The notes under the pieces are model-generated. The model was not told where the DNA came from. It searched no databases and saw nothing but the letters and a program-made list of their open reading frames with translations. Positions 1 to 64,000 of a DNA stretch of 64,000 bases are shown here, piece after piece (positions within the stretch are counted from its first letter, which is position 1; each line of letters begins with the position of its first letter). This DNA comes from Arenimonas oryziterrae DSM 21050 = YC6267 (GTDB taxonomy: Bacteria > Pseudomonadota > Gammaproteobacteria > Xanthomonadales > Xanthomonadaceae): positions 1-64,000 of the forward strand of contig NZ_ATVD01000001.1 in NCBI RefSeq assembly GCF_000420545.1, written 5' to 3'. The position numbers and the translations under genes were made by a program.

Positions 1-3000
1 AGCGCGGAGTCGGCGACGATCAGGCGATCGAGATCGTCGTAGCCGAGGTCGCGAGAAGTCAGGCCAGCCTGCGCGGCATCCGTGATGTAGTCCACATTGC
101 CGTTTTCGTCGAAGACGTAGTTGTCATCCAGGATCGTCTTGCCTGTCACCGGATCCAAATCGATGTCCAGACTGCGACTGGGCATCTGTCGCGTGTTCTG
201 GGCCATCGTGTGCTTGACGCCGTTGCCATAGAAGAAACTACTGATCGCGCCATTCGGGTAGTAAGTGATTGCGTTGGCAAAGACTTGACCGCCTGGCACA
301 CGGACTTCGGTCGCACGACCCAGCGCATCCGGGGTATAGGCAATTTCCCAGCCATTCGGATATTTGAGCGATGACAAGTGCGCGTTGGCGTCGTAGTAGT
401 AAAAGATGGAATGCTGCACGCCAGCATTGTCCGACAGCTCGTCGGTGGGAAGGCGTCGTTTGTTGTAGCCGTAAGTCGTGGTAACCGTCTTGTTGCTCGG
501 GTTCGCGGCCGCAATGGTTGCGAGCAATCCGTCCGGCTTGTATGTCATTGCCATGTTGGCCGTATTGCCCGGCGTGGTCACGGCAGTCACGCGATTCATG
601 CTGTTGTACGTGCGCGTTGTCTTGGCGGTTGCAACTACGGCATTGCGATCGCACGTCAGGCTCGTGAGCGCGGTTCCATCGGCGCTCCAGTCGATGTTGC
701 CCGCCGCGTCGTAATTCACCAAGGCCGCTCCCGACTCTGGATTGACCGTCTTGCACAGGCGCTCGCCTGTGTCATACACATAGCTGCGCGTCGCGGTTAC
801 GGCGTTGCCGCCATACGTACCACTGCGCGTGACAGCCAGCGGCTTGCCGAAACCGTCGCGTGTGATACTCGTGGTCACGCCCATCGGCAGACTGACGGTC
901 ACCGGCGCGTCTGTGCTCGGGCTGTCTTCCGCACGGTAGCTGGTGGTCGTCTGCTTGCCGCGAGGATTTGTGGTGCGGATCTGAAAGCCGGTCAGATATT
1001 CCGTAGTCGCCACCAACTGACCCGGAACCGCCTGCCCAGGAAGAATCAGCTCGGAATCCTGCTTGGACTGTGTCGCACGTCCAATGGCGTCGTAAACGGT
1101 CGTCACGCCTTTCAGCGTGTCGTCGACCGTGGTCAGGCTGCCCTGCGGGTAGGACGTGAATACTTCCCGGCCCGCAGCATCGTAACGCTTGACCACATAC
1201 GACTTCGTCGCGGCATTCGCCGTGTCCTCGGTCAGGATCAGGCGCGGACGCCACTGGGCGTCGTAGTACGTCGTCGTCTTGCCATTACCGGTCTGGACGA
1301 CCTGCTTCCAGTGCCCTGCGCCGAGACCGAATTCCGTCGACGCCACCGGCACAAAGCTGCGCGTGGTGTTGTTCCAGGCCGTGGTGTCACCGGTCGGATA
1401 CGTAATGCCCGTCATGCGACCGAGGGCGTCGTAACTGTAGCTGGTGACGTAGGTGTTCTGATCTTCCGTCGTCAGCAGGCGGCCGATCGCATTGACCGTT
1501 GCTTTCTGGGTCGTGGCGTCGGCGTAAGTGATCAGTCGCGGGATGCCGCGATACCAATTTCCGACCGTCGTGGTGTTGTTCAGACCATCCTTGACGGTCT
1601 TCACGACACCGTAGGCATCGGCGACGGCGAATTCATAGGTCAGCTTTTGCTGCAGCACGCCGAAGGTATAGAACTCAATCGGCAGCAAGGACGTCGAGTC
1701 GTAGACGACCTCGCTCTCTACCTTGCTTGTCGCCGCATCGGTGACCGTCTTGCTCAGCCCCAGCACCCATTTGAGTGTGCTGTTCTCGTAAGTCAGAAGG
1801 TCAGTGCTCGTGTACGTCGATACCGGACCGCCCGCCAGACCGGCGCTGGTGCGCGTGATCTTGGTCGGATTGGCATAGACATCAAAGCAATACGCCGCCG
1901 ACCCACCCTTCAGGCAGCTATTCGGCACCTGCCAGGTGAACGTCGCGCCTTGCTGGGTGATCGTGCGCACCGTCGTCGGCGTCAGTTTTTCCGACGTGCG
2001 ATCGCCCTTGAAATACGGGCTCGAGCCGATCAGCGTCGGATAGATCTGCCCGGTCGGGTCCAGCAGATAGGTCGTGTCTTCCGTGGTCAGGATGCCGGTG
2101 GGGCCACTGCCCCGCTCGACCTTGAGCAGCTTGCCTTCGTTGACCAGGAACTTGTTGCCAAAGGTGTAGCGGATGTATTCGCCGGCCGGCGCGCTGACTT
2201 CCACGGTGCGCGTGGTCGGGCAACCGCTGGCGCATTCGTCTGCGAAGCTGGCATTGGCGGGGCCGTAGGTGTACGCCCACTGCGCCGTCGTCATGCCGGG
2301 ACCCGAGATGGTCTTGGTCTTGAGGGCGATGACGTCGTACCACTTGGGATAGACGGCGAAATTGGAATAGGCCGGATCGTAGGTGTCGCACACCTTGGTG
2401 ACGTAGGAGCGGCCATGCCGCTGCGCTTCGAAATAGAACGTGCCCGTCGCGCCCGAGGGATGGGTCATCGTGCCGGTGCGGGCACTCGGGTAGAGCGCGC
2501 CCATGTTCTCGCAGGAGAAGGGCTCGGGATCGGTCGTGACGAAGGCGTAGTCCAGATCATCGAGATGGATCTGCCAGGCACTATTGTCGGGCAGCGTGAC
2601 GCTGGACAGCGTCACCATCGGACCACCAGTGACATAGGTGTAGGTCCAGGTGCGCGTGCCGTCGCTGACGGTCGAGACCTTACCCGCCGCGTTGTAGGTC
2701 AGCGTGATCTTGCGGCCGTCGCCGACGTGCGTGCCCCAGTCGGTCTCGATGCTCTTCAGGCGCCAGGGATTGGCGCTGTCGTAGGTGTAGTGAACGGTGT
2801 TGCCGTGCCGATCGGTGATCTCGGTCGGCATGATCCAGAACTCCTGCCGGGGCAGGATGTAGGAGTTGGCGATGACGTTCGGCTCGATCTCGCCCGGACC
2901 GTCGACGCTGGCCTGCGAGGACTGCGCCATCATCAGCTCGGGCAGCTGCGTGGTCTTGGTGATCGCGGCGTAGTCGCGCTTGACCACCCAGTCGAATTTG

Positions 3001-3659
3001 TAGGTCGTGCCATCGGGCGCCACGGCGAGGAAGGCTTCACCCGCGACGCCATTGGCCGTGGCGGACAGGCACGAGAAGTACCACTGGTTGTTCGTCACCC
3101 AGTAGTAGGTCTTGCCGTCGGTCGGGCCGGTGGGATTGTTGGTGGCGTTGGCCGACAGCATTTCCTGACTGCCCGCACCCGGGACATAGAGGGTATTGCC
3201 GCTCCAGTACTCGGTGCCGCTCCAGGAAATGCTCTGATGACTGACCGTCGGCGGCTGCGCGTTATTGGCGCCGACCGAGCAACGGGAATTGGGCGAGTTG
3301 TACTTCGAGCTTTGCCAGACGTTCTTGGCGAAGATGCCTTGCAGATGCGGGATGTCGAGGTCCCAGTCGCCAAACGCGCCGTTGAACAGCGGCTGGCCCA
3401 TCTTGTCCATCGTGAAGCGACGGCCGACGGAGACGGGAACCGAGTAGTTGCCGGGGAGCGAAACATCGGTCGCACGGAATTCCGTGGTGCCGGTGTAGAA
3501 GTTGGTCTCTTCGCCGAACATGTCGGGCCCAAGGGCGCCTACCTGTTCCGCGGATTTGATCTGCTTGCTGTATTCGTCCTTGAACTCAACCGCGTTCGAG
3601 GACACCGACACCAGACACAACAACACACTGGCCAACACGGCCGACTTCTGCAAACGCAT
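1..3659 (-). CDS. RHS repeat protein rhs1, C-terminus beyond window
   Basis: Open frame of more than 1,200 codons from the ATG at 3657-3659 through the left edge; the C-terminal RHS core and any toxin tip are outside the window. Residues 1-23 form a signal peptide (hydrophobic core AVLASVLLCLVSVS, cleavage near SSNA). The mature start carries a DEYSKQIKSAE segment also found in rhs3 (17014-21936), so the two are paralogues of one N-terminal type. The rest is rich in YD repeats (for example YDALGRMTGI and YDDLDRLIVA), which in the family build a hollow beta-barrel shell around a C-terminal toxin. AGGGGA lies about 7 nt before the ATG. Function as a polymorphic-toxin carrier is inferred from family; the payload cannot be seen. 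Confidence 0.9.
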   Translation of the reverse strand, partial: MRLQKSAVLASVLLCLVSVSSNAVEFKDEYSKQIKSAEQVGALGPDMFGEETNFYTGTTEFRATDVSLPGNYSVPVSVGRRFTMDKMGQPLFNGAFGDWDLDIPHLQGIFAKNVWQSSKYNSPNSRCSVGANNAQPPTVSHQSISWSGTEYWSGNTLYVPGAGSQEMLSANATNNPTGPTDGKTYYWVTNNQWYFSCLSATANGVAGEAFLAVAPDGTTYKFDWVVKRDYAAITKTTQLPELMMAQSSQASVDGPGEIEPNVIANSYILPRQEFWIMPTEITDRHGNTVHYTYDSANPWRLKSIETDWGTHVGDGRKITLTYNAAGKVSTVSDGTRTWTYTYVTGGPMVTLSSVTLPDNSAWQIHLDDLDYAFVTTDPEPFSCENMGALYPSARTGTMTHPSGATGTFYFEAQRHGRSYVTKVCDTYDPAYSNFAVYPKWYDVIALKTKTISGPGMTTAQWAYTYGPANASFADECASGCPTTRTVEVSAPAGEYIRYTFGNKFLVNEGKLLKVERGSGPTGILTTEDTTYLLDPTGQIYPTLIGSSPYFKGDRTSEKLTPTTVRTITQQGATFTWQVPNSCLKGGSAAYCFDVYANPTKITRTSAGLAGGPVSTYTSTDLLTYENSTLKWVLGLSKTVTDAATSKVESEVVYDSTSLLPIEFYTFGVLQQKLTYEFAVADAYGVVKTVKDGLNNTTTVGNWYRGIPRLITYADATTQKATVNAIGRLLTTEDQNTYVTSYSYDALGRMTGITYPTGDTTAWNNTTRSFVPVASTEFGLGAGHWKQVVQTGNGKTTTYYDAQWRPRLILTEDTANAATKSYVVKRYDAAGREVFTSYPQGSLTTVDDTLKGVTTVYDAIGRATQSKQDSELILPGQAVPGQLVATTEYLTGFQIRTTNPRGKQTTTSYRAEDSPSTDAPVTVSLPMGVTTSITRDGFGKPLAVTRSGTYGGNAVTATRSYVYDTGERLCKTVNPESGAALVNYDAAGNIDWSADGTALTSLTCDRNAVVATAKTTRTYNSMNRVTAVTTPGNTANMAMTYKPDGLLATIAAANPSNKTVTTTYGYNKRRLPTDELSDNAGVQHSIFYYYDANAHLSSLKYPNGWEIAYTPDALGRATEVRVPGGQVFANAITYYPNGAISSFFYGNGVKHTMAQNTRQMPSRSLDIDLDPVTGKTILDDNYVFDENGNVDYITDAAQAGLTSRDLGYDDLDRLIVADSA

Positions 3660-3710
3660 TCCATTCCCCTGAGGAGGTTTATCCGGCAACCACGGGAGTA
3701 TTGAATCACG

Positions 3711-3727
3711 CGGCAGTATCACTAACT
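3711..3727. repeat. Direct repeat copy 1 upstream of rhs1
   Basis: CGGCAGTATCACTAACT. It recurs with one mismatch at 3860-3876 in the same orientation, 149 bp apart, both inside the 244-bp non-coding stretch between rhs1 and the PAP2 gene. Each copy ends in a CTAACT motif. It could be a pair of regulator sites or a short duplication. Confidence 0.7.
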
Positions 3728-3762
3728 GCGACACGGAGCACGGAGGACCACGCGTCAGACAA

Positions 3763-3773
3763 AGTTACTAACT
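3763..3773. promoter_or_regulatory. AGTTACTAACT palindrome upstream of rhs1
   Basis: Perfect 11-nt palindrome (AGTTA-C-TAACT) about 105 nt upstream of the rhs1 start, lying between the two direct repeats that also contain CTAACT. Operator function is inferred; no clear sigma-70 boxes were assigned. Confidence 0.35.
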
Positions 3774-3859
3774 AGGCCAACTGGGCTAGGTTGCTGCACT
3801 GCCGCATGACCGGACATCGGGCAGCATGGCTATACACTTTTGGCCATTATGACTGCCTA

Positions 3860-3876
3860 CGGCAGTATCGCTAACT
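3860..3876. repeat. Direct repeat copy 2 upstream of rhs1
   Basis: CGGCAGTATCGCTAACT, 16 of 17 bases identical to 3711-3727. It sits 27 nt beyond the PAP2 stop codon. Confidence 0.7.
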
Positions 3877-3903
3877 TCCTGCCTGCCCCACCCGCCTGGC
3901 AGC

Positions 3904-4597
3904 TCACGACCCGCGCTTCGACGGCCTCACCCGATAAACCAGCACATACACCCCAAACACCCACGCACAGGCCGATGCCCAGCCCGCCAGAATGTCCGAT
4001 GGATAGTGCACGCCCAGGTACAGGCGCGAGGCCGCGATCAGCAGCACCAGCGCGAAACTGACCGACACCACCAGCCAGCGCCAGCGCGTTGGCCAGCACA
4101 GCAGTACGACCGCAAGCGCGAGCGTCATCGAGCCCATCGCATGGCCGCTGGGGAAACTGAAGGTGCTCTCGGGGGCGATCGACTCCCACAGGCTCGGGCG
4201 CTGGCGCGCGAACAGCTGCTTCACGCCGAGATTGAGCAGGGCCGAGCCGGCGACCGACAGACCGAAGAACAGGCCGTCGCGCAGGCGACGCGTCCAGGCG
4301 AAGTAGCCGACCAGGATCAAATCGATCGGCACCACGCCCCAGGCGTAACCAAACGCCGACATCGCGATGAAGAACGCATCCAGCCTCGGCGCATGGCGCG
4401 CATGCGCCCACAACAGCACCGGGTCGTCGAACAGGAAACGCTCCTGCCGGTGCACGTCTTCGGCGATCTCGGTGAAGCCCCACAGCGGCAGCAGCACGCA
4501 GACGAACAGCAGGACCATCGTCCCGCCGTGCTTGCGCGCGAAGTCCAGGCCGAAGCGCAGTTCGTCCGCGAAACGCGACGCAAAGGTTTTTACCGGC

Positions 4598-4617
<20 letters not shown>
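3904..4617 (-). CDS. PAP2-family membrane phosphatase
   Basis: 237 residues from the ATG at 4615-4617. The three PAP2 signature blocks are in order: KxxxxxxRP (KQLFARQRP), PSGH (FPSGHAMGS) and SRxxxxxHxxxD ([12 protein letters not shown]). Several hydrophobic stretches fit a 5-6 helix inner-membrane enzyme acting on lipid phosphates or diphosphates such as undecaprenyl-PP. The gene overlaps the end of ispG by 20 nt, so it is translated from the same mRNA. An ATG 11 codons upstream (4650) is the alternative start. The link to ispG (isoprenoid synthesis) suggests recycling of an isoprenoid carrier, but the substrate is not shown by sequence. Confidence 0.93.
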
Positions 4618-5829
<1,212 letters not shown>

Positions 5830-5833
<4 letters not shown>

Positions 5834-7527
5834 GCCAGGGCTCCGTTGCCGGGCGCGGGTTCGCTCGCGGCCTCCGAGGCCATGACCAGATCCTGACGCA
5901 GAGGACGCAGCACGGAGTAGTCGCCGGCGTTCATCAGAACGTCCACGCCGGCCAGCAGATCTTGTTTCAAGGATTTCGCCTCGTAAGCATAGGGGTCGCC
6001 GTCGCGCACGACGTCGAGTTGCAGGGGTTCGCCATTGGGCAAGCTGGCCGCGACGAAACAGCGTTCGTCGCCACCGTCGAGCGAATCGATTTCCAGTCCG
6101 CGCATCGCCGGGCGGATGCTGCCGTCGCGCTCATGAATGCGCAGGCCGACGGCGACAGCATTGCGCGACATCAGTTCGACGCCGGCCGACAAGCCGCCAT
6201 TGGCTTCGTAGCGCAGCCAGCGCACGACACCGAGCATCCATTCCGGGTCTTCGTCGCCTTCGGCGAGCGTGATGCCGACGAGTTCGCCGACGCGGGCGCG
6301 GATCTGTTCGGCATTGTCCCAGGACATGCGGTAGCCGCCGAGGCTCTGGTCGCGCACGGTCGCCGAATACACGGGCACGCGCGCCAGATCGGTGCTGCCA
6401 CCGCTTGCCCACTCGGCGCGCGTGACGGTATGCACGACGTGTTGCGCGCTCTGGCGCATGAAGGTGTCGAAATCGCGCAGGCCGGCAAGATGGAAATGCA
6501 GACTGCTCAGGCCGATGACGGTGCGCAGTTCGTGCCCGGCCGTCAGGCGCTTGTGGCTGCGCGCGGCGGCGAGGCCGAAGGCGCGCTTGAGGCGCACCAG
6601 CATTTCGGCACTGACGCGGATGCCGACGCCGCGCGCGGGCACGAGTTCGGAAAAGCCGTCCTGCTGGCGTGCGATCGCCGAGTCGACTTCCTGGCTGAAA
6701 GGACGCATGTCCAGCCACTGCGAATGACTTTCGCCGGCGGCACCGGGGCCCGGGCCGCGGTCGGCGTCTTCGGGCACGACCGGCGCGTTTTCTTCCGGCG
6801 CCTGCTTGAGCAGGGCGCAACGCGGCGCGTAGCTGCGCGCGATCTGCCACAGGCTGTCCTGCTCGGACTGGCTGAAAGCGAGCGGATTGGTCACCGCCAT
6901 CAGCAGGGTCTGCACGTACAGCGCGCGGATCTCGATCGAGGTGCCGGCGACCTTGTCTTCGACCGCCTTGTTCTCGAGCTTCTGTTCGACGGCGAAGCTG
7001 TGCACACGATGCAGGCCCTGCCAGGTGCCGACATGCGGCGCGCGATACACGCGCCAGGCCACGGACAGGGCGCGGCTGTAGTGGAAGGCCGCGCGTTCGA
7101 GCGCCTGCCCCACGGCGCCGCCGCGCAGCATCGGGATATTGCCCGCCGGTGCGCACAGCTCGACCGCGGCCTTGCGGTAACCGTGCGCCAGCGCGAGGTG
7201 GAAGGCTTCGGCCTGGTAGGCCGCCTGGGCTTTCGGGGCCGGCAGGGGCAAGGCACTGCCGGCGTATTGCTGCTGCAGCAGGCCGATGGACTCGACCACG
7301 GCGCCGCGGATTTCTTCCATCGCCGCCAGGCGGGAGCCGCCGTCCAGGCGCTGGCCGGACAGGCTGTCGAGGGCTTGTTCGAGTTCCTGCTGGGCGGCCT
7401 GGGCATTGGCCCGGGGCAAGGCGGCGACCCAGGATTTGACCTTGCGCGCCTCGGCGTGAAAATGCCCCGCGCCGCGCCCCTGGGGATCGGGCATGCCTTC
7501 ACGCAACAGTCGATAGGCCTGGCTCAT
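5830..7527 (-). CDS. Conserved protein, possible C-terminal PilZ-like domain
   Basis: 565 residues, no signal peptide or membrane segment. The first 300 residues are mostly helical and Ala/Gln/Leu-rich. Around residues 390-450 there is a block GGYRMSWDN, then [21 protein letters not shown] and [10 protein letters not shown]. That pattern resembles the PilZ-like C-terminus of a proteobacterial family of cytosolic proteins, but the canonical RxxxR plus D/NxSxxG c-di-GMP motif is not obvious. AAGGAG lies about 9 nt before the ATG. It is first of three overlapping genes with ispG and PAP2. Function unknown; c-di-GMP binding is only a hypothesis. Confidence 0.8.
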
Positions 7528-7620
7528 GGGGTCGCTCCTTGCGAGGGAGCAGTTTAGATCAACCTCGCGGGGGAGTGGGCGATTGCCGGGTCGGGGCCCA
7601 GGGGCCGCCGGGTTTAGAGG

Positions 7621-7935
7621 CTAAACCACGGCGTCCGGGAAATTGTCGTTCACGAAAGCGAGCACGAACTCGTAGGGGTCGATGGCCGTGCCATGGTCCT
7701 GCGCGAGCGACACATTTTTTTGCCAAATCGCGCGGACCTGAGCAGGAAAGGAGTCGGGGAATTCCATCTGGTCGGCAACGATCTCCGTCCAACTTCCGTC
7801 CACGCCGAACGTCGAAGCCAGATTGGGTTCCATGGCCTCAAGCGCCCCGCGTTGCAGATCGTCGAGATGGCCGATGGCATCCAGCACGTAGCAGTCCAGC
7901 AGTCGCAGGAAGGGTCGGCCGTCGTACCTGCTCAT
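7621..7935 (-). CDS. Probable immunity protein for rhs2
   Basis: 104 residues from the ATG at 7933-7935, with AAGGAG about 14 nt upstream. It is small, acidic and soluble (MSRYDGRPFLRLLDCYVLDA at the N-terminus), with no signal peptide. It starts 71 nt after the rhs2 stop on the same strand, the usual place for the cognate immunity gene of an RHS toxin. The sequence style matches a small family I associate with RHS loci, but I cannot run a search. An in-frame upstream ATG at 8046 would overlap rhs2 and lacks a comparable Shine-Dalgarno. Confidence 0.75.
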   Translation of the reverse strand: MSRYDGRPFLRLLDCYVLDAIGHLDDLQRGALEAMEPNLASTFGVDGSWTEIVADQMEFPDSFPAQVRAIWQKNVSLAQDHGTAIDPYEFVLAFVNDNFPDAVV

Positions 7936-8006
7936 GAATGGCTTTCCGCTCCTTCGATTATCGGTAGCGCCACCCCGGAAGGTCGCTCCGGGGTGGCGAT
8001 CACAGT

Positions 8007-11000
8007 CTACTTCTTGTTCGCGGGCGCGCCGGCAGGCACGGCCCATTCGGCGTAACCGCCTTTCGCGCCGGCGTCCGGATGCAAGGTCCGCCAGAACGGT
8101 GAACTCGGCGTGTGCTGGGCCGAAGGCACCAGGCGCATGACGCCCGACTGCCCGAATGCCGTCGACGACGACGCGTGTTCCCAGGTCCAGCCCGCAGGCG
8201 TCTTGCGTCCACCGACCGAGGATACCCGCGCGCTGATACCTGGAATCTGCTCTTCCATCATTCGGGCATAACTGGGGTCGGCCTTCATCGCCGTATCCAA
8301 CGCCGCGTTGGCGCGATTGAAATGCACGCTTCTTCGTCGACCGAAATCCGTCGGGTCAAGCTTTGTCTCGAAAGCGACGCTGTAGGCACTCGGTTTGGTG
8401 GGCGTGGACTTTGCTGCCACCGTAGCCGCTTCCCTGCCCGTCTTGGCGAGCAAGGAAGACCCTGCCTCGCGCGCCGCAATCTTCGCCGCCGCCGCCGCAC
8501 CATCGCCGGCGACCGGGATGAAGGTCGCTGCGACACCGACCGTCGCGAGTCCCACGTCCGTCCACGTCGATTTGCCAAACGGCACTTCGACCGCGGTGAA
8601 CACCAAATCCACGACATCCGGAACGATGCCCAGCCCCGGGATCACGCCAGCTACGCTCAGCGTGCGATGCGTCCACTTGCTGAAAGTGTCGTAGGCACTT
8701 TCGGGATTTTCGGCTTCGAAACCGGACGGGTCGACGAGATTGGTCGGGCTGTTGTTCGCGTACGCGTAGCGGTTGAGGGTCTGCGGACGCTCCGGATCCG
8801 GTGCGCTGCTCGGGTCGGGCGTGACGAAAATGCCGAGCGACGGATTCATCTCGCGCGCGCCCATGTGGTACAGGCCCGTCGCATCCAGACGTTGTCCGGC
8901 CAAGCCGATCGGATCGGACGGATGGTCGGATGCCAGACGACGACCGTAGGGCGACAACACCTGGCGGCCCAGCAGCTGGCCGGCGAAGTTGCTCAGCGTC
9001 GTGGCCGAATTGAGCTGGTCACCGTGGTAGTAGGTGCCGGCCGTTCCCTTGGCGCTGGCCAGGCGCACGCCGTTGAAGAAGTAATAGCGCGTCTGCGTTG
9101 CGGTCGCGAGATCGTCCTCGTAAAGCTCGCCGGCCTGGATCGTGTTGCCGATCTTCATGCGCTTGCCGTTGGCGTCGTATTGCATCGCGATGCCGCCGAC
9201 CGAGATCGGGCGATTTTCCGCGTCGTAGAAGATCGACGTGGAGCCGTCCGAGGTCATGTTGCCGTTGGCGTCATAGGCCAGCGTGGTCGTGTTGCCGGAA
9301 TAGCCGATGCTCGACGGCGCATGCAGCGGGCGGGTCGGACCCGGCGCGTAGGCATACGGACCGAGGCGACTGCTGGATGTCATGCGACCGATTTCGTCGT
9401 AGCCGAACGACTCGGACCAGACCGAAGCACCGCTGTTGGTCGCCGACGTGAGCCTGCGCAGATCGTCGTAGAGGTAGGCCCAGTTGTCGGTGCTCAGCAA
9501 CGCGTTGCTGCGCGAGGTCACTTCGCCACGCGCATTGCGCGGGAAGGTGACCGAATGCAGCGTCGACCCGCCCGACACCACGGTCACGCCCTTGAGCCAC
9601 AGGCGATCGGCGTCGTAGGTAAACGTCTCGACCGCGCCGCTGCCCAGGGTGCGACTGGTCATATGTCCGCGCGCGTCGTAGGACGTGGCGGTAACCAAGG
9701 GCGTCGCAAACAGGCTCGAACTCAGCGTTGTCACGCGACCGGCGACATCGTAGCCGTAGGTGAGGACTTCGTTGTTGGGATAGGTCTGCGTGCGTACCCT
9801 GCCCGCCCCGTCGTAGGACGTGAGGAAGTTGTAGCGGCGCACGGCCGGCCCTTTCAGCATGACTGCGCCGGCCGAGCGCCCCTGCGTGTGGGAAATATCT
9901 TCACCCACCTGCAGGGTTTCGCCCGTCACCCGGCCCATCGCATCGTAGCCGTACCAGTTGTAGACATCACCGCGGCGGGCGAACCAGACTCGGCCGATGG
10001 TGTTGGTGCACAGGCCCGCACAGTCGTAGGTGAATTCGGTGAGGATGGCGCCGGCGCTTTGCGTGCTGAGAACCCGGCCGATGGCATCGTAGTAGAACTC
10101 GATGACCTGGCCCTTGGCGTCGGTCTGCGTGGTCATGCGACCCGCCGCGTCGTAGGTGTAGCTCCACGCTCCCATGTCCGGATCGGTCTTGCTGGTACGA
10201 CGGCCGAGGCTGTCGAACACCGACTGACTCAGATTGCCCTTGGCATCGGTATAGGCCACCTGTTGGCCGAGCAGGTCGTAGCTGATGGTGGTGTCGAACA
10301 TGTCCACGCCCAAGGTGCCGGCCGGCGCGAGTACGCAGGTCTTGCCGAGGAACTCGCGGACCCTGACCACCCTACCAGCGGCGTCGCGATAGCGGGTGCG
10401 CGGCTTGCCGAGTTCATCGCAGGTCGTGGTGAACCAATCGCCGAAGAGGAAGCGTTGCTGGCTGCCGTCGGCGAACGTCACGGCGGTGACGCGACGCATG
10501 GAATCGTAGGTGTACGTCGTCCATTTGGGCGTCTCGCCCGTCAGATGCGGGGCGGACGTCGCCGCCAGCAAACCACGCGCGTCGTAGGTCGACTCGGTGA
10601 TTTCTGGGACATTGTTGTAGGCCTGCCACTCGCGGCCGAGACCGTCGAAGTAGCTGACCTTCCATTGCGCGCCACCCTGCCCGTCGAACAGGGTCTCCGA
10701 CAGGTACTGCCCGCCCGCACTTCCGAAATTGACGTAGCCATAGTCGGTGTAGCCGTTGTCGGCGCGGGTTTCGCGAGACCGGCGACAAAGCATGTCGTAT
10801 TGCGAGGAGGTCGTCGCCTGATTGGGGTCGACCTCGCTGGCCTTGGACGCACAGACGTCGAGCCAGGTGTAGTTGGTGACATGACCCAGTGCGTTGGTAC
10901 TCGACGAGGGATACAGCGCCCAAGGCGTGGCCCAGGCCGTCGAGGAGGTGTTGCCCATCGGGTCGGTTTCGGTGAGCCGGTTGCCGACGCCGTCGTAGGT

Positions 11001-14000
11001 GTAGGTCGTGGCGACGTAGCTCGCCGTGGTGTTGAGCCAGCGTTCCTCGCGCGTGACATCGCCCTTGGTGGGCATGACGCCGTAGCCGCCGCCATCGAAG
11101 AAATAATGCGTCTGCTTGAGCATCAGGCCATTCGTGCCGTTGCCCGCATAGACGGTCTCGTTTGCCGGTTTGGACACGATGAAGGAGCCCCAGTTGCCGG
11201 CGAAATCGTAGATCGTCGTCGTTTCGTCGCCCGCCTGCGCGGTATCGCCCAGGTCGACGACTTTGATGACGTTGCCGAAGAGATCGTAGGTGAAGAGCTT
11301 TCCTCGCTCGCGATGATCGGCGTCGCCGTTGTATTCGTGATCATGATCCTGGGTGACATTGCGGACCCAGGGGCCGTTGGGAAGATCGGGTCCGAGACCT
11401 TCGACCAGGCGGTACTTCACCGCTGTCACGGCGTTGGCGGCGTTGTACTGATTGCGCTGCATCAGTTCGCCGACCTGGAATTCGCGACCCTGCAGGAAAT
11501 AGCTGTCGTCGTGCGCGCCGGTCGGATCGACCACCGAGACCTGGCGGAAGCCCAGATGCCTGCGTTCCAGGGGATCCCAGGCGCCGCCGGCGTAGTAGTA
11601 GATCGTCGCCATCGACCAACCGCGACCGTCCTTGACGGTCAATCGACTGACGGTCTGCGACTGCGGCGGATTGCCGGTCACCGGCCAGGTCGGGCCGACG
11701 ACGGCCGGCCATGTGGCGGAAGGCAGGTAGTCGACTTCCGTGATGCCGCCGTAGCCGTTCTGGATCGACGTGACCTGGTTCGACAAGGCAGACGATCCCT
11801 TGAGCACGACATGCGGTGTCGCGAACGCGCCGTTGTAGGCGTGCACAAGCACATCGTCGTCGCCGTCGCCGTCGTAGTCGGCGATGCGGAAGTCGGCGTA
11901 ACCCCATCGGTTGGCGGTCATGCCCGAGACGGTGGTGATGTCGACCGCCGGGCGAAAGCCGTTGCCGCCAATAGAGGTGAGCTGGTAGGCGGCAGCGGGA
12001 TACGCCGTGACGTTGTTTCTCGCCAGAAGGTCGGTGCGGCCATCGCCGTTGAAATCGCCGGCAAAGACCGGGCCGCGTCCCCATCGCTCCGCATTCATGC
12101 CGTAGAGGTTGGTGACGTTCACCGCCGCGTCGAAATACGCGTGAGGCGGACCCGTCGCCGCGTCCGAACCTTGGGCGTACAACAAGTAGGACGAGCCCGC
12201 CGGGGCCGCCCAATGATGAATCAGAATGTCACCGCGACCATCCCCGTTGTAGTCACCGACGATCAGCTCGGCGTCGTACCAGCTGATGGCGCTTAGACCG
12301 TAGTTGGTACTGATCTCGATGAGGTTATTGAAGCCGCCCAGCGGGTTGGCCATCAACAGATACGTGTGATAGATGCCCGCGTAGATTTCTCGCACCACTA
12401 GATCGGTCCTGCCGTCGCCATTGAAGTCGCCCTGGGTGAGCACGGCATGCCAGCGACGCCCCGTCATGCCATAGGCCTGGGTCACATCCACGGCGTTGTC
12501 GAATCCGCCGCTGGCGTTGGCGTAGAGGATCGAGGCGTTCGGCAGACCTGACCAGTAGTACAGGGCCAACAAATCGACCCGGCCGTCACCGTTGAAGTCC
12601 GCCGGCACCAGGTTCGAGCTGTACCAGCGGATGGAGTCCATCCCTGAGGTGTTGCTGATATTGACTGCCGTCTGGAAACCGCCCGTCGTGTTGGCCAGCA
12701 GTTTTTTGGTGATGTAGTCCGACCCCCAGAGGTAGCGAATGAGAAGATCCGCGCGCCCATCGCCATTGAAATCGCCGGTCAGCACACTGGACTTGCCTGC
12801 CGTCCAGTCGATGCTGGTCATGCCGGATTGATTGGTGATGTCCACAGCGTTGTTGAATCCGCTGGCATTGGCCAGCAGGAGATAGGAACGCGTCAACGCG
12901 AGCTCGCCGCCGCCAAAGGTGTAGACGAGCAGGAAATCCTTGCGACCGTCGCCATTGAAATCGTCGGTGTAGAGCTCGGAGTTCTGCCAGATCTGCAGAG
13001 TGAGGCCGTAGCTGTCGGACATCTGCAGAGGCGCGTCGAATCCCGTCGCTGCATCGGACCAGGCCATGGTCGTGGCCGGCAGGGCGGTGCCGCCCGTGAC
13101 GACACCCGAGATCACCGTTGCGTCGCGACCGAACTGCTGCACCTTCTGCAGCAACGAGCGCGAGGTGCGGACGCTGGTGATGTAGCTCAGACCATAGGCG
13201 CGGGCGCGGGCACCGCCCACCACGACGTCGACAGACTTGAGCAGCCGCTTGCGCTTGCCCAGCGTGTAGCCAGTCGCAAACGTGTCGATATCGGTGCGAT
13301 CGGCGCGGTTGAGTGTGATCGCGACATTGGCGTAGGTCACGCTGGCCGGATAGCACTCGACCGTGATCGCGCTTTCCTTGTCGCAGAACCAGTTGTAGCT
13401 GACCGTATTACCGTGGGTATCGACGACCGTGCTCAGGCCCCAGCGCAAGGTCTTGCTGTTGTTCACGAAGGTCGGCAGATAGGTCATGACCGTGCCGTCG
13501 GGCTGGGTGACCGTCCAGACGCCGGCGGTACCGGTGATCCGCATCGGGCGCTGACGCAAGGTCACGTGCGTACCGCCCAAGGCGGTGGAGACGACAAGCT
13601 CTTCGCCGTCGAGCAGAAAGATGTCGCTCGACGAGGGCAGCGAGAAGCGCGGCGAGCCACGGCGCGGCGCGGCGCGTTCGATCGTCGAGAATCCCTGGAG
13701 ATCCCAACCGACACCGGCAAACCCGTTCGCGCCCGACGAACTGTAGGTCAGGGCCAGTTTGGGTTCGATGCCATGGAAGGCGGGCGCGTCGAAAGCGATG
13801 GAACTGGTGAAGGCGCCGTTCTGCAGGGCCACCTTGGAATCAGCGAGTGCGCGTATTTGCGGCGTCTGTTGGGTCGTTTTCCCGACGGGAGTGTCCGCAG
13901 CCGTCGCAACGGCGGACGCGGCCAAGGTCGCGCACAGAATCAGCAGGATGCGAGTCGGGCGTGCGCCGATTCGCAAAGCGCAGTCAAGGAATCCGCGAAC

Positions 14001-14018
14001 GGCGGCGATGGTCGGCAT
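8007..14018 (-). CDS. SpvB/FG-GAP/RHS polymorphic toxin with HNH-like tip (rhs2)
   Basis: 2,003 residues. Signal-peptide-like start (ILLILCATLAASAVATA), then an SpvB/TcaC-type N-terminal domain (about 45-230), seven FG-GAP/VCBS repeats with the calcium-loop style xNGDGRxD (about 350-720), a long YD-repeat shell, and an RHS core near residue 1,700 (YHMGAREMNPSLGIFVTPDP, then RYAYANNSPTNLVDPSGFE). The variable tip after DPSGFE has a hydrophobic Gly/Ala segment and ends with GWTWEHASS, MRLVPSAQH and LHP, resembling HNH/ENDO VII (WHH or EHHH-like) nuclease toxins. A small immunity-like gene follows. Secretion and DNase activity are family inference; no T6SS or Tc component lies in the window. Confidence 0.9.
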   Translation of the reverse strand: MPTIAAVRGFLDCALRIGARPTRILLILCATLAASAVATAADTPVGKTTQQTPQIRALADSKVALQNGAFTSSIAFDAPAFHGIEPKLALTYSSSGANGFAGVGWDLQGFSTIERAAPRRGSPRFSLPSSSDIFLLDGEELVVSTALGGTHVTLRQRPMRITGTAGVWTVTQPDGTVMTYLPTFVNNSKTLRWGLSTVVDTHGNTVSYNWFCDKESAITVECYPASVTYANVAITLNRADRTDIDTFATGYTLGKRKRLLKSVDVVVGGARARAYGLSYITSVRTSRSLLQKVQQFGRDATVISGVVTGGTALPATTMAWSDAATGFDAPLQMSDSYGLTLQIWQNSELYTDDFNGDGRKDFLLVYTFGGGELALTRSYLLLANASGFNNAVDITNQSGMTSIDWTAGKSSVLTGDFNGDGRADLLIRYLWGSDYITKKLLANTTGGFQTAVNISNTSGMDSIRWYSSNLVPADFNGDGRVDLLALYYWSGLPNASILYANASGGFDNAVDVTQAYGMTGRRWHAVLTQGDFNGDGRTDLVVREIYAGIYHTYLLMANPLGGFNNLIEISTNYGLSAISWYDAELIVGDYNGDGRGDILIHHWAAPAGSSYLLYAQGSDAATGPPHAYFDAAVNVTNLYGMNAERWGRGPVFAGDFNGDGRTDLLARNNVTAYPAAAYQLTSIGGNGFRPAVDITTVSGMTANRWGYADFRIADYDGDGDDDVLVHAYNGAFATPHVVLKGSSALSNQVTSIQNGYGGITEVDYLPSATWPAVVGPTWPVTGNPPQSQTVSRLTVKDGRGWSMATIYYYAGGAWDPLERRHLGFRQVSVVDPTGAHDDSYFLQGREFQVGELMQRNQYNAANAVTAVKYRLVEGLGPDLPNGPWVRNVTQDHDHEYNGDADHRERGKLFTYDLFGNVIKVVDLGDTAQAGDETTTIYDFAGNWGSFIVSKPANETVYAGNGTNGLMLKQTHYFFDGGGYGVMPTKGDVTREERWLNTTASYVATTYTYDGVGNRLTETDPMGNTSSTAWATPWALYPSSSTNALGHVTNYTWLDVCASKASEVDPNQATTSSQYDMLCRRSRETRADNGYTDYGYVNFGSAGGQYLSETLFDGQGGAQWKVSYFDGLGREWQAYNNVPEITESTYDARGLLAATSAPHLTGETPKWTTYTYDSMRRVTAVTFADGSQQRFLFGDWFTTTCDELGKPRTRYRDAAGRVVRVREFLGKTCVLAPAGTLGVDMFDTTISYDLLGQQVAYTDAKGNLSQSVFDSLGRRTSKTDPDMGAWSYTYDAAGRMTTQTDAKGQVIEFYYDAIGRVLSTQSAGAILTEFTYDCAGLCTNTIGRVWFARRGDVYNWYGYDAMGRVTGETLQVGEDISHTQGRSAGAVMLKGPAVRRYNFLTSYDGAGRVRTQTYPNNEVLTYGYDVAGRVTTLSSSLFATPLVTATSYDARGHMTSRTLGSGAVETFTYDADRLWLKGVTVVSGGSTLHSVTFPRNARGEVTSRSNALLSTDNWAYLYDDLRRLTSATNSGASVWSESFGYDEIGRMTSSSRLGPYAYAPGPTRPLHAPSSIGYSGNTTTLAYDANGNMTSDGSTSIFYDAENRPISVGGIAMQYDANGKRMKIGNTIQAGELYEDDLATATQTRYYFFNGVRLASAKGTAGTYYHGDQLNSATTLSNFAGQLLGRQVLSPYGRRLASDHPSDPIGLAGQRLDATGLYHMGAREMNPSLGIFVTPDPSSAPDPERPQTLNRYAYANNSPTNLVDPSGFEAENPESAYDTFSKWTHRTLSVAGVIPGLGIVPDVVDLVFTAVEVPFGKSTWTDVGLATVGVAATFIPVAGDGAAAAAKIAAREAGSSLLAKTGREAATVAAKSTPTKPSAYSVAFETKLDPTDFGRRRSVHFNRANAALDTAMKADPSYARMMEEQIPGISARVSSVGGRKTPAGWTWEHASSSTAFGQSGVMRLVPSAQHTPSSPFWRTLHPDAGAKGGYAEWAVPAGAPANKK

Positions 14019-14112
14019 TGGATGTTTCCCCGGTGTTGGTTAGCGGGGCTACCCCTGCCCGCGCCCGTGACTTATACGGGGGCGCCACACCGTACGGCTA
14101 TCTTGCAAATTG

Positions 14113-14126
14113 TGAGCAACTGCTCA
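14113..14126. promoter_or_regulatory. TGAGCA-AC-TGCTCA palindrome upstream of rhs2
   Basis: Inverted repeat with 6-bp perfect arms and a 2-nt centre, about 95 nt upstream of the rhs2 start; with one mismatch the arms extend to TTGTGAGCA/TGCTCATAA. It looks like a dimeric-repressor operator. A GTTAGC motif follows at 14195-14200. Confidence 0.4.
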
Positions 14127-14214
14127 TAACCGATGTCGCTATGCACAAAAAGTAAGCAGCCCCCTTCAAGTAGAGGACTCTAAGTTTCGATGGAGTTAGC
14201 AATATTCAACAGGC

Positions 14215-14242
14215 AAAAAAGGGCGGGGATCGCTCCCCGCCC
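14215..14242 (-). terminator. Rho-independent terminator after the second OMP paralogue
   Basis: Stem GGGCGGGGA/TCCCCGCCC (14221-14229 with 14234-14242), 4-nt loop, followed on the minus strand by six T (14215-14220). It lies 25 nt past the stop of the 14267-15244 gene. Confidence 0.9.
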
Positions 14243-14266
14243 TCTGTTCGACGCCGGTGTTGCGAA

Positions 14267-15244
14267 TTACTGGTTGATGCCGAAGTTCACGTAGAAACCG
14301 CGCATCGAGATGTCGTCGTTGCGGTCGCCCATCGCGGCGTAGCCGGCGACGTACTGCGCGCCGAGGTTCGGGCCAGCGAGATTGGTTGCCGTGGTCTGGG
14401 AGGTGTCGAGACCGCCCTGGCGCTGATCCTGATAGCCGAGGCTGATCGTGGCCTTCTGGCCGCCGAAGAGGAAGTGCTTGCCGATCTCGATGCGGGCCAT
14501 CTGCTGGGTTACGCCGACGTGGTCATCCGGACGGATGCCGTAGAAGAAGCCCGGCGGAAACGCGCCAGGATACTCAAGCACGAGGGCACGGTCGCGCTTG
14601 CCACTGGCGTGCGCGTGCTGCAACTCGGCACCGAAGAACCAGGTCTGCGCGAACTCGAGGTTGTAGCGACCGCCGATGACGTAGCCGATGTGGTCGAAAT
14701 TGGTCTTGAGCTCCTGGTCCTGCACGAAGCCGCCGAGATCGTCGCGGCCAATGCGGCGATCCTGGAACTTGATGCGACGCGCACCGATGTACGGGCTCAG
14801 GGTCGAGGCCGGGCTGAGCTTGAAGTCCCAGCCGGCGATCAGGTCGACATTGCGGCTGCGGTATTCGCCGGAGAAGTCGCTGCGCAGCGAGCACTGGCCC
14901 CCGAAAAAGTTGCCCGAGGCCGGGCACGGCGTGAAGGGTGAACCGGCGATGGTCGGCTCATGTCCTTCGGCTTCGGCACGCGAGACGATGAGCTCGACGA
15001 ACAGCGGGTTGGAAAAATGCGCGCCGATGGTCAGGGCGCGGTTGTCCGCCGAGTCGAAATCCGACGGCGGGTACGGGGGGAAACTGCCGGGGAACGCCGC
15101 CAGGAATTCGTAGTTGTACTCGCCGCCGCTGACCTGGTTGGCGTGGCCGAACTCGAGGTTTGCGTAGAAGGTCGGGGTCGAGGCAAAAGCGGCGGGAGCC
15201 ATGAGGCAAAGGCTGAGGCCGAGGGCAAGAGTCGATCGTTTCAC
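14267..15244 (-). CDS. Outer-membrane beta-barrel protein, paralogue B
   Basis: 325 residues from the GTG at 15242-15244, which has AGGAGA 7 nt upstream; an in-frame ATG 46 codons earlier gives a non-signal-like extension. Signal peptide KRSTLALGLSLCLMAPAAFA cleaved before STPTFYANLEF. The mature part alternates polar and hydrophobic residues (YIGARRIKFQD, YNLEFAQTWFFGAELQHAHA) and ends YVNFGINQ, fitting an outer-membrane barrel. It is closely related to the neighbour at 15489-16463: same signal peptide style, YANLEFGHANxVSGGEYNYE, GARRIKFQDRR and terminal NFGINQ. The substrate or ligand is unknown. Confidence 0.85.
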   Translation of the reverse strand: MKRSTLALGLSLCLMAPAAFASTPTFYANLEFGHANQVSGGEYNYEFLAAFPGSFPPYPPSDFDSADNRALTIGAHFSNPLFVELIVSRAEAEGHEPTIAGSPFTPCPASGNFFGGQCSLRSDFSGEYRSRNVDLIAGWDFKLSPASTLSPYIGARRIKFQDRRIGRDDLGGFVQDQELKTNFDHIGYVIGGRYNLEFAQTWFFGAELQHAHASGKRDRALVLEYPGAFPPGFFYGIRPDDHVGVTQQMARIEIGKHFLFGGQKATISLGYQDQRQGGLDTSQTTATNLAGPNLGAQYVAGYAAMGDRNDDISMRGFYVNFGINQ

Positions 15245-15375
15245 TATGCAATCTCCTGAGGCGAGAAATGAAGGAAAGCGCGGGAAGAGGTTCTGATTGG
15301 AACGGATCCACGACCCCGAGAAAGGCCAAATGCGACGTGCCCCGCCGGGGTTGTCCGGGGATGGCGAGCCCAACC

Positions 15376-15393
15376 TTAGCAAAAAAATAACGT
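15376..15393 (-). promoter_or_regulatory. Conserved upstream element of OMP B
   Basis: On the minus strand ACGTTATTTTTTTGCTAA, 132 nt upstream of the GTG start. The identical 18-mer lies at 16601-16618, 138 nt upstream of the paralogue. Conserved position and A/T-rich content suggest a promoter or 5' leader element. Confidence 0.6.
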
Positions 15394-15433
15394 TTGGGAC
15401 GACTTCCGCGCTGCCCGGCCCCGGCGGCCGGCC

Positions 15434-15464
15434 AAAAAAAATGGGCGGGGAAATCCCCGCCCAT
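15434..15464 (-). terminator. Rho-independent terminator after the first OMP paralogue
   Basis: Stem ATGGGCGGGGA/TCCCCGCCCAT (15441-15451 with 15454-15464), 2-nt centre, then an eight-T tract on the minus strand. It separates the two OMP genes into independent transcripts and closely resembles the terminator at 14215-14242. Confidence 0.9.
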
Positions 15465-15488
15465 CTTCGACCGCGATGGCTTGACCGC

Positions 15489-16463
15489 TTACTGGTTGAT
15501 ACCGAAGTTCAGGTAGAAACCGCGCATCGAGACGTTTTCATTGCGATCGCCCGAACCGCCCAGGCCGATCCCGTAGCCGATCGACGGACCGATGTTGAGC
15601 GTGTTGATCTGGCGCGTGTCCAGGCCGCCGTGGCGCTGGTCCTGGTAGCCCAGGCTGAGCGTGGCCTTCTGGCCACCGAACAGGAAGCGCTTGCCGACTT
15701 CCACGCGGGCCATGCGCTGGGTCACACCGATGCTGTCGTCCGGACGGACGCCGAAGAACGTACCCGGAGGCGCGAAACCCGGCAGTTCGAGCACGGCCGT
15801 GCGGTGACGGTCGCCGCTGGCATGGGCCTGCTGCAGCTCGCCGCGGAAGAACCAGGTCTGGGCGAACTCGAGGTTGTAGCGACCGCCGACGACCCAGCCG
15901 ATGTGGTCGAAATTGGTCTTGATCTCGGTGTCATAGGCAATGCCCGGACCGGCAGCGAGCATGTCGCGGCCGACGCGGCGGTCCTGGAACTTGATGCGGC
16001 GCGCGCCGATGTACGGGCTGATCGTGGAGGCTTCGCTGAGCTTGAAGTCCCAGCCGGCGATCAGGTCGACGTTGTGGCTGATGTATTCGCTCTTGAAGTC
16101 GCTGCGCGTCGAGCAAATCGGCCCGAACATGTTCAGCGAAGCGAAGCACGGCGCCGCCGGGGCACCGACCAGGGTGGGCTCGCGGCCTTCGGCCTCGCCG
16201 TGGCTCACGTTGAGCTCGATGAACAGCGGATTGGAGAAATGCGCGCCGATGCGCAGACCGCGGGAATCGGCGGAATCGAAATCCGACGGCGCGGCGTTCT
16301 GAAAGGTGGGCGGCGTGACGACGGCTTCGTAGTTGTATTCGCCGCCACTGACATGGTTCGCATGACCAAACTCGAGGTTGGCGTAGAAGGTCGGGGTCGA
16401 CGCGAACGCGGCCGGAGCCAGCAGGCAAAGACCAAGACCCAGGGCGAGGGGTGACTTTTTCAC
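15489..16463 (-). CDS. Outer-membrane beta-barrel protein, paralogue A
   Basis: 324 residues from the GTG at 16461-16463, with GGAGAT about 6 nt upstream; the in-frame ATG seven codons earlier would place this Shine-Dalgarno inside the gene. Signal peptide KKSPLALGLGLCLLAPAAFA cleaved before STPTFYANLEF. The mature region has barrel-like strands and the same landmarks as the paralogue at 14267-15244, including GARRIKFQDRR, GWVVGGRYNLEFAQTWFF and the terminal YLNFGINQ. Tandem duplication followed by divergence of the loops (for example around residues 30-50) is the simplest history. Function not recognised. Confidence 0.85.
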   Translation of the reverse strand: MKKSPLALGLGLCLLAPAAFASTPTFYANLEFGHANHVSGGEYNYEAVVTPPTFQNAAPSDFDSADSRGLRIGAHFSNPLFIELNVSHGEAEGREPTLVGAPAAPCFASLNMFGPICSTRSDFKSEYISHNVDLIAGWDFKLSEASTISPYIGARRIKFQDRRVGRDMLAAGPGIAYDTEIKTNFDHIGWVVGGRYNLEFAQTWFFRGELQQAHASGDRHRTAVLELPGFAPPGTFFGVRPDDSIGVTQRMARVEVGKRFLFGGQKATLSLGYQDQRHGGLDTRQINTLNIGPSIGYGIGLGGSGDRNENVSMRGFYLNFGINQ

Positions 16464-16600
16464 GGTGACATCTCCAGGAAGCAAAGTGGGCTAGATAAAG
16501 ACGAGCAAAGAATCTTGTTGCTTTTGTTTGCGACGAGGCCGGATCCTCGGCGCGCCCGCAGGCCGCCGCGAGGCTCCAGACCGGACCCGCGGGAGGCAAT

Positions 16601-16618
16601 TTAGCAAAAAAATAACGT
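16601..16618 (-). promoter_or_regulatory. Conserved upstream element of OMP A
   Basis: Second identical copy of ACGTTATTTTTTTGCTAA on the minus strand, 138 nt before the GTG start and directly next to the stop codon of the STAS-like gene. Confidence 0.6.
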
Positions 16619-16999
16619 CTAGCGCTCCCCGTGCCGCAGCCACAGATCGGCCTGGCCCTCGTCCTCAAATACCTGGGCGTCCAGGCCCGCTTCGCTGGCA
16701 TAGATCTGGCAGTACTCCACCAGTTGCAGCCCCTGCGGTTTGACGTGGGCAATACGGACCTGCTCCAGCCCCTGCCCGCGCATCGCTTCGACCAGGGACT
16801 GCCACTGCCCGGCGGACAGCGGGTCGCCGCTCATCTCGTCGATCAGCAGCACCCCGCCCGGCTTGCGCAGGCTGGTGCGGACTTCCGCGAGGATTGCCTG
16901 CCAATAGGCGATGGTGTTTTCCAGGCTGCCCTCGCCGCGCACACGCACGCGCAGACCGGCGGGATGGGGAGCGATGAGGATGTCGAGTTCGGAGCTCAT
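16619..16999 (-). CDS. STAS-like small protein, candidate rhs3 immunity
   Basis: 126 residues from the ATG at 16997-16999, with GGAGG 7 nt upstream. The protein is soluble and acidic, with an alternating strand/helix pattern (LDILIAPHPAGLRVRVRGEG, GVLLIDEMSGDPLS, VRIAHVKPQGLQLVEYCQIY, then a final helix WLRHGER) reminiscent of the STAS/SpoIIAA-like fold. Its ribosome-binding site begins 2 nt after the rhs3 TAA and the ATG comes 14 nt after it, so it is almost certainly co-translated with rhs3. By position it is the candidate immunity protein against the rhs3 metallopeptidase tip; an unrelated housekeeping role is possible. Confidence 0.75.
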   Translation of the reverse strand: MSSELDILIAPHPAGLRVRVRGEGSLENTIAYWQAILAEVRTSLRKPGGVLLIDEMSGDPLSAGQWQSLVEAMRGQGLEQVRIAHVKPQGLQLVEYCQIYASEAGLDAQVFEDEGQADLWLRHGER

Positions 17000-17013
17000 G
17001 ATCGGCCTCCTAA

Positions 17014-20000
17014 TTACAGACAATCGGGCACGGAACATCGCGCGGGCACCGGCGTGCCGCCATGGTCGCCGCGCACGGGTTCGCGCAGGTTCCGGGCCGC
17101 CTGATTTTCATAATTTACTATGACATTGCGTTCTTCGGCGGTGTCGTACTGCGCATCGACAATCGCCGTGTTGGTCGTAAATGCGCCATCGAGTTCGTTG
17201 ACCGCGTGCTCGACTTCGTGGCCCATCATCAAAGCCGGCGACAGCGTGCCCTTGACGCCGGTGGTCGCGTCGGTGACTTCGACCGCGCCGCGATCGGCCC
17301 AGGTGATCACGTTGCCGAAGGCGTTGTAGCGCGTCTGGCTGGCATCGGTGGGATCGGCCGCTTGGCGAATCGTGAGCACCGCCGGATCGGCCTGCAGCTT
17401 GGCGAAACCGTCCGCAGCGCCCTGGCTGGCGAGATATTTGATCGCGGCCTGGACGTTGTTCTTGAACTCCTGCGTCGTGCCGGGCGCGAATTCGATGACG
17501 CGTCCGTCCGGGTCGGTGAAGGTGTAGGGATTGTTCGCGGCGTAGGCGTAGCGATTGAAGTTCCAGCCGCTGCGCGGATCGACTGCCATCGGATCGACCG
17601 ACAGGAACCGGCCGAGGCGCGGATCGTAGTAGCGCTGCTGCAGGTAGCTCAGTCCGGTGGCCGCATCCATGACGTGGCCGGCATAGCCTGTGTCGTCGAT
17701 GGCCGCGTTCAGCGCTTCGCCAAACGGCGCATAGTCGGTGCGGCTGACCACCGCACCGGTCGCATCGGTTTCGGCGACGGGACTGCCGAGCGCATCGGTG
17801 TGCCGATAGCGGATCGTGATCGCCCCCGAGCCCCAGGCCACGCTGCGCGTGGCGACCTGCGATTGGCCCAGATAGAGGTAGGCCGTGTTGACGCGGCGAC
17901 GGCCGTCGGAGACATAGAGCAATTGTCCCTGCTCGTTGTATTGCCAGAGCATCACCGCCCCGTCGCGGCCGGTCGCCTGCACCCGGCGGCCTTGCCCGTC
18001 GTAGCGGTAGTGCTCCACACCGATGGCGGCATTCAGGCGATTGCGACTGTCGAAGGCAAACGCGAGGGTGTCGCGACGCGTGATGTTGCCGCGGACATCG
18101 TGCTCGACAGCGACCTGCTGCAGACCCGCGGGGGTGCCGATCGCGGAGAGCTGTTGGCGCGCGGCATCGTAGTGATAGCGATAGCGACGCTCACCGACAT
18201 CAGCGAGACGCAGATTGTCCAGCGGGTCATAGGCATAGTCGGCGATGCCCCACAGCTGGGGGGCGCTCGCGCTGATCAGCCGGTCGAGCGCGTCATAGGT
18301 CAGGCGGCGATTGGTCCGCCCGGCATGTGCCAGATCGATCAGGCGAGTGACATTGCCCCTCGCATCGAAACTTATCGCGTCGTCGAGAACGACGAGGGAT
18401 TCGCCGGCATCGCGCGAGCGTGCCGGCAGATGTCGGGCGTTCTGCGTCATCGCATGCGTGAGGCCGTTGCCATAGGCAAAACCGCGGATCGCGCCATCGG
18501 GGAAATAATCGATGCCGCCGACGTAGTCGCCGATGCGAGTCGGACGGCCGAGCGCATCCGGCGCCAGCCAGACGGTCTGGCCATCGGGATAGGTCAGGCT
18601 TTCCGGATGGCCGTTGGCGTCGTAGCGCGTGCCTAGCACGAGCTGATAGTTCGGCAAGGTCTGCGACGAGGCCTCGCGCACCAACAGCCGACGCGGGTTG
18701 TACTCGTAGTGCGTCGTGACACGCGCGTCCTCGGGATTGTTGGCGACGAGGGTGTCGATTCGTCCGTCAGGCGTGTAGACGGTGTCGACATCCGCGATCC
18801 CGTCGGGGCTGCGCACGTGGGTGACCCGGTTCATCGCATCGTAGGTGTAGCGCGTCGTCAACTCGGTCGCGACGAGTTCGCGATCGCAGACAGGCTCGGC
18901 CAGGGTGGGCGCACTCGCCCGCCAGTCGAGGTTGCCGGCGGCGTCGTAGTCGAAGAGCGTGGCACCGGATTCCGGCTCCAGCGTTTTGCACAGTCGCTGC
19001 CTGCGATCGTAGATCCAGCGCCGGGTCGCGGCGAGCGCTTGCCCCAGATACGTGCCGCGCCGCGTGATGGCGAGGGCCTTGCCGTAGCGGTCGCGATCGA
19101 TCGCGATCTGCACCGACAGCGGCAGACTCAGCGCGACCGGGTGCCCTGAGTCGGGCTCATCGAAGGCCTGATAGCGCGTGACGCGTTCGTTGCCGCGCGC
19201 ATCGCGGGTGCGCGTGGCGAACGCCGGCAGATACTCGGTCGTTTCCGCGAGCACGCCGGCCTCGCTGTCGATCTCGGTACGGATCACGCGACCGAGCGCG
19301 TCGAAGACCCGGCGCGTGCCTGGCAAGGGATCGTCGATGCGCGCCAGGGTCGCGACCGGATAGGACACGAACACCTCGCGCCCCTGCGCATCGTAGCGAC
19401 GCAGCACGAAACTCCGGCTCGCGGCGCGGCTGGTGTCTTCGACCTGGGTGAGCACCGGCTGCCAGCGACCGTCGTAGTAAGTCGTGGTCCGCCCCTGCCC
19501 CGTGCTCGTCGTCTGCCGCCAGTGACCGGCCGGCAAACCGAACTCCTCGCTCGCGACGGGGACGAAACTGCGCACGGTGTCGTTCCAGACGGTGGTGCCG
19601 CCCTCGGGAGGAATCGCGCGTGCCAGGCGCCCCATCGCATCGTAGTGATAGCCGGTACGAAAACCGTTTTCGTCGGTGACCGAGAGCAGTCGTCCGGCGG
19701 CGTCGACCTCGGCGCGGCGCTCGGTGCCATCGGCCTGCTGGATCCGGCGCGGAATGCCGCGAAACCATTGCGTCAGTGTCGTTGTATTGCCGCGCCCGTC
19801 GCGGATGGATTGCAGGCTGCCGTCGCCGGCATACGTCAGCGTCTGCTCCAGCACGCCGAACGCGTAGGTCTTCCACGGCATCGCCCGGGCGTCGTAGTCG
19901 ATGCGTCGGATCGGCTCGCCGGTCGCCGTGTCGTTCACCGAAGCGATCTGCCCGAGCACCCAGGCGCTGCGGTCGTCGAAATAGGTCGTCGTGTCGCCCC

Positions 20001-21936
20001 GCGTGTAGCCCAGACTGCTGGCCTGGATCACGCGCAACGGACGAGCGAACGCGTCGAAGGCATACGCTCCATTGGCGTCGCGTGCGACCTCCCAGCGAAA
20101 ACTCGTGCCTTGGCGGGTGATCACGCGCGACACCGGCGGCGTGAGCCGTTCGCCGGCGCGATCGCCCTTGAGATAGGGGCTGACGCCGACCTGCGCAGGA
20201 AACGCTTGGCCCCGGCCGTCCAGCAGGTACGTCGTCTCCTGCGTGGTCAGGATCGCGTCGGGACCACTGCCCTGTTCGATCTTGAGCAGTTTCCCTTCGT
20301 TGTCGAAGAATCGATTGCCGAAGGTGTAGCGCGTGAACTCGTTCCCGGGCCCGTGTACGTCGACGGTTTTCGTGCCCGGACAGGGCTCGGTGCATTCGCC
20401 CGCGTAGCTGTCGTTGGCCGGGCCGTAGTCGTAGCTCCATTGCGCCGGTGCCAGCCCCGGCCCGGTGATGGTCTTACGCAACAAGGCGAGCGTGTCGAAT
20501 TGCTTGGGATACCGCGCATGCGCGGCGGCATAGCTCGCGCCCGAATACACGCACTGTTTTTCGACCTGGGAACGTCCGTGGCGCACGGTGTCGAAGACGA
20601 ACTCCGCGCTCGCGCCCGAGGGATGGGTCACAGTGCCGGTGAAGGCTTTGCCGAGGACCTGACCGAGGGCGTCGCAGGTATTGGGCTCGTCGGTGACCCA
20701 GGGCGTGGCCGCCGTCAGACGACTGAAATCGTAGGTCCAGCGACTCGCGTCGGGCAGTACGACCGCGACCAGTCCCGTCGACGAGTACAGGTAAGTCCAG
20801 GTTCGCAAACCGTCGGACACGGCGACGATCCGCCCGCCGGCGTCGTAGCTCAGCGTGATCTGGCGGCCATCGCTGGCGATGAGGCGCAGCAGTCGCCAGG
20901 GATGCGCGGCATCGTAGACATAGTCGACGGCATTGCCGAAGCGGTCCTGCACGCGCGTGGGATAGATGTGCACTTCGCGTCGCGGCAGGGTCGGCGTCGC
21001 GGCGATCTGCGGTGCCGGGCCTGTCTTGCGACTCGCCACCGCCGCGAACGACGGACCAGGCGCGGGCTTGCTGAAGGACGCGGTCGGTCGCGACACGATC
21101 CAGTCGAAACGGTAGCTCGTGCCATCGGGTGCGACCGCGAAGAAGCCTTCGCCGGGCACGCCATTCGCGGTTGCCGGCAGACAGGATAAATACCATTGGC
21201 TATTGGTGACCCAGAACCAGCGCCGCCCGGCCTGCACCGGCTGCTGAGGATTGTCGGTCGCCGACGCCGTCAGCATTTCCTGCGTGCCGCTGCCGGGCAC
21301 GTAGAGGCTGTTGCCGCTCCAGTAGTCGTCGCCAGAAAACCCCACGCCCTGATGGACCACGGTCGGTGGCACCGCCGTGTACTGGGATACGGAACAGCGC
21401 TGATCGGGCTTGCCCGCGACCTGCCCTTGCCAGCCGTCGCGGCCGAAGGTGCCCGACAGATGCGCGATCTCGATATCCCAGTCCATGAACGCGCGATCGA
21501 GACCGTTCGTGTCGGCATTGCCGACGCTGAAGTGACGACCGATTTGTACGGGCAATGCCTCGTTGCCGGGCACCCGAACATCGATGACGGCGAACTCGGT
21601 TGCGCCGGTGTAGAAATTGCTGCGATCGCCGAACAGGTCCGGCCCGAGTACGCCGATCGCTTCGGCGGATTTGATCTGCCGCGAATATTCGTCGGCGACA
21701 TCGACCGCGTGCACGAAACCGGCGATCGCGCAGGCGGCGATCGCAAACATCAGCCGCGTGAAGAAGCCTGGGCTTCCCGGCGTGCCGGTGACCGCCGGCG
21801 CATCGGCGCGACCGCGCGGATCCCATCCCCTTCGGCTGCGTCTGCGTAAAGAAAATTCAACGTCTGGCGCAGGATTCCGAACACCCGAAATCCACGCCGT
21901 CGCCGGGCCCGATCCACCCCTGTCCGTTGCGAACAT
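17014..21936 (-). CDS. RHS protein with HExxH metallopeptidase-like tip (rhs3)
   Basis: 1,640 residues from the ATG at 21936 (AGGGGG 5 nt upstream). That start gives a 62-residue Arg/Pro-rich extension before a clear signal peptide, so the internal ATG at 21750 (FAIAACAIAGFVHA) may be the true start. Mature DEYSRQIKSAEAIGVLGPDL matches rhs1. YD repeats fill the body; the core is GLSYLQQRYYDPRLGRFLSV and RYAYAANNPYTFTDPDGR. The tip (about 1,480-1,640) contains MMGHEVEHAVNELDG, a HExxH zinc motif, followed by EERNVIVNYENQAARN and a PVRGDHGG end, a spacing that recalls M91/NleD-type effector peptidases. A coupled STAS-like gene follows. Toxin activity is inferred. Confidence 0.9.
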   Translation of the reverse strand: MFATDRGGSGPATAWISGVRNPAPDVEFSLRRRSRRGWDPRGRADAPAVTGTPGSPGFFTRLMFAIAACAIAGFVHAVDVADEYSRQIKSAEAIGVLGPDLFGDRSNFYTGATEFAVIDVRVPGNEALPVQIGRHFSVGNADTNGLDRAFMDWDIEIAHLSGTFGRDGWQGQVAGKPDQRCSVSQYTAVPPTVVHQGVGFSGDDYWSGNSLYVPGSGTQEMLTASATDNPQQPVQAGRRWFWVTNSQWYLSCLPATANGVPGEGFFAVAPDGTSYRFDWIVSRPTASFSKPAPGPSFAAVASRKTGPAPQIAATPTLPRREVHIYPTRVQDRFGNAVDYVYDAAHPWRLLRLIASDGRQITLSYDAGGRIVAVSDGLRTWTYLYSSTGLVAVVLPDASRWTYDFSRLTAATPWVTDEPNTCDALGQVLGKAFTGTVTHPSGASAEFVFDTVRHGRSQVEKQCVYSGASYAAAHARYPKQFDTLALLRKTITGPGLAPAQWSYDYGPANDSYAGECTEPCPGTKTVDVHGPGNEFTRYTFGNRFFDNEGKLLKIEQGSGPDAILTTQETTYLLDGRGQAFPAQVGVSPYLKGDRAGERLTPPVSRVITRQGTSFRWEVARDANGAYAFDAFARPLRVIQASSLGYTRGDTTTYFDDRSAWVLGQIASVNDTATGEPIRRIDYDARAMPWKTYAFGVLEQTLTYAGDGSLQSIRDGRGNTTTLTQWFRGIPRRIQQADGTERRAEVDAAGRLLSVTDENGFRTGYHYDAMGRLARAIPPEGGTTVWNDTVRSFVPVASEEFGLPAGHWRQTTSTGQGRTTTYYDGRWQPVLTQVEDTSRAASRSFVLRRYDAQGREVFVSYPVATLARIDDPLPGTRRVFDALGRVIRTEIDSEAGVLAETTEYLPAFATRTRDARGNERVTRYQAFDEPDSGHPVALSLPLSVQIAIDRDRYGKALAITRRGTYLGQALAATRRWIYDRRQRLCKTLEPESGATLFDYDAAGNLDWRASAPTLAEPVCDRELVATELTTRYTYDAMNRVTHVRSPDGIADVDTVYTPDGRIDTLVANNPEDARVTTHYEYNPRRLLVREASSQTLPNYQLVLGTRYDANGHPESLTYPDGQTVWLAPDALGRPTRIGDYVGGIDYFPDGAIRGFAYGNGLTHAMTQNARHLPARSRDAGESLVVLDDAISFDARGNVTRLIDLAHAGRTNRRLTYDALDRLISASAPQLWGIADYAYDPLDNLRLADVGERRYRYHYDAARQQLSAIGTPAGLQQVAVEHDVRGNITRRDTLAFAFDSRNRLNAAIGVEHYRYDGQGRRVQATGRDGAVMLWQYNEQGQLLYVSDGRRRVNTAYLYLGQSQVATRSVAWGSGAITIRYRHTDALGSPVAETDATGAVVSRTDYAPFGEALNAAIDDTGYAGHVMDAATGLSYLQQRYYDPRLGRFLSVDPMAVDPRSGWNFNRYAYAANNPYTFTDPDGRVIEFAPGTTQEFKNNVQAAIKYLASQGAADGFAKLQADPAVLTIRQAADPTDASQTRYNAFGNVITWADRGAVEVTDATTGVKGTLSPALMMGHEVEHAVNELDGAFTTNTAIVDAQYDTAEERNVIVNYENQAARNLREPVRGDHGGTPVPARCSVPDCL

Positions 21937-22229
21937 TCGATCCCCCTGAATGCTTCGTCCCGCCCCTGCGTGCCGCTGTTTTCCGCAGTCCGGCGCTCGA
22001 GACTAGCCACATCGGGGAAGAAAGTTTTGATGTAAGCCGTTCATTTGATGTAGTTTCTGCGCAGCGGCACTGCCGCCCGGGCGGCATAACAGGGAGGAAA
22101 CGCGCCAGCCCGCAGAATGGTCAGTGCAACCGCGCATGTTGTTGTTAGTTTTTGCTTCCTGCTCACACGTACTAACGAAGTCAAAAAAATACAGATAAAT
22201 GTTCTTTTATTGCCTGGGAAACGCTCAAC
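21937..22229. other. Divergent intergenic region, rhs3 / XRE regulator
   Basis: 293 nt without a gene. The half next to the regulator (about 22140-22230) is noticeably A/T-richer than the neighbourhood. It holds GTTAGT at 22144-22149 and ACTAAC at 22171-22176 as an inverted pair 21 nt apart, with TGCTCA (also an arm of the rhs2 palindrome) at 22160-22165 between them. No convincing -35/-10 pair was assigned. Confidence 0.6.
22144..22176. promoter_or_regulatory. GTTAGT...ACTAAC inverted repeat before the XRE gene
   Basis: 6-nt arms separated by 21 nt in the divergent region between rhs3 and the XRE regulator. Related CTAAC/GTTAG motifs occur upstream of rhs1 and rhs2. Candidate operator only. 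Confidence 0.35.
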
Positions 22230-22619
22230 ATGAAAACGCTCACCAACAGGATCAGACAGGCGCGGCGCGCCGCAAGTTATTCACAATCGGAACTGGCGCA
22301 ACAGGTCGGCGTACAACGAAGCGCCGTGGCGCAGTGGGAACGCCAGGGCGGCTCGAGGCCGACGACGGAAAATCTGTCCAAGATCGCGCTGGCGACCACG
22401 ATCAATTTCGAATGGCTGGCGACCGGTCGCGGCCGCATGAAGCTGCAGCTCGATGGCGGCGACGACGGCGACGAGGGCCCGGCCCTGCTGCTGCAGTACT
22501 TCGCGCAGGATGAAGTCGAGGAACGCATGCTGGTGGCCTTGCGCAAACTCGACTATCGCGAGTGCATGGCCCTGGTGGAAATGACCGAAACCCTGGCGCA
22601 GGTGCGTGCGGGCAGCTGA
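22230..22619 (+). CDS. XRE/Cro-CI-type helix-turn-helix regulator
   Basis: 129 residues. The N-terminal XRE domain covers about residues 4-68: RIRQARRAASYSQSELAQQV, recognition helix VQRSAVAQWERQGG, and INFEWLATGRGRM at its end. Such domains bind DNA as dimers. The C-terminal 50 residues are acidic then helical and may mediate dimerisation. It is transcribed divergently from rhs3, so a role in controlling that gene is plausible but inferred. GGGAAA lies about 8 nt before the ATG. Confidence 0.92.
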   Translation: MKTLTNRIRQARRAASYSQSELAQQVGVQRSAVAQWERQGGSRPTTENLSKIALATTINFEWLATGRGRMKLQLDGGDDGDEGPALLLQYFAQDEVEERMLVALRKLDYRECMALVEMTETLAQVRAGS

Positions 22620-22650
22620 CCTCGCTGCGGCCGCGTTCCGATCCAGCAAA

Positions 22651-22678
22651 AAGAAGCCGCCCTTTCGGGCGGCTTCTT
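22651..22678. terminator. Bidirectional terminator between XRE gene and gstA
   Basis: Perfect 12-bp stem AAGAAGCCGCCC/GGGCGGCTTCTT around a TTTC loop, preceded by A-rich and followed by T-rich sequence. It lies 31 nt after the XRE stop and 28 nt beyond the end of the convergent glutathione transferase gene. Confidence 0.9.
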
Positions 22679-22705
22679 CATTTCTGCGTCGTGCCTTCGG
22701 TCAAA

Positions 22706-23311
22706 TCAACCGATGCCTTCGGCCTTGAGTGCGGCCTGCACCGACGGGCGCGCCGCGATGCGCGCGTGGTGCGCGGCGATGACCGGCCACTGGTTGATGT
22801 CGAGCTTGACGAACTTCAGCCAGTTCATGACGACGAACAAATAGACGTCGGCAACGCTGAAGGTGTTGTTGGCGATGTAGTCCTTGCCCTCGAGCTGCGC
22901 GGACAGCTGGCTCAGTCGCGTGTCGATCTTCTCGGCCGTGGCGGCGCGCGCCTCGTCGCTGAGGTTCGGCGCGAACAGGCTGCCGATGATCTTGTGCAAT
23001 TCGGAATTGATGAAACCCAGCGCCGACTGCACGCGATAGCGTTCCAACGTGCCATTGAGCGGCGCGAGCTGGTTGCCCGGCACGAGGTCGGCCAGATACT
23101 GCACGATGGCCGGACCTTCGGTCAGGATCTCGCCGTTGTCCAACTGCAGCACCGGCACATAGCCGTAGGGATTGAGCTTGAGGAAATCCTGGCCGTCTTC
23201 GGTGGTCTTGGTCTTGGTGTCGACCTTGACCAGATCGAAGGCGATGCCGGCTTCGCGCAACACGATATGCGGCGAGAGCGAACAGGCGCCGGCTTTGTAA
23301 TAGAGCTTCAT
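22706..23311 (-). CDS. gstA: Glutathione S-transferase, beta class
   Basis: 201 residues from the ATG at 23309-23311 (GGAGA 6 nt upstream). The thioredoxin-like N-terminal domain begins MKLYYKAGACSLSPHIVLRE; Cys10 in ACSLSPH is the cysteine typical of beta-class bacterial GSTs. NPYGYVPVLQLDNGEILTE carries the cis-Pro and glutathione contacts; the helical C-terminal domain (about 90-201) has NNTFSVADVY. The family conjugates or reduces electrophiles with glutathione in the cytosol. It converges with the XRE gene across a shared terminator. Confidence 0.95.
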   Translation of the reverse strand: MKLYYKAGACSLSPHIVLREAGIAFDLVKVDTKTKTTEDGQDFLKLNPYGYVPVLQLDNGEILTEGPAIVQYLADLVPGNQLAPLNGTLERYRVQSALGFINSELHKIIGSLFAPNLSDEARAATAEKIDTRLSQLSAQLEGKDYIANNTFSVADVYLFVVMNWLKFVKLDINQWPVIAAHHARIAARPSVQAALKAEGIG

Positions 23312-23444
23312 GGGGATCTCCGTCAGGTAAGGGTCGATCGGGCCCGGCATCATGTGCCGATGACGGGCGCGAGCCTAGCGTCACGGCTGCAACGATGCGT
23401 GACGAAAATCCGCCGTTGGTTAAATTCCGGCAAAACTACGCCGC

Positions 23445-24071
23445 TCAGGCGGGCTTCAAGCGCTCGCCGAAATACGTTTCCAGCTTCTCGACCTTGGGCA
23501 TCGACACGAAGCGGATGTAGGACTGTCCGGGATTGAGCCGGGCGTAGTCGTGGTGATAGCTCTCGGCGACGAAGAACGCTCCCAGCGGTTCGATCGTCGT
23601 GGCGATCGGCGCGTGATAGATGCCGGCGGCATCTAGCTGGCGGATGTATTGCCCGACGACCTCGCGCTGCGCGGCATCGAGCGGAAACACCGCCGAGCGG
23701 TATTGCGTGCCGACATCGTTGCCCTGGCGGTCTTTCTGCGTCGGATCGTGCGCGACGGCGAAGAACACCTTCAGCAATTGGCCATAGCTGATCTTGACCG
23801 GGTCGTAGACGATCCGGATGACTTCGGCATGGCCGGTGCTGCCGCTGCAGACGGCTTTGTAGTTCGCCGCATCGGCCGCGCCGCCGGCATAGCCGGGCTG
23901 CACGTCGGCGACGCCGTCGAGACGGCGGAACACCGCTTCGGTGCACCAGAAACAGCCACCGGCGAGCACGGCCTCGCCGATGTCCTGGGCAGGCGCCAGG
24001 TCCTGGGCCGGATCGGGGACGTCGCGCGGGGCGATGCGCAGGCCTTGGCCGGGGATTTCGCAGACTGTCAT
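23445..24071 (-). CDS. msrA: Peptide-methionine (S)-S-oxide reductase
   Basis: 208 residues from the ATG at 24069-24071 (AAGGAA about 6 nt upstream). It reduces methionine-S-sulfoxide in proteins. The catalytic motif GCFWCTEAVF has the reactive cysteine at residue 40; VQPGYAGG, STGHAEV and YHHDYARLNPGQSYIRF are family signatures. The first 30 residues before the catalytic core lack a secretion signal. A longer frame upstream runs through the direct repeats at 24139-24236 and is rejected. A separate msrB lies 10 kb away (33444-33920). Confidence 0.97.
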   Translation of the reverse strand: MTVCEIPGQGLRIAPRDVPDPAQDLAPAQDIGEAVLAGGCFWCTEAVFRRLDGVADVQPGYAGGAADAANYKAVCSGSTGHAEVIRIVYDPVKISYGQLLKVFFAVAHDPTQKDRQGNDVGTQYRSAVFPLDAAQREVVGQYIRQLDAAGIYHAPIATTIEPLGAFFVAESYHHDYARLNPGQSYIRFVSMPKVEKLETYFGERLKPA

Positions 24072-24138
24072 GGCGGTTCCTTCGTGATTGGCCTGGCTAA
24101 TGAGGCATCGGGTGGGGCGAAGGATGCGCGAAGAGCCT

Positions 24139-24185
24139 CCCCTCATCCGGCCTGCGGCCACCTTCTCCCCGGTGGGGAGAAGGAA
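24139..24185. repeat. 47-bp intergenic repeat, copy 1
   Basis: Begins CCCCTCATCC and contains CTTCTCCCCGGTGGGGAGAAG, a strong hairpin. Identical to 24190-24236, 51 bp apart. This type of intergenic hairpin repeat is widespread in proteobacteria. Confidence 0.9.
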
Positions 24186-24189
24186 CTTC

Positions 24190-24236
24190 CCCCTCATCCG
24201 GCCTGCGGCCACCTTCTCCCCGGTGGGGAGAAGGAA
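24190..24236. repeat. 47-bp intergenic repeat, copy 2
   Basis: Exact tandem copy of 24139-24185 in the msrA/acyltransferase intergenic region. Its hairpin could also act as a terminator for the upstream acyltransferase gene. Confidence 0.9.
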
Positions 24237-24255
24237 ACCTTGCCGCGGCAGCTGA

Positions 24256-24292
24256 CTCCCTCTCCCGCCTGCGGGAGAGGGACGGGGTGAGG
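24256..24292. repeat. Related hairpin repeat next to the acyltransferase stop
   Basis: CTCCCTCTCCCGCCTGCGGG followed by GAGAGGGACGGGGTGAGGG. The arms CCCTCTCCCGC and GCGGGAGAGGG are inverted and the ends resemble the other family of intergenic repeats (CCTC...GAGGG). Confidence 0.7.
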
Positions 24293-24297
24293 GCCGC

Positions 24298-25752
24298 CTA
24301 CTCCTCGGCCGGCATCAACGCTTCCGCATCCTCGGCATAAATGGTGTCTTCCCAGCTGCCCATCAAGGCCAGATACAGCAGTTTCTCGAACTCCGGCCGG
24401 AAGCGGCGAATGATCGCGTCGGGATCGGGAATGAGCTTGGCGTCGCCGATCAGGCCGAAATGCACCTTGCCGTTGTAGCTCATGATCGAAATGCCGACGC
24501 CGATGCTGCCGTTCTGCGGCACCCAGAACATCATCTCGTGGATCTTGCAGCCGCCCAGATACAGGGGCAGCTGCGGTCCGGGCACATTGGTCGCAACCAG
24601 GCTGGCCTTGCGGCTGAACATTTCCAGCGCGATCGACTGGATGCCGGCCGGCGCCATGCCCACCGCCGCCAGCGCGCCGAAGGTCGCCGCGGCCTGGCGC
24701 GAGGTCTTGAGCATGCGCATATGCGCCGCGACGCGTTCAAGACGACGCGCGGGATTGTGTTCGCCCACGGGCAGGTCGAGGAAGACCAGACCGAAATGAT
24801 TGCCCAGCTTCTGTGCATGCTCGAGCGGACGCAGGTTCACCGGCACGGTCGCGCGCAGGGTCACGCCATCGAGTTGCTCGCCGCGTTCGAGCATGTAGCT
24901 GCGCAAGGCACCGGCCGCCGACGCGAGCAGCACGTCGTTGACCGTGCAGTCGAACGCGCGACCGACGGCCTTGACCTCTTCCAGATCCAGCGGCTCGGCC
25001 CAGGCGACGCGTTTGCTGATGCCCAGCCGGCCCTTGAACACGGTGTCGGGATCGTCGCTCAGGCTCAGCGCGAGCGCGAGTTCGCGCGCGATGTCGGTGC
25101 CCTCTTTCGCCAGCACGGTCGCCAACGACGGATCGCGGTACATCTCCATGCCCTTGCTGAGCAGGTTCTCGGTCATCTTCATCGCGCGGTCGACGGTACC
25201 GAAACGGCGTTTTACCTTCTCGCCGTCTTTCTTGAGCCAGGCTTTTTCCAGGGCGCTGCTCTTCTTTGCTTCGGCGGTGGTATCGGTCAGCGACAGCAGC
25301 ACCTGCACGAGGGCGATGCCGTCGGCGTAGCAATGGTGGATGCGCGTGACCAGGGCGGAACCGCCGCCGTATTTCTCGACGAGATGGAACTGCCACAGCG
25401 GTTTGGTCTGATCGAGCGGCGAAGACGCCATCTGGCTGGTGAAACGCTCGAGCTCGCGCTTGCCGGCGCGGCCGGGCAAGGCGGTCAGGCGCACGTGGTG
25501 GTCGAGATCGAAATCCTGGTCGACTTCCCAGAACGCGGCAGCACCGGTATCGACGGCTTTCTGGGTGAAGCGCGGAAACGCGAGGAAGCGCTGCTTGATG
25601 ACTTTCTTCAGGCGCTCGAGCGACATCGGCGTGTCGAACATCATCACGCCGGTGATCATCATCAGGTTGGTCGGACGCTCCATGCGCAGCCAGGCCGTGT
25701 CGACCCGCGTCATCGGTTCGCGACGGCTCTTGCTCGGTGCTTCGTCGGTCAT
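24298..25752 (-). CDS. WS/DGAT-family wax ester synthase/acyltransferase
   Basis: 484 residues from the ATG at 25750-25752 (AGAGGG about 8 nt upstream). Family enzymes esterify acyl-CoA with fatty alcohol or diacylglycerol to make storage lipid. The active-site HHxxxDG motif is present near residue 138 (IHHCYADGIAL). Other family blocks are RVDTAWLRMERPTNLMMITG at the start, NDVLLASAAGALRSYM, and TNVPGPQLPLYLGGCKIHEM near the C-terminus. No signal peptide. It follows the molybdoenzyme gene by 75 nt on the same strand. Whether it makes wax esters, triacylglycerol or another ester is not shown. Confidence 0.93.
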   Translation of the reverse strand: MTDEAPSKSRREPMTRVDTAWLRMERPTNLMMITGVMMFDTPMSLERLKKVIKQRFLAFPRFTQKAVDTGAAAFWEVDQDFDLDHHVRLTALPGRAGKRELERFTSQMASSPLDQTKPLWQFHLVEKYGGGSALVTRIHHCYADGIALVQVLLSLTDTTAEAKKSSALEKAWLKKDGEKVKRRFGTVDRAMKMTENLLSKGMEMYRDPSLATVLAKEGTDIARELALALSLSDDPDTVFKGRLGISKRVAWAEPLDLEEVKAVGRAFDCTVNDVLLASAAGALRSYMLERGEQLDGVTLRATVPVNLRPLEHAQKLGNHFGLVFLDLPVGEHNPARRLERVAAHMRMLKTSRQAAATFGALAAVGMAPAGIQSIALEMFSRKASLVATNVPGPQLPLYLGGCKIHEMMFWVPQNGSIGVGISIMSYNGKVHFGLIGDAKLIPDPDAIIRRFRPEFEKLLYLALMGSWEDTIYAEDAEALMPAEE

Positions 25753-25827
25753 GGCGCATCCCTCTGGATTGAGGGGATGGTGCATCGCCGACTGCAAGCG
25801 GTCAACGAGCCGGCGGCGAGGCGTCGG

Positions 25828-26595
25828 TCAGATGCCGCCGTGCCACTGATAGCCCTGGTCGTCTTCCCAGTAGCCGCCGTTGCCCTGGCCGATACCAGAC
25901 AGGTCCGCGACCAGTTCGATGGCCAGCAAATACTTGGCCTGCTTGTAGCCGAGCTTGCGCTCCACGCGCAGGCGCAGCGGCGCGCCGTGCGGCACATCCA
26001 GGGCGGCATCGTTCAATTCGTAAGCGAGGATCGATTGCGGGTGCCGGGCTTCGTGCAGGTAGATGCTCTCGTAATAGCGGTTTTCGTCGCCGTCCAGGCT
26101 GTCGGCGCAGCGGAACACGACGTAGCGTGCCTCGGGCAAGGGACCGGCGCGATCGATCAGCGGACCGAGCGTGGCGCCCTTCCATTTGCCGATGCAGCTC
26201 CAGCCTTCCACGCAGTCGTGGCGGGTGATCTGCGTGCGCGACGGCAAGGCGCGCAGTTCCGGCAGGGACAGGCTCAGCGGCGTGCGCACCAGGCCGCGCA
26301 CCTGCAGGCGGTAGTCGGCGAACCCGTTCTGCAGCAGGGCGAGGTATTCCGGCGTTTTCGGGTTCACCGAGCCATTGGCCTTGAACACCGGCGACAGGTC
26401 GGCCTCGGTGAACTCCTGCGCGAGCGAATCTTCCGGCGTCAACGCATGCAGGGCGGTATCGGTCGGGCCGTCGGCGCGCTTGAGCAGGGCCTGCACGGCC
26501 GGCATCTTGTCGAGGCGGTCGCAGCCGCCGAGCAGGACCGCGCCGCTGGCCAGCGCGAGTTTTTCCAGAAACCGGCGACGATCGCTCTTGCTCAT
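25828..26595 (-). CDS. Tat-exported sulfite-oxidase-family molybdoprotein
   Basis: 255 residues. The N-terminus SDRRRFLEKLALASGAVLLGG is a twin-arginine signal ending in a possible lipobox (LLGGC). The body matches the oxidoreductase molybdopterin-binding domain: GLVRTPLSLSLPELRALPS, RHDCVEGWSCIGKWKG with the cysteine that would ligate Mo, and YYESIYLHEARHPQSILAYE. Its ATG overlaps the cytochrome b stop by 4 nt (ATGA), so the two likely form a membrane redox pair, by analogy with YedY/YedZ-type systems. The substrate is unknown. Confidence 0.9.
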   Translation of the reverse strand: MSKSDRRRFLEKLALASGAVLLGGCDRLDKMPAVQALLKRADGPTDTALHALTPEDSLAQEFTEADLSPVFKANGSVNPKTPEYLALLQNGFADYRLQVRGLVRTPLSLSLPELRALPSRTQITRHDCVEGWSCIGKWKGATLGPLIDRAGPLPEARYVVFRCADSLDGDENRYYESIYLHEARHPQSILAYELNDAALDVPHGAPLRLRVERKLGYKQAKYLLAIELVADLSGIGQGNGGYWEDDQGYQWHGGI

Positions 26596-27449
26596 GCGCC
26601 CTGCTCCTTGTTCTCGACCGGCGCCGGCTTGGGCGCCGGATCCTCATGCCAGGCATAGCGGCCGGTGATCATCGAGCGGATCTGGTTGAGCGGTCCGCTG
26701 ACCAGGACCATGAAGACATGGATCGCGATAAAGGCCACGAAGGCGAACGCGATGATGAAATGCCAGGTGCGCGCCGACTGCCGGCCGCCGACCAGGTCGA
26801 CCATCCAGCCCAGCACCGAATCCATATGCGGTGACATCGCCAGCCCCATCAGCACGATGCCCGGTCCGAACACGACAATGACCGCCAGATACGCGAGCTT
26901 CTGCAGGATGTTGTAGCGCAGGGCTGCCGCGCCGGTCGGGTGGCGGAATTTCAGATGCTCGACGATCGAATGACCCAGACCGCGCCAGTCGCTGCCGGTC
27001 GGCGCGAGATCCGCGCTCAGGTGTTTCGAACGCCAGCTCCACAGCCAGTAGCAGGCGCCATTGATGACGAACAGCCAGGCGAAGAAAAAATGCCAGCGCC
27101 GGCCAGCCGCCAGCGATTTGTAGCCCGGCAGGGTCGACCACATCGGAAACCCGCGCGCGCCGATCTCGCCCGACATCTTGACCGAGGCGCCGAGCACGCC
27201 GGTCGTGTCGAACCGCAGCGTGCCGATCTGGGTCTCGCCGCGCAGCTTGCCGTCGGGCCCGGGCTTGGCGGTCATCGACAAGGCAGGCCGGTCGAACGTG
27301 GAAATGTTGCCCCAGTACAGGGCCGGATGCGCGTTGAAGATCGACAGGCCGCTCATCAGCAGGACGAACAAACAGACCACGTTGATCCAGTGCATGATCC
27401 GCACCGGCAGACGATGGCGATAACTCAGTCGGGTGGCGGACTCGGACAT
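26592..27449 (-). CDS. Cytochrome b561-type membrane protein
   Basis: 285 residues from the ATG at 27447-27449. Hydrophobic helices are seen at IMHWINVVCLFVLLMSGLSI, WHFFFAWLFVINGACYWLW, LAYLAVIVVFGPGIVLMGLA and WHFIIAFAFVAFIAIHVFMV; the conserved histidines in the first, second and last helices are the expected haem ligands. A periplasmic insert of about 70 residues follows helix 1. It is translationally coupled to the molybdoprotein at 25828-26595 and should pass electrons between it and the respiratory chain. Confidence 0.9.
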   Translation of the reverse strand: MSESATRLSYRHRLPVRIMHWINVVCLFVLLMSGLSIFNAHPALYWGNISTFDRPALSMTAKPGPDGKLRGETQIGTLRFDTTGVLGASVKMSGEIGARGFPMWSTLPGYKSLAAGRRWHFFFAWLFVINGACYWLWSWRSKHLSADLAPTGSDWRGLGHSIVEHLKFRHPTGAAALRYNILQKLAYLAVIVVFGPGIVLMGLAMSPHMDSVLGWMVDLVGGRQSARTWHFIIAFAFVAFIAIHVFMVLVSGPLNQIRSMITGRYAWHEDPAPKPAPVENKEQGA

Positions 27450-27535
27450 GCGCGATCCCGGGGGACGACGATGGCCACAGCCTACCCCGAATCGCTCGCA
27501 GGCACTACGCCATCGCCGGAATCGCGTTTCCGCCC

Positions 27536-28954
27536 CTAGCGGCTGGCACTGAGCGCCCCGAGCGCCGCTTCGCGCGATGCCTTGAGATCGACGAAGGGCT
27601 GGGTCGGATAGGCCGGCGCCAGTTCGCGCGCCAGTTCCGCGTGCTCCCAAGGCGCGAACAGGGCCGGCACCGGCATCCGCGCCAGCTCGGGCACCCAGCG
27701 ACGGATGTAGGTGCCCTGCCCGTCGAAGCGTTCCGACTGCGTGACCGGATTGAAAATGCGGAAATACGGCGCCGCATCCGCGCCGGTACCCGCGGTCCAT
27801 TGCCAGCCCTGCGTGTTGTTGGCCAGGTCGGCGTCGACGAGCGTGTCCCAGAACCAGTTTGCGCCATGCAACCAGTGGTAGCGCAGGTTCTTGCACAGCA
27901 CGCTGGCGACGATCATGCGCACGCGGTTGTGCATCCAGCCGGTGGCCCAGAGTTCGCGCATGCCGGCGTCCACGATCGGAATGCCGGTGCGCCCGCGCTG
28001 CCAGGCCGCGAGTTTTTCCGGGTCCGGATCGGCCCAGCGGAACGAGGCGAACTTCGGGCTCAGGTTCTCGTTGCTCGTCTTCGGATAGTGGAACAGCAGG
28101 TGGTGCGAGAACTCGCGCCAGCCCAGCTCGCTGATGTAGTGGTTGATGTCGATTTCGTATTTCACCGGCCAGTTTTCCGCGCGCAGGCGCTGCAGGATCT
28201 GCCGCGGCGAAATTTCGCCGAAGTGCAGGTGCGGCGACAGCTTCGAGCTGCCGGTGCGGTCGGGGAAATTGCGCTGATCCTTGTAGCCGCGCGCGGCGCC
28301 GTCGATGAACACGTCGAGCAGTTCCTGCGCACCGGCCTCGCCCGGTCGCCAGTGCTCCCAGAACGTCGTGTCCCAATCGCGCGTCGGCGCCAGTCCCAGG
28401 TCGTCGACCGACAGCGAGGACACGGCTTGGGACACCGCCGGCAAACGGGTCGGTGCCGGCGTCGCGAGTTGCGCATCGATGCGCTGCACGGCGTTGCGCC
28501 AGAACGGCGTGAACACACGATACGGCTCGCCGGCGCCGGTCGCGATGGTCCAGGGTTCGATCAGCAGCGCGGCGTTGTGGCTCTCCGCCAGCAGGCCGCG
28601 GTGCCTGAAATGTTCCTTGACGCGGGTGTCGCGGGCGATGACCGCCGGTTCGTACAGGCGATTCCAGAACAGGGCCTCGGCCTCGGTTTCGGTCGCGAGC
28701 CGATCCAGTTCGTCCAGGCTGTTGCCACGACGAATGACCAGGCGCGAGCCCAGCGCCTCGAGATCTTGCTGCAGCGACTGCAGCGACCGGTGCAGCCAGG
28801 TGTGGCTGGCCGCGCCGGGTGACCACGGCGCTTCTTCTTCCGGCGCGTGCACGTACACCGGAACGACGGCGTAGCCGGCCTCGAGGGCGGCACGCAAGGC
28901 CGGATTGTCGGCCAGCCGCAGATCACGCCGAAACCAGACGATCGCGGTCGCCAT
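27536..28954 (-). CDS. phrB: Deoxyribodipyrimidine photolyase
   Basis: 472 residues from the ATG at 28952-28954. It repairs cyclobutane pyrimidine dimers with blue light using FAD and an antenna cofactor. Start ATAIVWFRRDLRLADNPALR is the photolyase N-terminal signature; TSNENLSPKFASF..GWREFSHHLLFHYP and the FAD-binding block IPIVDAGMRELWATGWMHNR are present, as is WDTLVDADLANNTQGWQWTA. The start overlaps the SDR stop by 1 nt (TGATG), indicating translational coupling. Confidence 0.97.
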   Translation of the reverse strand: MATAIVWFRRDLRLADNPALRAALEAGYAVVPVYVHAPEEEAPWSPGAASHTWLHRSLQSLQQDLEALGSRLVIRRGNSLDELDRLATETEAEALFWNRLYEPAVIARDTRVKEHFRHRGLLAESHNAALLIEPWTIATGAGEPYRVFTPFWRNAVQRIDAQLATPAPTRLPAVSQAVSSLSVDDLGLAPTRDWDTTFWEHWRPGEAGAQELLDVFIDGAARGYKDQRNFPDRTGSSKLSPHLHFGEISPRQILQRLRAENWPVKYEIDINHYISELGWREFSHHLLFHYPKTSNENLSPKFASFRWADPDPEKLAAWQRGRTGIPIVDAGMRELWATGWMHNRVRMIVASVLCKNLRYHWLHGANWFWDTLVDADLANNTQGWQWTAGTGADAAPYFRIFNPVTQSERFDGQGTYIRRWVPELARMPVPALFAPWEHAELARELAPAYPTQPFVDLKASREAALGALSASR

Positions 28955-29691
28955 CAGCCGCCCCTTACGAGTGGACGTACGGCCGAGAAGCCGCCGTCCA
29001 GGCCGATCACCTGCCCGGTGATCCAACCCGCTTCCTTGGACAGCAAAAACGCGGCGAGCGCGGCGGCGTCATCGGCTTCGCCGTGCCGGCCGAGCGGATA
29101 CTGCGCGGCGAGCTGTTTCGCACCGGCTTCGTTGGCGACCAGGCGCTCGGTCATCGGCGTGCGCATCAGACCGGGCGCGATGCAGTTCACGCGCAGACCG
29201 ATCGACGAAAAATCAGCTGCCAACGACCGCGTGAGCGCCTCGACGGCGCCTTTCGCCGCCGCGATCGCGGCATGGTTGCCGACCCCGGTGCCAGCCACGA
29301 CCGACGAAAACAGGATCAAGGCCCCGGCCTGTTTCTCGGCGGTCAGGGCATTGGCGTAGGCCTTGCTGGTAAAAAACGCGGTATCGAGATTGGCGGCGAG
29401 CACGGCACGGTACTGCACTTCGCTGGTGCGCGAGATCGGCGCGATCAGGGTGCTGCCGGCGCAATTGATCACCGCGTCGGGTGGCTTGCCGAAGGCCAGG
29501 GTCGCCGCTTCCACGGCAAGCACGGCACCGGCTTCGGTGCTGACATCGGTGACGACGAGATCGCCGATGCCGGCCTCCATCTTGCCCGCGTCGCGACTGG
29601 CCAGAACCAGACGCCAACCCTGCGCTTTCAAGCGGCGCGCGAGGGCCCGGGCGACGCCGCTGGAGGCGCCGGTGATCAGTGCAGTCTTCAT
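28954..29691 (-). CDS. Atypical short-chain dehydrogenase/reductase
   Basis: 245 residues from the ATG at 29689-29691. The Rossmann fold opens TALITGASSGVARALARRL (TGxxxGxx NAD(P) motif), with NCAG, and RVNCIAPGLMRTPMTERL and GQVIGLDGG near the C-terminus. The active site is unusual: the serine is kept (LFSSVVAG) but the expected Tyr of YxxxK is Ile (HAAIAAAKGAV, codon ATC). The product may be non-catalytic or use another residue. It is coupled to phrB by a 1-nt overlap. The substrate is unknown. Confidence 0.92.
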   Translation of the reverse strand: MKTALITGASSGVARALARRLKAQGWRLVLASRDAGKMEAGIGDLVVTDVSTEAGAVLAVEAATLAFGKPPDAVINCAGSTLIAPISRTSEVQYRAVLAANLDTAFFTSKAYANALTAEKQAGALILFSSVVAGTGVGNHAAIAAAKGAVEALTRSLAADFSSIGLRVNCIAPGLMRTPMTERLVANEAGAKQLAAQYPLGRHGEADDAAALAAFLLSKEAGWITGQVIGLDGGFSAVRPLVRGG

Positions 29692-29841
29692 GCGCGCAGA
29701 GTAATCGGCTGCCGCGTCCACGGATCGTGAACCCGGTCGCGATGAGCGCCACCGCCCGCCCTCGGTGTCGCGATCCGTGACGGGCTGCCCACCGTAGAAT
29801 GCGACACCGATCCGCCGGAACGATGCCCTCGAGGCCTGCGC

Positions 29842-30360
29842 ATGACCCTGATCCGAGATTTGCACACGGAAGACATTCCGGCGCTGACCGCGCTCGCCCA
29901 CGTCAGCGTGCCGCTCGCCTGCCCGCCCGACACGAAACGGGAGGACATCGACCAGCACCTCGATGCGGTCTATTCGCCCGGCAATCTCGCGGACTGGCTC
30001 GCGAATCCCGCGCTCGAACTACGCGGCGCGTTCTCCGACGAACAATTGGTCGGTCTGCTGATGCTGGGCGCCGAGGCGTCCCCGGTTCCCGTGCCCGCGT
30101 CACGCTCGGCCCGCGAACTGTCCAAGCTATACGTGCATCCCTCGGCGCACGGCCAGGGCATCGCCGCGACGCTGCTTGCCGATGCCCGTGCGCGGGCGCG
30201 CACGCAGGGCCACGACGCCCTGTGGCTGAGTACCTCGAAGAGCAACGCCCGCGCTCTCGCCTTCTATCGCAAGCAGGGCTTCCGCGAATTCGGCGAACGC
30301 CAGTTCTGGGTCGGCAACGATCCGCAACCGGACTGGTTGCTGGTGTTGCCCTTGGATTGA
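29842..30360 (+). CDS. GNAT-family N-acetyltransferase
   Basis: 172 residues. The GNAT acetyl-CoA motif is VHPSAHGQGIAATLLADARA (Q/RxxGxG/A type), followed by ARALAFYRKQGFREFGERQF, the typical motif B. The N-terminus MTLIRDLHTEDIPALTALA fits the family's first strand and helix. Divergent from the SDR gene (150 nt between starts) and convergent with 30371-30730. The acetylated substrate is unknown. Confidence 0.93.
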   Translation: MTLIRDLHTEDIPALTALAHVSVPLACPPDTKREDIDQHLDAVYSPGNLADWLANPALELRGAFSDEQLVGLLMLGAEASPVPVPASRSARELSKLYVHPSAHGQGIAATLLADARARARTQGHDALWLSTSKSNARALAFYRKQGFREFGERQFWVGNDPQPDWLLVLPLD

Positions 30361-30370
30361 GTCGGGTGGG

Positions 30371-30730
30371 TCAGCAGGCGCTGGCGTTCGCCGTCTTGCC
30401 GTTGCCCAGCATGATGCCGACACTGCAGGTGTACTCGCCGCGCGTCGTATCCATCGTGCACTGCAAATCACCGGCCTGTTTGCTCAGCAGACCGGCGTCG
30501 CAGACGCTCTTTGCCGGACGCGCCGGCATCCTCGCATACATATCTCGCGCCGTAGCGCCGTCGAAATAGAACAGCACCCGATCCGGTCTGTCATCGGGGC
30601 CCGGGTCGGTGAGATTGTCCGACGCGATCGCGTAGCTCCCGACGATCTGCTTCGTGTCCAGGGCCAGTGCGACACCTGCTGCAAAGGCGCAGCCCAGCAG
30701 GAGCGCAGCCAGGAATGACGTATTGCGCAT
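30371..30730 (-). CDS. Small secreted protein, unknown function
   Basis: 119 residues from the ATG at 30728-30730 (GGAG 7 nt upstream). Signal peptide NTSFLAALLLGCAFAAGVAL with cleavage near ALA. The mature domain of about 95 residues has five cysteines (CDAG, LQCTMD, YTCSVG and the terminal SAC) likely to form disulfides in the periplasm or outside. No family recognised. It lies downstream of a REP element and the subtilase gene on the same strand. Confidence 0.75.
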   Translation of the reverse strand: MRNTSFLAALLLGCAFAAGVALALDTKQIVGSYAIASDNLTDPGPDDRPDRVLFYFDGATARDMYARMPARPAKSVCDAGLLSKQAGDLQCTMDTTRGEYTCSVGIMLGNGKTANASAC

Positions 30731-30746
30731 GGTTTTCTCCAGGGGC

Positions 30747-30799
30747 TTTACAGCGAAATTTCGGAGCGCGAGGTCGCCGGCGAGCCGGCTCCTACAAGT
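30747..30799. repeat. REP-like palindromic element overlapping the subtilase stop
   Basis: On the minus strand TTGTAGGAGCCGGCTCGCC and following bases. It contains GCCGGC-GA-GCCGGC (30776-30789), an inverted repeat. The TGTAGGAGC head is typical of REP elements in this order. The TAG inside the head supplies the stop codon of the 30792-32549 gene. Confidence 0.7.
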
Positions 30800-32549
30800 C
30801 GGAGGGGCGTTGGGTGCGGGTGGCGGAGGTGTCGTCGTTGTCGATCTTGCCCATGCCTTCGCCGCGGGCGATGCGCGCACCGAGGACATTGCTGACCTGG
30901 ACGCGGAACACCTCGTCAGCTTCGACCTGACTGTCGCCGTACACCTTCACCGAGAACGTCGCCGTGGTCTGTCCCGCCGGGATGACCAGGCCGAGTTGCT
31001 GCACGGCACCGTAGTCGCGGCCGGCGATCGCGCCGTTGTTCGCATCGGTATCGGCCGTGGCGATGTTGAAGCTCACGCCGCCCGGCGGCGCCGGCGCCGA
31101 CAGGCCGATCGTGAAATTGGTGGGCTGCCCGCCGATATTTCCCTCGAGCACTTCCATGTCGTAAACCGTCAGGGCCGGCCGGCCATCGAGGATGCGCAAG
31201 GCGTCCACGCAATCGATGAATGGATAATTGCGCGCCGATACCGGATCGAACACCGTCGTCGGCGCCAGCTTCATCGCGTCGATGCGCTGCGTCACCGTCG
31301 AGGCCGGCATCGCCTGCTTCAAAGCCGCCGCACAGGCCGCGACCATCGGTGCGGCCTGCGAGGTGCCGCCATACGTCGACGTGCCACCGGTATGGCCCGC
31401 AGAGGTCACGAACGCGCCCGCGCCGTAGATATCGGTGGTCGTGCTGCGGTTGGTGAAACAGGTCGGTTTCTTCGGCGCCGTGCTTGCCTCGGTGCAGCTG
31501 AGAAAGGTCACGCTACCGCCGGTGAAATCCCAGGTCGCGCCGACGCTCATGGCCGTGCTCACGCACGCAGGCGCGCTCATGCCATTGCTGTTGGCCTGGT
31601 TGCCGCTCGACACCGTGACGACAGCGCCTTTCGAGATCAGGGAATTCACCGCCGTCGCCAAGGCGATGGTGTACGCCGTAGCCGTGTCGCAGTCGCCGGC
31701 GAAGTTCGCGCCCGTGCCCAGGCTCAGGTTCACCGCGTCGACGTCGGGATGATTGGTCGCCACCCAGTCCATCGCGGCGACGACATCGGAACTGCAGCAG
31801 AAACTGTTGTTGGCATCGAGCACCTTCACCGCCACCAGCTGCGCATGCGGCAAGGCGCCGCGCGGTGCGACATTGCCCTCGCCCAGGATGATGCCGCTGA
31901 CATTGGTGCCGTGACCGTTGTTGTCCTCGGCCGACCCATAGCCGCCCATCGTCGCCTGGCCGTTCGGGCAGCAGCCACCGATACCGCTGGAATTCGAGCA
32001 GAAGCATTGCTGCGACACGAGCCGCGCATGCAGATCGCTGTGGTCGGTATCCACACCCGAATCGATCACCGCGACTTTCATGCCGGTGCCGTCCAGGCCC
32101 AGGGATTGCAGCGGACTGACCGCATTGAGCACGGAGGCGGCATCGGGATCGGCATGACCGCGGCCGGGCACGTCCGGATCGATGCGCAGCACGGCGGGAT
32201 CGCTCTGCAGACGACGCAAGGTCGCCAGATCGACGTCGAGCGCAAAGGCCGGCACCAGCACGAAGCGCCGTCGCAGGGTGTAGCTGCGTAAGGGCAATGC
32301 GGCGAGCACCGCATCGACGCGGGCTTTGACTTGCAGACGGCGGATCAGGCCGGCGTCGCCCTTGGCCGTTGGCAACGCGGTGAGTTTGTCGGTCGCCGGC
32401 GCATCGCGCAGCGCCACGAGCACGCGCAAACGGCCCTGCGCGCGTACCGCCTCGACCGTCTGTGGCGAGACCACATCCGCCGCTTGCGCAGTCCATGCCA
32501 CGAGCAGCAGACACAGGACGGCAACGATGCGGGACAGACCTGCGGACAT
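30792..32549 (-). CDS. Secreted subtilisin-like serine peptidase with Calx-beta domain
   Basis: 585 residues from the ATG at 32547-32549. Signal peptide SRIVAVLCLLLVAWTAQA; a propeptide-like region to about residue 140; S8 domain with catalytic Asp163 (VAVIDSGVDTD), His213 (NNGHGTNVSG), oxyanion Asn317 (VSSGN) and Ser397 (GGTSQAAPMV). About residues 480-570 form a Calx-beta-type domain (DMEVLEGN, FSVKVYGDSQVEADEVFRVQ). Many cysteines in the catalytic domain suggest disulfides. The stop codon TAG comes from a REP-like element. Role: extracellular proteolysis, from family. Confidence 0.95.
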   Translation of the reverse strand: MSAGLSRIVAVLCLLLVAWTAQAADVVSPQTVEAVRAQGRLRVLVALRDAPATDKLTALPTAKGDAGLIRRLQVKARVDAVLAALPLRSYTLRRRFVLVPAFALDVDLATLRRLQSDPAVLRIDPDVPGRGHADPDAASVLNAVSPLQSLGLDGTGMKVAVIDSGVDTDHSDLHARLVSQQCFCSNSSGIGGCCPNGQATMGGYGSAEDNNGHGTNVSGIILGEGNVAPRGALPHAQLVAVKVLDANNSFCCSSDVVAAMDWVATNHPDVDAVNLSLGTGANFAGDCDTATAYTIALATAVNSLISKGAVVTVSSGNQANSNGMSAPACVSTAMSVGATWDFTGGSVTFLSCTEASTAPKKPTCFTNRSTTTDIYGAGAFVTSAGHTGGTSTYGGTSQAAPMVAACAAALKQAMPASTVTQRIDAMKLAPTTVFDPVSARNYPFIDCVDALRILDGRPALTVYDMEVLEGNIGGQPTNFTIGLSAPAPPGGVSFNIATADTDANNGAIAGRDYGAVQQLGLVIPAGQTTATFSVKVYGDSQVEADEVFRVQVSNVLGARIARGEGMGKIDNDDTSATRTQRPSDL

Positions 32550-32625
32550 GCGGGCTCCGGATGGGTGCGGGGGATCGGCTCGCCGAGTATAGAAGCTCGG
32601 GCGCCCGGACGGCGCCATGTCTTGG

Positions 32626-33390
32626 CTAGGCGGTGAAAAGCAGGCTGCAGCAGGTCACGGCGCCTTCGGCTTTCTGCAGCTCGGAGACATCGACGGTGGT
32701 CACGGCGATGCCGGCCGCCGCGAGACGCGCCTGCGTGCGGGGGAAACTATCGGGATAGACGATGCCCTGCCCGGCGCGCACGGCATTCGCCGCGTGTTCC
32801 TCGCCGGGATCGATCTCGATCAGCCGGTAACCGGCGAACACCGTGGTATCGACCCAGCCCGGATGCACGAGCAAGGTGTCGTCGGCGACCGCGGTCACGG
32901 CGGATTTCAGGTGCAGGCAGTCACGCATCGGCACGCTGCGTACCGAATAGCCATAAGGCGCGATCAGGGCGCGCAGCTGCGCGACGCCGTCGGCATTGCT
33001 GCGTGCGGAGTCGCCGACGTACACGTCTCGTCCCAGACGCAACACGTCGCCACCGTCGATCGTGCCCGGCGCGACGATGTGCCGCAGCTCGCGATACTTG
33101 CCCAGCTCGTCGGCGACCGATGCGCCCTCGCGGCGACGCGATTCCGCGCCGGGCCGCGTCATCACCGCGATTTCGTCGAATACCAGCGCGACGTCCTCGA
33201 CGAACACGGCATCGGGCAGATCCGCTTCTGCAGGCAGGGACAGCACCCGGCAGCCCAGTGACTCCAGTGCGCGCTGATAGGCCTGGTGTTGCCGGCGTGC
33301 GAGCGCGACATCGATCGGCGCGCGGTCGACGAAGGACAGTTCGCAGGCAGCCATATCGGGGCTGACGTCGCGGGTGATAGCTAGCTGCAT
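32626..33390 (-). CDS. Dimethylarginine dimethylaminohydrolase (DDAH)-type
   Basis: 254 residues, the usual bacterial DDAH length. The family hydrolyses Nω-methylarginines to citrulline and methylamines. Key features: VFVEDVALVF, IDGGDVLRLG, catalytic His160 (DCLHLKSAVT) and Cys247 near the end (GAVTCCSLLF), matching the His/Cys placement of known DDAHs. A related amidinotransferase or deiminase specificity cannot be excluded. Same strand as msrB upstream (53 nt between them). Confidence 0.93.
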   Translation of the reverse strand: MQLAITRDVSPDMAACELSFVDRAPIDVALARRQHQAYQRALESLGCRVLSLPAEADLPDAVFVEDVALVFDEIAVMTRPGAESRRREGASVADELGKYRELRHIVAPGTIDGGDVLRLGRDVYVGDSARSNADGVAQLRALIAPYGYSVRSVPMRDCLHLKSAVTAVADDTLLVHPGWVDTTVFAGYRLIEIDPGEEHAANAVRAGQGIVYPDSFPRTQARLAAAGIAVTTVDVSELQKAEGAVTCCSLLFTA

Positions 33391-33443
33391 GATGGGAGAA
33401 TCCGAAGAGAGAGTTCAAAGGGTAATGCGTGGCCGATGCGGAA

Positions 33444-33920
33444 TCAGGCGGCGGGATCAGCCAGGCTCGCCAGTTCGGTGGCATCGACGAACACCAGCGA
33501 TTCGGAGTTCACGCAATAGCGCAGTCGCGTCGGTGCCGGCCCGTCCGGAAACACGTGACCCAGGTGCGCGTCGCAGCGTGCACAGAGAATTTCCGTGCGC
33601 ACCATGCCGTAGCTGCGATCGACGTGGTTGACCACGTTTTCTTCGGCGATCGCCCGGAAAAAACTCGGCCAGCCCGTGCCGGAATTGAACTTGGACGTCG
33701 ATTCGAACAACGGCAGGCCGCAGCACAGGCAGGCGTAGACGCCGTCGCGCTTGTTATCGAGCAAGGTGCCGCAGAACGGCGCCTCGGTGCCTTTGCCCCG
33801 CGCGACCTTGAATTGCTCCGGCGTGAGCTGCGCCTGCCACTCGGCATCAGTCTTGGCGACGTGCGCGCTTTCGACGGGACCGACGAGTTCGCCTTGCGGG
33901 TTGAATACCTTGACCTTCAT
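33444..33920 (-). CDS. msrB: Peptide-methionine (R)-S-oxide reductase
   Basis: 158 residues. It reduces methionine-R-sulfoxide. Zinc cysteines Cys64/Cys67 ([10 protein letters not shown]) and Cys113/Cys116 ([13 protein letters not shown]) are present; the catalytic Cys136 lies in [18 protein letters not shown] is the family signature. No signal peptide, so cytosolic. It may be co-transcribed with the DDAH gene downstream. Confidence 0.97.
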
Positions 33921-33960
33921 GAAGGACCTCGACTGTGGTTCATGCGCTGAATGGCGTACA

Positions 33961-33990
33961 GCTTATCGCGGTCGGGCCCGCTCCCACGAG
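33961..33990. repeat. REP-like element between msrB and the methyltransferase
   Basis: Minus strand reads CTCGTGGGAGCGGGCCCGAC and onward to the GCGATAAGC end. The GTGGGAGCGG...CCGCGA arrangement is the typical REP head and stem seen in this bacterial order. Confidence 0.7.
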
Positions 33991-34097
33991 ATGCGGTACC
34001 ATGGGGCGTTGTCCGTCGCTCGTCCGGCGTTTTCACGCCGCTTCGCTCCTTCATCGCGTCATCGCCCGTCCTGCGGGCGACGCTTACAGGAGCGCCC

Positions 34098-34769
34098 ATG
34101 CCGGGCTACGTCACCCGAATGCTCACCGTCCGTCTGGGCGGACACGATTACCGGATCCGGGCACTCAGCGACCTGCAGCAATTCGCCGATCCCAACGGCC
34201 TGGCCGAACGCGCCGGCATCTCTTCCGCCCTCTGGAGTCTATTCGGCCAGGTTTGGCCCTCGGGTCGCGTGCTTGCCGAAGCGATGTCGACCTTCGATGT
34301 CGCGGGAAAACGCATACTCGAAGTCGGCTGCGGCCTGGGTCTGTCGAGCCTGGTGCTGCAGCGCCGGCGCGCCAATGTCGTGGCCAGCGATCATCATCCG
34401 CTCGCGAAGTCCTTTCTCGCGCACAACGCCGCGATCAACCATCTGCCCGCGATCGCCTACCACGACCTGCCCTGGGCCGTGCCCGATGCGGGACTCGGCA
34501 AGTTCGACCTGATCATCGGCAGCGATATCCTTTACGAGCGCGATCACTCGGCGCAGTTGGCCGCGCTGATGCATCGCCACGCGACGCCGGACGCCGAAGT
34601 GCTGATCACCGACCCGGGCCGCGGCAACAGCAGTCCGTTCACGCGCGCGATGGCGACCCAGGGCTACGGCCTGAGCGAACGCCGCAGCCGCTTCAACGCC
34701 GACGATGTCGAACCCTTCCGCGGCCGCCTGCTCAGCTACCGCCGCGGCGGCGAGCCGGTGCACGCATGA
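34098..34769 (+). CDS. Class I SAM-dependent methyltransferase (ETFB/lysine MTase type)
   Basis: 223 residues from the ATG at 34098 (AGGAG 6 nt upstream). SAM motif I is ILEVGCGLGLSSLVLQRRRA; acidic motif VVASDHHP; then FDLIIGSDILYERDH, the D-x-L-Y post-motif of the METTL20/21-like group that methylates protein lysines. That group assignment is by pattern only. Its stop overlaps the start of the cysteine-cluster gene by 4 nt (ATGA), so the two are coupled. Confidence 0.9.
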   Translation: MPGYVTRMLTVRLGGHDYRIRALSDLQQFADPNGLAERAGISSALWSLFGQVWPSGRVLAEAMSTFDVAGKRILEVGCGLGLSSLVLQRRRANVVASDHHPLAKSFLAHNAAINHLPAIAYHDLPWAVPDAGLGKFDLIIGSDILYERDHSAQLAALMHRHATPDAEVLITDPGRGNSSPFTRAMATQGYGLSERRSRFNADDVEPFRGRLLSYRRGGEPVHA

Positions 34770-35101
34770 GCATCGAGATGCGCGACGATGATCATCGGGT
34801 CGATCCGAGTATTTCCTGCGATCACTGCGACGCCGTGTGCTGTCGCCTCACCGTTGTGCTCGCCGGCGATGACGTGATTCCCGAGCCTCTGGTCGAAGTC
34901 CGCGCGGACGGCGTGCGCCTGATGGCGCGCGCTGCCGATGGCTGGTGCGCCGCACTCGACCGCGCGCACATGCGCTGCGGCATCTACGACCACCGTCCCG
35001 GCATCTGCCGGAAATTCGCGATGGGTGGTGCCTACTGCCGCGACGAACGCGAACGCTACCGGCTCGCTCCGCACACGATCGACTCCCACCTCCTGCCCTG
35101 A
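34766..35101 (+). CDS. YkgJ-type cysteine cluster protein
   Basis: 111 residues from the ATG at 34766. Cysteine pattern CDHCDAVCCRLTV, then MRCGIYDHRPGICRKF and a further YCRDE, matches the YkgJ (zinc or iron-sulphur binding) family CxxC...C...C. Cytosolic, no signal peptide. Translationally coupled to the methyltransferase. Function unknown. Confidence 0.9.
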   Translation: MSIEMRDDDHRVDPSISCDHCDAVCCRLTVVLAGDDVIPEPLVEVRADGVRLMARAADGWCAALDRAHMRCGIYDHRPGICRKFAMGGAYCRDERERYRLAPHTIDSHLLP

Positions 35102-35130
35102 CCCGACTTCTCACGCAAGGAACAGCCACC

Positions 35131-35544
35131 ATGGCTCATGTACACGCTCCCGGGCTCGTCCTGCACATGTATCCCGAAGAACTGCTCAAGCACGGCGCCG
35201 GCCACACCGTCGAACCTGAAGACGCCGTCTCGGCGCAACACTATTTCGTCTGTCTCTCCAGCGATGCCAAGGAAGGACTGTGGGTGCCCTTGTTCCAGGC
35301 GCCGGGCAAGGATTTGAAAATGATTTCGGAAAGCGCGAAGTCCGGCCACGCCCGCTGGACGCGCGGTCCGTCGTACTACGACCTTGAACAGCTCTGGCGT
35401 ATTCCGCACAAGGCGGCGCAGCGCGGTGCGGCGGCGGCGATGGATCAGTCGCTGACGAAATCGCCGAATACGGTGGCTCTGACCGCCCTGCCCCAGCGCG
35501 AGGAATTTCCGTCGGCGACCGCGTTCCGGCCCGCCGCGCGCTGA
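35131..35544 (+). CDS. Conserved hypothetical protein downstream of ykgJ-like gene
   Basis: 137 residues from the ATG at 35131 (AAGGA about 9 nt upstream, 29 nt after the previous stop). Soluble, no signal or membrane segment. Visible stretches include HYFVCLSSDAKEGLWVPLFQ and SGHARWTRGPSYYDLEQLWR; the C-terminal 30 residues are Ala/Pro-rich and low-complexity. No family recognised. It is probably the third gene of the operon with the methyltransferase and YkgJ-like protein, and converges with the GGDEF gene 7 nt away. Confidence 0.75.
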   Translation: MAHVHAPGLVLHMYPEELLKHGAGHTVEPEDAVSAQHYFVCLSSDAKEGLWVPLFQAPGKDLKMISESAKSGHARWTRGPSYYDLEQLWRIPHKAAQRGAAAAMDQSLTKSPNTVALTALPQREEFPSATAFRPAAR

Positions 35545-35551
35545 AACGACA

Positions 35552-36586
35552 CTAGGCTTCGACGCGCTCGGCGATCGGCACGGTCGCCGACGCCGAATCG
35601 CCAACCACACGATTGCGGCCCGAGCGCTTGGCCGCATACAGCGCACGATCGGCACGACCCAGCGCGGCGGCGACACTGCCCTGGTTCGCGCGCCACTCGG
35701 CCACGCCGATGCTGACCATGACCAGCACGCCGACGAAGTCGCTGCCGGCGATCGCCACGCGCAGCCGCTCGGCCAAGGCCAGCCCGGTGCCTTCGTCGGC
35801 ATCGGCGAGCATGATCGCGAACTCCTCGCCGCCGTAACGGAACAAGGGCACGCCCGGATCGAGCACGCGCCCGAGCTCGGCAGCGACCTGGGTGATCACG
35901 CGGTCGCCGACCAGATGACCATGCTGGTCGTTGATCGCCTTGAAATGATCGATGTCGATGAGCAGGAACGTGCAGCGACGATCGCCGCCCGATGCCGTCA
36001 GGCCGGCGATGGCCTCGTTGAAGGTGCGGCGGTTGAAGCAGTTGCTGAGCGCGTCGTGATCGGAGTGGTAGCGCAGCATCGCCGCGGCGCGTTCCTGCAG
36101 CAGCGCATAGGTGTACATGAAGCACACGAGCAGGCCGTAGCCGCTCGCGAAGCGCACGACCTCGATCAGCGGCACCAGGGCTGAAGTCACCCAGGACACG
36201 TAGACGCCGTAGATCACCATGCCGACCAGGGCGCGCGAGGAACGCATCAGGAAAATCAGCACCGGCGGCAGGATGTAAGCCCAGTGCTGCATCGGCCGGC
36301 CGTGCTCGTAACCGAAGGCGACCGCACCGACCAGCAGCGCCGCGATGGCGGTGAAGAAAATCGTGCCACCGATGCCGCGCGGCAACACCAGCAAGGCGAC
36401 GGTGCAGCTGGCCGATACGCCGAGCACCATCCAGGCGAGCAAGGCCGTGTCCTGCAAACCGAGCCGCGTATTGAGCGTGCCCAGTGCCACCATCAATACC
36501 GTCACCAGAACCGCCAGGACGAGCGCGACCCGCCAGCGCATGCTTTCGCGCAGCAGCGAGAACGAATCCCGGCGCATTGACAGCAT
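35552..36586 (-). CDS. Membrane-bound diguanylate cyclase
   Basis: 344 residues. Six or so transmembrane helices cover residues about 18-165 (WRVALVLAVLVTVLMVALGT, ALLAWMVLGVSASCTVALLV and others). The GGDEF domain follows: DALSNCFNRRTFNEA, FLLIDIDHFKAINDQHGH and the intact active site RYGGEEFAIML, so it should make c-di-GMP. No clear RxxD inhibitory site five residues before the motif was identified. It converges with the preceding plus-strand operon. Confidence 0.95.
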   Translation of the reverse strand: MLSMRRDSFSLLRESMRWRVALVLAVLVTVLMVALGTLNTRLGLQDTALLAWMVLGVSASCTVALLVLPRGIGGTIFFTAIAALLVGAVAFGYEHGRPMQHWAYILPPVLIFLMRSSRALVGMVIYGVYVSWVTSALVPLIEVVRFASGYGLLVCFMYTYALLQERAAAMLRYHSDHDALSNCFNRRTFNEAIAGLTASGGDRRCTFLLIDIDHFKAINDQHGHLVGDRVITQVAAELGRVLDPGVPLFRYGGEEFAIMLADADEGTGLALAERLRVAIAGSDFVGVLVMVSIGVAEWRANQGSVAAALGRADRALYAAKRSGRNRVVGDSASATVPIAERVEA

Positions 36587-36833
36587 CTATGACCTCCCCC
36601 GGCAAGCTGGACAGTCTAGCGCAAGCGGCCGCCACTGCCAGCGGCGCTTCGCGGGAAACCGACGCGCGCATTCCGTCGCAGGCCCAGGCAGCGAAAGCGA
36701 TCAAACCCGCTGAAATCAGCCGTTTGCCGAAGAATGGCGCAAACACAGCGCCGCACACGGCGCCGCCACGGCAACCCGATAAGTTATCGTTCCTATCCTT
36801 GTTATCGCAGCTCACTTGAGCCGGGCAAGCCGA

Positions 36834-37652
36834 TCAGACCCGACGCGCGGACGCCACCGGCACATGCCAGACCGCGTAGTCCGGCGCCGTCTCGATCGCA
36901 TGGATCATCGTGTCGAAGTCGGCGGCGACTTCCGCGGCGCGGCGGCCGGAGGCGCCGGCCAGCGCTTCGGTGTAGCCATCGCGCCAGGCGCGGATGATGC
37001 CGGCGAAGGTCGCCCGCGGCACGCGCAGGGTGTCGACGGTGAGATAGTCCATCGCGATTTCGCGATAGCCCGCGCGTTCGAGCAAGGGCGGCGTGTGCCG
37101 GCCGATGCGGCCGTCGCAGCCGATGCTGCCCAGGAAAGCAACGGCATTCGCGTTCCAGAAACGATCGGCGTCGAACACGGTGGTCGGCATATGCAGCATG
37201 CCGTAGTCCTCCGACAGCAGATGCAGCCAGCCGCCGGGCTTGAGCACGCGACTGATTTCGCTGAGCACCAGCGGAAAATCCGGCACCGCCTGCGACATGT
37301 GCCGGCACACGACCAGATCGAACGTGGCGTCGTCACTGGCCAGCGCGAACGCATCGCCGACCTCGTAGCGCACCTGCTCGCCGAGTCCGGCGCTGTCGCG
37401 GCGCGCGAGCCGCAGGTTGGATTCGAGAATGTCGATGCCGAGCACACTGGCCTGCGGATAGAGCGCGGCCAGGCGGCGCGAAATCTCGCCGGTGCCGCAG
37501 CCGAGGTCGAGAATGCGCAAGGGACCCGACAACCCGTAGCGCGCAAACAGCGGCGACTCCTGCGGCCAGATCGCCTGCGCCTGGTGCGCGAGATTGCGCA
37601 CCATCGACTCGTCGCCCATCTGTTCGGCCTGGGGATTGCGGTCCTGGGTCAT
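36834..37652 (-). CDS. SAM-dependent methyltransferase, class I
   Basis: 272 residues from the ATG at 37650-37652 (GGAG about 8 nt upstream). Motif I ILDLGCGTGEISRRLA, acidic SVLGIDILE, and FDLVVCRHMSQAVPDFPLVL with ISRVLKPGGWLHLL are those of UbiE/BioC-like small-molecule methyltransferases. No membrane segment. Substrate unknown. It is separated by 68 nt from the small cysteine-motif gene upstream on the same strand. Confidence 0.92.
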   Translation of the reverse strand: MTQDRNPQAEQMGDESMVRNLAHQAQAIWPQESPLFARYGLSGPLRILDLGCGTGEISRRLAALYPQASVLGIDILESNLRLARRDSAGLGEQVRYEVGDAFALASDDATFDLVVCRHMSQAVPDFPLVLSEISRVLKPGGWLHLLSEDYGMLHMPTTVFDADRFWNANAVAFLGSIGCDGRIGRHTPPLLERAGYREIAMDYLTVDTLRVPRATFAGIIRAWRDGYTEALAGASGRRAAEVAADFDTMIHAIETAPDYAVWHVPVASARRV

Positions 37653-37720
37653 GGCGGAGCTCCGGTCGCGGGACAGAGCCGGCATGGTCGCGCAATCTCC
37701 GCGTCCCGGCGAGCGCCCGC

Positions 37721-37903
37721 TCAGGGCATCGAATCTGCGTCGGCCGCCGCGTCGGGATGTCGCGTCAACCATTGCGCCAGTTGCGCGTCGTAACGCGCCA
37801 ACGCGTCGTCGTAGAGGTCGAAGATGCAGCGTACGCAGCCGCTGCCGCAGCAATCGGCCGGATCCGGCGGCGGCGGTGGCAAGGGGCGAGGATCGGCGCT
37901 CAT
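37721..37903 (-). CDS. Small oxidoreductase-like (OXLD1-type) protein
   Basis: 60 residues from the ATG at 37901-37903. Proline run PLPPPPPDPADCCGSGCVRC followed by IFDLYDDALARYD matches the short oxidoreductase-like N-terminal domain: Pro-rich lead, CCGSGCxxCxxDxY motif and a helix. In this family the four cysteines are thought to bind a metal. It lies 17 nt after the 426-residue membrane protein on the same strand. Confidence 0.85.
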   Translation of the reverse strand: MSADPRPLPPPPPDPADCCGSGCVRCIFDLYDDALARYDAQLAQWLTRHPDAAADADSMP

Positions 37904-37920
37904 GGCGATCGCAGCAGCAC

Positions 37921-39201
37921 CTAGGCGACCGGCCGGCCCTCGGTGATGGCCAGCAATCTGTTCACCGTCGCCTGCATGTTGCGAATGTCCTCGCTGCGCG
38001 GATGCTCGGGGAAACGGGCCGCGAGCGTATCCAGCAACACGCGCGCCTCCGCTTCCTTGCCGAGCTTGTCGTAATACAGTCGCGCGACAGTCAACTGCAC
38101 GTCGACGATATCGGGACTGCGCGGGAAACGGCTGTCGAAGGCATGCGCAAGACGCACGGCGACCTGGCTCTGCCCGCGTTCCGCGGCCAGCGCGACCAGA
38201 CGCACGATGTCTTCGGCCTGGGTCAGCGCGAAGGCCGGATCGTAGGCCAGGCACTCGCCGGCGATCGCGAGGGCGCGCTTGTCCTGGCCCTGCGCCATCA
38301 ATTGCGGAATGTAGACGCGGCCGTGTTCGCACAGCCTTTCGCCGTCGCGCAGGTCGACCAGCAGCTTGCGATAGCGGTCATGGATCGGGGCCGTGGCGCC
38401 GCGGCCCATCACCAAGGTTTGCAGCGGTCGCGTCGCGGCGTCGAGATCGCCCTGGTCGACCCCGACCTGCGATTGCCGCATCGCCTCGTCTTCTTCGGCA
38501 TTGGCGAAGGTCGGGCGCACGATCGTTTCGGTCAGGTCCAGACCGAGCGCGACATGATGTTGGTAGATCAGGTAGCCGATCAGGTGATAGCCCGTCACCA
38601 GCGCAAGCAAGGTGATGACACTGCCGACCGGGACGGCGATGAAGCCCGGCGCGAACGCCAGCACGACGTTCGCGATCACCACGACGATCTGCAGCACCCA
38701 GATCAGCGCGACCGCGACGACATAGCCCATGCCCACGCGTTGCATCAGGGTGAACCAGGCCTGCGGGTTCAGCGCATACCAAAGGCTCTTGTCGATCGCG
38801 AGCAAGGCGACGGCCGCCGGCAGCACCAGCGTTTCCACCAGCAGCACGGCCAGGGCCGCCCAGATGCTGATCCAGTAGCCGACCGCAAGCGGCGCGAAGA
38901 AGAACAGCACCAGCAGCAGGATCTGGTCGCGCGCATCGCCATCGGTCGCCCAGGAATTGCCGCCCTTGCCAGGCGTGAGATGACCGCGCGCGGTGTTCTC
39001 CAGGGCTTCCACGGCGATCTTGAACGCCATGATCCAGAACACCAGCGACACCAGAAAGCCGGGAATGGGCAGGAAATTCAGCACCATGCGCCCGACAGCG
39101 AGCATCGCGATCGGGAACAGCACCTCGAGGTGGAAGGGATAGGCGAGGATCTGCGGGAATCGCTGCCAGAACGGAGCGATGGGTTGGCGCGGGGGCGTCA
39201 T
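37921..39201 (-). CDS. Membrane protein with C-terminal TPR-like region
   Basis: 426 residues. N-terminal half has about five to six hydrophobic helices (LVSLVFWIMAFKIAVEAL, ILLLVLFFFAPLAVGYWISI, VGSVITLLALVTGYHLIGYL), resembling DUF4013-type membrane proteins. Residues 250-426 are soluble and helical with tetratricopeptide-like spacing (KRALAIAGECLAYDPAF, LARLYYDKLGKEAEAR), ending in an AARFPEHP motif. Function unknown; a scaffold or assembly role is possible. It sits between the OXLD1-type gene and the receiver-GGDEF gene, all on the minus strand. Confidence 0.8.
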   Translation of the reverse strand: MTPPRQPIAPFWQRFPQILAYPFHLEVLFPIAMLAVGRMVLNFLPIPGFLVSLVFWIMAFKIAVEALENTARGHLTPGKGGNSWATDGDARDQILLLVLFFFAPLAVGYWISIWAALAVLLVETLVLPAAVALLAIDKSLWYALNPQAWFTLMQRVGMGYVVAVALIWVLQIVVVIANVVLAFAPGFIAVPVGSVITLLALVTGYHLIGYLIYQHHVALGLDLTETIVRPTFANAEEDEAMRQSQVGVDQGDLDAATRPLQTLVMGRGATAPIHDRYRKLLVDLRDGERLCEHGRVYIPQLMAQGQDKRALAIAGECLAYDPAFALTQAEDIVRLVALAAERGQSQVAVRLAHAFDSRFPRSPDIVDVQLTVARLYYDKLGKEAEARVLLDTLAARFPEHPRSEDIRNMQATVNRLLAITEGRPVA

Positions 39202-39272
39202 TGCGGCGGTATCTCGGACGGCATTCGATGATCGTCAGAGTGCCCGAATCGACCGCGGGGGTCGATGGGTGC

Positions 39273-40451
39273 CTAGCCGCTGAGCTGTTGCAGGAACTGA
39301 ATGAGCTGGGCGCGCTGGTTCGCCGACAGCAGACGGAAAATCGGCAACAGGCGATTGAGGATCTGCGGCATTTTTTCCAGTGCCGGCTGTTTGTTGCCCA
39401 GGCGCACCTGCTCGAGCAAGGGATCGAGCGCGACCGGCTCAGCTGCCGGCGGCGCGGGAGCGGCTGCGGGTGTTTCGACCGCCTTGGCTGCGACCGGGGC
39501 GGCCGGTTCGGGGGCTTTGACCGGCACTTTGACCGGTGCTTTCTCGGTCGTCTGCGCGACTTTTCCGGCGCGGCGCGCTTCCAGCTGGGTCTGGCAACGT
39601 TCGAGTGCTTCCGGCGCCGTCGGTCCGAGGTGGACCTCCGGACTGTAAACCGCCGCACTCACGGTGATCGGCACGATCTCGCCGTCGACCTCGGGTGGAT
39701 GCGCGGCGATTTCCGCACACAGGCGCTCGACCATACCTTCGATGCCATCGGGCTTACCCGCCGGCAAGGACAAGGCAAAACCGCCCAGACCGATGCGGCC
39801 GGCGGTGTCTTCCTTGCGGATGCGCTCGCGCAGCAGGCGCGCGACATGCACCGCCAACGGTTCGGCGACGGTTTTACCGCGCTTGAGAAAAATATCGCGG
39901 AAGCCATCGATTTCCAGGCAGACGAGCGTCAGCAAATGGTCGTGACGCCGCGCGTACGCGATGTCCTGCTGCAGCCGCTCGAGGAACCCAGACTTGTTCG
40001 CGAGCCCGGTCAGGGCATCGAGCGTGGTCTGCGCCTGCAGCTGTTTGGTGATGCGCTGGTAGTTGGCATGCGCACGCGCCCGCGCGAGCAGATCGACGCT
40101 GGTGAAAGGCTTGGTGATGAAATCGGTGGCGCCGCCGTTCAGGGCCTGCAGGCGCGCCGATTCGTCGTTTTCCGCGCCGGTGACGACGATGACCGGCAGA
40201 TGGCTCAGACCGGTGTCGCCGGCAGCGCGGATCATGCGCAGCAGTTCGTAACCGTCGCAGCGCGGCATGGTCAGATCGGTGAATACGACCTGGATGCTGT
40301 CGTCCGCCTCGAGCTGGGCCCAGGCTTCCAACCCGTCGTTGGCGATGACGATGTCGAACTCGCCGCCCAGCATCTTCATGGCGGCTTTCTGCATGAGCTT
40401 GGAGTCGTCGACGACGAGGACCCGCGTCTTGGTACTTGCCTCGTCGCTCAT
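39273..40451 (-). CDS. Response regulator with degenerate GGDEF output
   Basis: 392 residues from the ATG at 40449-40451. Receiver domain about residues 8-130 with acidic pair VVDDSK, phospho-acceptor Asp59 (VVFTDLTMPRCDG) and Lys in FITKPF. A GGDEF-fold domain follows (TTLDALTGLANKSGFLERL, LLTLVCLEIDGFRDIF) but the signature is replaced by GRIGLGGFALSLP, so cyclase activity is unlikely. Then an Ala/Pro/Lys-rich linker (about 300-350) and a conserved helical tail ending LIQFLQQLSG. It may act as a c-di-GMP or protein-binding regulator. No partner kinase lies next to it. Confidence 0.92.
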   Translation of the reverse strand: MSDEASTKTRVLVVDDSKLMQKAAMKMLGGEFDIVIANDGLEAWAQLEADDSIQVVFTDLTMPRCDGYELLRMIRAAGDTGLSHLPVIVVTGAENDESARLQALNGGATDFITKPFTSVDLLARARAHANYQRITKQLQAQTTLDALTGLANKSGFLERLQQDIAYARRHDHLLTLVCLEIDGFRDIFLKRGKTVAEPLAVHVARLLRERIRKEDTAGRIGLGGFALSLPAGKPDGIEGMVERLCAEIAAHPPEVDGEIVPITVSAAVYSPEVHLGPTAPEALERCQTQLEARRAGKVAQTTEKAPVKVPVKAPEPAAPVAAKAVETPAAAPAPPAAEPVALDPLLEQVRLGNKQPALEKMPQILNRLLPIFRLLSANQRAQLIQFLQQLSG

Positions 40452-40601
40452 CGGTTTCTCGCCGGCGGGGGGTCGGGGTCGAACTGCGGCCTGCCACGGG
40501 CCGGGGCCCGCGCAGGGGTCCAATCTAAACCAAACCCGGGGCGGCCGTTTGCGACGCCCTTCTCATCCCGCCGGGGCGGGCCCGCACGGTGGTGGCACCC
40601 G

Positions 40602-42209
40602 CTATTTCGCTTGCAGTCCGCGCAGGCCGGATTCCGCTTGATGGGCCACGAATTCATCATCGGGCTTGTTCAGATCGACGGTTTCGATCGCCTTGCGGAA
40701 AGCCGTCATCGCCTCTTTCTTGTCGCCGCGCACCACGGCCAACTGCCCTCGCAGCAGCCAGCCTTCTGCGAGGCCGGGGAAATCGGCGTTGAGGCGCGTC
40801 ACCTGCGCCCACCCCCTTTCGGCCTGGCCCGACTGAAACATCATCCTGACCACCTGAAGCGGCGCCAGCTCAGCGAATTTGGGATCCTTCGATGCGATGA
40901 GAAACGCTTTTTCCGCCGCTTCGTTTTTCCCCAAGCGGAAGAACAGATCGCCCAGGAGATACTGGTCCTCGGTATCCATATCCGGCATCCCAGGCAAGGG
41001 AGCGATCACCTTGGCAGCCCACTCGATTTCGTGGGCGTTGACGAGCGCATTGGCCAACATCAGTTGATGGAAACTTTCGCGCGACCCAAATCGCGTCGCC
41101 TCCAGCAGATACATCGCCGTCGTCCATCGGTCGGGACTTCCCGATAGCAGCATGGCCTCGCCAGTATGTATGGTCAGCTCCGTATGCGTGGACGTCCTGA
41201 TCAACGGCTCGAGCAGGGCGATGACCTCGGCATACCGCCTTTGTTCCAACAATCTTTCGGCGATGGTCACCTGTGGCCAGATGGTATTGAGAGCGAGCAA
41301 AGGCCTCTCGGCGACATGCGGCTGCAGTTCCGCAGACAGCGCCATCATTTCCTCCAGGCTGCCGCCCCATTGAGGCTCCAACGACTCCATCAGGTAGCCG
41401 GTGATCGCCCGGCACCAGGGATCCTGTTTGCGGCCCTTCTGCACGGCATCCATGACGACGTCCGGCCGGGAATCGAGCTTGCCCAGATCGATCAGCCCCG
41501 CATAGGACTGCATCAGTCTCGGCTCGATCGCCAAAGCGCGATAGTTCAATTCGATCGCCTGACCGACGTACTCGCTCATTCGTCGGAAGTTTTCCCTTGG
41601 CGTTTTCGACGCCAGCTCTCCTCCTCGAGCCCCGTGCGCCTGCAGGCGCAGGTACTCGGCACGCGAAGCCAGGGCGAAGGCACTCTGCGGCGCCATCTCC
41701 AGCCAACGGGCGGTCGTTCGATCGAAATCACCGGCATCGCCGGGATGGAGCAGCGCGCCGTGAATCGACTCGTCGAAATCGTCGTGCGAGAAATGGCGTT
41801 CCATGTACCCGCGATAGATGGCGTCGAGTTCGGCCAGTGCCTTGCGATCCAGATAGCCGTCGATCTCCGACAATGTGATCTCGCGGCCGAAAACCATTTC
41901 GCAGCTCGCCTTGGCCAGATCGCGAGGCCACGCGTTGCCGGGAAGATCGGGATAGGCCAGGCAGCGTTCGAGGGGGTCCGCTAGCGCATCGGCGGCCTTG
42001 GCCTTTGCGAAAAACTCCGCCACGGCCGGCGGCGGTGTGGGACTGACCTGTCTGACTAGCGGCACGACAGCGGGTGCCGCGGGAGCCGCGGGAGCCGCCA
42101 AGGGATTGCCGGAGGATGATTGGGCGCTACATCCCGAGGCAGCGATCAGCACTGTCCAAGAAATGCAGAACAGGAAGCGATGCCGCGTGGTCGATCGTGG
42201 AAAATTCAC
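40602..42209 (-). CDS. TPR-rich lipoprotein, unknown function
   Basis: 535 residues from a GTG at 42207-42209, supported by GGAG about 9 nt upstream. The signal ends in a lipobox (LIAASGC), so it is probably a lipoprotein. After an Ala/Pro-rich linker there is a helical body with TPR-like repeats, clear near the C-terminus (LLGDLFFRLGKNEAAEKAF, WLLRGQLAVVRGDKKEAMTA). An upstream ATG at 42290 is possible but gives a non-signal extension. Family not recognised. Confidence 0.8.
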   Translation of the reverse strand: MNFPRSTTRHRFLFCISWTVLIAASGCSAQSSSGNPLAAPAAPAAPAVVPLVRQVSPTPPPAVAEFFAKAKAADALADPLERCLAYPDLPGNAWPRDLAKASCEMVFGREITLSEIDGYLDRKALAELDAIYRGYMERHFSHDDFDESIHGALLHPGDAGDFDRTTARWLEMAPQSAFALASRAEYLRLQAHGARGGELASKTPRENFRRMSEYVGQAIELNYRALAIEPRLMQSYAGLIDLGKLDSRPDVVMDAVQKGRKQDPWCRAITGYLMESLEPQWGGSLEEMMALSAELQPHVAERPLLALNTIWPQVTIAERLLEQRRYAEVIALLEPLIRTSTHTELTIHTGEAMLLSGSPDRWTTAMYLLEATRFGSRESFHQLMLANALVNAHEIEWAAKVIAPLPGMPDMDTEDQYLLGDLFFRLGKNEAAEKAFLIASKDPKFAELAPLQVVRMMFQSGQAERGWAQVTRLNADFPGLAEGWLLRGQLAVVRGDKKEAMTAFRKAIETVDLNKPDDEFVAHQAESGLRGLQAK

Positions 42210-42394
42210 TGACACGCTCTCCGGCGCGGAACAAGGCCGCCAGAGTGCCTGAGGATGACGGCCGTTCCAAGGAACGCCATCCCGGCGCATGCAGTTCTGC
42301 CAACCGCCTCACGCTTTGTTTCCGAAACCCAGGCAAGATCTTCGGCCAGTTACCGTTCTTGTCGTCGCCGACGAGACGCATGAAAAGGCAGCGT

Positions 42395-43807
42395 TCACCG
42401 CGAATACAAATCGATGATCGTGCTGACCGCATCCCGGCACACCTGACAGAACGCATCGGATCGGTCGAACATCAGGCACTGCATCTGCGAACGGTAGTAG
42501 CCGTGCGCTTCGTAGTTCGCGCCTTCGAATGCGCCAATCACGCGGTAGTTGGGGTCGGGCGAGAACAGTTTGTTGGTGTAGGCGCGTTCGCGCTGGAACA
42601 GGGCGCTCATTTCCGATTCCGGACGCTGCGCCTTGCGCAGGGCGGCGCGCTCCTTCTGATAGTCGCGCTGGAAGGCTTCGTAGGCGGCCTTTGGCCAAGT
42701 TGTCGGTAGCGGCGTACCGGCGGCGACGTGTTCCTTCCATTTGAGGGCGGCCGGATCGCGCAGGGTCGTGACATTCGGCTCCCAGGGCTCGGGGCGCACA
42801 TCGCCGGTCTGGTAGGCGACCGCGGAGGTGTAGTACTCGTCGGCGAGACCGGCGAAGTGATGGCCGAACTCGTGTACGAACAGATAATTCGCCCAGTCGT
42901 TGCTCGCGGCCGCCGTGCTGAACTGGCCGAAGATGCCGCCCCCGCCGTAGGTCACGTTGTTGACGAGAATCTCGACGAATTCGTAGGGCGCGTACTGCGC
43001 GAGCTCGCGGAACGCACGATTGTCGAGCGTGAGCACGTAGCGCTCGCTGCCGAAAATGTCGTAACGCGCACCCGTCGCCGACGGCGTGTTCTTGCCTTCC
43101 GAGGGACGCGGCACGCCGGACGCGCCGGTCGGCACGGCCAGGGCCCAGACGTTGAAATCGTTCGCGCGCTCCTTGAACGGCGAGACGGAAAAAAGATGAT
43201 CGCTGAGCCGGCGCACGTCGGCTTCGAACTTGCCCATTTCCGCTGCGGTGTAACCATCGCCGATGATCAGCAGATCGACCTTCTGCGCAGACGGACCGTT
43301 GTTGCGAATCGCGATGGGCTGCACCGGCGCCGGCGGCAACTCGCGTACGACGTCGAGCGCCGCCGGATCGATATCCACCGACCAGACCGGGGCGAAGGCA
43401 TTTTGCGCATCCCGGGCCAGCACGCGGACACGCACCGGTTGCGCGGGCATCGGGAATCGCAGGGATTCCTGGAAAGCGCGGTCGACCGTCCTGGCCTCGT
43501 CGGTCGTACGCCATTCGCCGAAGATCGTGCTGTAGCCCCGCGAGTACAGCAGCTGGCCGGTTTTCGCATCGCTGACTTCGAACAGGTTCATGCCGCGATT
43601 GCTGTCGTCGAGCGGATGCGCGGGATTGCCGGGCCAGGGCAAGGGCTCGACGACCACGCGCTCGAGCGCGAAATGTTCGGCCTGGGCATTGCCCGAGTGC
43701 TGGAAATCCACGCGCAGTGTCGCGGGGGTTTCGGCATTCGCCAGTGGGCTGGCCAGGGCACACACCAGCGCCAGCCAGAATCTCAAACCCGCCGCGTTCA
43801 TGCCCAT
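42395..43807 (-). CDS. Secreted M64-type zinc peptidase
   Basis: 470 residues. Signal peptide LRFWLALVCALASPLANA. An N-terminal domain (about 30-170) precedes the peptidase, which opens KVDLLIIGDGYTAAEMGKF, typical of IgA-peptidase M64 proteins. The zinc site HEFGHHFAGLADEY near residue 306 matches HExxHxxGxxDE. C-terminal CLMFDRSDAFCQVCRDAV suggests disulfides. Family members are secreted endopeptidases; substrate specificity cannot be read here. Confidence 0.93.
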   Translation of the reverse strand: MGMNAAGLRFWLALVCALASPLANAETPATLRVDFQHSGNAQAEHFALERVVVEPLPWPGNPAHPLDDSNRGMNLFEVSDAKTGQLLYSRGYSTIFGEWRTTDEARTVDRAFQESLRFPMPAQPVRVRVLARDAQNAFAPVWSVDIDPAALDVVRELPPAPVQPIAIRNNGPSAQKVDLLIIGDGYTAAEMGKFEADVRRLSDHLFSVSPFKERANDFNVWALAVPTGASGVPRPSEGKNTPSATGARYDIFGSERYVLTLDNRAFRELAQYAPYEFVEILVNNVTYGGGGIFGQFSTAAASNDWANYLFVHEFGHHFAGLADEYYTSAVAYQTGDVRPEPWEPNVTTLRDPAALKWKEHVAAGTPLPTTWPKAAYEAFQRDYQKERAALRKAQRPESEMSALFQRERAYTNKLFSPDPNYRVIGAFEGANYEAHGYYRSQMQCLMFDRSDAFCQVCRDAVSTIIDLYSR

Positions 43808-43856
43808 GCCCTGCCCTCTGTCTGTGGTGGTTGGATGGCGTCGCCGCCGAGCCCGC

Positions 43857-44216
43857 TCAGATCGATACGAAAACCTTGAAGCCGCCCCAGAACATGCGCT
43901 TGCCGTCGAAGGGCATGGATTTGGGATCCATCATGCAGGCCAGGCGCGGATCGGCCATCGCCTTCTTGTTGACCTTGTCGCGGTGCGCGCGCGACTTGTA
44001 GACGATCCAGGAGAAGACCACCGTTTCGCCGGGCTTGAGCTTGACGCTCTGCGGGAACGAGGTGTGCTTGCCGGGCGAAACATCGTCGGCAACGCATTCC
44101 TTGTAATCGAGGGCGCCATGATCGCGCCAGACCTTGCCGGCCGTGCGCGCCAGCTTGCGATACGCCGCGAGATTCTTGGTCGGAACCGGCACCACAAAGC
44201 CATCGACATAACTCAT
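43857..44216 (-). CDS. DUF1428-family protein
   Basis: 119 residues from the ATG at 44214-44216 (GGAGG 5 nt upstream). MSYVDGFVVPVPTKNLAAYR, GALDYKECVADD and FDGKRMFWGGFKVFV are the landmarks of the DUF1428 (YbaA-like) dimeric alpha-beta barrel family. Cytosolic, small and complete. Biochemical function is not established in the family. Same strand as the M64 peptidase. Confidence 0.93.
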   Translation of the reverse strand: MSYVDGFVVPVPTKNLAAYRKLARTAGKVWRDHGALDYKECVADDVSPGKHTSFPQSVKLKPGETVVFSWIVYKSRAHRDKVNKKAMADPRLACMMDPKSMPFDGKRMFWGGFKVFVSI

Positions 44217-44296
44217 ACGTCCTCCTGCCAAGGATGGATTGCACGGACAGCGTCCGCCTGTCGTGCATGGCGGTCAAGTCGGTGCGGGAACCGCCT

Positions 44297-44926
44297 TCAG
44301 GCGAGCGGCCAGCGCGCCAGTTCCCGATAGGCCTGCTCGTCGGCGAGGCTGTGCACGAGCCTGAGTTCATGGGCGCGCCAGGAAATTGGCGCGATGGCCC
44401 GGGGGACCGCCTCGCGGTCACCGTAGCAAAGCGTCACGTGCGGTTCGAAAATCGCGCTCAGCTGCGCGGCGAAGCCCGCGTGCACGAGGGCGTGATGCAG
44501 TTCCTTCCACAAATGACGCAAGGGCGCGTCGCCGCTGAGGCTGCGCAATACACAGGGCGGCCGACGCCCCGGAAAACTGCCGAGCGCATCGAGGCGAACG
44601 TCGAACGACACCGGATCGAGGCTGTCGGCCGCCGCGCTGGCCGCGGCGACCTGGTCTGCCGCCAGCGGGTCGTATTCGCCCAGAAAATGCAGGGTCAGGT
44701 GACGGCGCTCGGGCCGGACCCACTGGCAGCGGCTCGACAGGGTCGGTCGCAGTTCTTCGGCGACGCGCTCGATGCGCTCCGAGGCCGCCGCATCGGGAAA
44801 AAGCGCAAAGAACAGGCGATGGATCGGCCGCGCTGCCTCGACGCCGAACAGACCGGGTTGCTGCGCGGCGTGGGTCCAGCGGGAATGGATGGGCGGCATG
44901 GGCAGTCGATTGGGAATTCGCGGCAT
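44297..44926 (-). CDS. thpR: RNA 2',3'-cyclic phosphodiesterase
   Basis: 209 residues from the ATG at 44926 (an ATG at 44899 is also possible; neither has a strong Shine-Dalgarno). It belongs to the 2H phosphoesterase superfamily: two HxTx motifs, HLTLHF (with RPERRHLTLHFLGE) and HVTLCYG (FEPHVTLCYGDRE). The core starts at PIHRLFFALFPDAAASERIE. The family opens 2',3'-cyclic phosphates on RNA. Divergent from the histidine kinase gene, 166 nt apart. Confidence 0.93.
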   Translation of the reverse strand: MPRIPNRLPMPPIHSRWTHAAQQPGLFGVEAARPIHRLFFALFPDAAASERIERVAEELRPTLSSRCQWVRPERRHLTLHFLGEYDPLAADQVAAASAAADSLDPVSFDVRLDALGSFPGRRPPCVLRSLSGDAPLRHLWKELHHALVHAGFAAQLSAIFEPHVTLCYGDREAVPRAIAPISWRAHELRLVHSLADEQAYRELARWPLA

Positions 44927-45092
44927 CTTACCGGTTGCCAAGATGGAACCCCGGCCCCAGGCCCTTTTCGAATCTGTTTCACCCCCGTTTCGGGCCGTCC
45001 CGTCTTCCCATGCCCGGTTTCGTCGCATCATGCTGGGCGCCGTCCCATCGGCTTCCTATGCTGCCCCCACGTTCCGACACCGGCATGCCCGC

Positions 45093-46346
45093 ATGATCTC
45101 CAGCTTCGTCTTTCTTGTCCGCCTGACCTTCGCTTGGCTCATGCCGCTGATGTTCCTGACGATGTTCATCGGCAGCCTCGCCAATCCGGGAACCGACGAC
45201 GCACCCTGGCCGATCGTGCTGAGCGTGACCGTGGTCATGATCTGGGTGATTACCAAGGCGTTTTCGCATGTCCGCCGCGTGCGTCTCATCGCCGGCGAGG
45301 TCAACAACAGCACCCTGTCCAATCGCCAGCGGCGCAAGATCGAAGTGCCGTTCGAAGCCGGTGAGTCCTTCGACCTGCTCGATGCGGCGATCCGCGAGCT
45401 GCCCGGCACCGAACAGATCGAAAGTGCGCGCGACAGCCTGCAGGTCCGCGCCAAGATCAAACGCGTCGATCCTTACGGCGACTTACCTGCCAGCCTCACG
45501 CGCTGGATGTGGTGGGGACCGTCGCGCAACCAGATCCTCGCGACCGTCACGCCGGGCGACGGCATCGGCAGCCTGACCCTGATCTGCGAGCCCGAAGCTG
45601 GCGCCTGGAGCGACTGGTTCCGCGTTGACGACGGCACCAATCTCGAGAATGCCGAAGCCATCACCCGTGCGATCACCCGCCGCGTTTCCGAACGCCGGCG
45701 CGGCGAGCAGGCCAGCGCGCGCCAGACCGTCACCGAGAAAGAACTGACGGTCGCCAAACTCAGCCTGCTGCATGCACAGGTGGAACCGCATTTCCTCTAC
45801 AACACGCTGGCGAGCGCGCAATACCTCACGCGCAGCGATCCGCCGCTGGCCGACCAGATGCTCGGTAACCTGATCACCTATCTGCGTCATTCCCTGCCGC
45901 GTACCGATGATTCCCTGTCGACGCTGGGCGAGGAACTCGAACGGGCGCGTGCCTATCTGGACATCCTGAAGATCCGCATGGGTGCCCGCCTGACCTTGCA
46001 GATCGAGATTCCCGATTCGCTCCACGCGATTCCCTTCCCGACGATGATGCTGCAGACCCTGGTCGAAAACGCCATCAAGCACGGGCTGGAGCCGAAAACC
46101 GGCGGCGGCACGATCTGGATCCTCGCCCGGCGCAACGACGACAGCATCGCCGTCACCGTCGCCGACGACGGCCAGGGCTTCACGGCCCAGTGTCAAAGCC
46201 AGGGCACCGGCATCGGACTCAAGAACGTGCGCGAGCGCCTGCGTCTTTCCTACGGCAATGCCGCGTCTTTCGTCATCGTCGCGAATTTCCCCAGCGGCGT
46301 CGCCGCCACGATCACCCTGCCGGTGAACGGAGTCGATCATGCCTAA
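45093..46346 (+). CDS. LytS/YehU-type sensor histidine kinase
   Basis: 417 residues from the ATG at 45093 (no good Shine-Dalgarno; start uncertain by a few codons). Two transmembrane helices (FVFLVRLTFAWLMPLMFLTM, IVLSVTVVMIWVITKAF). The His_kinase domain has His233 in HAQVEPHFLYNTLASAQYL, the LytS-type phospho-site; the ATPase part has NAIKHGLEPKTGGG and GTGIGLKNVRERL. A 100-residue stretch between the helices and the kinase may be a sensor region. It overlaps the LytTR regulator by 8 nt, so the pair is co-translated. Confidence 0.95.
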   Translation: MISSFVFLVRLTFAWLMPLMFLTMFIGSLANPGTDDAPWPIVLSVTVVMIWVITKAFSHVRRVRLIAGEVNNSTLSNRQRRKIEVPFEAGESFDLLDAAIRELPGTEQIESARDSLQVRAKIKRVDPYGDLPASLTRWMWWGPSRNQILATVTPGDGIGSLTLICEPEAGAWSDWFRVDDGTNLENAEAITRAITRRVSERRRGEQASARQTVTEKELTVAKLSLLHAQVEPHFLYNTLASAQYLTRSDPPLADQMLGNLITYLRHSLPRTDDSLSTLGEELERARAYLDILKIRMGARLTLQIEIPDSLHAIPFPTMMLQTLVENAIKHGLEPKTGGGTIWILARRNDDSIAVTVADDGQGFTAQCQSQGTGIGLKNVRERLRLSYGNAASFVIVANFPSGVAATITLPVNGVDHA

Positions 46347-47109
46347 GTGTGTGATCGCCGAAGACGAAGACCTGCTGCGCGCTGCCCTCGTGGATCTGCT
46401 GCGCGAGACCTGGCCCGAGCTCGAGATCGTCGCCGAGTGCGACGACGGCGGCAGTGCGCTGGACGCCATCGAAACCTTCCAGCCTGAGGTGGCGTTCCTC
46501 GACATCCGCATGCCCGGCCTGACCGGCCTGGAGGTTGCAGGCGCGATCCCGATAACGAGCCCGACGACGGAAGTAGTCTTCGTGACGGCCTACGACCAGT
46601 ACGCCATCGATGCCTTCGACAAAGGCGCGGTCGACTACCTGCTCAAGCCCATCGCACGCGGACGCCTGATCGCCACCGTGCAGCGCCTGAAGTCACGACT
46701 CGCCGCCGGAAGAACCGACACCGGCGCGTTGACCACCTTGTTGCAACAGCTCGCGACGGCTTTGCCGGCAGCAACGAAACCGCCGCCGCTGGGCTGGATC
46801 ACCGCCAGCACCGGCAAGGAAACCCGGTTGATCATGATCGAGGATGTCGTTTATTTCCGCGCCGACAACAAATACACGGTCGTGATGACCGCCGCTGGCG
46901 AAGCCCTGTTGCGCAAGCCGATCCGCGAGTTGCTCGATGCACTGGATCCGGCGGTCTTCCGGCAGATTCACCGCGCCACCATCGTCAATCTCAAAGCCAT
47001 CGAAGCCATCACCCGCGACGACACCGGCAAGAGCCTGATCAAGCTCAAGTCCCGTCCGGAAACGCTGACCGTCAGCCAATCGTTCATGGCGGTTTTCCGC
47101 AGCATGTGA
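46339..47109 (+). CDS. LytTR-family response regulator
   Basis: 256 residues. Receiver domain with acidic AEDED, phospho-acceptor Asp55 (VAFLDIRMPGLTG) and Lys in YLLKPI. The C-terminal LytTR DNA-binding domain runs from about residue 155 (RLIMIEDVVYFRADNKYTVV, then IHRATIVNLKAI and KSRPETLTVSQSF). It is the output partner of the kinase encoded immediately upstream. Targets are not visible here; LytTR proteins bind direct repeats. Confidence 0.95.
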   Translation: MPKCVIAEDEDLLRAALVDLLRETWPELEIVAECDDGGSALDAIETFQPEVAFLDIRMPGLTGLEVAGAIPITSPTTEVVFVTAYDQYAIDAFDKGAVDYLLKPIARGRLIATVQRLKSRLAAGRTDTGALTTLLQQLATALPAATKPPPLGWITASTGKETRLIMIEDVVYFRADNKYTVVMTAAGEALLRKPIRELLDALDPAVFRQIHRATIVNLKAIEAITRDDTGKSLIKLKSRPETLTVSQSFMAVFRSM

Positions 47110-47152
47110 CGGCAGGCGGCACCTCGGCCACCGATTCTTCAAGGACACTCCC

Positions 47153-47365
47153 ATGCGCAAGTTATTCGCCTTGCTGCTGTTCGTGCTCAATCTCAACGCC
47201 TGCGATTTGGATCCGTCAAAGACGACGCGCGTCAGCGCGATCCGCGAACTCAGTCTTCCCAAGGGGCGCATGCACGAACTGCGCGACCTGCCGAAAGGCT
47301 TCCAATACTGCCTGACGCATGGCGCGAAACCGGTCGCCCCGGCCTGCCGGTTCGCCAAGGCCTGA
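47153..47365 (+). CDS. Small putative lipoprotein
   Basis: 70 residues. MRKLFALLLFVLNLNACDLD has a lipobox-like LNAC, so it is likely a lipoprotein of about 53 mature residues, with basic residues and two more cysteines. It starts 43 nt after the LytTR regulator on the same strand and may share its transcript. No family recognised. Confidence 0.7.
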   Translation: MRKLFALLLFVLNLNACDLDPSKTTRVSAIRELSLPKGRMHELRDLPKGFQYCLTHGAKPVAPACRFAKA

Positions 47366-47374
47366 GCGGCGCGG

Positions 47375-48235
47375 CTAGGACGCGTCTTCGGCGGCGGCTT
47401 CGCGGCCCTGCTGGCGGATGATCGCTTCCTGGCGCGCGTCCTCGATCGACATCATCACCGACTGCACGTCGGCGCTGTGCTCGTCGAATTCGAACTCGCC
47501 GGTCAGCACGGCATCGGGCTTGAGCTCGCCGCGCTCGAACAAGGCCCACATTTCCTCGCCGTAGTGCGTAAGCGCCAGTTCGGGCGCGAAACGGGCGAGG
47601 CAGTCGCGCAGGTTGTGCACGTCGCGCAGCAGCATCGTGCGCGCGGCGTTGTTGCCCGCGGCACTGACGACCTGCGGAAAATCGATGATGACCGGGCCGT
47701 CGGGCGCGACCAGCACGTTGTATTCGGACAGATCGCCGTGGATCAGGCCCAGGCAAAGCATGCGCACCACGTCGGCCATGAGCTCGCGATGGAAATCGCG
47801 CGCCTGTTCCGGCGTCAATTCGACTTCGCCCAGGCGCGGCGCGCTGTGGCCGTTTTCGTCGGTGACCAGGGCCATGACCAGCACGCCGTGAAAATAGCCG
47901 TACGGCCGCGGCACGCAGACGCCGGCATCGGCCAGGCGATAGAGCGCGTCGACTTCGGTGTTCTTCCAGGCGGTTTCCTGCTCGCGGCGACCGAATTTGG
48001 TCGCCTTGCCGATCGCGCGGGTCTCGCGGCTGCCGCGGACCTTGCGCCCTTCCTGGTATTGCACGCGCGCCTGGAAACTGCGTTGCGCCATGTCCTTGTA
48101 GACCTTCGCGCAACGAATGTCGTCACCGGCGCGCACGACGTAAACCGACGCTTCCTTGCCGCTCTTGAGCGGCCGCAGCACCTCGTCGATCACACCGTCA
48201 TCGATCAGGGGCTGCAGACCCTTGGGGGTTTTCAT
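47375..48235 (-). CDS. RIO1-family serine protein kinase
   Basis: 286 residues from the ATG at 48233-48235 (an upstream ATG at 48271 is possible). MKTPKGLQPLIDDGVIDEVL leads the RIO domain; SGKEASVYVV is the P-loop, AKVYK the lysine, MLCLGLIHGDLSEYNVLV the catalytic loop, and VIIDFPQVVS the metal-binding Asp. Bacterial RIO kinases of this type are soluble. The C-terminal 60 residues are acidic. It converges with the small lipoprotein gene. Confidence 0.93.
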   Translation of the reverse strand: MKTPKGLQPLIDDGVIDEVLRPLKSGKEASVYVVRAGDDIRCAKVYKDMAQRSFQARVQYQEGRKVRGSRETRAIGKATKFGRREQETAWKNTEVDALYRLADAGVCVPRPYGYFHGVLVMALVTDENGHSAPRLGEVELTPEQARDFHRELMADVVRMLCLGLIHGDLSEYNVLVAPDGPVIIDFPQVVSAAGNNAARTMLLRDVHNLRDCLARFAPELALTHYGEEMWALFERGELKPDAVLTGEFEFDEHSADVQSVMMSIEDARQEAIIRQQGREAAAEDAS

Positions 48236-48296
48236 CAGGGACGGCGCGGTTCGCAAACAGGGGGCGGCCATTATGACCTGTTTCCCGGGGGCGGAC

Positions 48297-49301
48297 CTAC
48301 GCGGTGGGCTCCCAGCGGGCTTCGTCGACGATCGTGCGGTTGCGGCCTTCGCTCTTGCTCCGGTACAGCGCCGCATCCGCACGCGCGAGCCACGACTGCC
48401 AGTCTTCGCCGCGACGCAGGGCGGCACCGCCGATCGACACCGTCACCGGGCCGTCGTCGCAGCGCAGGCGGTCGGCGATGCGCACGCGCACATGCCGGTC
48501 GATCGCCAGCAGGGCCTGGGCATCGGTGCCGGGCATGAGCAGGACGAATTCCTCGCCACCAAAACGGAAGCAACGATCGGCCTTGCGCGTGCAGTCGCGG
48601 ATCAGACCGGCGAAGCGCACCAGCACCTCGTCGCCGGCCTCGTGGCCGTAGTGGTCGTTGATGCGCTTGAAATGATCCAGATCGAGCATCGCCAATCCGA
48701 AGGCGGAGCCGTCGCGTTTGCTGATCTCCACCGCCAGCTGCAATTCGCGTTCCATCGCGCGCCGGTTCTGCATGCCCGTCAGCGGGTCGAGCGTGGCGAG
48801 CAGTTCCAGCTGCTCGCGCTGCGTCTCGGTGCGGTACGCGAACACGAATGCGACCATGCCCGACACCGCCGCCGTAGCCAGGAACATCGCCAGCTGCATA
48901 TTGGAATCGTAAGCCCGGTGCTGCACGGTCAGGATCAGCATCGCGATCGCCGTCACCAGCACGGCGACGTTGCGGCTGAGCAGCAGGAAATTCCCCAGCA
49001 GCGCCGGATACATCCAGTACAGCCCCGGCGGACCGAGCACCGTCGCGCTGGCCAGACAGCCGACCGTGTTCACGATGGCGACGAACAGGCTTGCCGCACG
49101 CCGGTCCTCGTTGCGCCAGGCATGCGCAACCGCGGCGAGAATGCTGATGACGATGGCGAGATCGAGCGTACCGGCGACCGCGTTGCCGCTGACGAACCGG
49201 TAGACCGCGAAAGGCAGGATGCCGAACAAGGCCGCGCCGCCGAACGATGTGATGATCGTCAGCTGGAAGTCGGTCCGCAGCCTCTGCACCAGTGCGCGCA
49301 T
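48297..49301 (-). CDS. Membrane-bound diguanylate cyclase
   Basis: 334 residues. Hydrophobic segments cover about residues 12-150 (ITSFGGAALFGILPFAVYRF, LATAAVSGMVAFVFAYR). GGDEF domain: TLDPLTGMQNRRAMERELQL, LAMLDLDHFKRINDHYGHEA and intact RFGGEEFVLLM. It should synthesise c-di-GMP. It is the second of two complete membrane GGDEF proteins in the window. Confidence 0.95.
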   Translation of the reverse strand: MRALVQRLRTDFQLTIITSFGGAALFGILPFAVYRFVSGNAVAGTLDLAIVISILAAVAHAWRNEDRRAASLFVAIVNTVGCLASATVLGPPGLYWMYPALLGNFLLLSRNVAVLVTAIAMLILTVQHRAYDSNMQLAMFLATAAVSGMVAFVFAYRTETQREQLELLATLDPLTGMQNRRAMERELQLAVEISKRDGSAFGLAMLDLDHFKRINDHYGHEAGDEVLVRFAGLIRDCTRKADRCFRFGGEEFVLLMPGTDAQALLAIDRHVRVRIADRLRCDDGPVTVSIGGAALRRGEDWQSWLARADAALYRSKSEGRNRTIVDEARWEPTA

Positions 49302-49381
49302 CCCTCCCCCCCGGGTGGCTTGCCCCTAGCCTACGCCTAAAGAAGCGGCGAATCCCAGCCCGGCCCTCGACCAACCCCGGT

Positions 49382-50374
49382 TCAGGCCGACAGGGCCTGC
49401 ATCGCCAGCGCGAACGAATGCAGTCGCGCGGCGTGATCGAAGATGTTCGCCGTGAGCAGAAGCTCGTCCGGGCGATGACGTGCGACGAACGCGGCGATAC
49501 CCGCGCGTACCGTGTCCGGCGCACCGACCACGGCACAGGCCAGCGCCCGGTCGACGCCGGCCTTCTCCACCGGCGTGCAGAATTCGCGGATCGCCCCGGC
49601 CGAGGCCAACGGCGGTGGTATGAGTCCCGGCCGGCCGCGGCGCAGGTTCACGAATGCCTGCTGCTGCGTGGTGAAAAGACGCGCGGCCTCAGCGTCGTCG
49701 TCGGCGGCGACCACGTTCAGCGCCAGCATGACGTGGGGCGTCGACAGGCGCGCCGACGGCTGGAATTCACGGCGGTAGAGCGCGATCGCCTCATCAAGCG
49801 CCTCCGGCGCGAAATGCGAGGCGAAGGCATACGGCAGTCCCAGGGCAGCGGCCAGGCGCGCGCCGAAAAGACTCGATCCGAGGATCCATGCTTGCACGTC
49901 CGTGCCGGCACCCGGTACGGCACGCACCGGCTGGTCGTCGGTGGCCGGTTCGAAATAGCGCAGGAGTTCGACGACATCGGCCGGAAATTCATCCGCGCCC
50001 TGGTAATAGCGACGCAGCGCGCGCGTGGCCGCCTGATCGGTGCCGGGCGCGCGACCCAGTCCCAGATCGATGCGCCCCGGATACAGCGATGCCAGCGTGC
50101 CGAATTGTTCGGCGACCTGCAGCGGCGCGTGGTTGGGCAGCATGATGCCGCCGGCCCCGACACGAATCGTCGACGTCCCGCCAGCGACATGGCCGATCAA
50201 CACCGCCGTCGCCGCACTCGCGATGCCGGGCATGTTGTGATGCTCGGCCAGCCAGTACCGGCGATACCCCAGCCGCTCGCCCGCCTGCGCGAGTTCGAGC
50301 GTATTGGCGAAGGTCTGCGTCGGCGTACTGCCCACGGTGACCGGCGCGAGATCGAGGATGGACAAGGGAATCAT
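49382..50374 (-). CDS. Luciferase-like flavin-dependent oxidoreductase
   Basis: 330 residues from the ATG at 50372-50374 (or 18 nt earlier). [40 protein letters not shown] and GSGGIMLPN-like [13 protein letters not shown] are markers of the MsnO8/LLM flavin oxidoreductase family. Cytosolic TIM barrel using FMN. Substrate unknown. Divergent from the pseudouridine synthase gene, with repeat copy 1 between them. Confidence 0.93.
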
Positions 50375-50467
50375 GCAAAGCCCCACGAACACGGGAGCCT
50401 CCTACATGGGGTCGAACCCACACGACACAATCGCCGGGCCTAGACCAGGCTTGCGACGAACGGTCCA

Positions 50468-50536
50468 GCGCCCTTGCGTCCGCGTTTCGACCAAGCCGGT
50501 AACGTGCGGCGACTCGAAACGCGGGCGCAAGGGCGC
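50468..50536 (+). repeat. Conserved-core hairpin repeat, copy 1 (+)
   Basis: Left arm 50468-50490, centre 50491-50513, right arm 50514-50536. The arms are complementary at 22 of 23 positions. The centre contains AAGCCGGTAACGTGCGGC, invariant in the plus-type copies. Copy 1 stands alone in the divergent region before the pseudouridine synthase gene. Confidence 0.95.
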
Positions 50537-50598
50537 CAACGCGACGCCCTCCGGCAGTCATGCGCTTACACTGACGAACATTCCCACAGGTTTCCCCC

Positions 50599-51321
50599 AT
50601 GTCCGATCCGGTTCGCCTCGCCAAACGCGTCATCGAACTGACCGGCTGCTCGCGCCTGGAGGCCGAGCAATACATCGAGGGCGGCTGGGTGCGCGTGGAC
50701 GGCGAACTGATCGACGAACCGCAGTTCATGGTGTCCGGGCAACAGGTCGAACTCGATGCGAACGCCCAACTCGCACCCACCGAACCGGCCACCCTGCTGC
50801 TGCACAAGCCCTCCGGCTTCGACTCCGTCGACGGCCCGCAACCGGCGGCGCCGCTGTTGAATGCCGATTCGCGCTGGCAGGACGACCCCACCGGCATCCG
50901 TTTCCTGCGCCGGCATTTCGCCCGCCAGACGGCCGTCATGCCCCTCGAACGCGACGCCAGCGGCCTGCTCGTCTACACCCAGGACGGCCGACTCCTGCGC
51001 CGCATCGGCGAAGACGCCGATCGCATCGAACAGGAATTCGTCGTCGAAGTCGCCGGCGAAATCAAACCCTACGGCCTGCGCCAGCTCGCCCTCGGCCTGC
51101 ACTACCAGGGCCGCGCGCCCGCGCCGGCGAAAGTCAGCTGGCAAAACGAAACCCGCCTGCGCTTCGCCATGAAAGGTGTCCGCGACGGCCAGATCACCGC
51201 GATGTGCGCCGAAGTCGGCCTGCAGGTCGTCTCGATCAAACGCCTGCGCATCGGCCGCGTCTCGCTCGCCAAGATGCCCATCGGCCAATGGCGCTATCTG
51301 CCTGGGAACGAGCGGTTGTAG
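50599..51321 (+). CDS. rRNA pseudouridine synthase, RluB/E/F type
   Basis: 240 residues. An S4-like RNA-binding domain covers about residues 1-60 (RLAKRVIELTGCSRLEAEQY, GGWVRVDGELI). The RsuA/RluB catalytic region follows: LLLHKPSGFDSV and the catalytic block MPLERDASGLLVYTQDGRLL with Asp in ERDASG. LRIGRVSLAKMPIGQWRYL near the end is typical. It isomerises a specific uridine in rRNA; the site cannot be assigned. It lies between repeat copies 1 and 2. Confidence 0.95.
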   Translation: MSDPVRLAKRVIELTGCSRLEAEQYIEGGWVRVDGELIDEPQFMVSGQQVELDANAQLAPTEPATLLLHKPSGFDSVDGPQPAAPLLNADSRWQDDPTGIRFLRRHFARQTAVMPLERDASGLLVYTQDGRLLRRIGEDADRIEQEFVVEVAGEIKPYGLRQLALGLHYQGRAPAPAKVSWQNETRLRFAMKGVRDGQITAMCAEVGLQVVSIKRLRIGRVSLAKMPIGQWRYLPGNERL

Positions 51322-51351
51322 AGCGGTTGTAGAGCGGGGCTTTCGCCGTAG

Positions 51352-51420
51352 GCGGTCTTGCATTCGCGCTCCGAGTCGCCGCACGGTACCGGCTTGGTCG
51401 GAGCGCGAACGCAAGCCCGC
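51352..51420 (-). repeat. Conserved-core hairpin repeat, copy 2 (-)
   Basis: Arms 51352-51374 and 51398-51420, complementary at 21 of 23 positions; centre 51375-51397 in minus orientation with one base changed (CACGGTACC instead of CACGTTACC). Its arm sequence is unique in the set. Confidence 0.95.
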
Positions 51421-51501
51421 TCGACCAAACGCAGAAAATTTATGGGAAAAGCAAAAGCATCAAGCAGAGCTTTCCCGCCGTGATGTACCTCAACCGATCG
51501 A

Positions 51502-51570
51502 GCGCCCTTGTGCTCGCGATTCAACCAAGCCGGTAACGTGCGGCGACTTGAAGCGCGAGCACAAGGGCGC
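51502..51570 (+). repeat. Conserved-core hairpin repeat, copy 3 (+)
   Basis: Arms 51502-51524 and 51548-51570, complementary at 22 of 23 positions; centre 51525-51547 identical to copy 1. The arms differ from copy 1 with matching changes on both sides. Confidence 0.95.
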
Positions 51571-51637
51571 CCTCAGCGTCGCAGCATCGATGTGCGAGCT
51601 TGGAATCATCAAGAGATCAAAATCGTCCATGGCGAAG
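51571..51637. repeat. Inter-element spacer B, copy 1
   Basis: 67 nt between copies 3 (+) and 4 (-). It starts with GCAGCATCGATGTGCGAGC after a few bases and includes GGAATCATCAAGAGATCAAA. A close copy lies at 53187-53253, and its first part recurs after copy 5. Confidence 0.85.
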
Positions 51638-51706
51638 GCGGTCTTGCCTGCGCATTTCGAGTCGCCGCACGTTACCGGCTTGGTCGAACTGCGCAGGCAA
51701 GACCGC
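51638..51706 (-). repeat. Conserved-core hairpin repeat, copy 4 (-)
   Basis: Arms 51638-51660 and 51684-51706, complementary at 22 of 23 positions; centre 51661-51683 in minus orientation. Arms identical to copy 6 and nearly so to copy 8. Confidence 0.95.
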
Positions 51707-51776
51707 CAGACCAACCGTAGAAAATTGAATGAAAAACCGACGGTTTTGTAAGCAATGATGTACCTCATCCGGTCTA

Positions 51777-51845
51777 GCGCCCTTGTGCTCGCGATTCAAC
51801 CAAGCCGGTAACGTGCGGCGACTTGAAGCGCGAGCACAAGGGCGC
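51777..51845 (+). repeat. Conserved-core hairpin repeat, copy 5 (+)
   Basis: Arms 51777-51799 and 51823-51845; centre 51800-51822. Arms identical to copy 3. The spacer before it contains the separate hairpin AAAACCGACGGTTTT. Confidence 0.95.
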
Positions 51846-52055
51846 TTTCTGCGACGCAGCATCGATGTGCACGCTGCGAGCCGAAACATCATGCCAAGCC
51901 AAGAAATCGTGTTCACCTAAATGAACCCGAAAATATTTCATTAAAAACCCATCGCAAACAGCCGTTTTTGCTGACCGCCAGCTGAAGCGGTGCTTACATG
52001 TTGACCGCTGTGGCTGTTAGCCTCGAAAGCCCCCCGCTGCTCAGAGGCCACTGCC

Positions 52056-52583
52056 ATGTCCATCTGGAAAGATCAGTCCCCCGCCAAGCCCGCACCGACG
52101 CCTGCGCCCGACACCAAAGAGGCCAACCGTCCCAGTTTCGTTCCGCCCGAACCCGAACCCTTCCGCGCCGCCCCCACCCCGCCCGCGCGTACCGAGCCCG
52201 ACGTCGTGCGCAAGGAATCCACCATCGCCGCCGACATCACCATCGAAGGCAAGATCGATGGCGCCGGCAGCGTCCGCATCCACGGCAAGTTCAAGGGCGA
52301 CGTCAACGTCCAGGGCGACTTGACCATCGAGTCCGGCGCCAAGGTCACCGGCGGCGTGCATGCCGACAAAGTCATGGTCTCCGGCGAACTCGAAGGCAAT
52401 ATCGAAAGCGCCTCGCGTGTCGAACTGCTTGCGACCGGCGTCATCATCGGCGACGTCAAAGCCACCTCAATGACTGTTGCCGCCGGTGCCCGCATGCGCG
52501 GCCAGGCCGATTTCGGCTGGGACGACAAAGCCGGGAAGTCCGGCCGCAATGGCGGCCACGCGGAGAGCGGTTCGAGCTCATGA
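52056..52583 (+). CDS. Bactofilin
   Basis: 175 residues. The bactofilin (DUF583) beta-helix core covers about residues 50-155, with repeating strands such as STIAADITIEGKIDGAGSVR, IHGKFKGDVNVQGDLTIESG and VTGGVHADKVMVSGELEGN. The ends are Pro-rich and Gly/Ser-rich and disordered, as usual. Bactofilins polymerise into cytoskeletal filaments linked to cell shape or polar functions. It overlaps the zinc-ribbon gene by 4 nt. Both flanks carry the repeat arrays. Confidence 0.95.
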   Translation: MSIWKDQSPAKPAPTPAPDTKEANRPSFVPPEPEPFRAAPTPPARTEPDVVRKESTIAADITIEGKIDGAGSVRIHGKFKGDVNVQGDLTIESGAKVTGGVHADKVMVSGELEGNIESASRVELLATGVIIGDVKATSMTVAAGARMRGQADFGWDDKAGKSGRNGGHAESGSSS

Positions 52584-52951
52584 GCAATCTGCGCCCGGGC
52601 ACTCCAGGGGCAACCCGCGAGTGCCCGCATTGCAAGGAAGCCATCCTCGAAAGCGCGGCGATCTGTCCGGGCTGCAAGCATCATTTGCGCTTCGAGCCCG
52701 GCGCAATCGCGACCGACCCCGGCACGCTGACGCCGCTGCGCATCGAAGGCAGCATCCGCCACCCGCCCGATGGCGACCCCTGGGAATACAACGTCGTCGT
52801 CTCGATCCGCAACGATCGCGGCGAGGAAATCGCCCGCAAACTCATCGGCGTCGGCGCGATCAATCCCAACGAAATGCGCACGTTCACCCTCGCGGTGGAA
52901 GTGATGCCCGTGAAATCCAAAAAACCGCTGAAGGCCGGCACAAGGCACTGA
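52580..52951 (+). CDS. Zinc-ribbon protein coupled to bactofilin
   Basis: 123 residues from the ATG at 52580, overlapping the bactofilin stop (ATGA). An N-terminal zinc ribbon (ECPHCKEAILESAAICPGCK) precedes a beta-rich domain (LRIEGSIRHPPDGDPWEYNV, ARKLIGVGAINPNEMRTFTL). No membrane segment. It probably works with the bactofilin, but this is by position only. The tail is basic (KSKKPLKAGTRH). Confidence 0.85.
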   Translation: MSNLRPGTPGATRECPHCKEAILESAAICPGCKHHLRFEPGAIATDPGTLTPLRIEGSIRHPPDGDPWEYNVVVSIRNDRGEEIARKLIGVGAINPNEMRTFTLAVEVMPVKSKKPLKAGTRH

Positions 52952-52967
52952 GCTTTCTTCGCGAAGG

Positions 52968-53036
52968 GCGGTCTTGCCTGCGCATTTCGAGTCGCCGCAC
53001 GTTACCGGCTTGGTCGAACTGCGCAGGCAAGACCGC
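52968..53036 (-). repeat. Conserved-core hairpin repeat, copy 6 (-)
   Basis: Arms 52968-52990 and 53014-53036; centre 52991-53013. Arms and centre identical to copy 4. It begins 16 nt after the zinc-ribbon stop. Confidence 0.95.
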
Positions 53037-53117
53037 CAGACCAACCGCAGACAATTTATGGGAAAAGCAAAAGCACCAGCCCATGCTTTTCCGCAGTGGC
53101 GTACCTCAACAGACAGA

Positions 53118-53186
53118 GCGCCCTTGCGTCCGCGATTCAACCAAGCCGGTAACGTGCGGCAGTTCAGAGAGCGAACGAGAGGGCGC
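53118..53186 (+). repeat. Conserved-core hairpin repeat, copy 7 (+), decayed
   Basis: Left arm 53118-53140 and first 20 bases of the centre are intact, but the right part (from about 53161) has diverged, so pairing is only partial. This is the only degenerate copy of nine. Confidence 0.85.
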
Positions 53187-53253
53187 CAATCGCGACGCAG
53201 CATCGATGTACGAGCTTGGAATCATCAAAAGATCAAAAGCGTCCATCGCAATG
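53187..53253. repeat. Inter-element spacer B, copy 2
   Basis: 67 nt between copies 7 (+) and 8 (-); close copy of 51571-51637 (GCAGCATCGATGTACGAGC, GGAATCATCAAAAGATCAAA). Confidence 0.85.
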
Positions 53254-53322
53254 GCAGTCTTGCCTGCGCATTTCGAGTCGCCGCACGTTACCGGCTTGGT
53301 CGAACTGCGCAGGCAAGACCGC
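53254..53322 (-). repeat. Conserved-core hairpin repeat, copy 8 (-)
   Basis: Arms 53254-53276 and 53300-53322; centre 53277-53299 in minus orientation. One base of the left arm differs from copies 4 and 6. Confidence 0.95.
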
Positions 53323-53403
53323 CAGACCAACCGCAGAAAATTTATGGGAAAAGCAAGGGCATCAAGCACAGCTTTCCCGCTGTGATGTACCTCAACAGAC
53401 AAA

Positions 53404-53472
53404 GCGCCCTTGCGTCCGCGATTCAACCAAGCCGGTAACGTGCGGCGACTTGAAGCGCGGACGCAAGGGCGC
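53404..53472 (+). repeat. Conserved-core hairpin repeat, copy 9 (+)
   Basis: Arms 53404-53426 and 53450-53472, complementary at 22 of 23 positions; centre 53427-53449. Compared with copies 3 and 5, the middle of both arms has changed together. Confidence 0.95.
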
Positions 53473-53507
53473 CAATCGCGACACCGTTGCGGAATGCGAG
53501 CTTCCCC

Positions 53508-53774
53508 TCAGCGCAACTGACTATCCTTGCTCCCCCGCCGGTTGTACCCACTGAACCCATCCCCTTCCGCATCGTGGATTTCCTGACAGGAAACGCAGCG
53601 ACGCACGCCCGGCACAGCCTTGCGCCGTGCCGCGGGAATTTTTTCGTCGCAGTCTTCGCAGCGCAGCAGTCCCGGGCCTTGCGGCAGCTGGCTGCGCACC
53701 CGCTTGATGCCGTCCTTGATCGTCGCATCGATCTGGTCTTGCACGGCGCCGTCGCCGGCCCAGCCGGTAGCCAT
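53508..53774 (-). CDS. DksA/TraR-type zinc-finger protein
   Basis: 88 residues. C4 zinc finger CEDCDEKIPAARR...RRCVSCQEIHD matches the DksA/TraR C-terminal domain; a short helical N-terminus (DQIDATIKDGIKRVRSQL) replaces the long coiled coil of DksA, as in short TraR-like paralogues. These proteins can bind the RNA polymerase secondary channel. Whether this one does so is not known. Confidence 0.92.
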   Translation of the reverse strand: MATGWAGDGAVQDQIDATIKDGIKRVRSQLPQGPGLLRCEDCDEKIPAARRKAVPGVRRCVSCQEIHDAEGDGFSGYNRRGSKDSQLR

Positions 53775-53856
53775 GGCTGTCTCCGCAAATCCTGAAGGGG
53801 AAGGCGATTTTACGCCTTCCGCCCGAAAAGGTCCGCTGAACCGCGGCCAGCCGCGT

Positions 53857-54246
53857 TCACCAAAGAGGTTTGAGGACCATCAGCAGCCCCACCAACCCCG
53901 CCGCCCAGATCACCGTGCGCAGATACGGAATGCCGGCCGCATACACCGGCACGTAGGCCACCCGCGCCCAGAAATAGATCTGCGCACCCAGCGCCGTTTG
54001 CCCGTCGTTCTTCTGCAACAGCGTCACCAGGAGCACCGCGACCGCGAAAAACGGGAACGTCTCCAGGAAATTTTTCGAGGCCCGATCCAGCCGCCCGGCC
54101 ACGCCGGTCAGCGGTGGCGGCACGCCATCGCGCGGGCCGGCATTCCAACCCAGGCCACGCTGTTGCGTGGTCAGTGTCGCGGCCAGGCCGATCTGCACCA
54201 GACCCAGCACCATCGCCCACACCAACATCTTCAGTTCGATGCTCAT
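53857..54246 (-). CDS. MAPEG-family membrane protein
   Basis: 129 residues with four hydrophobic helices (LKMLVWAMVLGLVQIGLAAT, FLETFPFFAVAVLLVTLLQ, IYFWARVAYVPVYAAGIPYL, VIWAAGLVGLLMVLKPL). RASKNFLETFPFFA and AQIYFWARVAYVP are characteristic of the bacterial MAPEG (membrane-associated eicosanoid/glutathione metabolism) family. Substrate unknown. Confidence 0.93.
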   Translation of the reverse strand: MSIELKMLVWAMVLGLVQIGLAATLTTQQRGLGWNAGPRDGVPPPLTGVAGRLDRASKNFLETFPFFAVAVLLVTLLQKNDGQTALGAQIYFWARVAYVPVYAAGIPYLRTVIWAAGLVGLLMVLKPLW

Positions 54247-54327
54247 TCCTACCTCCCGTCGTGATTGCGTTCGCCACGTCGCCTTCCCCGGCGGCGTGCC
54301 CCGGCCCAGCCTACGCTACAGACCGGC

Positions 54328-55044
54328 TCAAGGACGAACGATCGGCTCGAGCTGCAGTTCCACGCGCGTGGCACTCGCACGCCCCGGCTTCGCCGGCACG
54401 CCCGCGACGACAATGCGTTTGTTCGCCACGCCGGCATCGGCGAATTGCCGCGCCAATGACAGCGCCCGCTGTTCGGCCAGGCGCGGATTGCTCAGCGACG
54501 CGGCATCCACCGGGCTGACCCGCACCGAAACGAGCACATTCCGGTACTCAACCAGCACCTTGTTCAGGGCCGCCATCGATTCGCGCGTGCCCGGACCCAG
54601 CTGCGATCCCGTTGGTTCGAAACTCACCTGTCGCGACAGATCGAGCACGAGGCGCTCACCCTTGCGCGTGACGACGACATTCCGGCCCGCGACTTGCCGC
54701 AGACGACCTTGCAGCACATCGAGGTAATAGCCGACCTCGGACGCGGCCAGCGCTTCGCGATCGTTTTTCCCCAGCGTCTGTCGGATGCGCCGTTTTTCCT
54801 GCTCGTAGCTGGCCGGCGCGAGTACGACGAAGGCCGGCGCCGGCTCGGCGACCGGGGTGACCGGCACGACTGCCGGCGGCGGCCGCGGCGTCGGCGTTGC
54901 CGGCGGCGGTGTACGCGCGGGCATCGTCGAGCAGGCCGACATCCACAGGATCGTCATGGCGAGCAAAGGAAGCCAGCGATAACGGGCACGGCCCCGGGGC
55001 GCAGACTCAGGGATGGGATCGACGATTGGCGCGGAAGAACTCAA
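54328..55044 (-). CDS. OmpA-like domain lipoprotein, TTG start
   Basis: 238 residues from a TTG at 55042-55044 with AGGAG 6 nt upstream; a longer frame from 55143 lies inside the EAL gene and lacks support. WLPLLAMTILWMSAC gives a lipobox-like end, then a Pro-rich linker (TPPPATPTPRPPPAVVPVTP). A coiled region follows, then an OmpA-like C-terminal domain: LVLDLSRQVSFEPTGSQLGP and NPRLAEQRALSLARQFADAG. It overlaps the EAL gene by 38 nt. It could anchor to peptidoglycan. Confidence 0.85.
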   Translation of the reverse strand: MSSSAPIVDPIPESAPRGRARYRWLPLLAMTILWMSACSTMPARTPPPATPTPRPPPAVVPVTPVAEPAPAFVVLAPASYEQEKRRIRQTLGKNDREALAASEVGYYLDVLQGRLRQVAGRNVVVTRKGERLVLDLSRQVSFEPTGSQLGPGTRESMAALNKVLVEYRNVLVSVRVSPVDAASLSNPRLAEQRALSLARQFADAGVANKRIVVAGVPAKPGRASATRVELQLEPIVRP

Positions 55045-56575
55045 TGAACGCTCCTGCAGGCAAGGGTTTGCTGAAGATGAAGCCCTGTCCGTACGACACT
55101 CCGTGCGCCAGCAGCCAGACCACCTGATCGGGTGTTTCGACACCTTCGGCGACCGTCGCCAATCCTAGGGACTTGGCCATCTCGATGACGTGAACGATCA
55201 CCTGGCTGGTCGCCGCCTCCGTGCCGATCGCGTCGACGAAGGATTTGTCGATCTTGAGCACGTCCAGCTCGAAACTCTGCAGGTAGGAAAGGCTGGAATA
55301 GCCGGTACCGAAATCGTCCACGGCCACCTGGTGCCCGCGATCGCGGAATGCCCGGATCAGCGCGCGCGAGGTGTCGCTGTTGACCAGGGCGCGTTCGGTG
55401 ATCTCCAGTTTCAGCGAATTCGTCGGTAGCCCGGCAATCTCCAGGCAACGCGCGACCTCGGTCCCGATGCGGTCGTTTTTCAGATCGTCCGGCGCGAGAT
55501 TGAGGTTGATGCTGATGGCGGGAAATTCCTTCAGCACCTTGCGCATCTCGCGCACCGTGGTGCGCAATACCGCGATCGTCAGATCCTGGACCTGACCCGA
55601 CTCTTCGGCGACGGGAATGAAAACATCCGGGCTCACCGCCTCGCCGCCGTCGCGCTCCCAGCGCGCCAGGGCTTCGGCGCCGACGCAGCGACCGGTCTTG
55701 AGTTCGATGACCGGCTGGTAGTGCACGCGGATCTCGCCTTCGGCGAGGGCATCGCGCAACTCCGTGGCGAGACTGAGCTGATGGCGGGAATAACGCAGGA
55801 TCAGATAGATCCACGCCGCCACGAGCACCAGCCCGACGCCGGCGCCGATCGCCAGCGACTGCGCGTGGCGATGCCAGAAATCGTCGATCGGTTCGATGGC
55901 GACGATATCGATCGGCAACAGGCCATTGCGCGCGAAATGCGAGACGACGCGGCCCTGCGCTCGATCCATGGTCACGCCCACGGGCAGGGTTTCCGGCAGC
56001 GGCAACTGCGCGCCGACCGGGCTCGAGGCCATGCGCAGTTTTTCCACCCACAGGCCTGCTTGCCGGCGCTCCATCGGCCCCAGGTCAAGTAGCAGGCTCG
56101 GGTCGATCGCCACGTCGTGGTCGCCAAAGCGCATCAAGAACAATTGCACGCCGCCGACATCGGTCTGCGGACTCGGCCACCAGGCGATCACGCCGGTGTC
56201 GTAGATGCGGTCGGCGCGCGTGGGCTTGAGGCCCTCGCCGGGCACGAATCCCACGCCGCATTGCCGTTGCGCCGCGTGCCAGTAGCCGATCGCTCGCACA
56301 TACGGGCGCGACACGGCGGCGTCCTGCAAGGCGCGCAGGTGTTCGGGCGAACAGCGCTCGGCGGTCAGATGATCGAAGCCTGCGAGCATGTCGCGCGTGT
56401 CGAGGAAAATATGCTCGGTGCGCCGGCCCAGGGCATCGGCGAGACCGCCAGCATTGGCTTCTTCGGCGTTGACCGATTCGTTCCAGAGAAACCAGACGAT
56501 CGACCCGAACAACAGCGCAACGCCCACCAGCGCCGCGAGCGCCGAGCCGAACATGATGCGGCGCCGACGCAGCAT
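55007..56575 (-). CDS. CSS-motif EAL c-di-GMP phosphodiesterase
   Basis: 522 residues. Two transmembrane helices (about 10-30 and 240-262) flank a periplasmic domain with a CSPEHL motif and an RQCG cysteine, as in CSS-motif PDEs that sense through a disulfide. The EAL domain begins near residue 270 with the signature EALARW near 298, plus INLNLAPDDL, KLEITERALV, VAVDDFGTGYSSLSYL and VAEGVET. All look intact, so it should hydrolyse c-di-GMP. It follows the PAS-GAF-GGDEF-EAL gene by 6 nt. Confidence 0.96.
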   Translation of the reverse strand: MLRRRRIMFGSALAALVGVALLFGSIVWFLWNESVNAEEANAGGLADALGRRTEHIFLDTRDMLAGFDHLTAERCSPEHLRALQDAAVSRPYVRAIGYWHAAQRQCGVGFVPGEGLKPTRADRIYDTGVIAWWPSPQTDVGGVQLFLMRFGDHDVAIDPSLLLDLGPMERRQAGLWVEKLRMASSPVGAQLPLPETLPVGVTMDRAQGRVVSHFARNGLLPIDIVAIEPIDDFWHRHAQSLAIGAGVGLVLVAAWIYLILRYSRHQLSLATELRDALAEGEIRVHYQPVIELKTGRCVGAEALARWERDGGEAVSPDVFIPVAEESGQVQDLTIAVLRTTVREMRKVLKEFPAISINLNLAPDDLKNDRIGTEVARCLEIAGLPTNSLKLEITERALVNSDTSRALIRAFRDRGHQVAVDDFGTGYSSLSYLQSFELDVLKIDKSFVDAIGTEAATSQVIVHVIEMAKSLGLATVAEGVETPDQVVWLLAHGVSYGQGFIFSKPLPAGAFIEFFRANRRSHP

Positions 56576-56581
56576 GCGTGC

Positions 56582-59500
56582 CTAGTGACCCGAGGGAGCT
56601 AGCAGGAAGCTGGACGCGAAGGTATCGCCGGGCAGCGGCCGGCTGACTAGGAAGCCCTGCATCTCATCGCAGCCCAGACGGCGCAGGATCTGCCGCTGGG
56701 CCTCGGTCTCGACGCCCTCCGCAACCACCTTGTGCTGGAAGGAATGCGCCATGTTGACGATCGTCGACACCAGGGCCTCACCCTGCGGCGTGGCCGTCAT
56801 GTCGTTGACGAACATGCGGTCGATCTTGAGCGTGTCCATCGGCAGCTTCGACAGATAGCTGAGCGAGGAGAATCCCGTGCCGAAATCGTCGACCGCGATC
56901 GTCACGCCCATGTCGCGTACCGCCTGCAGGATCGCGATGTTGTGGGCGACGTCCTCCATGACCAGGCTTTCCGTGATTTCCAGTTCCAGCCCCGCCGCGG
57001 CGCGCGGGTCGACCGACAAGGCCTGCCGCACCTCCTCGACGAAACTGCGCGAACGCAGTTGCAGCGGCGACACGTTGACGGCGATGCGCACCGAGGCCAG
57101 GCCGGCATTGAGCCAGCGCAGGTAGTCCTCGATCGCCTTGTGCATTGCCCAGCGGCCGACGTCGAAGATCAGGCCGGTTTCTTCGAGCACGGGAATGAAC
57201 AGCCCGGGCGGCACCAGGCCCGTCTGCGGATCGTTCCAGCGGATCAGGGCTTCGCCGCCGGTCAGCGCTCCATTCACGAGATTGATCTTGGGCTGGTAGT
57301 AGAGGACAAACTCGTTGCGCTCCAGCGCCTGGCGCAGGCGCCCCTCCAGCGACAGGCGCTCGGCGACGCGCTCGGTCATCTTGTGCGCGAAGAACAGATA
57401 GCGGTTGCCGGTGGCCTTGGCCTTCTTCAAGGCCGCTTCGGCATGGCGCAGCACCTCATCGGCATCGCTGCCGTCGTCGGGATAGATGGCGATGCCGAGC
57501 TTGATCGAGACATGCAGTTCGTTGCCGCCGACGTGGAAGCTTGGACTGAACACCTTCGCCATCCGCTCCTCGACATAGCGGCCGACCTGCTCGACATTGC
57601 CCATGCCCGGCGCGTAGATGGCGAAGCGGTCGCCACTGATGCGCGCGAAGCGATGAATGCCCTCGCCGTCCAGCCGGCCGAAACGCGCCGCGAGTTGCCG
57701 CAGCACCTCGTCGCCGGTCTTGCGGCCCAGGGCGTCATTGATTTCCTTGAAGCGCTCGATGTCGACCACGAAGACCGCGGTCTTGACCTCGCTGTCCCCG
57801 GTGGCATGGATCTTCTGCTGCAAGCGCTCGAGGAACGAGGCCTGGTTGCCGAGGCCGGTCAACTCATCGTAACGCGCGAGATAGGCCAGGCGCTCGCCCC
57901 GTTCGATATGTCCGATCGCGAACGCGATGTCATCGGCCAAGCCGGTCAACAGCGCCAGCTCCTCGCTATCGAAGAAGCCCGCGCCGGCGGCATAGAGCAC
58001 CAACACGCCCACGGCCTCGCCATTGACCAGCAAGGGCAACACGATGCGCGAATGCGCGCCCGCCGCGAACGGTTCGTGCGCCAGCATCACGCGGGAATCG
58101 TTGCGCAATTCATTGGATACGATCGTCCGCCGCTGGCGTACGGCCTGCGCCACCGCCGTATTCGCACCGGTGGCATCTTCGCGCAGCGGAAAGCTGTCGT
58201 AATTGTCGGCCAGGAAGCTCGCCGAGGTGCCGGCCGATGCCGCTGGAATGACCTGCCGCTGCCGGCCGTCGACCAGGCCGATCCAGGCGACGCTGTACTG
58301 CCCGAGTTCGACCGCGATACGGCAGGCGTCGCGGAACAGTTCCGAACGCTCGTGCACGCGCACGGTCAGGGCATTGATGCCACTAAGCACGGCGTAGACG
58401 CGATTGAGTCGCTGCAGGCGCCGCTCCGCTTCCCGCCGCTGGGTGATGTCGCGGATGAAGCCAGTGAACATCGGCGTCGCCGTCTCGCCGATCGGCGCGA
58501 TGGTCAGCTCCATCGGAAATTCGCTGCCGTCGGCACGCATCGCGTCGAGTTCGATGCGCTTGCCGAGCACGGGCCCCTCGCCCGTGGCGAGGTAGTGCGC
58601 CATGCCGCGGCGATGCGCGTCGCGAAATCGCAGGGGCACGATCAACTCGTCCATTGGCTGGCCCAGGGCCTGCGCGCGCGTATAGCCAAACGTCGTTTCC
58701 GCGGCGGAATTGAATTCGACGATGTGGCCTTCGTGGTCGATCGCGATGATGCAATCGAGCGAGGATTGCAGGATCGCCGCCTTCAGGCCCTCACTCTGGC
58801 GCAGCCGTTCCGCCGCCTGGGCCACGGCGGCCTCGGCCTGCCGCTGCTCGGTGATGTCCTCGCCGATGCTGGAAACGCCGACGACCTCGCCGGTTTCCGA
58901 ACGCAGCACGCAGTTGTTCCAACGCAACAGGCGACGCTCGCGCGTGCGCGTGTACATCTCGTTTTCGACGTGCCAGGCCTCGGGAGCGTTTTCCAGCAGG
59001 GCCGCGAACGTCGGCTTCCTGTCGCCGAGTTCGGCCGGCATGAAGGTCTCGAACCAGTCGCGCCCCAACACCTCCGCCAGCGTCCACCCGGTCAGGCGCA
59101 GCAGGTACGGATTGCAGTAGGTGATGCGCGCCTCGCGGTCGAGCGTCACCGAGGCCAGGTGCATATTGCCGAGCATGTCGCTGAAACGGCGTTCGCTCTC
59201 GCGCAGCAATTGCATGGCACGGCGTTGTTCGGTGATGTCGCGGGCCAGTACCGCGATGCCGATGACCTGCCGCTGGTCGTCGAAATACGGCACCTTGTCC
59301 AACTGCAGCACGTGCTCGCGTCCGTCCTCGCCGGTCAGGGTCTGCACGATGCCCAGCTTGGGCCGGCCCGAGGCAATCACTTCCAGGTCATCGGCGTAGA
59401 ACGCATCCGATTCATTGGGATAGATCTCCGCGGCAGACCGACCCTCGATCTCGCAGACCGCGCGACCGGCCGCAGCCGCGGCGAACTGGTTGATGCGCAG

Positions 59501-60004
59501 GATGGTGTTCTGCGTGTCCTTGAACCAGACCATCGCCGGCATCAGGTCGAACAGGACACGCAGTTCGGTCTGCTGGCGGCTCAGCACTTCCGCGATGCGC
59601 ATGCGCTCGCTGATATCCACATGCATCACCACCACCCCGGCTGGCTGCTCCGGGCCGATGGGCGTGACCGTCAATACGAACCAGCGCTGCATCGCCGGCG
59701 AATGGCAGGGATATTCGAGCGAGTAATGCGGCGCTTCCCCGGAAAGCACGGCGCGGATACCGGCGGCGGCATGCCGGGCGAGCAAGGCATCGTCGCCTTC
59801 GGCCTCGTCGCAGATGTCCAGGTAGTTCGTGCCGACTTCATGCCCGGGGCTGTGCCGGCGGTTGGCGTCGCCGAAATCGCGCCAGGCCTGGTTGACCGAC
59901 GTGATGACGCCCTCGGCATCGAGCAGGGCGATGTGCGCAGTCAATGCGTCCAGGATCGCCTGGCTTCCGATCTCGGCATGGCGGAGCGGACGCAAATCTC
60001 TCAT
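56582..60004 (-). CDS. PAS-GAF-GGDEF-EAL protein
   Basis: 1,140 residues from the ATG at 60002-60004. Three to four PAS domains (about 20-560; for example IALLDAEGVITSVNQAWRDF, MVWFKDTQNTILRINQFAA, IAIDHEGHIVEFNSAAETTF, each followed by DIT/DIS E-Q-R linkers), then a GAF domain (about 580-720), a GGDEF-fold domain with SGDRF in place of GGDEF (ISGDRFAIYAP), and an EAL domain with intact EALIRW. Phosphodiesterase activity is likely, cyclase activity unlikely. No membrane segment, so cytosolic. It is 6 nt upstream of a second EAL gene. Confidence 0.95.
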   Translation of the reverse strand: MRDLRPLRHAEIGSQAILDALTAHIALLDAEGVITSVNQAWRDFGDANRRHSPGHEVGTNYLDICDEAEGDDALLARHAAAGIRAVLSGEAPHYSLEYPCHSPAMQRWFVLTVTPIGPEQPAGVVVMHVDISERMRIAEVLSRQQTELRVLFDLMPAMVWFKDTQNTILRINQFAAAAAGRAVCEIEGRSAAEIYPNESDAFYADDLEVIASGRPKLGIVQTLTGEDGREHVLQLDKVPYFDDQRQVIGIAVLARDITEQRRAMQLLRESERRFSDMLGNMHLASVTLDREARITYCNPYLLRLTGWTLAEVLGRDWFETFMPAELGDRKPTFAALLENAPEAWHVENEMYTRTRERRLLRWNNCVLRSETGEVVGVSSIGEDITEQRQAEAAVAQAAERLRQSEGLKAAILQSSLDCIIAIDHEGHIVEFNSAAETTFGYTRAQALGQPMDELIVPLRFRDAHRRGMAHYLATGEGPVLGKRIELDAMRADGSEFPMELTIAPIGETATPMFTGFIRDITQRREAERRLQRLNRVYAVLSGINALTVRVHERSELFRDACRIAVELGQYSVAWIGLVDGRQRQVIPAASAGTSASFLADNYDSFPLREDATGANTAVAQAVRQRRTIVSNELRNDSRVMLAHEPFAAGAHSRIVLPLLVNGEAVGVLVLYAAGAGFFDSEELALLTGLADDIAFAIGHIERGERLAYLARYDELTGLGNQASFLERLQQKIHATGDSEVKTAVFVVDIERFKEINDALGRKTGDEVLRQLAARFGRLDGEGIHRFARISGDRFAIYAPGMGNVEQVGRYVEERMAKVFSPSFHVGGNELHVSIKLGIAIYPDDGSDADEVLRHAEAALKKAKATGNRYLFFAHKMTERVAERLSLEGRLRQALERNEFVLYYQPKINLVNGALTGGEALIRWNDPQTGLVPPGLFIPVLEETGLIFDVGRWAMHKAIEDYLRWLNAGLASVRIAVNVSPLQLRSRSFVEEVRQALSVDPRAAAGLELEITESLVMEDVAHNIAILQAVRDMGVTIAVDDFGTGFSSLSYLSKLPMDTLKIDRMFVNDMTATPQGEALVSTIVNMAHSFQHKVVAEGVETEAQRQILRRLGCDEMQGFLVSRPLPGDTFASSFLLAPSGH

Positions 60005-60205
60005 CGGGGTCCCCAGCGGGTTCCGGGTGTTGGACACCGCCGAGCACCAGCCTACGCCGGTTGCGTGAACTTGGCGTGGGCCGATCGCGCCCGTCGTCCG
60101 CCGGTCGTGTGATACGGCGCCCGGTTCGGTCAAATTGCCTGATGCCGGCACGCGTTGCCGGTCTGTGGGACAATCGCGCCCCCTTACTCCCACCCGGAAC
60201 TCGCC

Positions 60206-60259
60206 ATGAAGAAGGCTCGCAACCGCCGCCGCGCGGCTCGTCTGCTGAAGTCGCGCTAA
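60206..60259 (+). CDS. 17-residue Arg/Lys-rich micro-ORF
   Basis: ATG at 60206 to TAA at 60257-60259 encodes MKKARNRRRAARLLKSR, nine of 17 residues basic. CCCGGAA lies about 10 nt upstream, a weak ribosome-binding site. It sits in the divergent region between the large EAL gene and the DUF1615-like gene, and is followed immediately by two interleaved helices and a terminator-like hairpin (60261-60325). It may be a leader peptide or a stand-alone basic microprotein. Coding status cannot be proven by sequence alone. Confidence 0.5.
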   Translation: MKKARNRRRAARLLKSR

Positions 60260-60260
60260 A

Positions 60261-60330
60261 CCCGCGCTGCACGGACGACCAGGGGCCAGAGGAGATTCGC
60301 GACAGCGCGGGTCCCCTCTGGCCCCTTCTC
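60261..60330 (+). terminator. Interleaved helices with terminator-like hairpin
   Basis: Helix A: CCCGCGCTG 60261-60269 with CAGCGCGGG 60303-60311. Helix B: GGGGCCAGAGG 60282-60292 with CCTCTGGCCCC 60315-60325, followed by TTCTCTTT. The order A, B, A', B' means the two compete or form a pseudoknot. B alone looks like a Rho-independent terminator. Confidence 0.7.
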
Positions 60331-60364
60331 TTTGGCTCCGGCGGCCGTTGTTCGGCTTGAAAAT

Positions 60365-60382
60365 TGTGGGAGCGCTCCCACA
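60365..60382. repeat. 18-bp perfect palindrome (REP-like head)
   Basis: TGTGGGAGCGCTCCCACA, 44 nt upstream of the DUF1615-like start codon. The TGTGGGAGCG head recalls REP elements of this order; here two heads meet back to back. Confidence 0.7.
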
Positions 60383-60425
60383 GGGTCCGCTCCTGCAAAA
60401 AGCGAAAACCCGGCACACTGCGACG

Positions 60426-61535
60426 ATGCACCGACCGCACCGTCTCCGCCTCTGCCTGCTGCTCGCGCCGATCCTCGCACTCGCCAGCTGCGATACCGCC
60501 GAACCGCCGCCCAGCCCCGATCAGGTGCGCGCGCAGATCGTGCGTCTGTTGCCACCAAAGCTCGCCGACCGCCAGGGCTGGGCGACCGACATCTACGCCG
60601 CATTCGAGTCGCTGGAAATCCGTCCGGTCACGCCGAACCTGTGCGCCACACTCGCGGTCATCGAGCAGGAATCGGGCTACCGTGTCGATCCCGTCGTGCC
60701 GGGCCTGGCGAAAATCGCGCGCGACGAAATCGATCGCCGCGCGACGCGGATGCATATCCCCTTGTTCGTCGTGCAAGGCGCACTCGGCTTCGACTCGCCG
60801 AACGGCCAGACCTACGAAGCCCGCCTGGCTGCCGTGCGCACCGAGAAAGACCTCAACGATATCTTCGAGGACTTCATCGATTCCGTGCCGATGGGCCGGC
60901 GACTGCTCGGCGGCGTGAACCCGGTGCATACCGGCGGTCCGATGCAGGTCAGCATCGGTTTCGCCGAGCAGTACGTGAAAGCGCGGCCGTACCCGTATCC
61001 ACTCGCCGAGGACGACACGGTGCGCGGCGAGGTGTTCACGCGACGCGGTGGCGTGTATTTCGGCGTCGCACATCTGCTCGGTTACCAGACCTCGTATTCC
61101 TCGCTGCGTTATCGCTTTGCCGATTTCAATGCCGGGTTCTACGCCAGCCGCAATGCCGCGTTCCAGCAGGCCGTGAGCATCGCGGCGGATGCGCGTCTGG
61201 ATCTGGACGGCGACCTGATCGGCTACGGCCGCAAGAAGAAGGACATCGGCGCGACCGAAACCGCGCTGCGTTCGCTGGCGCCCGCCCTGAACCTGAGCCA
61301 TGCGCAGATCCGCCGAGCGCTGCAGCGGGGCCAGACACTGCGCTTCGAGAAGACCGAGCTCTACGAACGGGTCTACGCCCTCGCCGAACAGAAAACCGGC
61401 AAACCGCTGCCACGCGAGATGATGCCGCGCATCCGCCTCGACAGCCCCAAGATCACGCGCCAGCTGACCACCGAATGGTTCGCCACGCGTGTCGAAGGTC
61501 GTTACCGCCAGTGCCTGGCACGCGCGCGCAAATAA
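60426..61535 (+). CDS. DUF1615-like lipoprotein, probable peptidoglycan enzyme
   Basis: 369 residues from the ATG at 60426. Lipoprotein signal LCLLLAPILALASC. The mature protein begins at about residue 23; AVIEQESGYRVDP is reminiscent of the E-S-G motif of lytic-transglycosylase folds. DRRATRMHIPLFVVQGALGF, GGVNPVHTGGPMQVSIGFAE and FNAGFYASRNAAFQ match my recollection of DUF1615 proteins. Catalytic activity is inferred. It lies downstream of the micro-ORF/terminator region on the same strand. Confidence 0.85.
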   Translation: MHRPHRLRLCLLLAPILALASCDTAEPPPSPDQVRAQIVRLLPPKLADRQGWATDIYAAFESLEIRPVTPNLCATLAVIEQESGYRVDPVVPGLAKIARDEIDRRATRMHIPLFVVQGALGFDSPNGQTYEARLAAVRTEKDLNDIFEDFIDSVPMGRRLLGGVNPVHTGGPMQVSIGFAEQYVKARPYPYPLAEDDTVRGEVFTRRGGVYFGVAHLLGYQTSYSSLRYRFADFNAGFYASRNAAFQQAVSIAADARLDLDGDLIGYGRKKKDIGATETALRSLAPALNLSHAQIRRALQRGQTLRFEKTELYERVYALAEQKTGKPLPREMMPRIRLDSPKITRQLTTEWFATRVEGRYRQCLARARK

Positions 61536-61544
61536 CCGGCGGGA

Positions 61545-61994
61545 TTACAGGAATTTCGCGACGCCGAGCTGGAGGCCCTTGCCCGGCAAAGCCATCAGCG
61601 TCGACGTGCCGTGCGCGATCAGCTCGTCTTTTTCGTCGAACACGCTCGCTTCGGAATAGCTGATCTGACGACCGGCGCGCAGGCAACGTCCTTCCGCGCG
61701 CAGCTTGCCGCCGGCAACGGCTTTCAGATAATTGAGCTTGAGGTCGACGTTCACCAACCCGGCGTCCTCGGGCAAGCGCAGGAAGCCGGCCCAGAAGGTC
61801 GCGGTATCGATCAGGGTCGCGAGCACGCCGCCGTGCACGATGCCGAAAGGCTGCATATGCCGTTCGCCGAGTTCGAGCACAATGCGGCAGGCATCGAATT
61901 CGATCGAAGCGATGCGCATGCCGATGAGGTTCGGGTACGGCGACTGGCGCACGCTTTCCTGCAGGGCATGGAGGTAGACGGGGTTCGGGCTCAT
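61545..61994 (-). CDS. PaaI-type hotdog thioesterase
   Basis: 149 residues from the ATG at 61992-61994. Hotdog fold with HGGVLATLIDTATFWAGFL (the HGG motif and central helix), NVDLKLNYLKAV and RAEGRCLRAGRQISYSEASV. Family enzymes hydrolyse acyl-CoA or aryl-CoA thioesters. Converges with the DUF1615-like gene 9 nt away. Cytosolic; substrate unknown. Confidence 0.93.
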   Translation of the reverse strand: MSPNPVYLHALQESVRQSPYPNLIGMRIASIEFDACRIVLELGERHMQPFGIVHGGVLATLIDTATFWAGFLRLPEDAGLVNVDLKLNYLKAVAGGKLRAEGRCLRAGRQISYSEASVFDEKDELIAHGTSTLMALPGKGLQLGVAKFL

Positions 61995-62091
61995 GGCGAG
62001 GTCGCTGCAAGGGTCGGTAGCGCAAAGTTTACCGCGAGTCGCTAAAGTGCCGTGCACGCGTCGCACTCCCTGCCCTCACTCCGGATCGCCG

Positions 62092-62580
62092 ATGAAATTT
62101 CTGCCGCAGATCGCCCTGCTCTCCTTCGCGGCCCTGCTGCTGCCGGTCACCGTCGCAGCGGCCGATGCCGCTAACGCGGCGGACCCCTTGCTCGAGCGCA
62201 TGGCGGCACTCGACGGCGCGGTGTTCGACGCGTTCAATCACTGCGACGCGCCCGGTGAGCTGGACAAGCATGCGGCGTTCTTCGCGCCCGACGTCGAGTT
62301 CTATCACGACACCGGCGGCGTGACCTGGACGCGCGACGCGATGATCGCGAACACGCAGAAATACGTTTGCGGCCATTTCCGTCGCGAACTCGTGGCCGGC
62401 AGCCTGCGCGCGTACCCGGTCAAGGATTTTGGTGCCATCGTCCAGGGCACGCATCGCTTCTGCCAGTTCGACACCGGCGCCTGCGAAGGCATCGCGGATT
62501 TCTCAATGGTCTGGCGCGAAAAGGACGGCCAGTGGCAGATCACGCGGGTGCTCAGCTACGGCCATCGCGAGAATCATTGA
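62092..62580 (+). CDS. Secreted NTF2-like (DUF4440-type) protein
   Basis: 162 residues from the ATG at 62092. Signal peptide LPQIALLSFAALLLPVTVAA. An NTF2-like cone fold follows: ALDGAVFDAFNHCDAPGELD, FFAPDVEFYHDTGGVTWTRD and FSMVWREKDGQWQITRVLSY. Function unknown. It overlaps the end of the convergent histidine phosphatase gene by 7 nt. Confidence 0.88.
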   Translation: MKFLPQIALLSFAALLLPVTVAAADAANAADPLLERMAALDGAVFDAFNHCDAPGELDKHAAFFAPDVEFYHDTGGVTWTRDAMIANTQKYVCGHFRRELVAGSLRAYPVKDFGAIVQGTHRFCQFDTGACEGIADFSMVWREKDGQWQITRVLSYGHRENH

Positions 62581-63281
62581 CTCAAGGTTAGGGGCGGCAC
62601 GGCCAGGCTGCGGTCCATGTCGGCGCTGGTGCCGGTGAGCATGTTCGGCGGCAGATGGCCGACGTCGCCGGCGGCGATGACCTGCATGCTGCCATCGGCC
62701 TTGATGCGGATCGTGGTGATACTGGCGTGGCCGACCGACATTTCCAGCCAGGCCTGGCTGTCGACGCCGAGCGCGCGCGTGATCAGGTAACGGATCACGT
62801 TGCCGTGGCAGACGAACAGATCGGTCTGACTCTTGCCCTGCGCTGCCCGGAAATACGTCGCGAAGATCCGGTCGAGCTGCGCCTGGCAGGCGGCCAGGTC
62901 CTCGGGCGTTTCCTTGGCCATGATGTCCGCACGGCGCGTGGGCGGCGTGCATTCTTCCAGATCGTCGACGACGGTGAACGGGCGGCCGGGGAAATCCTCG
63001 CCAATCACCGCCGCCGTATCGCGGGCGCGCTGCATCGGGCTGACATACAGCGCATCGAACGCCAGCGGACCCCGGGCCAAGCGCGCGCCGGTCAGGTGCA
63101 CCTGCGCCACGCCGAGCGGTGACAGGCCGGGCCCACGCGCGGGATCGGCCGCGGGATCGGCCACGTAGTGCCCGTGGCGTACCAGCACGATCGTATGCAC
63201 GACGGGGGCAGGCGCGGGTTTGTCCGCGGCCTGCGCCAGGCCTGCGCTCAGCAGAAGCAGAACACCGATGAGTTTTTTCAT
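62574..63281 (-). CDS. Exported histidine phosphatase
   Basis: 235 residues. Signal peptide KKLIGVLLLLSAGLAQA. The phosphoglycerate-mutase-like RHG motif VLVRHGHY carries the phospho-accepting His; FVCHGNVIRYL supplies the second catalytic His; SPMQRARDTA is the family's arginine block. Similar to PGAM5/SixA-type phosphatases, here periplasmic. Substrate unknown. Same strand as the membrane protein gene 7 nt upstream. Confidence 0.93.
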   Translation of the reverse strand: MKKLIGVLLLLSAGLAQAADKPAPAPVVHTIVLVRHGHYVADPAADPARGPGLSPLGVAQVHLTGARLARGPLAFDALYVSPMQRARDTAAVIGEDFPGRPFTVVDDLEECTPPTRRADIMAKETPEDLAACQAQLDRIFATYFRAAQGKSQTDLFVCHGNVIRYLITRALGVDSQAWLEMSVGHASITTIRIKADGSMQVIAAGDVGHLPPNMLTGTSADMDRSLAVPPLTLSQ

Positions 63282-63288
63282 GCCCCGC

Positions 63289-64000
63289 TCAGCCCGCCAG
63301 CATCGGCGTCTCAGTCCCCGGTTGATCCCTCACGGCGTCGCTGCCGTACTGCATCCAGCGATACGCGACGATGCCGGCGAGCCAGACGACCGGGCCGGCG
63401 AAGATCAGGCCGATGAAGCAGGCAAGCATGCCGGCCATGACGATCAGGAAACTCAGCAGGGCCAGCACGAACAGATTCACGCGGCTGTTTTCCGTGAGCG
63501 TGGAGCTGTATTCGAAGGCCGCGATGACGCCGAGGTCGCGGTCGACGATGGCGGTGAGGAACTGGCCGTAGCGCATCGCGATGTAGATGCCCGGAAAGAT
63601 GAGCAACAGGATGCCGATCATGAAGGCGATGCCGAACAGCAGCGAGGCGCCGATCGCGCGCAGCAGCTTGCTGCCTTCGCCAAATAGCATGCCGACCGAA
63701 ACTTCCCGGCCCGAGACCAGATTCAGGCCCACGCGCACCAGCCCCAGCTGCAGGAAGATCGAGAACACCTGCAGGATGATCTGCACAAACATCGACAGCA
63801 CGATGCGCACCGCACCCGGCTCGACAGGGCCGCCCTGCTCGCGCGAGGTCGCCACCGTGATCATCATGTCGATGATTCCCCAGATGAAACCGGGGCCGGA
63901 CACGCAGATGAAATACACCAGGCCGATCAGGAAAATATTGAGGTAATAGCGCTTGGTCAGATCGAAGCCGCGACGCACGCATTCCATCGCATCGATCGGC
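63289..64000 (-). CDS. Multi-pass membrane protein, N-terminus beyond window
   Basis: At least 236 residues; the frame continues past the right edge (PIDAMECVRRGFDLTKRYYL at the edge), so the ATG at 63987 is probably internal. Five or six hydrophobic helices (NIFLIGLVYFICVSGPGFIW, VQIILQVFSIFLQLGLVR, ASLLFGIAFMIGILLLIFPG, LFVLALLSFLIVMAGMLACF) and the PGIYIAMRYGQF block resemble DUF975/DUF4013-type membrane proteins. Function unknown. Confidence 0.8.
   Translation of the reverse strand, partial: PIDAMECVRRGFDLTKRYYLNIFLIGLVYFICVSGPGFIWGIIDMMITVATSREQGGPVEPGAVRIVLSMFVQIILQVFSIFLQLGLVRVGLNLVSGREVSVGMLFGEGSKLLRAIGASLLFGIAFMIGILLLIFPGIYIAMRYGQFLTAIVDRDLGVIAAFEYSSTLTENSRVNLFVLALLSFLIVMAGMLACFIGLIFAGPVVWLAGIVAYRWMQYGSDAVRDQPGTETPMLAG

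What the first reader, a model, noticed from the sequence alone, without database searches (positions are those of the whole stretch)
50468..53472. Nine hairpin repeats with a conserved centre and covarying 23-nt arms
Nine copies of a 69-nt unit (23-nt arm, 23-nt centre, 23-nt arm) occur in 3 kb. The centre, with core AAGCCGGTAACGTGCGGC, is almost invariant, while arms fall into at least five types yet remain 21-22 of 23 complementary within intact copies. For example copies 3/5 and copy 9 differ at the same arm positions on both sides. Ordinary REP elements vary in the loop and keep the stem; here it is the reverse. This points to selection on pairing plus recognition of the centre, as for a site-specific DNA or RNA-binding system.
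Basis: seen in the sequence. Interest (0 to 1): 0.88.

Follow-up and report, generated by a model that had tools for sequence, protein, structure and literature searches.

The report
Orphan hairpins: fixed tip, free stem
Bacterial chromosomes carry scattered DNA hairpins whose 25-letter tip hardly changes while the long stem may have very different sequences as long as its two halves pair, which points to an unidentified factor that recognises one folded strand by its tip.

Summary
Confirmed and extended. The nine window copies are real and the genome holds 23. Related hairpins occur in at least 38 of 395 sampled family genomes and in Halieaceae and Burkholderiales. The unit is a 22-25 bp stem of largely free sequence under a fixed 25-nt apex (typically ACCAAG-nnn-RTAWCGKG-nnn-CGACT). 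In 66 representatives from different stem clusters 90.5% of cells pair (51.3% shuffled).

Stem mismatches are asymmetric relative to the apex: G.T 120: A.C 31, G.G 45: C.C 14, G.A 39: T.C 14 events. So the strand carrying the apex is the one kept foldable, whatever its orientation to genes.

The copies behave like REP elements: intergenic, at gene ends, often divergent doublets. They lack the REP tags, the short REP stem and a linked Y1 transposase; they are not attC sites and match no Rfam family. The partner is unknown. Best reading: a new REP-like class recognised in folded, strand-specific form through its apex. RNA function and template-switch upkeep of the stem remain live rivals.

The parts
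50468..50536 (+). hairpin copy 1 (23-nt arm, 23-nt centre, 23-nt arm); single copy upstream of the S4/pseudouridine-synthase gene
   Evidence: 22 of 23 arm positions pair; RNA fold z -8.1, DNA fold z -7.4
51352..51420 (-). hairpin copy 2, left member of doublet 1
   Evidence: 21 of 23 pair; core with one change
51502..51570 (+). hairpin copy 3, right member of doublet 1
   Evidence: 22 of 23
51638..51706 (-). hairpin copy 4, left member of doublet 2
   Evidence: 22 of 23
51777..51845 (+). hairpin copy 5, right member of doublet 2
   Evidence: 22 of 23
52968..53036 (-). hairpin copy 6, left member of doublet 3
   Evidence: 22 of 23
53118..53186 (+). hairpin copy 7, right member of doublet 3; 3' arm degenerate
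   Evidence: 15 of 23
53254..53322 (-). hairpin copy 8, left member of doublet 4
   Evidence: 21 of 23
53404..53472 (+). hairpin copy 9, right member of doublet 4
   Evidence: 22 of 23
51342..51641 (.). 300-nt repeat that carries one (-,+) doublet; further copies at 52958-53257 (80%) and 53244-53543 (73%), so part of the window array is local duplication
   Evidence: family D1

Best explanation
The copies belong to a new class of REP-like, non-autonomous chromosomal elements. Shown here: the unit is a hairpin of 22-25 bp with largely free stem sequence and a conserved apex of 25 nt (typically ACCAAG-nnn-RTAWCGKG-nnn-CGACT, with internal loop CCAA/GAC); pairing is kept through compensatory change; mismatches are tolerated as if only the strand that bears the apex had to fold; isolated copies show no orientation bias to genes; copies sit mostly between genes, at gene ends, and often as divergent doublets. 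Inferred: a trans-acting factor, probably an enzyme or binding protein acting on single-stranded DNA during replication, repair or transposition, reads the internal loop and the apical loop as its address and uses the stem only as a rigid two-turn handle. The same recognition lets the units spread, often as doublets, in some genomes. Where the factor has been lost the apex decays. The factor itself was not found.
For: Apex columns over 66 stem clusters: 11 invariant and 7 nearly invariant, all in the core (copies were collected by the core, so this is partly ascertainment); 90.5% of cells paired against 51.3% shuffled and 37-41% slid. No position outside the core carries more than 0.76 of 2 bits in 30 cluster representatives. 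Pairing is 85-100% at pairs 1-22 and 58% and 50% at pairs 23-24 over 244 copies. Strand asymmetry of mismatches relative to the apex: G.T 120: A.C 31 (p 1.5e-13), G.G 45: C.C 14 (p 6.5e-5), G.A 39: T.C 14 (p 8e-4) as distinct events in 66 clusters (raw counts). Isolated copies between co-directional genes: 21 sense, 27 antisense; convergent 29, divergent 8. Pairs within 250 nt: 43 divergent (-,+), 10 (+,-), 15 tandem. High copy number in two genomes: 52 and 50, read-backwards control 0. Insertion-like presence and absence: the L012 gap is 208 nt between matched flanks in G000 and 21-54 nt in 15 of 16 relatives whose two flank matches reach it (1058 nt in G128; coordinates); 9 of 25 Thermomonas hslV-hslU gaps lack the hairpin. 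Exact cores among copies with up to 3 mismatches: G282 12 of 13, G229 6 of 8, G150 4 of 7, against G315 2 of 7, G291 2 of 5, G252 0 of 2, G263 0 of 2, and no copy in G273.
Against: No partner gene was found. No target-site duplication or base-resolution empty site was shown. One of five covariation measures does not beat its shuffles in the 66-row set (pairs with change on both sides 26 against 25.5, 278 of 500 shuffles reach it). The two inner pairs of the apical stem are standard in only 17 and 18 of 66 rows; 47 rows have GCGA/GAGC there, so the apical stem is often only two pairs. Stems stay paired in some copies with a damaged apex, for example G229 at hslV-hslU, so pairing may partly be kept by something else; mismatch asymmetry did not differ between exact cores (116:23) and cores 3-7 changes away (6:2), but that group is only 9 arm pairs, 6 of them G201 variants. 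At hslV-hslU the apex is exact in 9 of 10 copies sense to the operon and 0 of 7 antisense copies, which hints at RNA; some of these copies share descent.
Confidence: 0.5

Rival explanations
1. It is an RNA element: the apex strand is transcribed and an RNA-binding protein or nuclease recognises the apex on a stem of about two A-form turns, acting on mRNA ends or as a small RNA.
For: Wobble-tolerant pairing on one strand. RNA folds with the predicted apex in five of the six copies folded (the G210 copy differs). At hslV-hslU the apex is exact in 9 of 10 sense copies and 0 of 7 antisense copies. The internal loop CCAA/GAC and the GCGA/GAGC tandem look like RNA motifs (recalled, not tested).
Against: Over all isolated copies there is no sense bias: 21 sense, 27 antisense; intact apices 18 and 20. 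The apex lies in either orientation at the same locus. Doublets face away from each other. No Rfam family at threshold. No conserved upstream sequence in 30 clusters.
Confidence: 0.22
2. Pairing is maintained by mutation, not selection: replication template switches between the close inverted arms copy one arm onto the other, and only the apex is under selection or is young.
For: Both core orientations within similar arms at hslV-hslU are what such switching produces: arm homogenisation and spacer inversion are reported for short inverted repeats in yeast (PMC8604942, passages), and stem upkeep for RNA genes (PMC8794818, abstract). Stems stay paired in some copies with damaged apices.
Against: Switching does not know the apex strand, yet mismatch types are 3-4 fold asymmetric relative to it while orientation to genes is random; orientation to replication was not tested. 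The closest arm pairs differ mostly by one-sided changes (42 one-sided; 16 two-sided, of which 10 Watson-Crick to Watson-Crick), as expected for stepwise compensation. The sharp end of pairing at 22-25 bp is unexplained.
Confidence: 0.15
3. They are ordinary REP elements of a RAYT system with unusually long stems.
For: Same genomic habits as REPs: gene ends, few divergent sites, dimers (compare PMC3733652, sections 15-16). Seven of 10 carriers tested have a Y1_Tnp gene, and G000 has two.
Against: No GTAG or CGTC tag (1 and 6 of 66 rows). Three carriers (G201, G169, G248) have no Y1_Tnp. None of ten Y1_Tnp loci of about 3 kb has a paired core hairpin. In G000 one of the two Y1_Tnp genes lies beside a different palindrome.
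Confidence: 0.07
4. They are attC recombination sites of chromosomal integrons.
For: Folded, one-strand-specific hairpins with variable stems; integron integrase is present over the curated cut-off in 9 of 11 carriers, including G000.
Against: None of 66 representatives has the RYYYAAC/GTTRRRY boxes, while attC-like sites with those boxes lie beside intI in L442, L444 and L445; no paired core hairpin lies at four intI loci. The two genomes with most copies (G346, G786) lack the integrase at the cut-off.
Confidence: 0.01

Closest known systems
REP elements (GTAG and CGTC superfamilies) with RAYT/TnpA-REP
   Same: Short dispersed chromosomal palindromes at gene ends, inverted dimers, folded single-strand recognition of loop or stem irregularities (PMC3733652 abstract, sections 15-16 and passages; PMC8266576 passages)
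   Different: REP stems of 5-13 bp with a terminal tag; here 22-25 bp stems of largely free sequence, no tag, a conserved apex, and no linked Y1 transposase
Integron attC sites
   Same: Recognised as a folded single strand, strand-selective, stem sequence free (PMC2727003, start of abstract in search listing only)
   Different: The conserved part is at the apex, not boxes lower in the stem (box positions recalled); no cassettes seen; integrase absent at the cut-off in the two highest-copy carriers
MITEs / terminal inverted repeats
   Same: A unit of about 440 bp with a hairpin at each end is repeated in G201; doublets amplify
   Different: The two hairpins of a unit have different stems, so the stem is no transposase-specific repeat end
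Stem-loop origins of rolling-circle replicons (recalled)
   Same: Conserved loop on a stem that varies but pairs
   Different: Chromosomal, many copies; core not found in phage or plasmid records with a 30-nt query or, as exact 25-mer, in viral contigs; no replication gene seen linked

Membership tests
GTAG REP / RAYT | GTAG tag at one end of the palindrome | tested here: not met
   no strongly conserved base outside the core; GTAG/CTAC in the outer 8 nt of 1 of 66 rows
GTAG REP / RAYT | stem of 5-13 bp | tested here: not met
   pairing extends 22-25 bp; REP range from PMC3733652 (passages)
GTAG REP / RAYT | Y1 transposase gene in the genome and flanked by the repeats | tested here: not met
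   Y1_Tnp absent in 3 of 10 carriers; no paired core hairpin at 10 Y1_Tnp loci
CGTC REP | CGTC tag at one end | tested here: not met
   CGTC/GACG in the outer 8 nt of 6 of 66 rows; no conserved column there
REP in the wide sense | dispersed between genes, gene ends preferred, inverted dimers | tested here: met
integron attC | RYYYAAC and GTTRRRY boxes at the stem base | tested here: not met
   0 of 66 rows; attC-like sites present beside intI in 3 of 4 loci
integron attC | integron integrase in the genome | tested here: inconclusive
   over cut-off in 9 of 11 carriers, not in G346 and G786; frequency in non-carriers not tested
MITE | copies share terminal inverted repeats | tested here: not met
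   widely different arms among 11 paralogues of G282; different arms at the two ends of G201 units
MITE | target-site duplication | not tested
   intergenic DNA of the relatives looked at is too diverged
Rfam families | match to a curated RNA family at its gathering score | tested here: not met
   only sub-threshold miRNA matches at the hairpins, best E 0.0036

The most novel reading that the evidence does not exclude
An orphan folded-strand recognition system in which a 25-nt apex is the address and the stem carries next to no sequence information: a chromosomal counterpart of attC or REP built the other way up, with an undiscovered enzyme or binding protein shared by patchy lineages of Gamma- and Betaproteobacteria.
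Probability: 0.4. Interest if true: 0.85.

Novelty: new variant of a known kind. Interest (0 to 1): 0.7.

Why it matters
The mismatch asymmetry shows from sequence alone which strand of a dispersed palindrome is kept foldable, a question that is hard to answer for REP-like repeats. A constant apex on freely drifting stems gives a clean natural experiment: the ligand must be found by its apex. Finding it would reveal either a new kind of single-strand DNA transposase or binding protein, or a new RNA-binding system, in culturable genera (Thermomonas, Luteimonas, Lysobacter). It also offers a case for separating selection from template-switch upkeep of palindromes.

Tried and rejected
Rejected: RAYT REP; attC; Rfam RNA; phage, plasmid or viral origin (the one plasmid hit, in Eleftheria terrae, lies inside a kinase gene, and is taken as chance); strict mRNA element. 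Led nowhere: two hairpin pairs about 1970 nt apart in G786 looked like an autonomous element but hold unrelated host genes; all-against-all comparison of ORFs within 3 kb of the hairpins gave orthologous loci (hslV-hslU, the trmL region) and no evident partner among the families printed; recombinase-in-trio elements were considered from memory, and the paper listing gave no link; the listings of three topic searches showed nothing on this repeat; strings of the core are in no held paper. Exact-core search of 198 family genomes found two further single hits without arms, taken as chance. The exact G000 core was not found in genome contigs. A phylum sample of 398 genomes gave only G000.

Mended: my first scans of the Y1_Tnp and intI loci for core hairpins used a spacing one base too short, noticed; one search repeats them with the right spacing and finds no paired copy.

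One search used strict filters and is a lower bound: at least four sampled Thermomonas genomes without a match there (G131, G252, G315, G348) have the hairpin at hslV-hslU. Gene models are a crude codon score trained on the window; 28 of 187 copies fell inside a model, probably spurious ORFs, which I did not check one by one. In one search, 159 members of close pairs, 46 without usable neighbours and 20 far from genes were set aside before counting. Searches counted only copies with at least 14 Watson-Crick pairs of the 24 or 22 looked at and a core within two changes of their pattern, which removes strongly decayed copies.
Full report
OBSERVATION. The core AAGCCGGTAACGTGCGGC matches nine times in the window with up to three mismatches, against 0.12 expected. 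Eight of nine have 21-22 of 23 arm positions paired; the copy at 53143 has 15. Orientation alternates, and the last eight form four divergent (-,+) doublets; part of the array is local duplication of a 300-nt repeat. In the whole genome (3.09 Mb, 25 contigs) 31 places match with up to three mismatches (read-backwards control 15); 23 are taken as true copies, on contigs C1-C6, and 8 as chance matches without paired arms. Three of the 23 (L011, L012 at 4318, L016) have outer arms unlike the rest.

ANATOMY. The centre is structured. Folding gives a stem, an asymmetric internal loop CCAA/GAC, a 4-bp stem and an 8-nt loop, as RNA for five of six copies folded and, for the window copy, as DNA; the DNA model of one Thermomonas copy folds the apex differently. 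Over 29 copies from three genomes of the genus, 93.0% of cells pair (70.8% shuffled; 33-45% slid) and 23 of 29 pairs show changes on both sides.

SPREAD. A covariance model of these copies finds the hairpin in 4 of 27 genomes of the genus and in 38 of 395 genomes of the family, in 6 of 54 genera (a lower bound). A phylum sample of 398 genomes holds no other carrier, so the distribution is patchy. Names of G genomes used here (G241 and its genus Thermomonas, G279 and G346 Luteimonas, G230 Lysobacter) are inferred from matching contig lengths. The core was not found in viral contigs (exact 25-mer) or in phage and plasmid records (30-nt query).

WHAT IS CONSTANT AND WHAT IS FREE. Across genera the apex typically reads ACCAAG-nnn-RTAWCGKG-nnn-CGACT. 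The four positions on either side of the loop occur as GCCG/CGGC, GCGG/CCGC, GGCG/CGCC or GCGA/GAGC; the last, with only two standard pairs, is found in 47 of 66 representatives, so the apical stem proper is standard-paired at its two inner positions in only 17 and 18 of 66 rows. Most copies were collected by the core, so its constancy is partly built in. In 30 arm clusters no position outside the core carries more than 0.76 of 2 bits. Pairing is 85-100% at pairs 1-22 and falls to 58% and 50% at pairs 23-24 over 244 copies; with one copy per cluster the fall comes at pairs 24-26. In 66 representatives 90.5% of cells pair, against 51.3% shuffled and 37-41% slid, and 707 cells changed on both sides against 212; the number of pairs with such a change (26) does not exceed the shuffles (25.5). 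In G282 eleven paralogues share the 25-nt core (ten of them an identical 27 nt) on near-perfect stems that differ widely: over 190 pairs of 20 copies from three genomes, some of them orthologues, left arms agree at a median of 10 of 24 positions. G201 also has an 89-nt variant in which the internal loop is kept (ACCAAG...GCGACT in most copies) and the tip is a different stem-loop.

STRAND-SPECIFIC CONSTRAINT. If only the apex strand must fold, a mutation giving G.T there is milder than its mirror, A.C. Over 223 distinct arm pairs (246 copies) the inner 22 pairs hold G.T 245 and A.C 36. Counting each mismatch type once per position and arm cluster (281 contexts, 66 clusters) gives G.T 120: A.C 31, G.G 45: C.C 14, G.A 39: T.C 14. 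Isolated copies show no orientation bias to co-directional neighbours (21 sense, 27 antisense), so transcription direction cannot make this asymmetry; replication direction was not tested. It follows the apex. Among the closest arm pairs one-sided changes prevail (42, against 16 two-sided), as expected for stepwise compensation. The selection argument is my inference; the counts are results.

EVOLUTION AT ONE LOCUS. In Thermomonas the hslV-hslU gap was read in 25 of 25 genomes. Sixteen have the hairpin: 15 as counted, plus G263 with an altered core read by eye. Nine do not: three short gaps (G329, G273, G217), three with another palindrome of the GGAGCGCACCGC type (G150, G183, G167), one with a shorter sequence that ends like it (G081), one with yet another palindrome (G291) and one with tandem repeats (G300). 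Arms drift and mostly stay paired. The core lies in either orientation, also within similar arms (for example G338 against G252 and G229), so it can apparently flip in place. Nine of 10 operon-sense copies have the exact core, 0 of 7 antisense copies do. This last result speaks for an RNA role or for descent of the antisense copies from few decayed ancestors; I cannot decide.

GENOMIC HABIT. Isolated copies lie between convergent (29), co-directional (48) and rarely divergent genes (8). Close neighbours are mostly divergent doublets (43 of 68 pairs within 250 nt). G346 and G786 hold 52 and 50 copies with zero for the reversed pattern. G201 holds units of about 440 bp with one hairpin at each end and a different stem in each. 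At the L012 site G000 has 208 nt between the matched flanks; 15 of 16 relatives whose flank matches reach the gap have 21-54 nt, and G128 has 1058 nt, not looked into (coordinates). REP elements have the same habits (PMC3733652: abstract, sections 15 and 16 and passages).

TESTS OF MEMBERSHIP. REP: no GTAG or CGTC tag, a longer stem, and no linked Y1 transposase. Y1_Tnp is missing in carriers G201, G169 and G248, present in 7 of 10, and no paired core hairpin lies at ten Y1_Tnp loci. attC: the boxes are absent in 66 of 66, while attC-like sites sit beside the integrase gene of G000 and two other carriers; the integrase is over its cut-off in 9 of 11 carriers but not in the two with most copies. 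Rfam: no family at threshold. How REP transposases read loop or stem irregularities of folded single strands is described in PMC8266576 (passages); this is the closest model for how the present apex could be read.

MECHANISM. Best reading: a factor binds the folded apex strand through the internal and apical loops, the stem serving as a handle of about two turns. Spread happens as with REPs, often as doublets, and the apex decays where the factor is gone (exact cores 12 of 13 in G282, 6 of 8 in G229, 4 of 7 in G150, but 2 of 7 in G315, 2 of 5 in G291, 0 of 2 in G252 and G263, and no copy in G273). The factor, the single-stranded DNA stage and the spread by transposition are inferred. Rivals: RNA recognition; upkeep of pairing by template switching, which is documented to homogenise arms and flip spacers (PMC8604942 passages; PMC8794818 abstract) but does not explain the strand asymmetry. 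Stems remain paired in some copies with damaged apices, a point against a single cause.

NOVELTY. No held paper contains the core strings searched, and the listings of three topic searches show nothing on this repeat. Most subscription journals are not covered. I file it as a new variant of the REP kind because its genomic behaviour is REP-like, although it fails the tag, stem-length and transposase features of the described REP superfamilies that I tested.

Noticed in passing
L301 (G000:C2:708347-711634) and L300 (G000:C4:210216-213176): Two Y1_Tnp (RAYT-like) genes in the window's genome; one lies beside a different palindrome, TTGTGGGAGCGGGCC..., the other near repeats of the AACAGGGGTCAGAGTAC kind.
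   Followed up: partly
L445 (G000:C2, around 762310-763251): A chromosomal integron integrase gene with attC-like sites (GCCTAAC...GTTAGGC) in the window's genome.
   Followed up: partly
L129-L136 (G201): A second, 89-nt hairpin family with shared arms in which the internal loop is kept but the tip is another stem-loop; flanks are also alike, so it looks like a recent burst of a larger unit.
   Followed up: partly
L302-L331 (Thermomonas hslV-hslU gap): This intergenic gap holds three or more unrelated kinds of palindromic repeat in different species, as if a strong hairpin there were favoured or the site were a landing spot.
   Followed up: partly
L009:1963-2418: A small ORF between the two hairpins of a wide doublet has a weak, sub-cut-off match to Imm26 (E 0.0011).
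   Followed up: partly
L013:1990-2817 (G000:C3) and L012:1838-1910: Subfamily with loop GTCACATG instead of GTAACGTG: three copies in one direction in L013 and one in L012.
   Followed up: no
L186, L192, L196, L230, L254, L269: In two MAG lineages the stem base shares an extra motif, CCCGGAGGCGG...CCGCCGCAAGGG or close to it, below free inner pairs: a second conserved irregularity.
   Followed up: no
A5 (66 representatives), 5' arm: The 5' arm is G-rich and the 3' arm C-rich in the stem middle, another strand asymmetry I did not explain.
   Followed up: no
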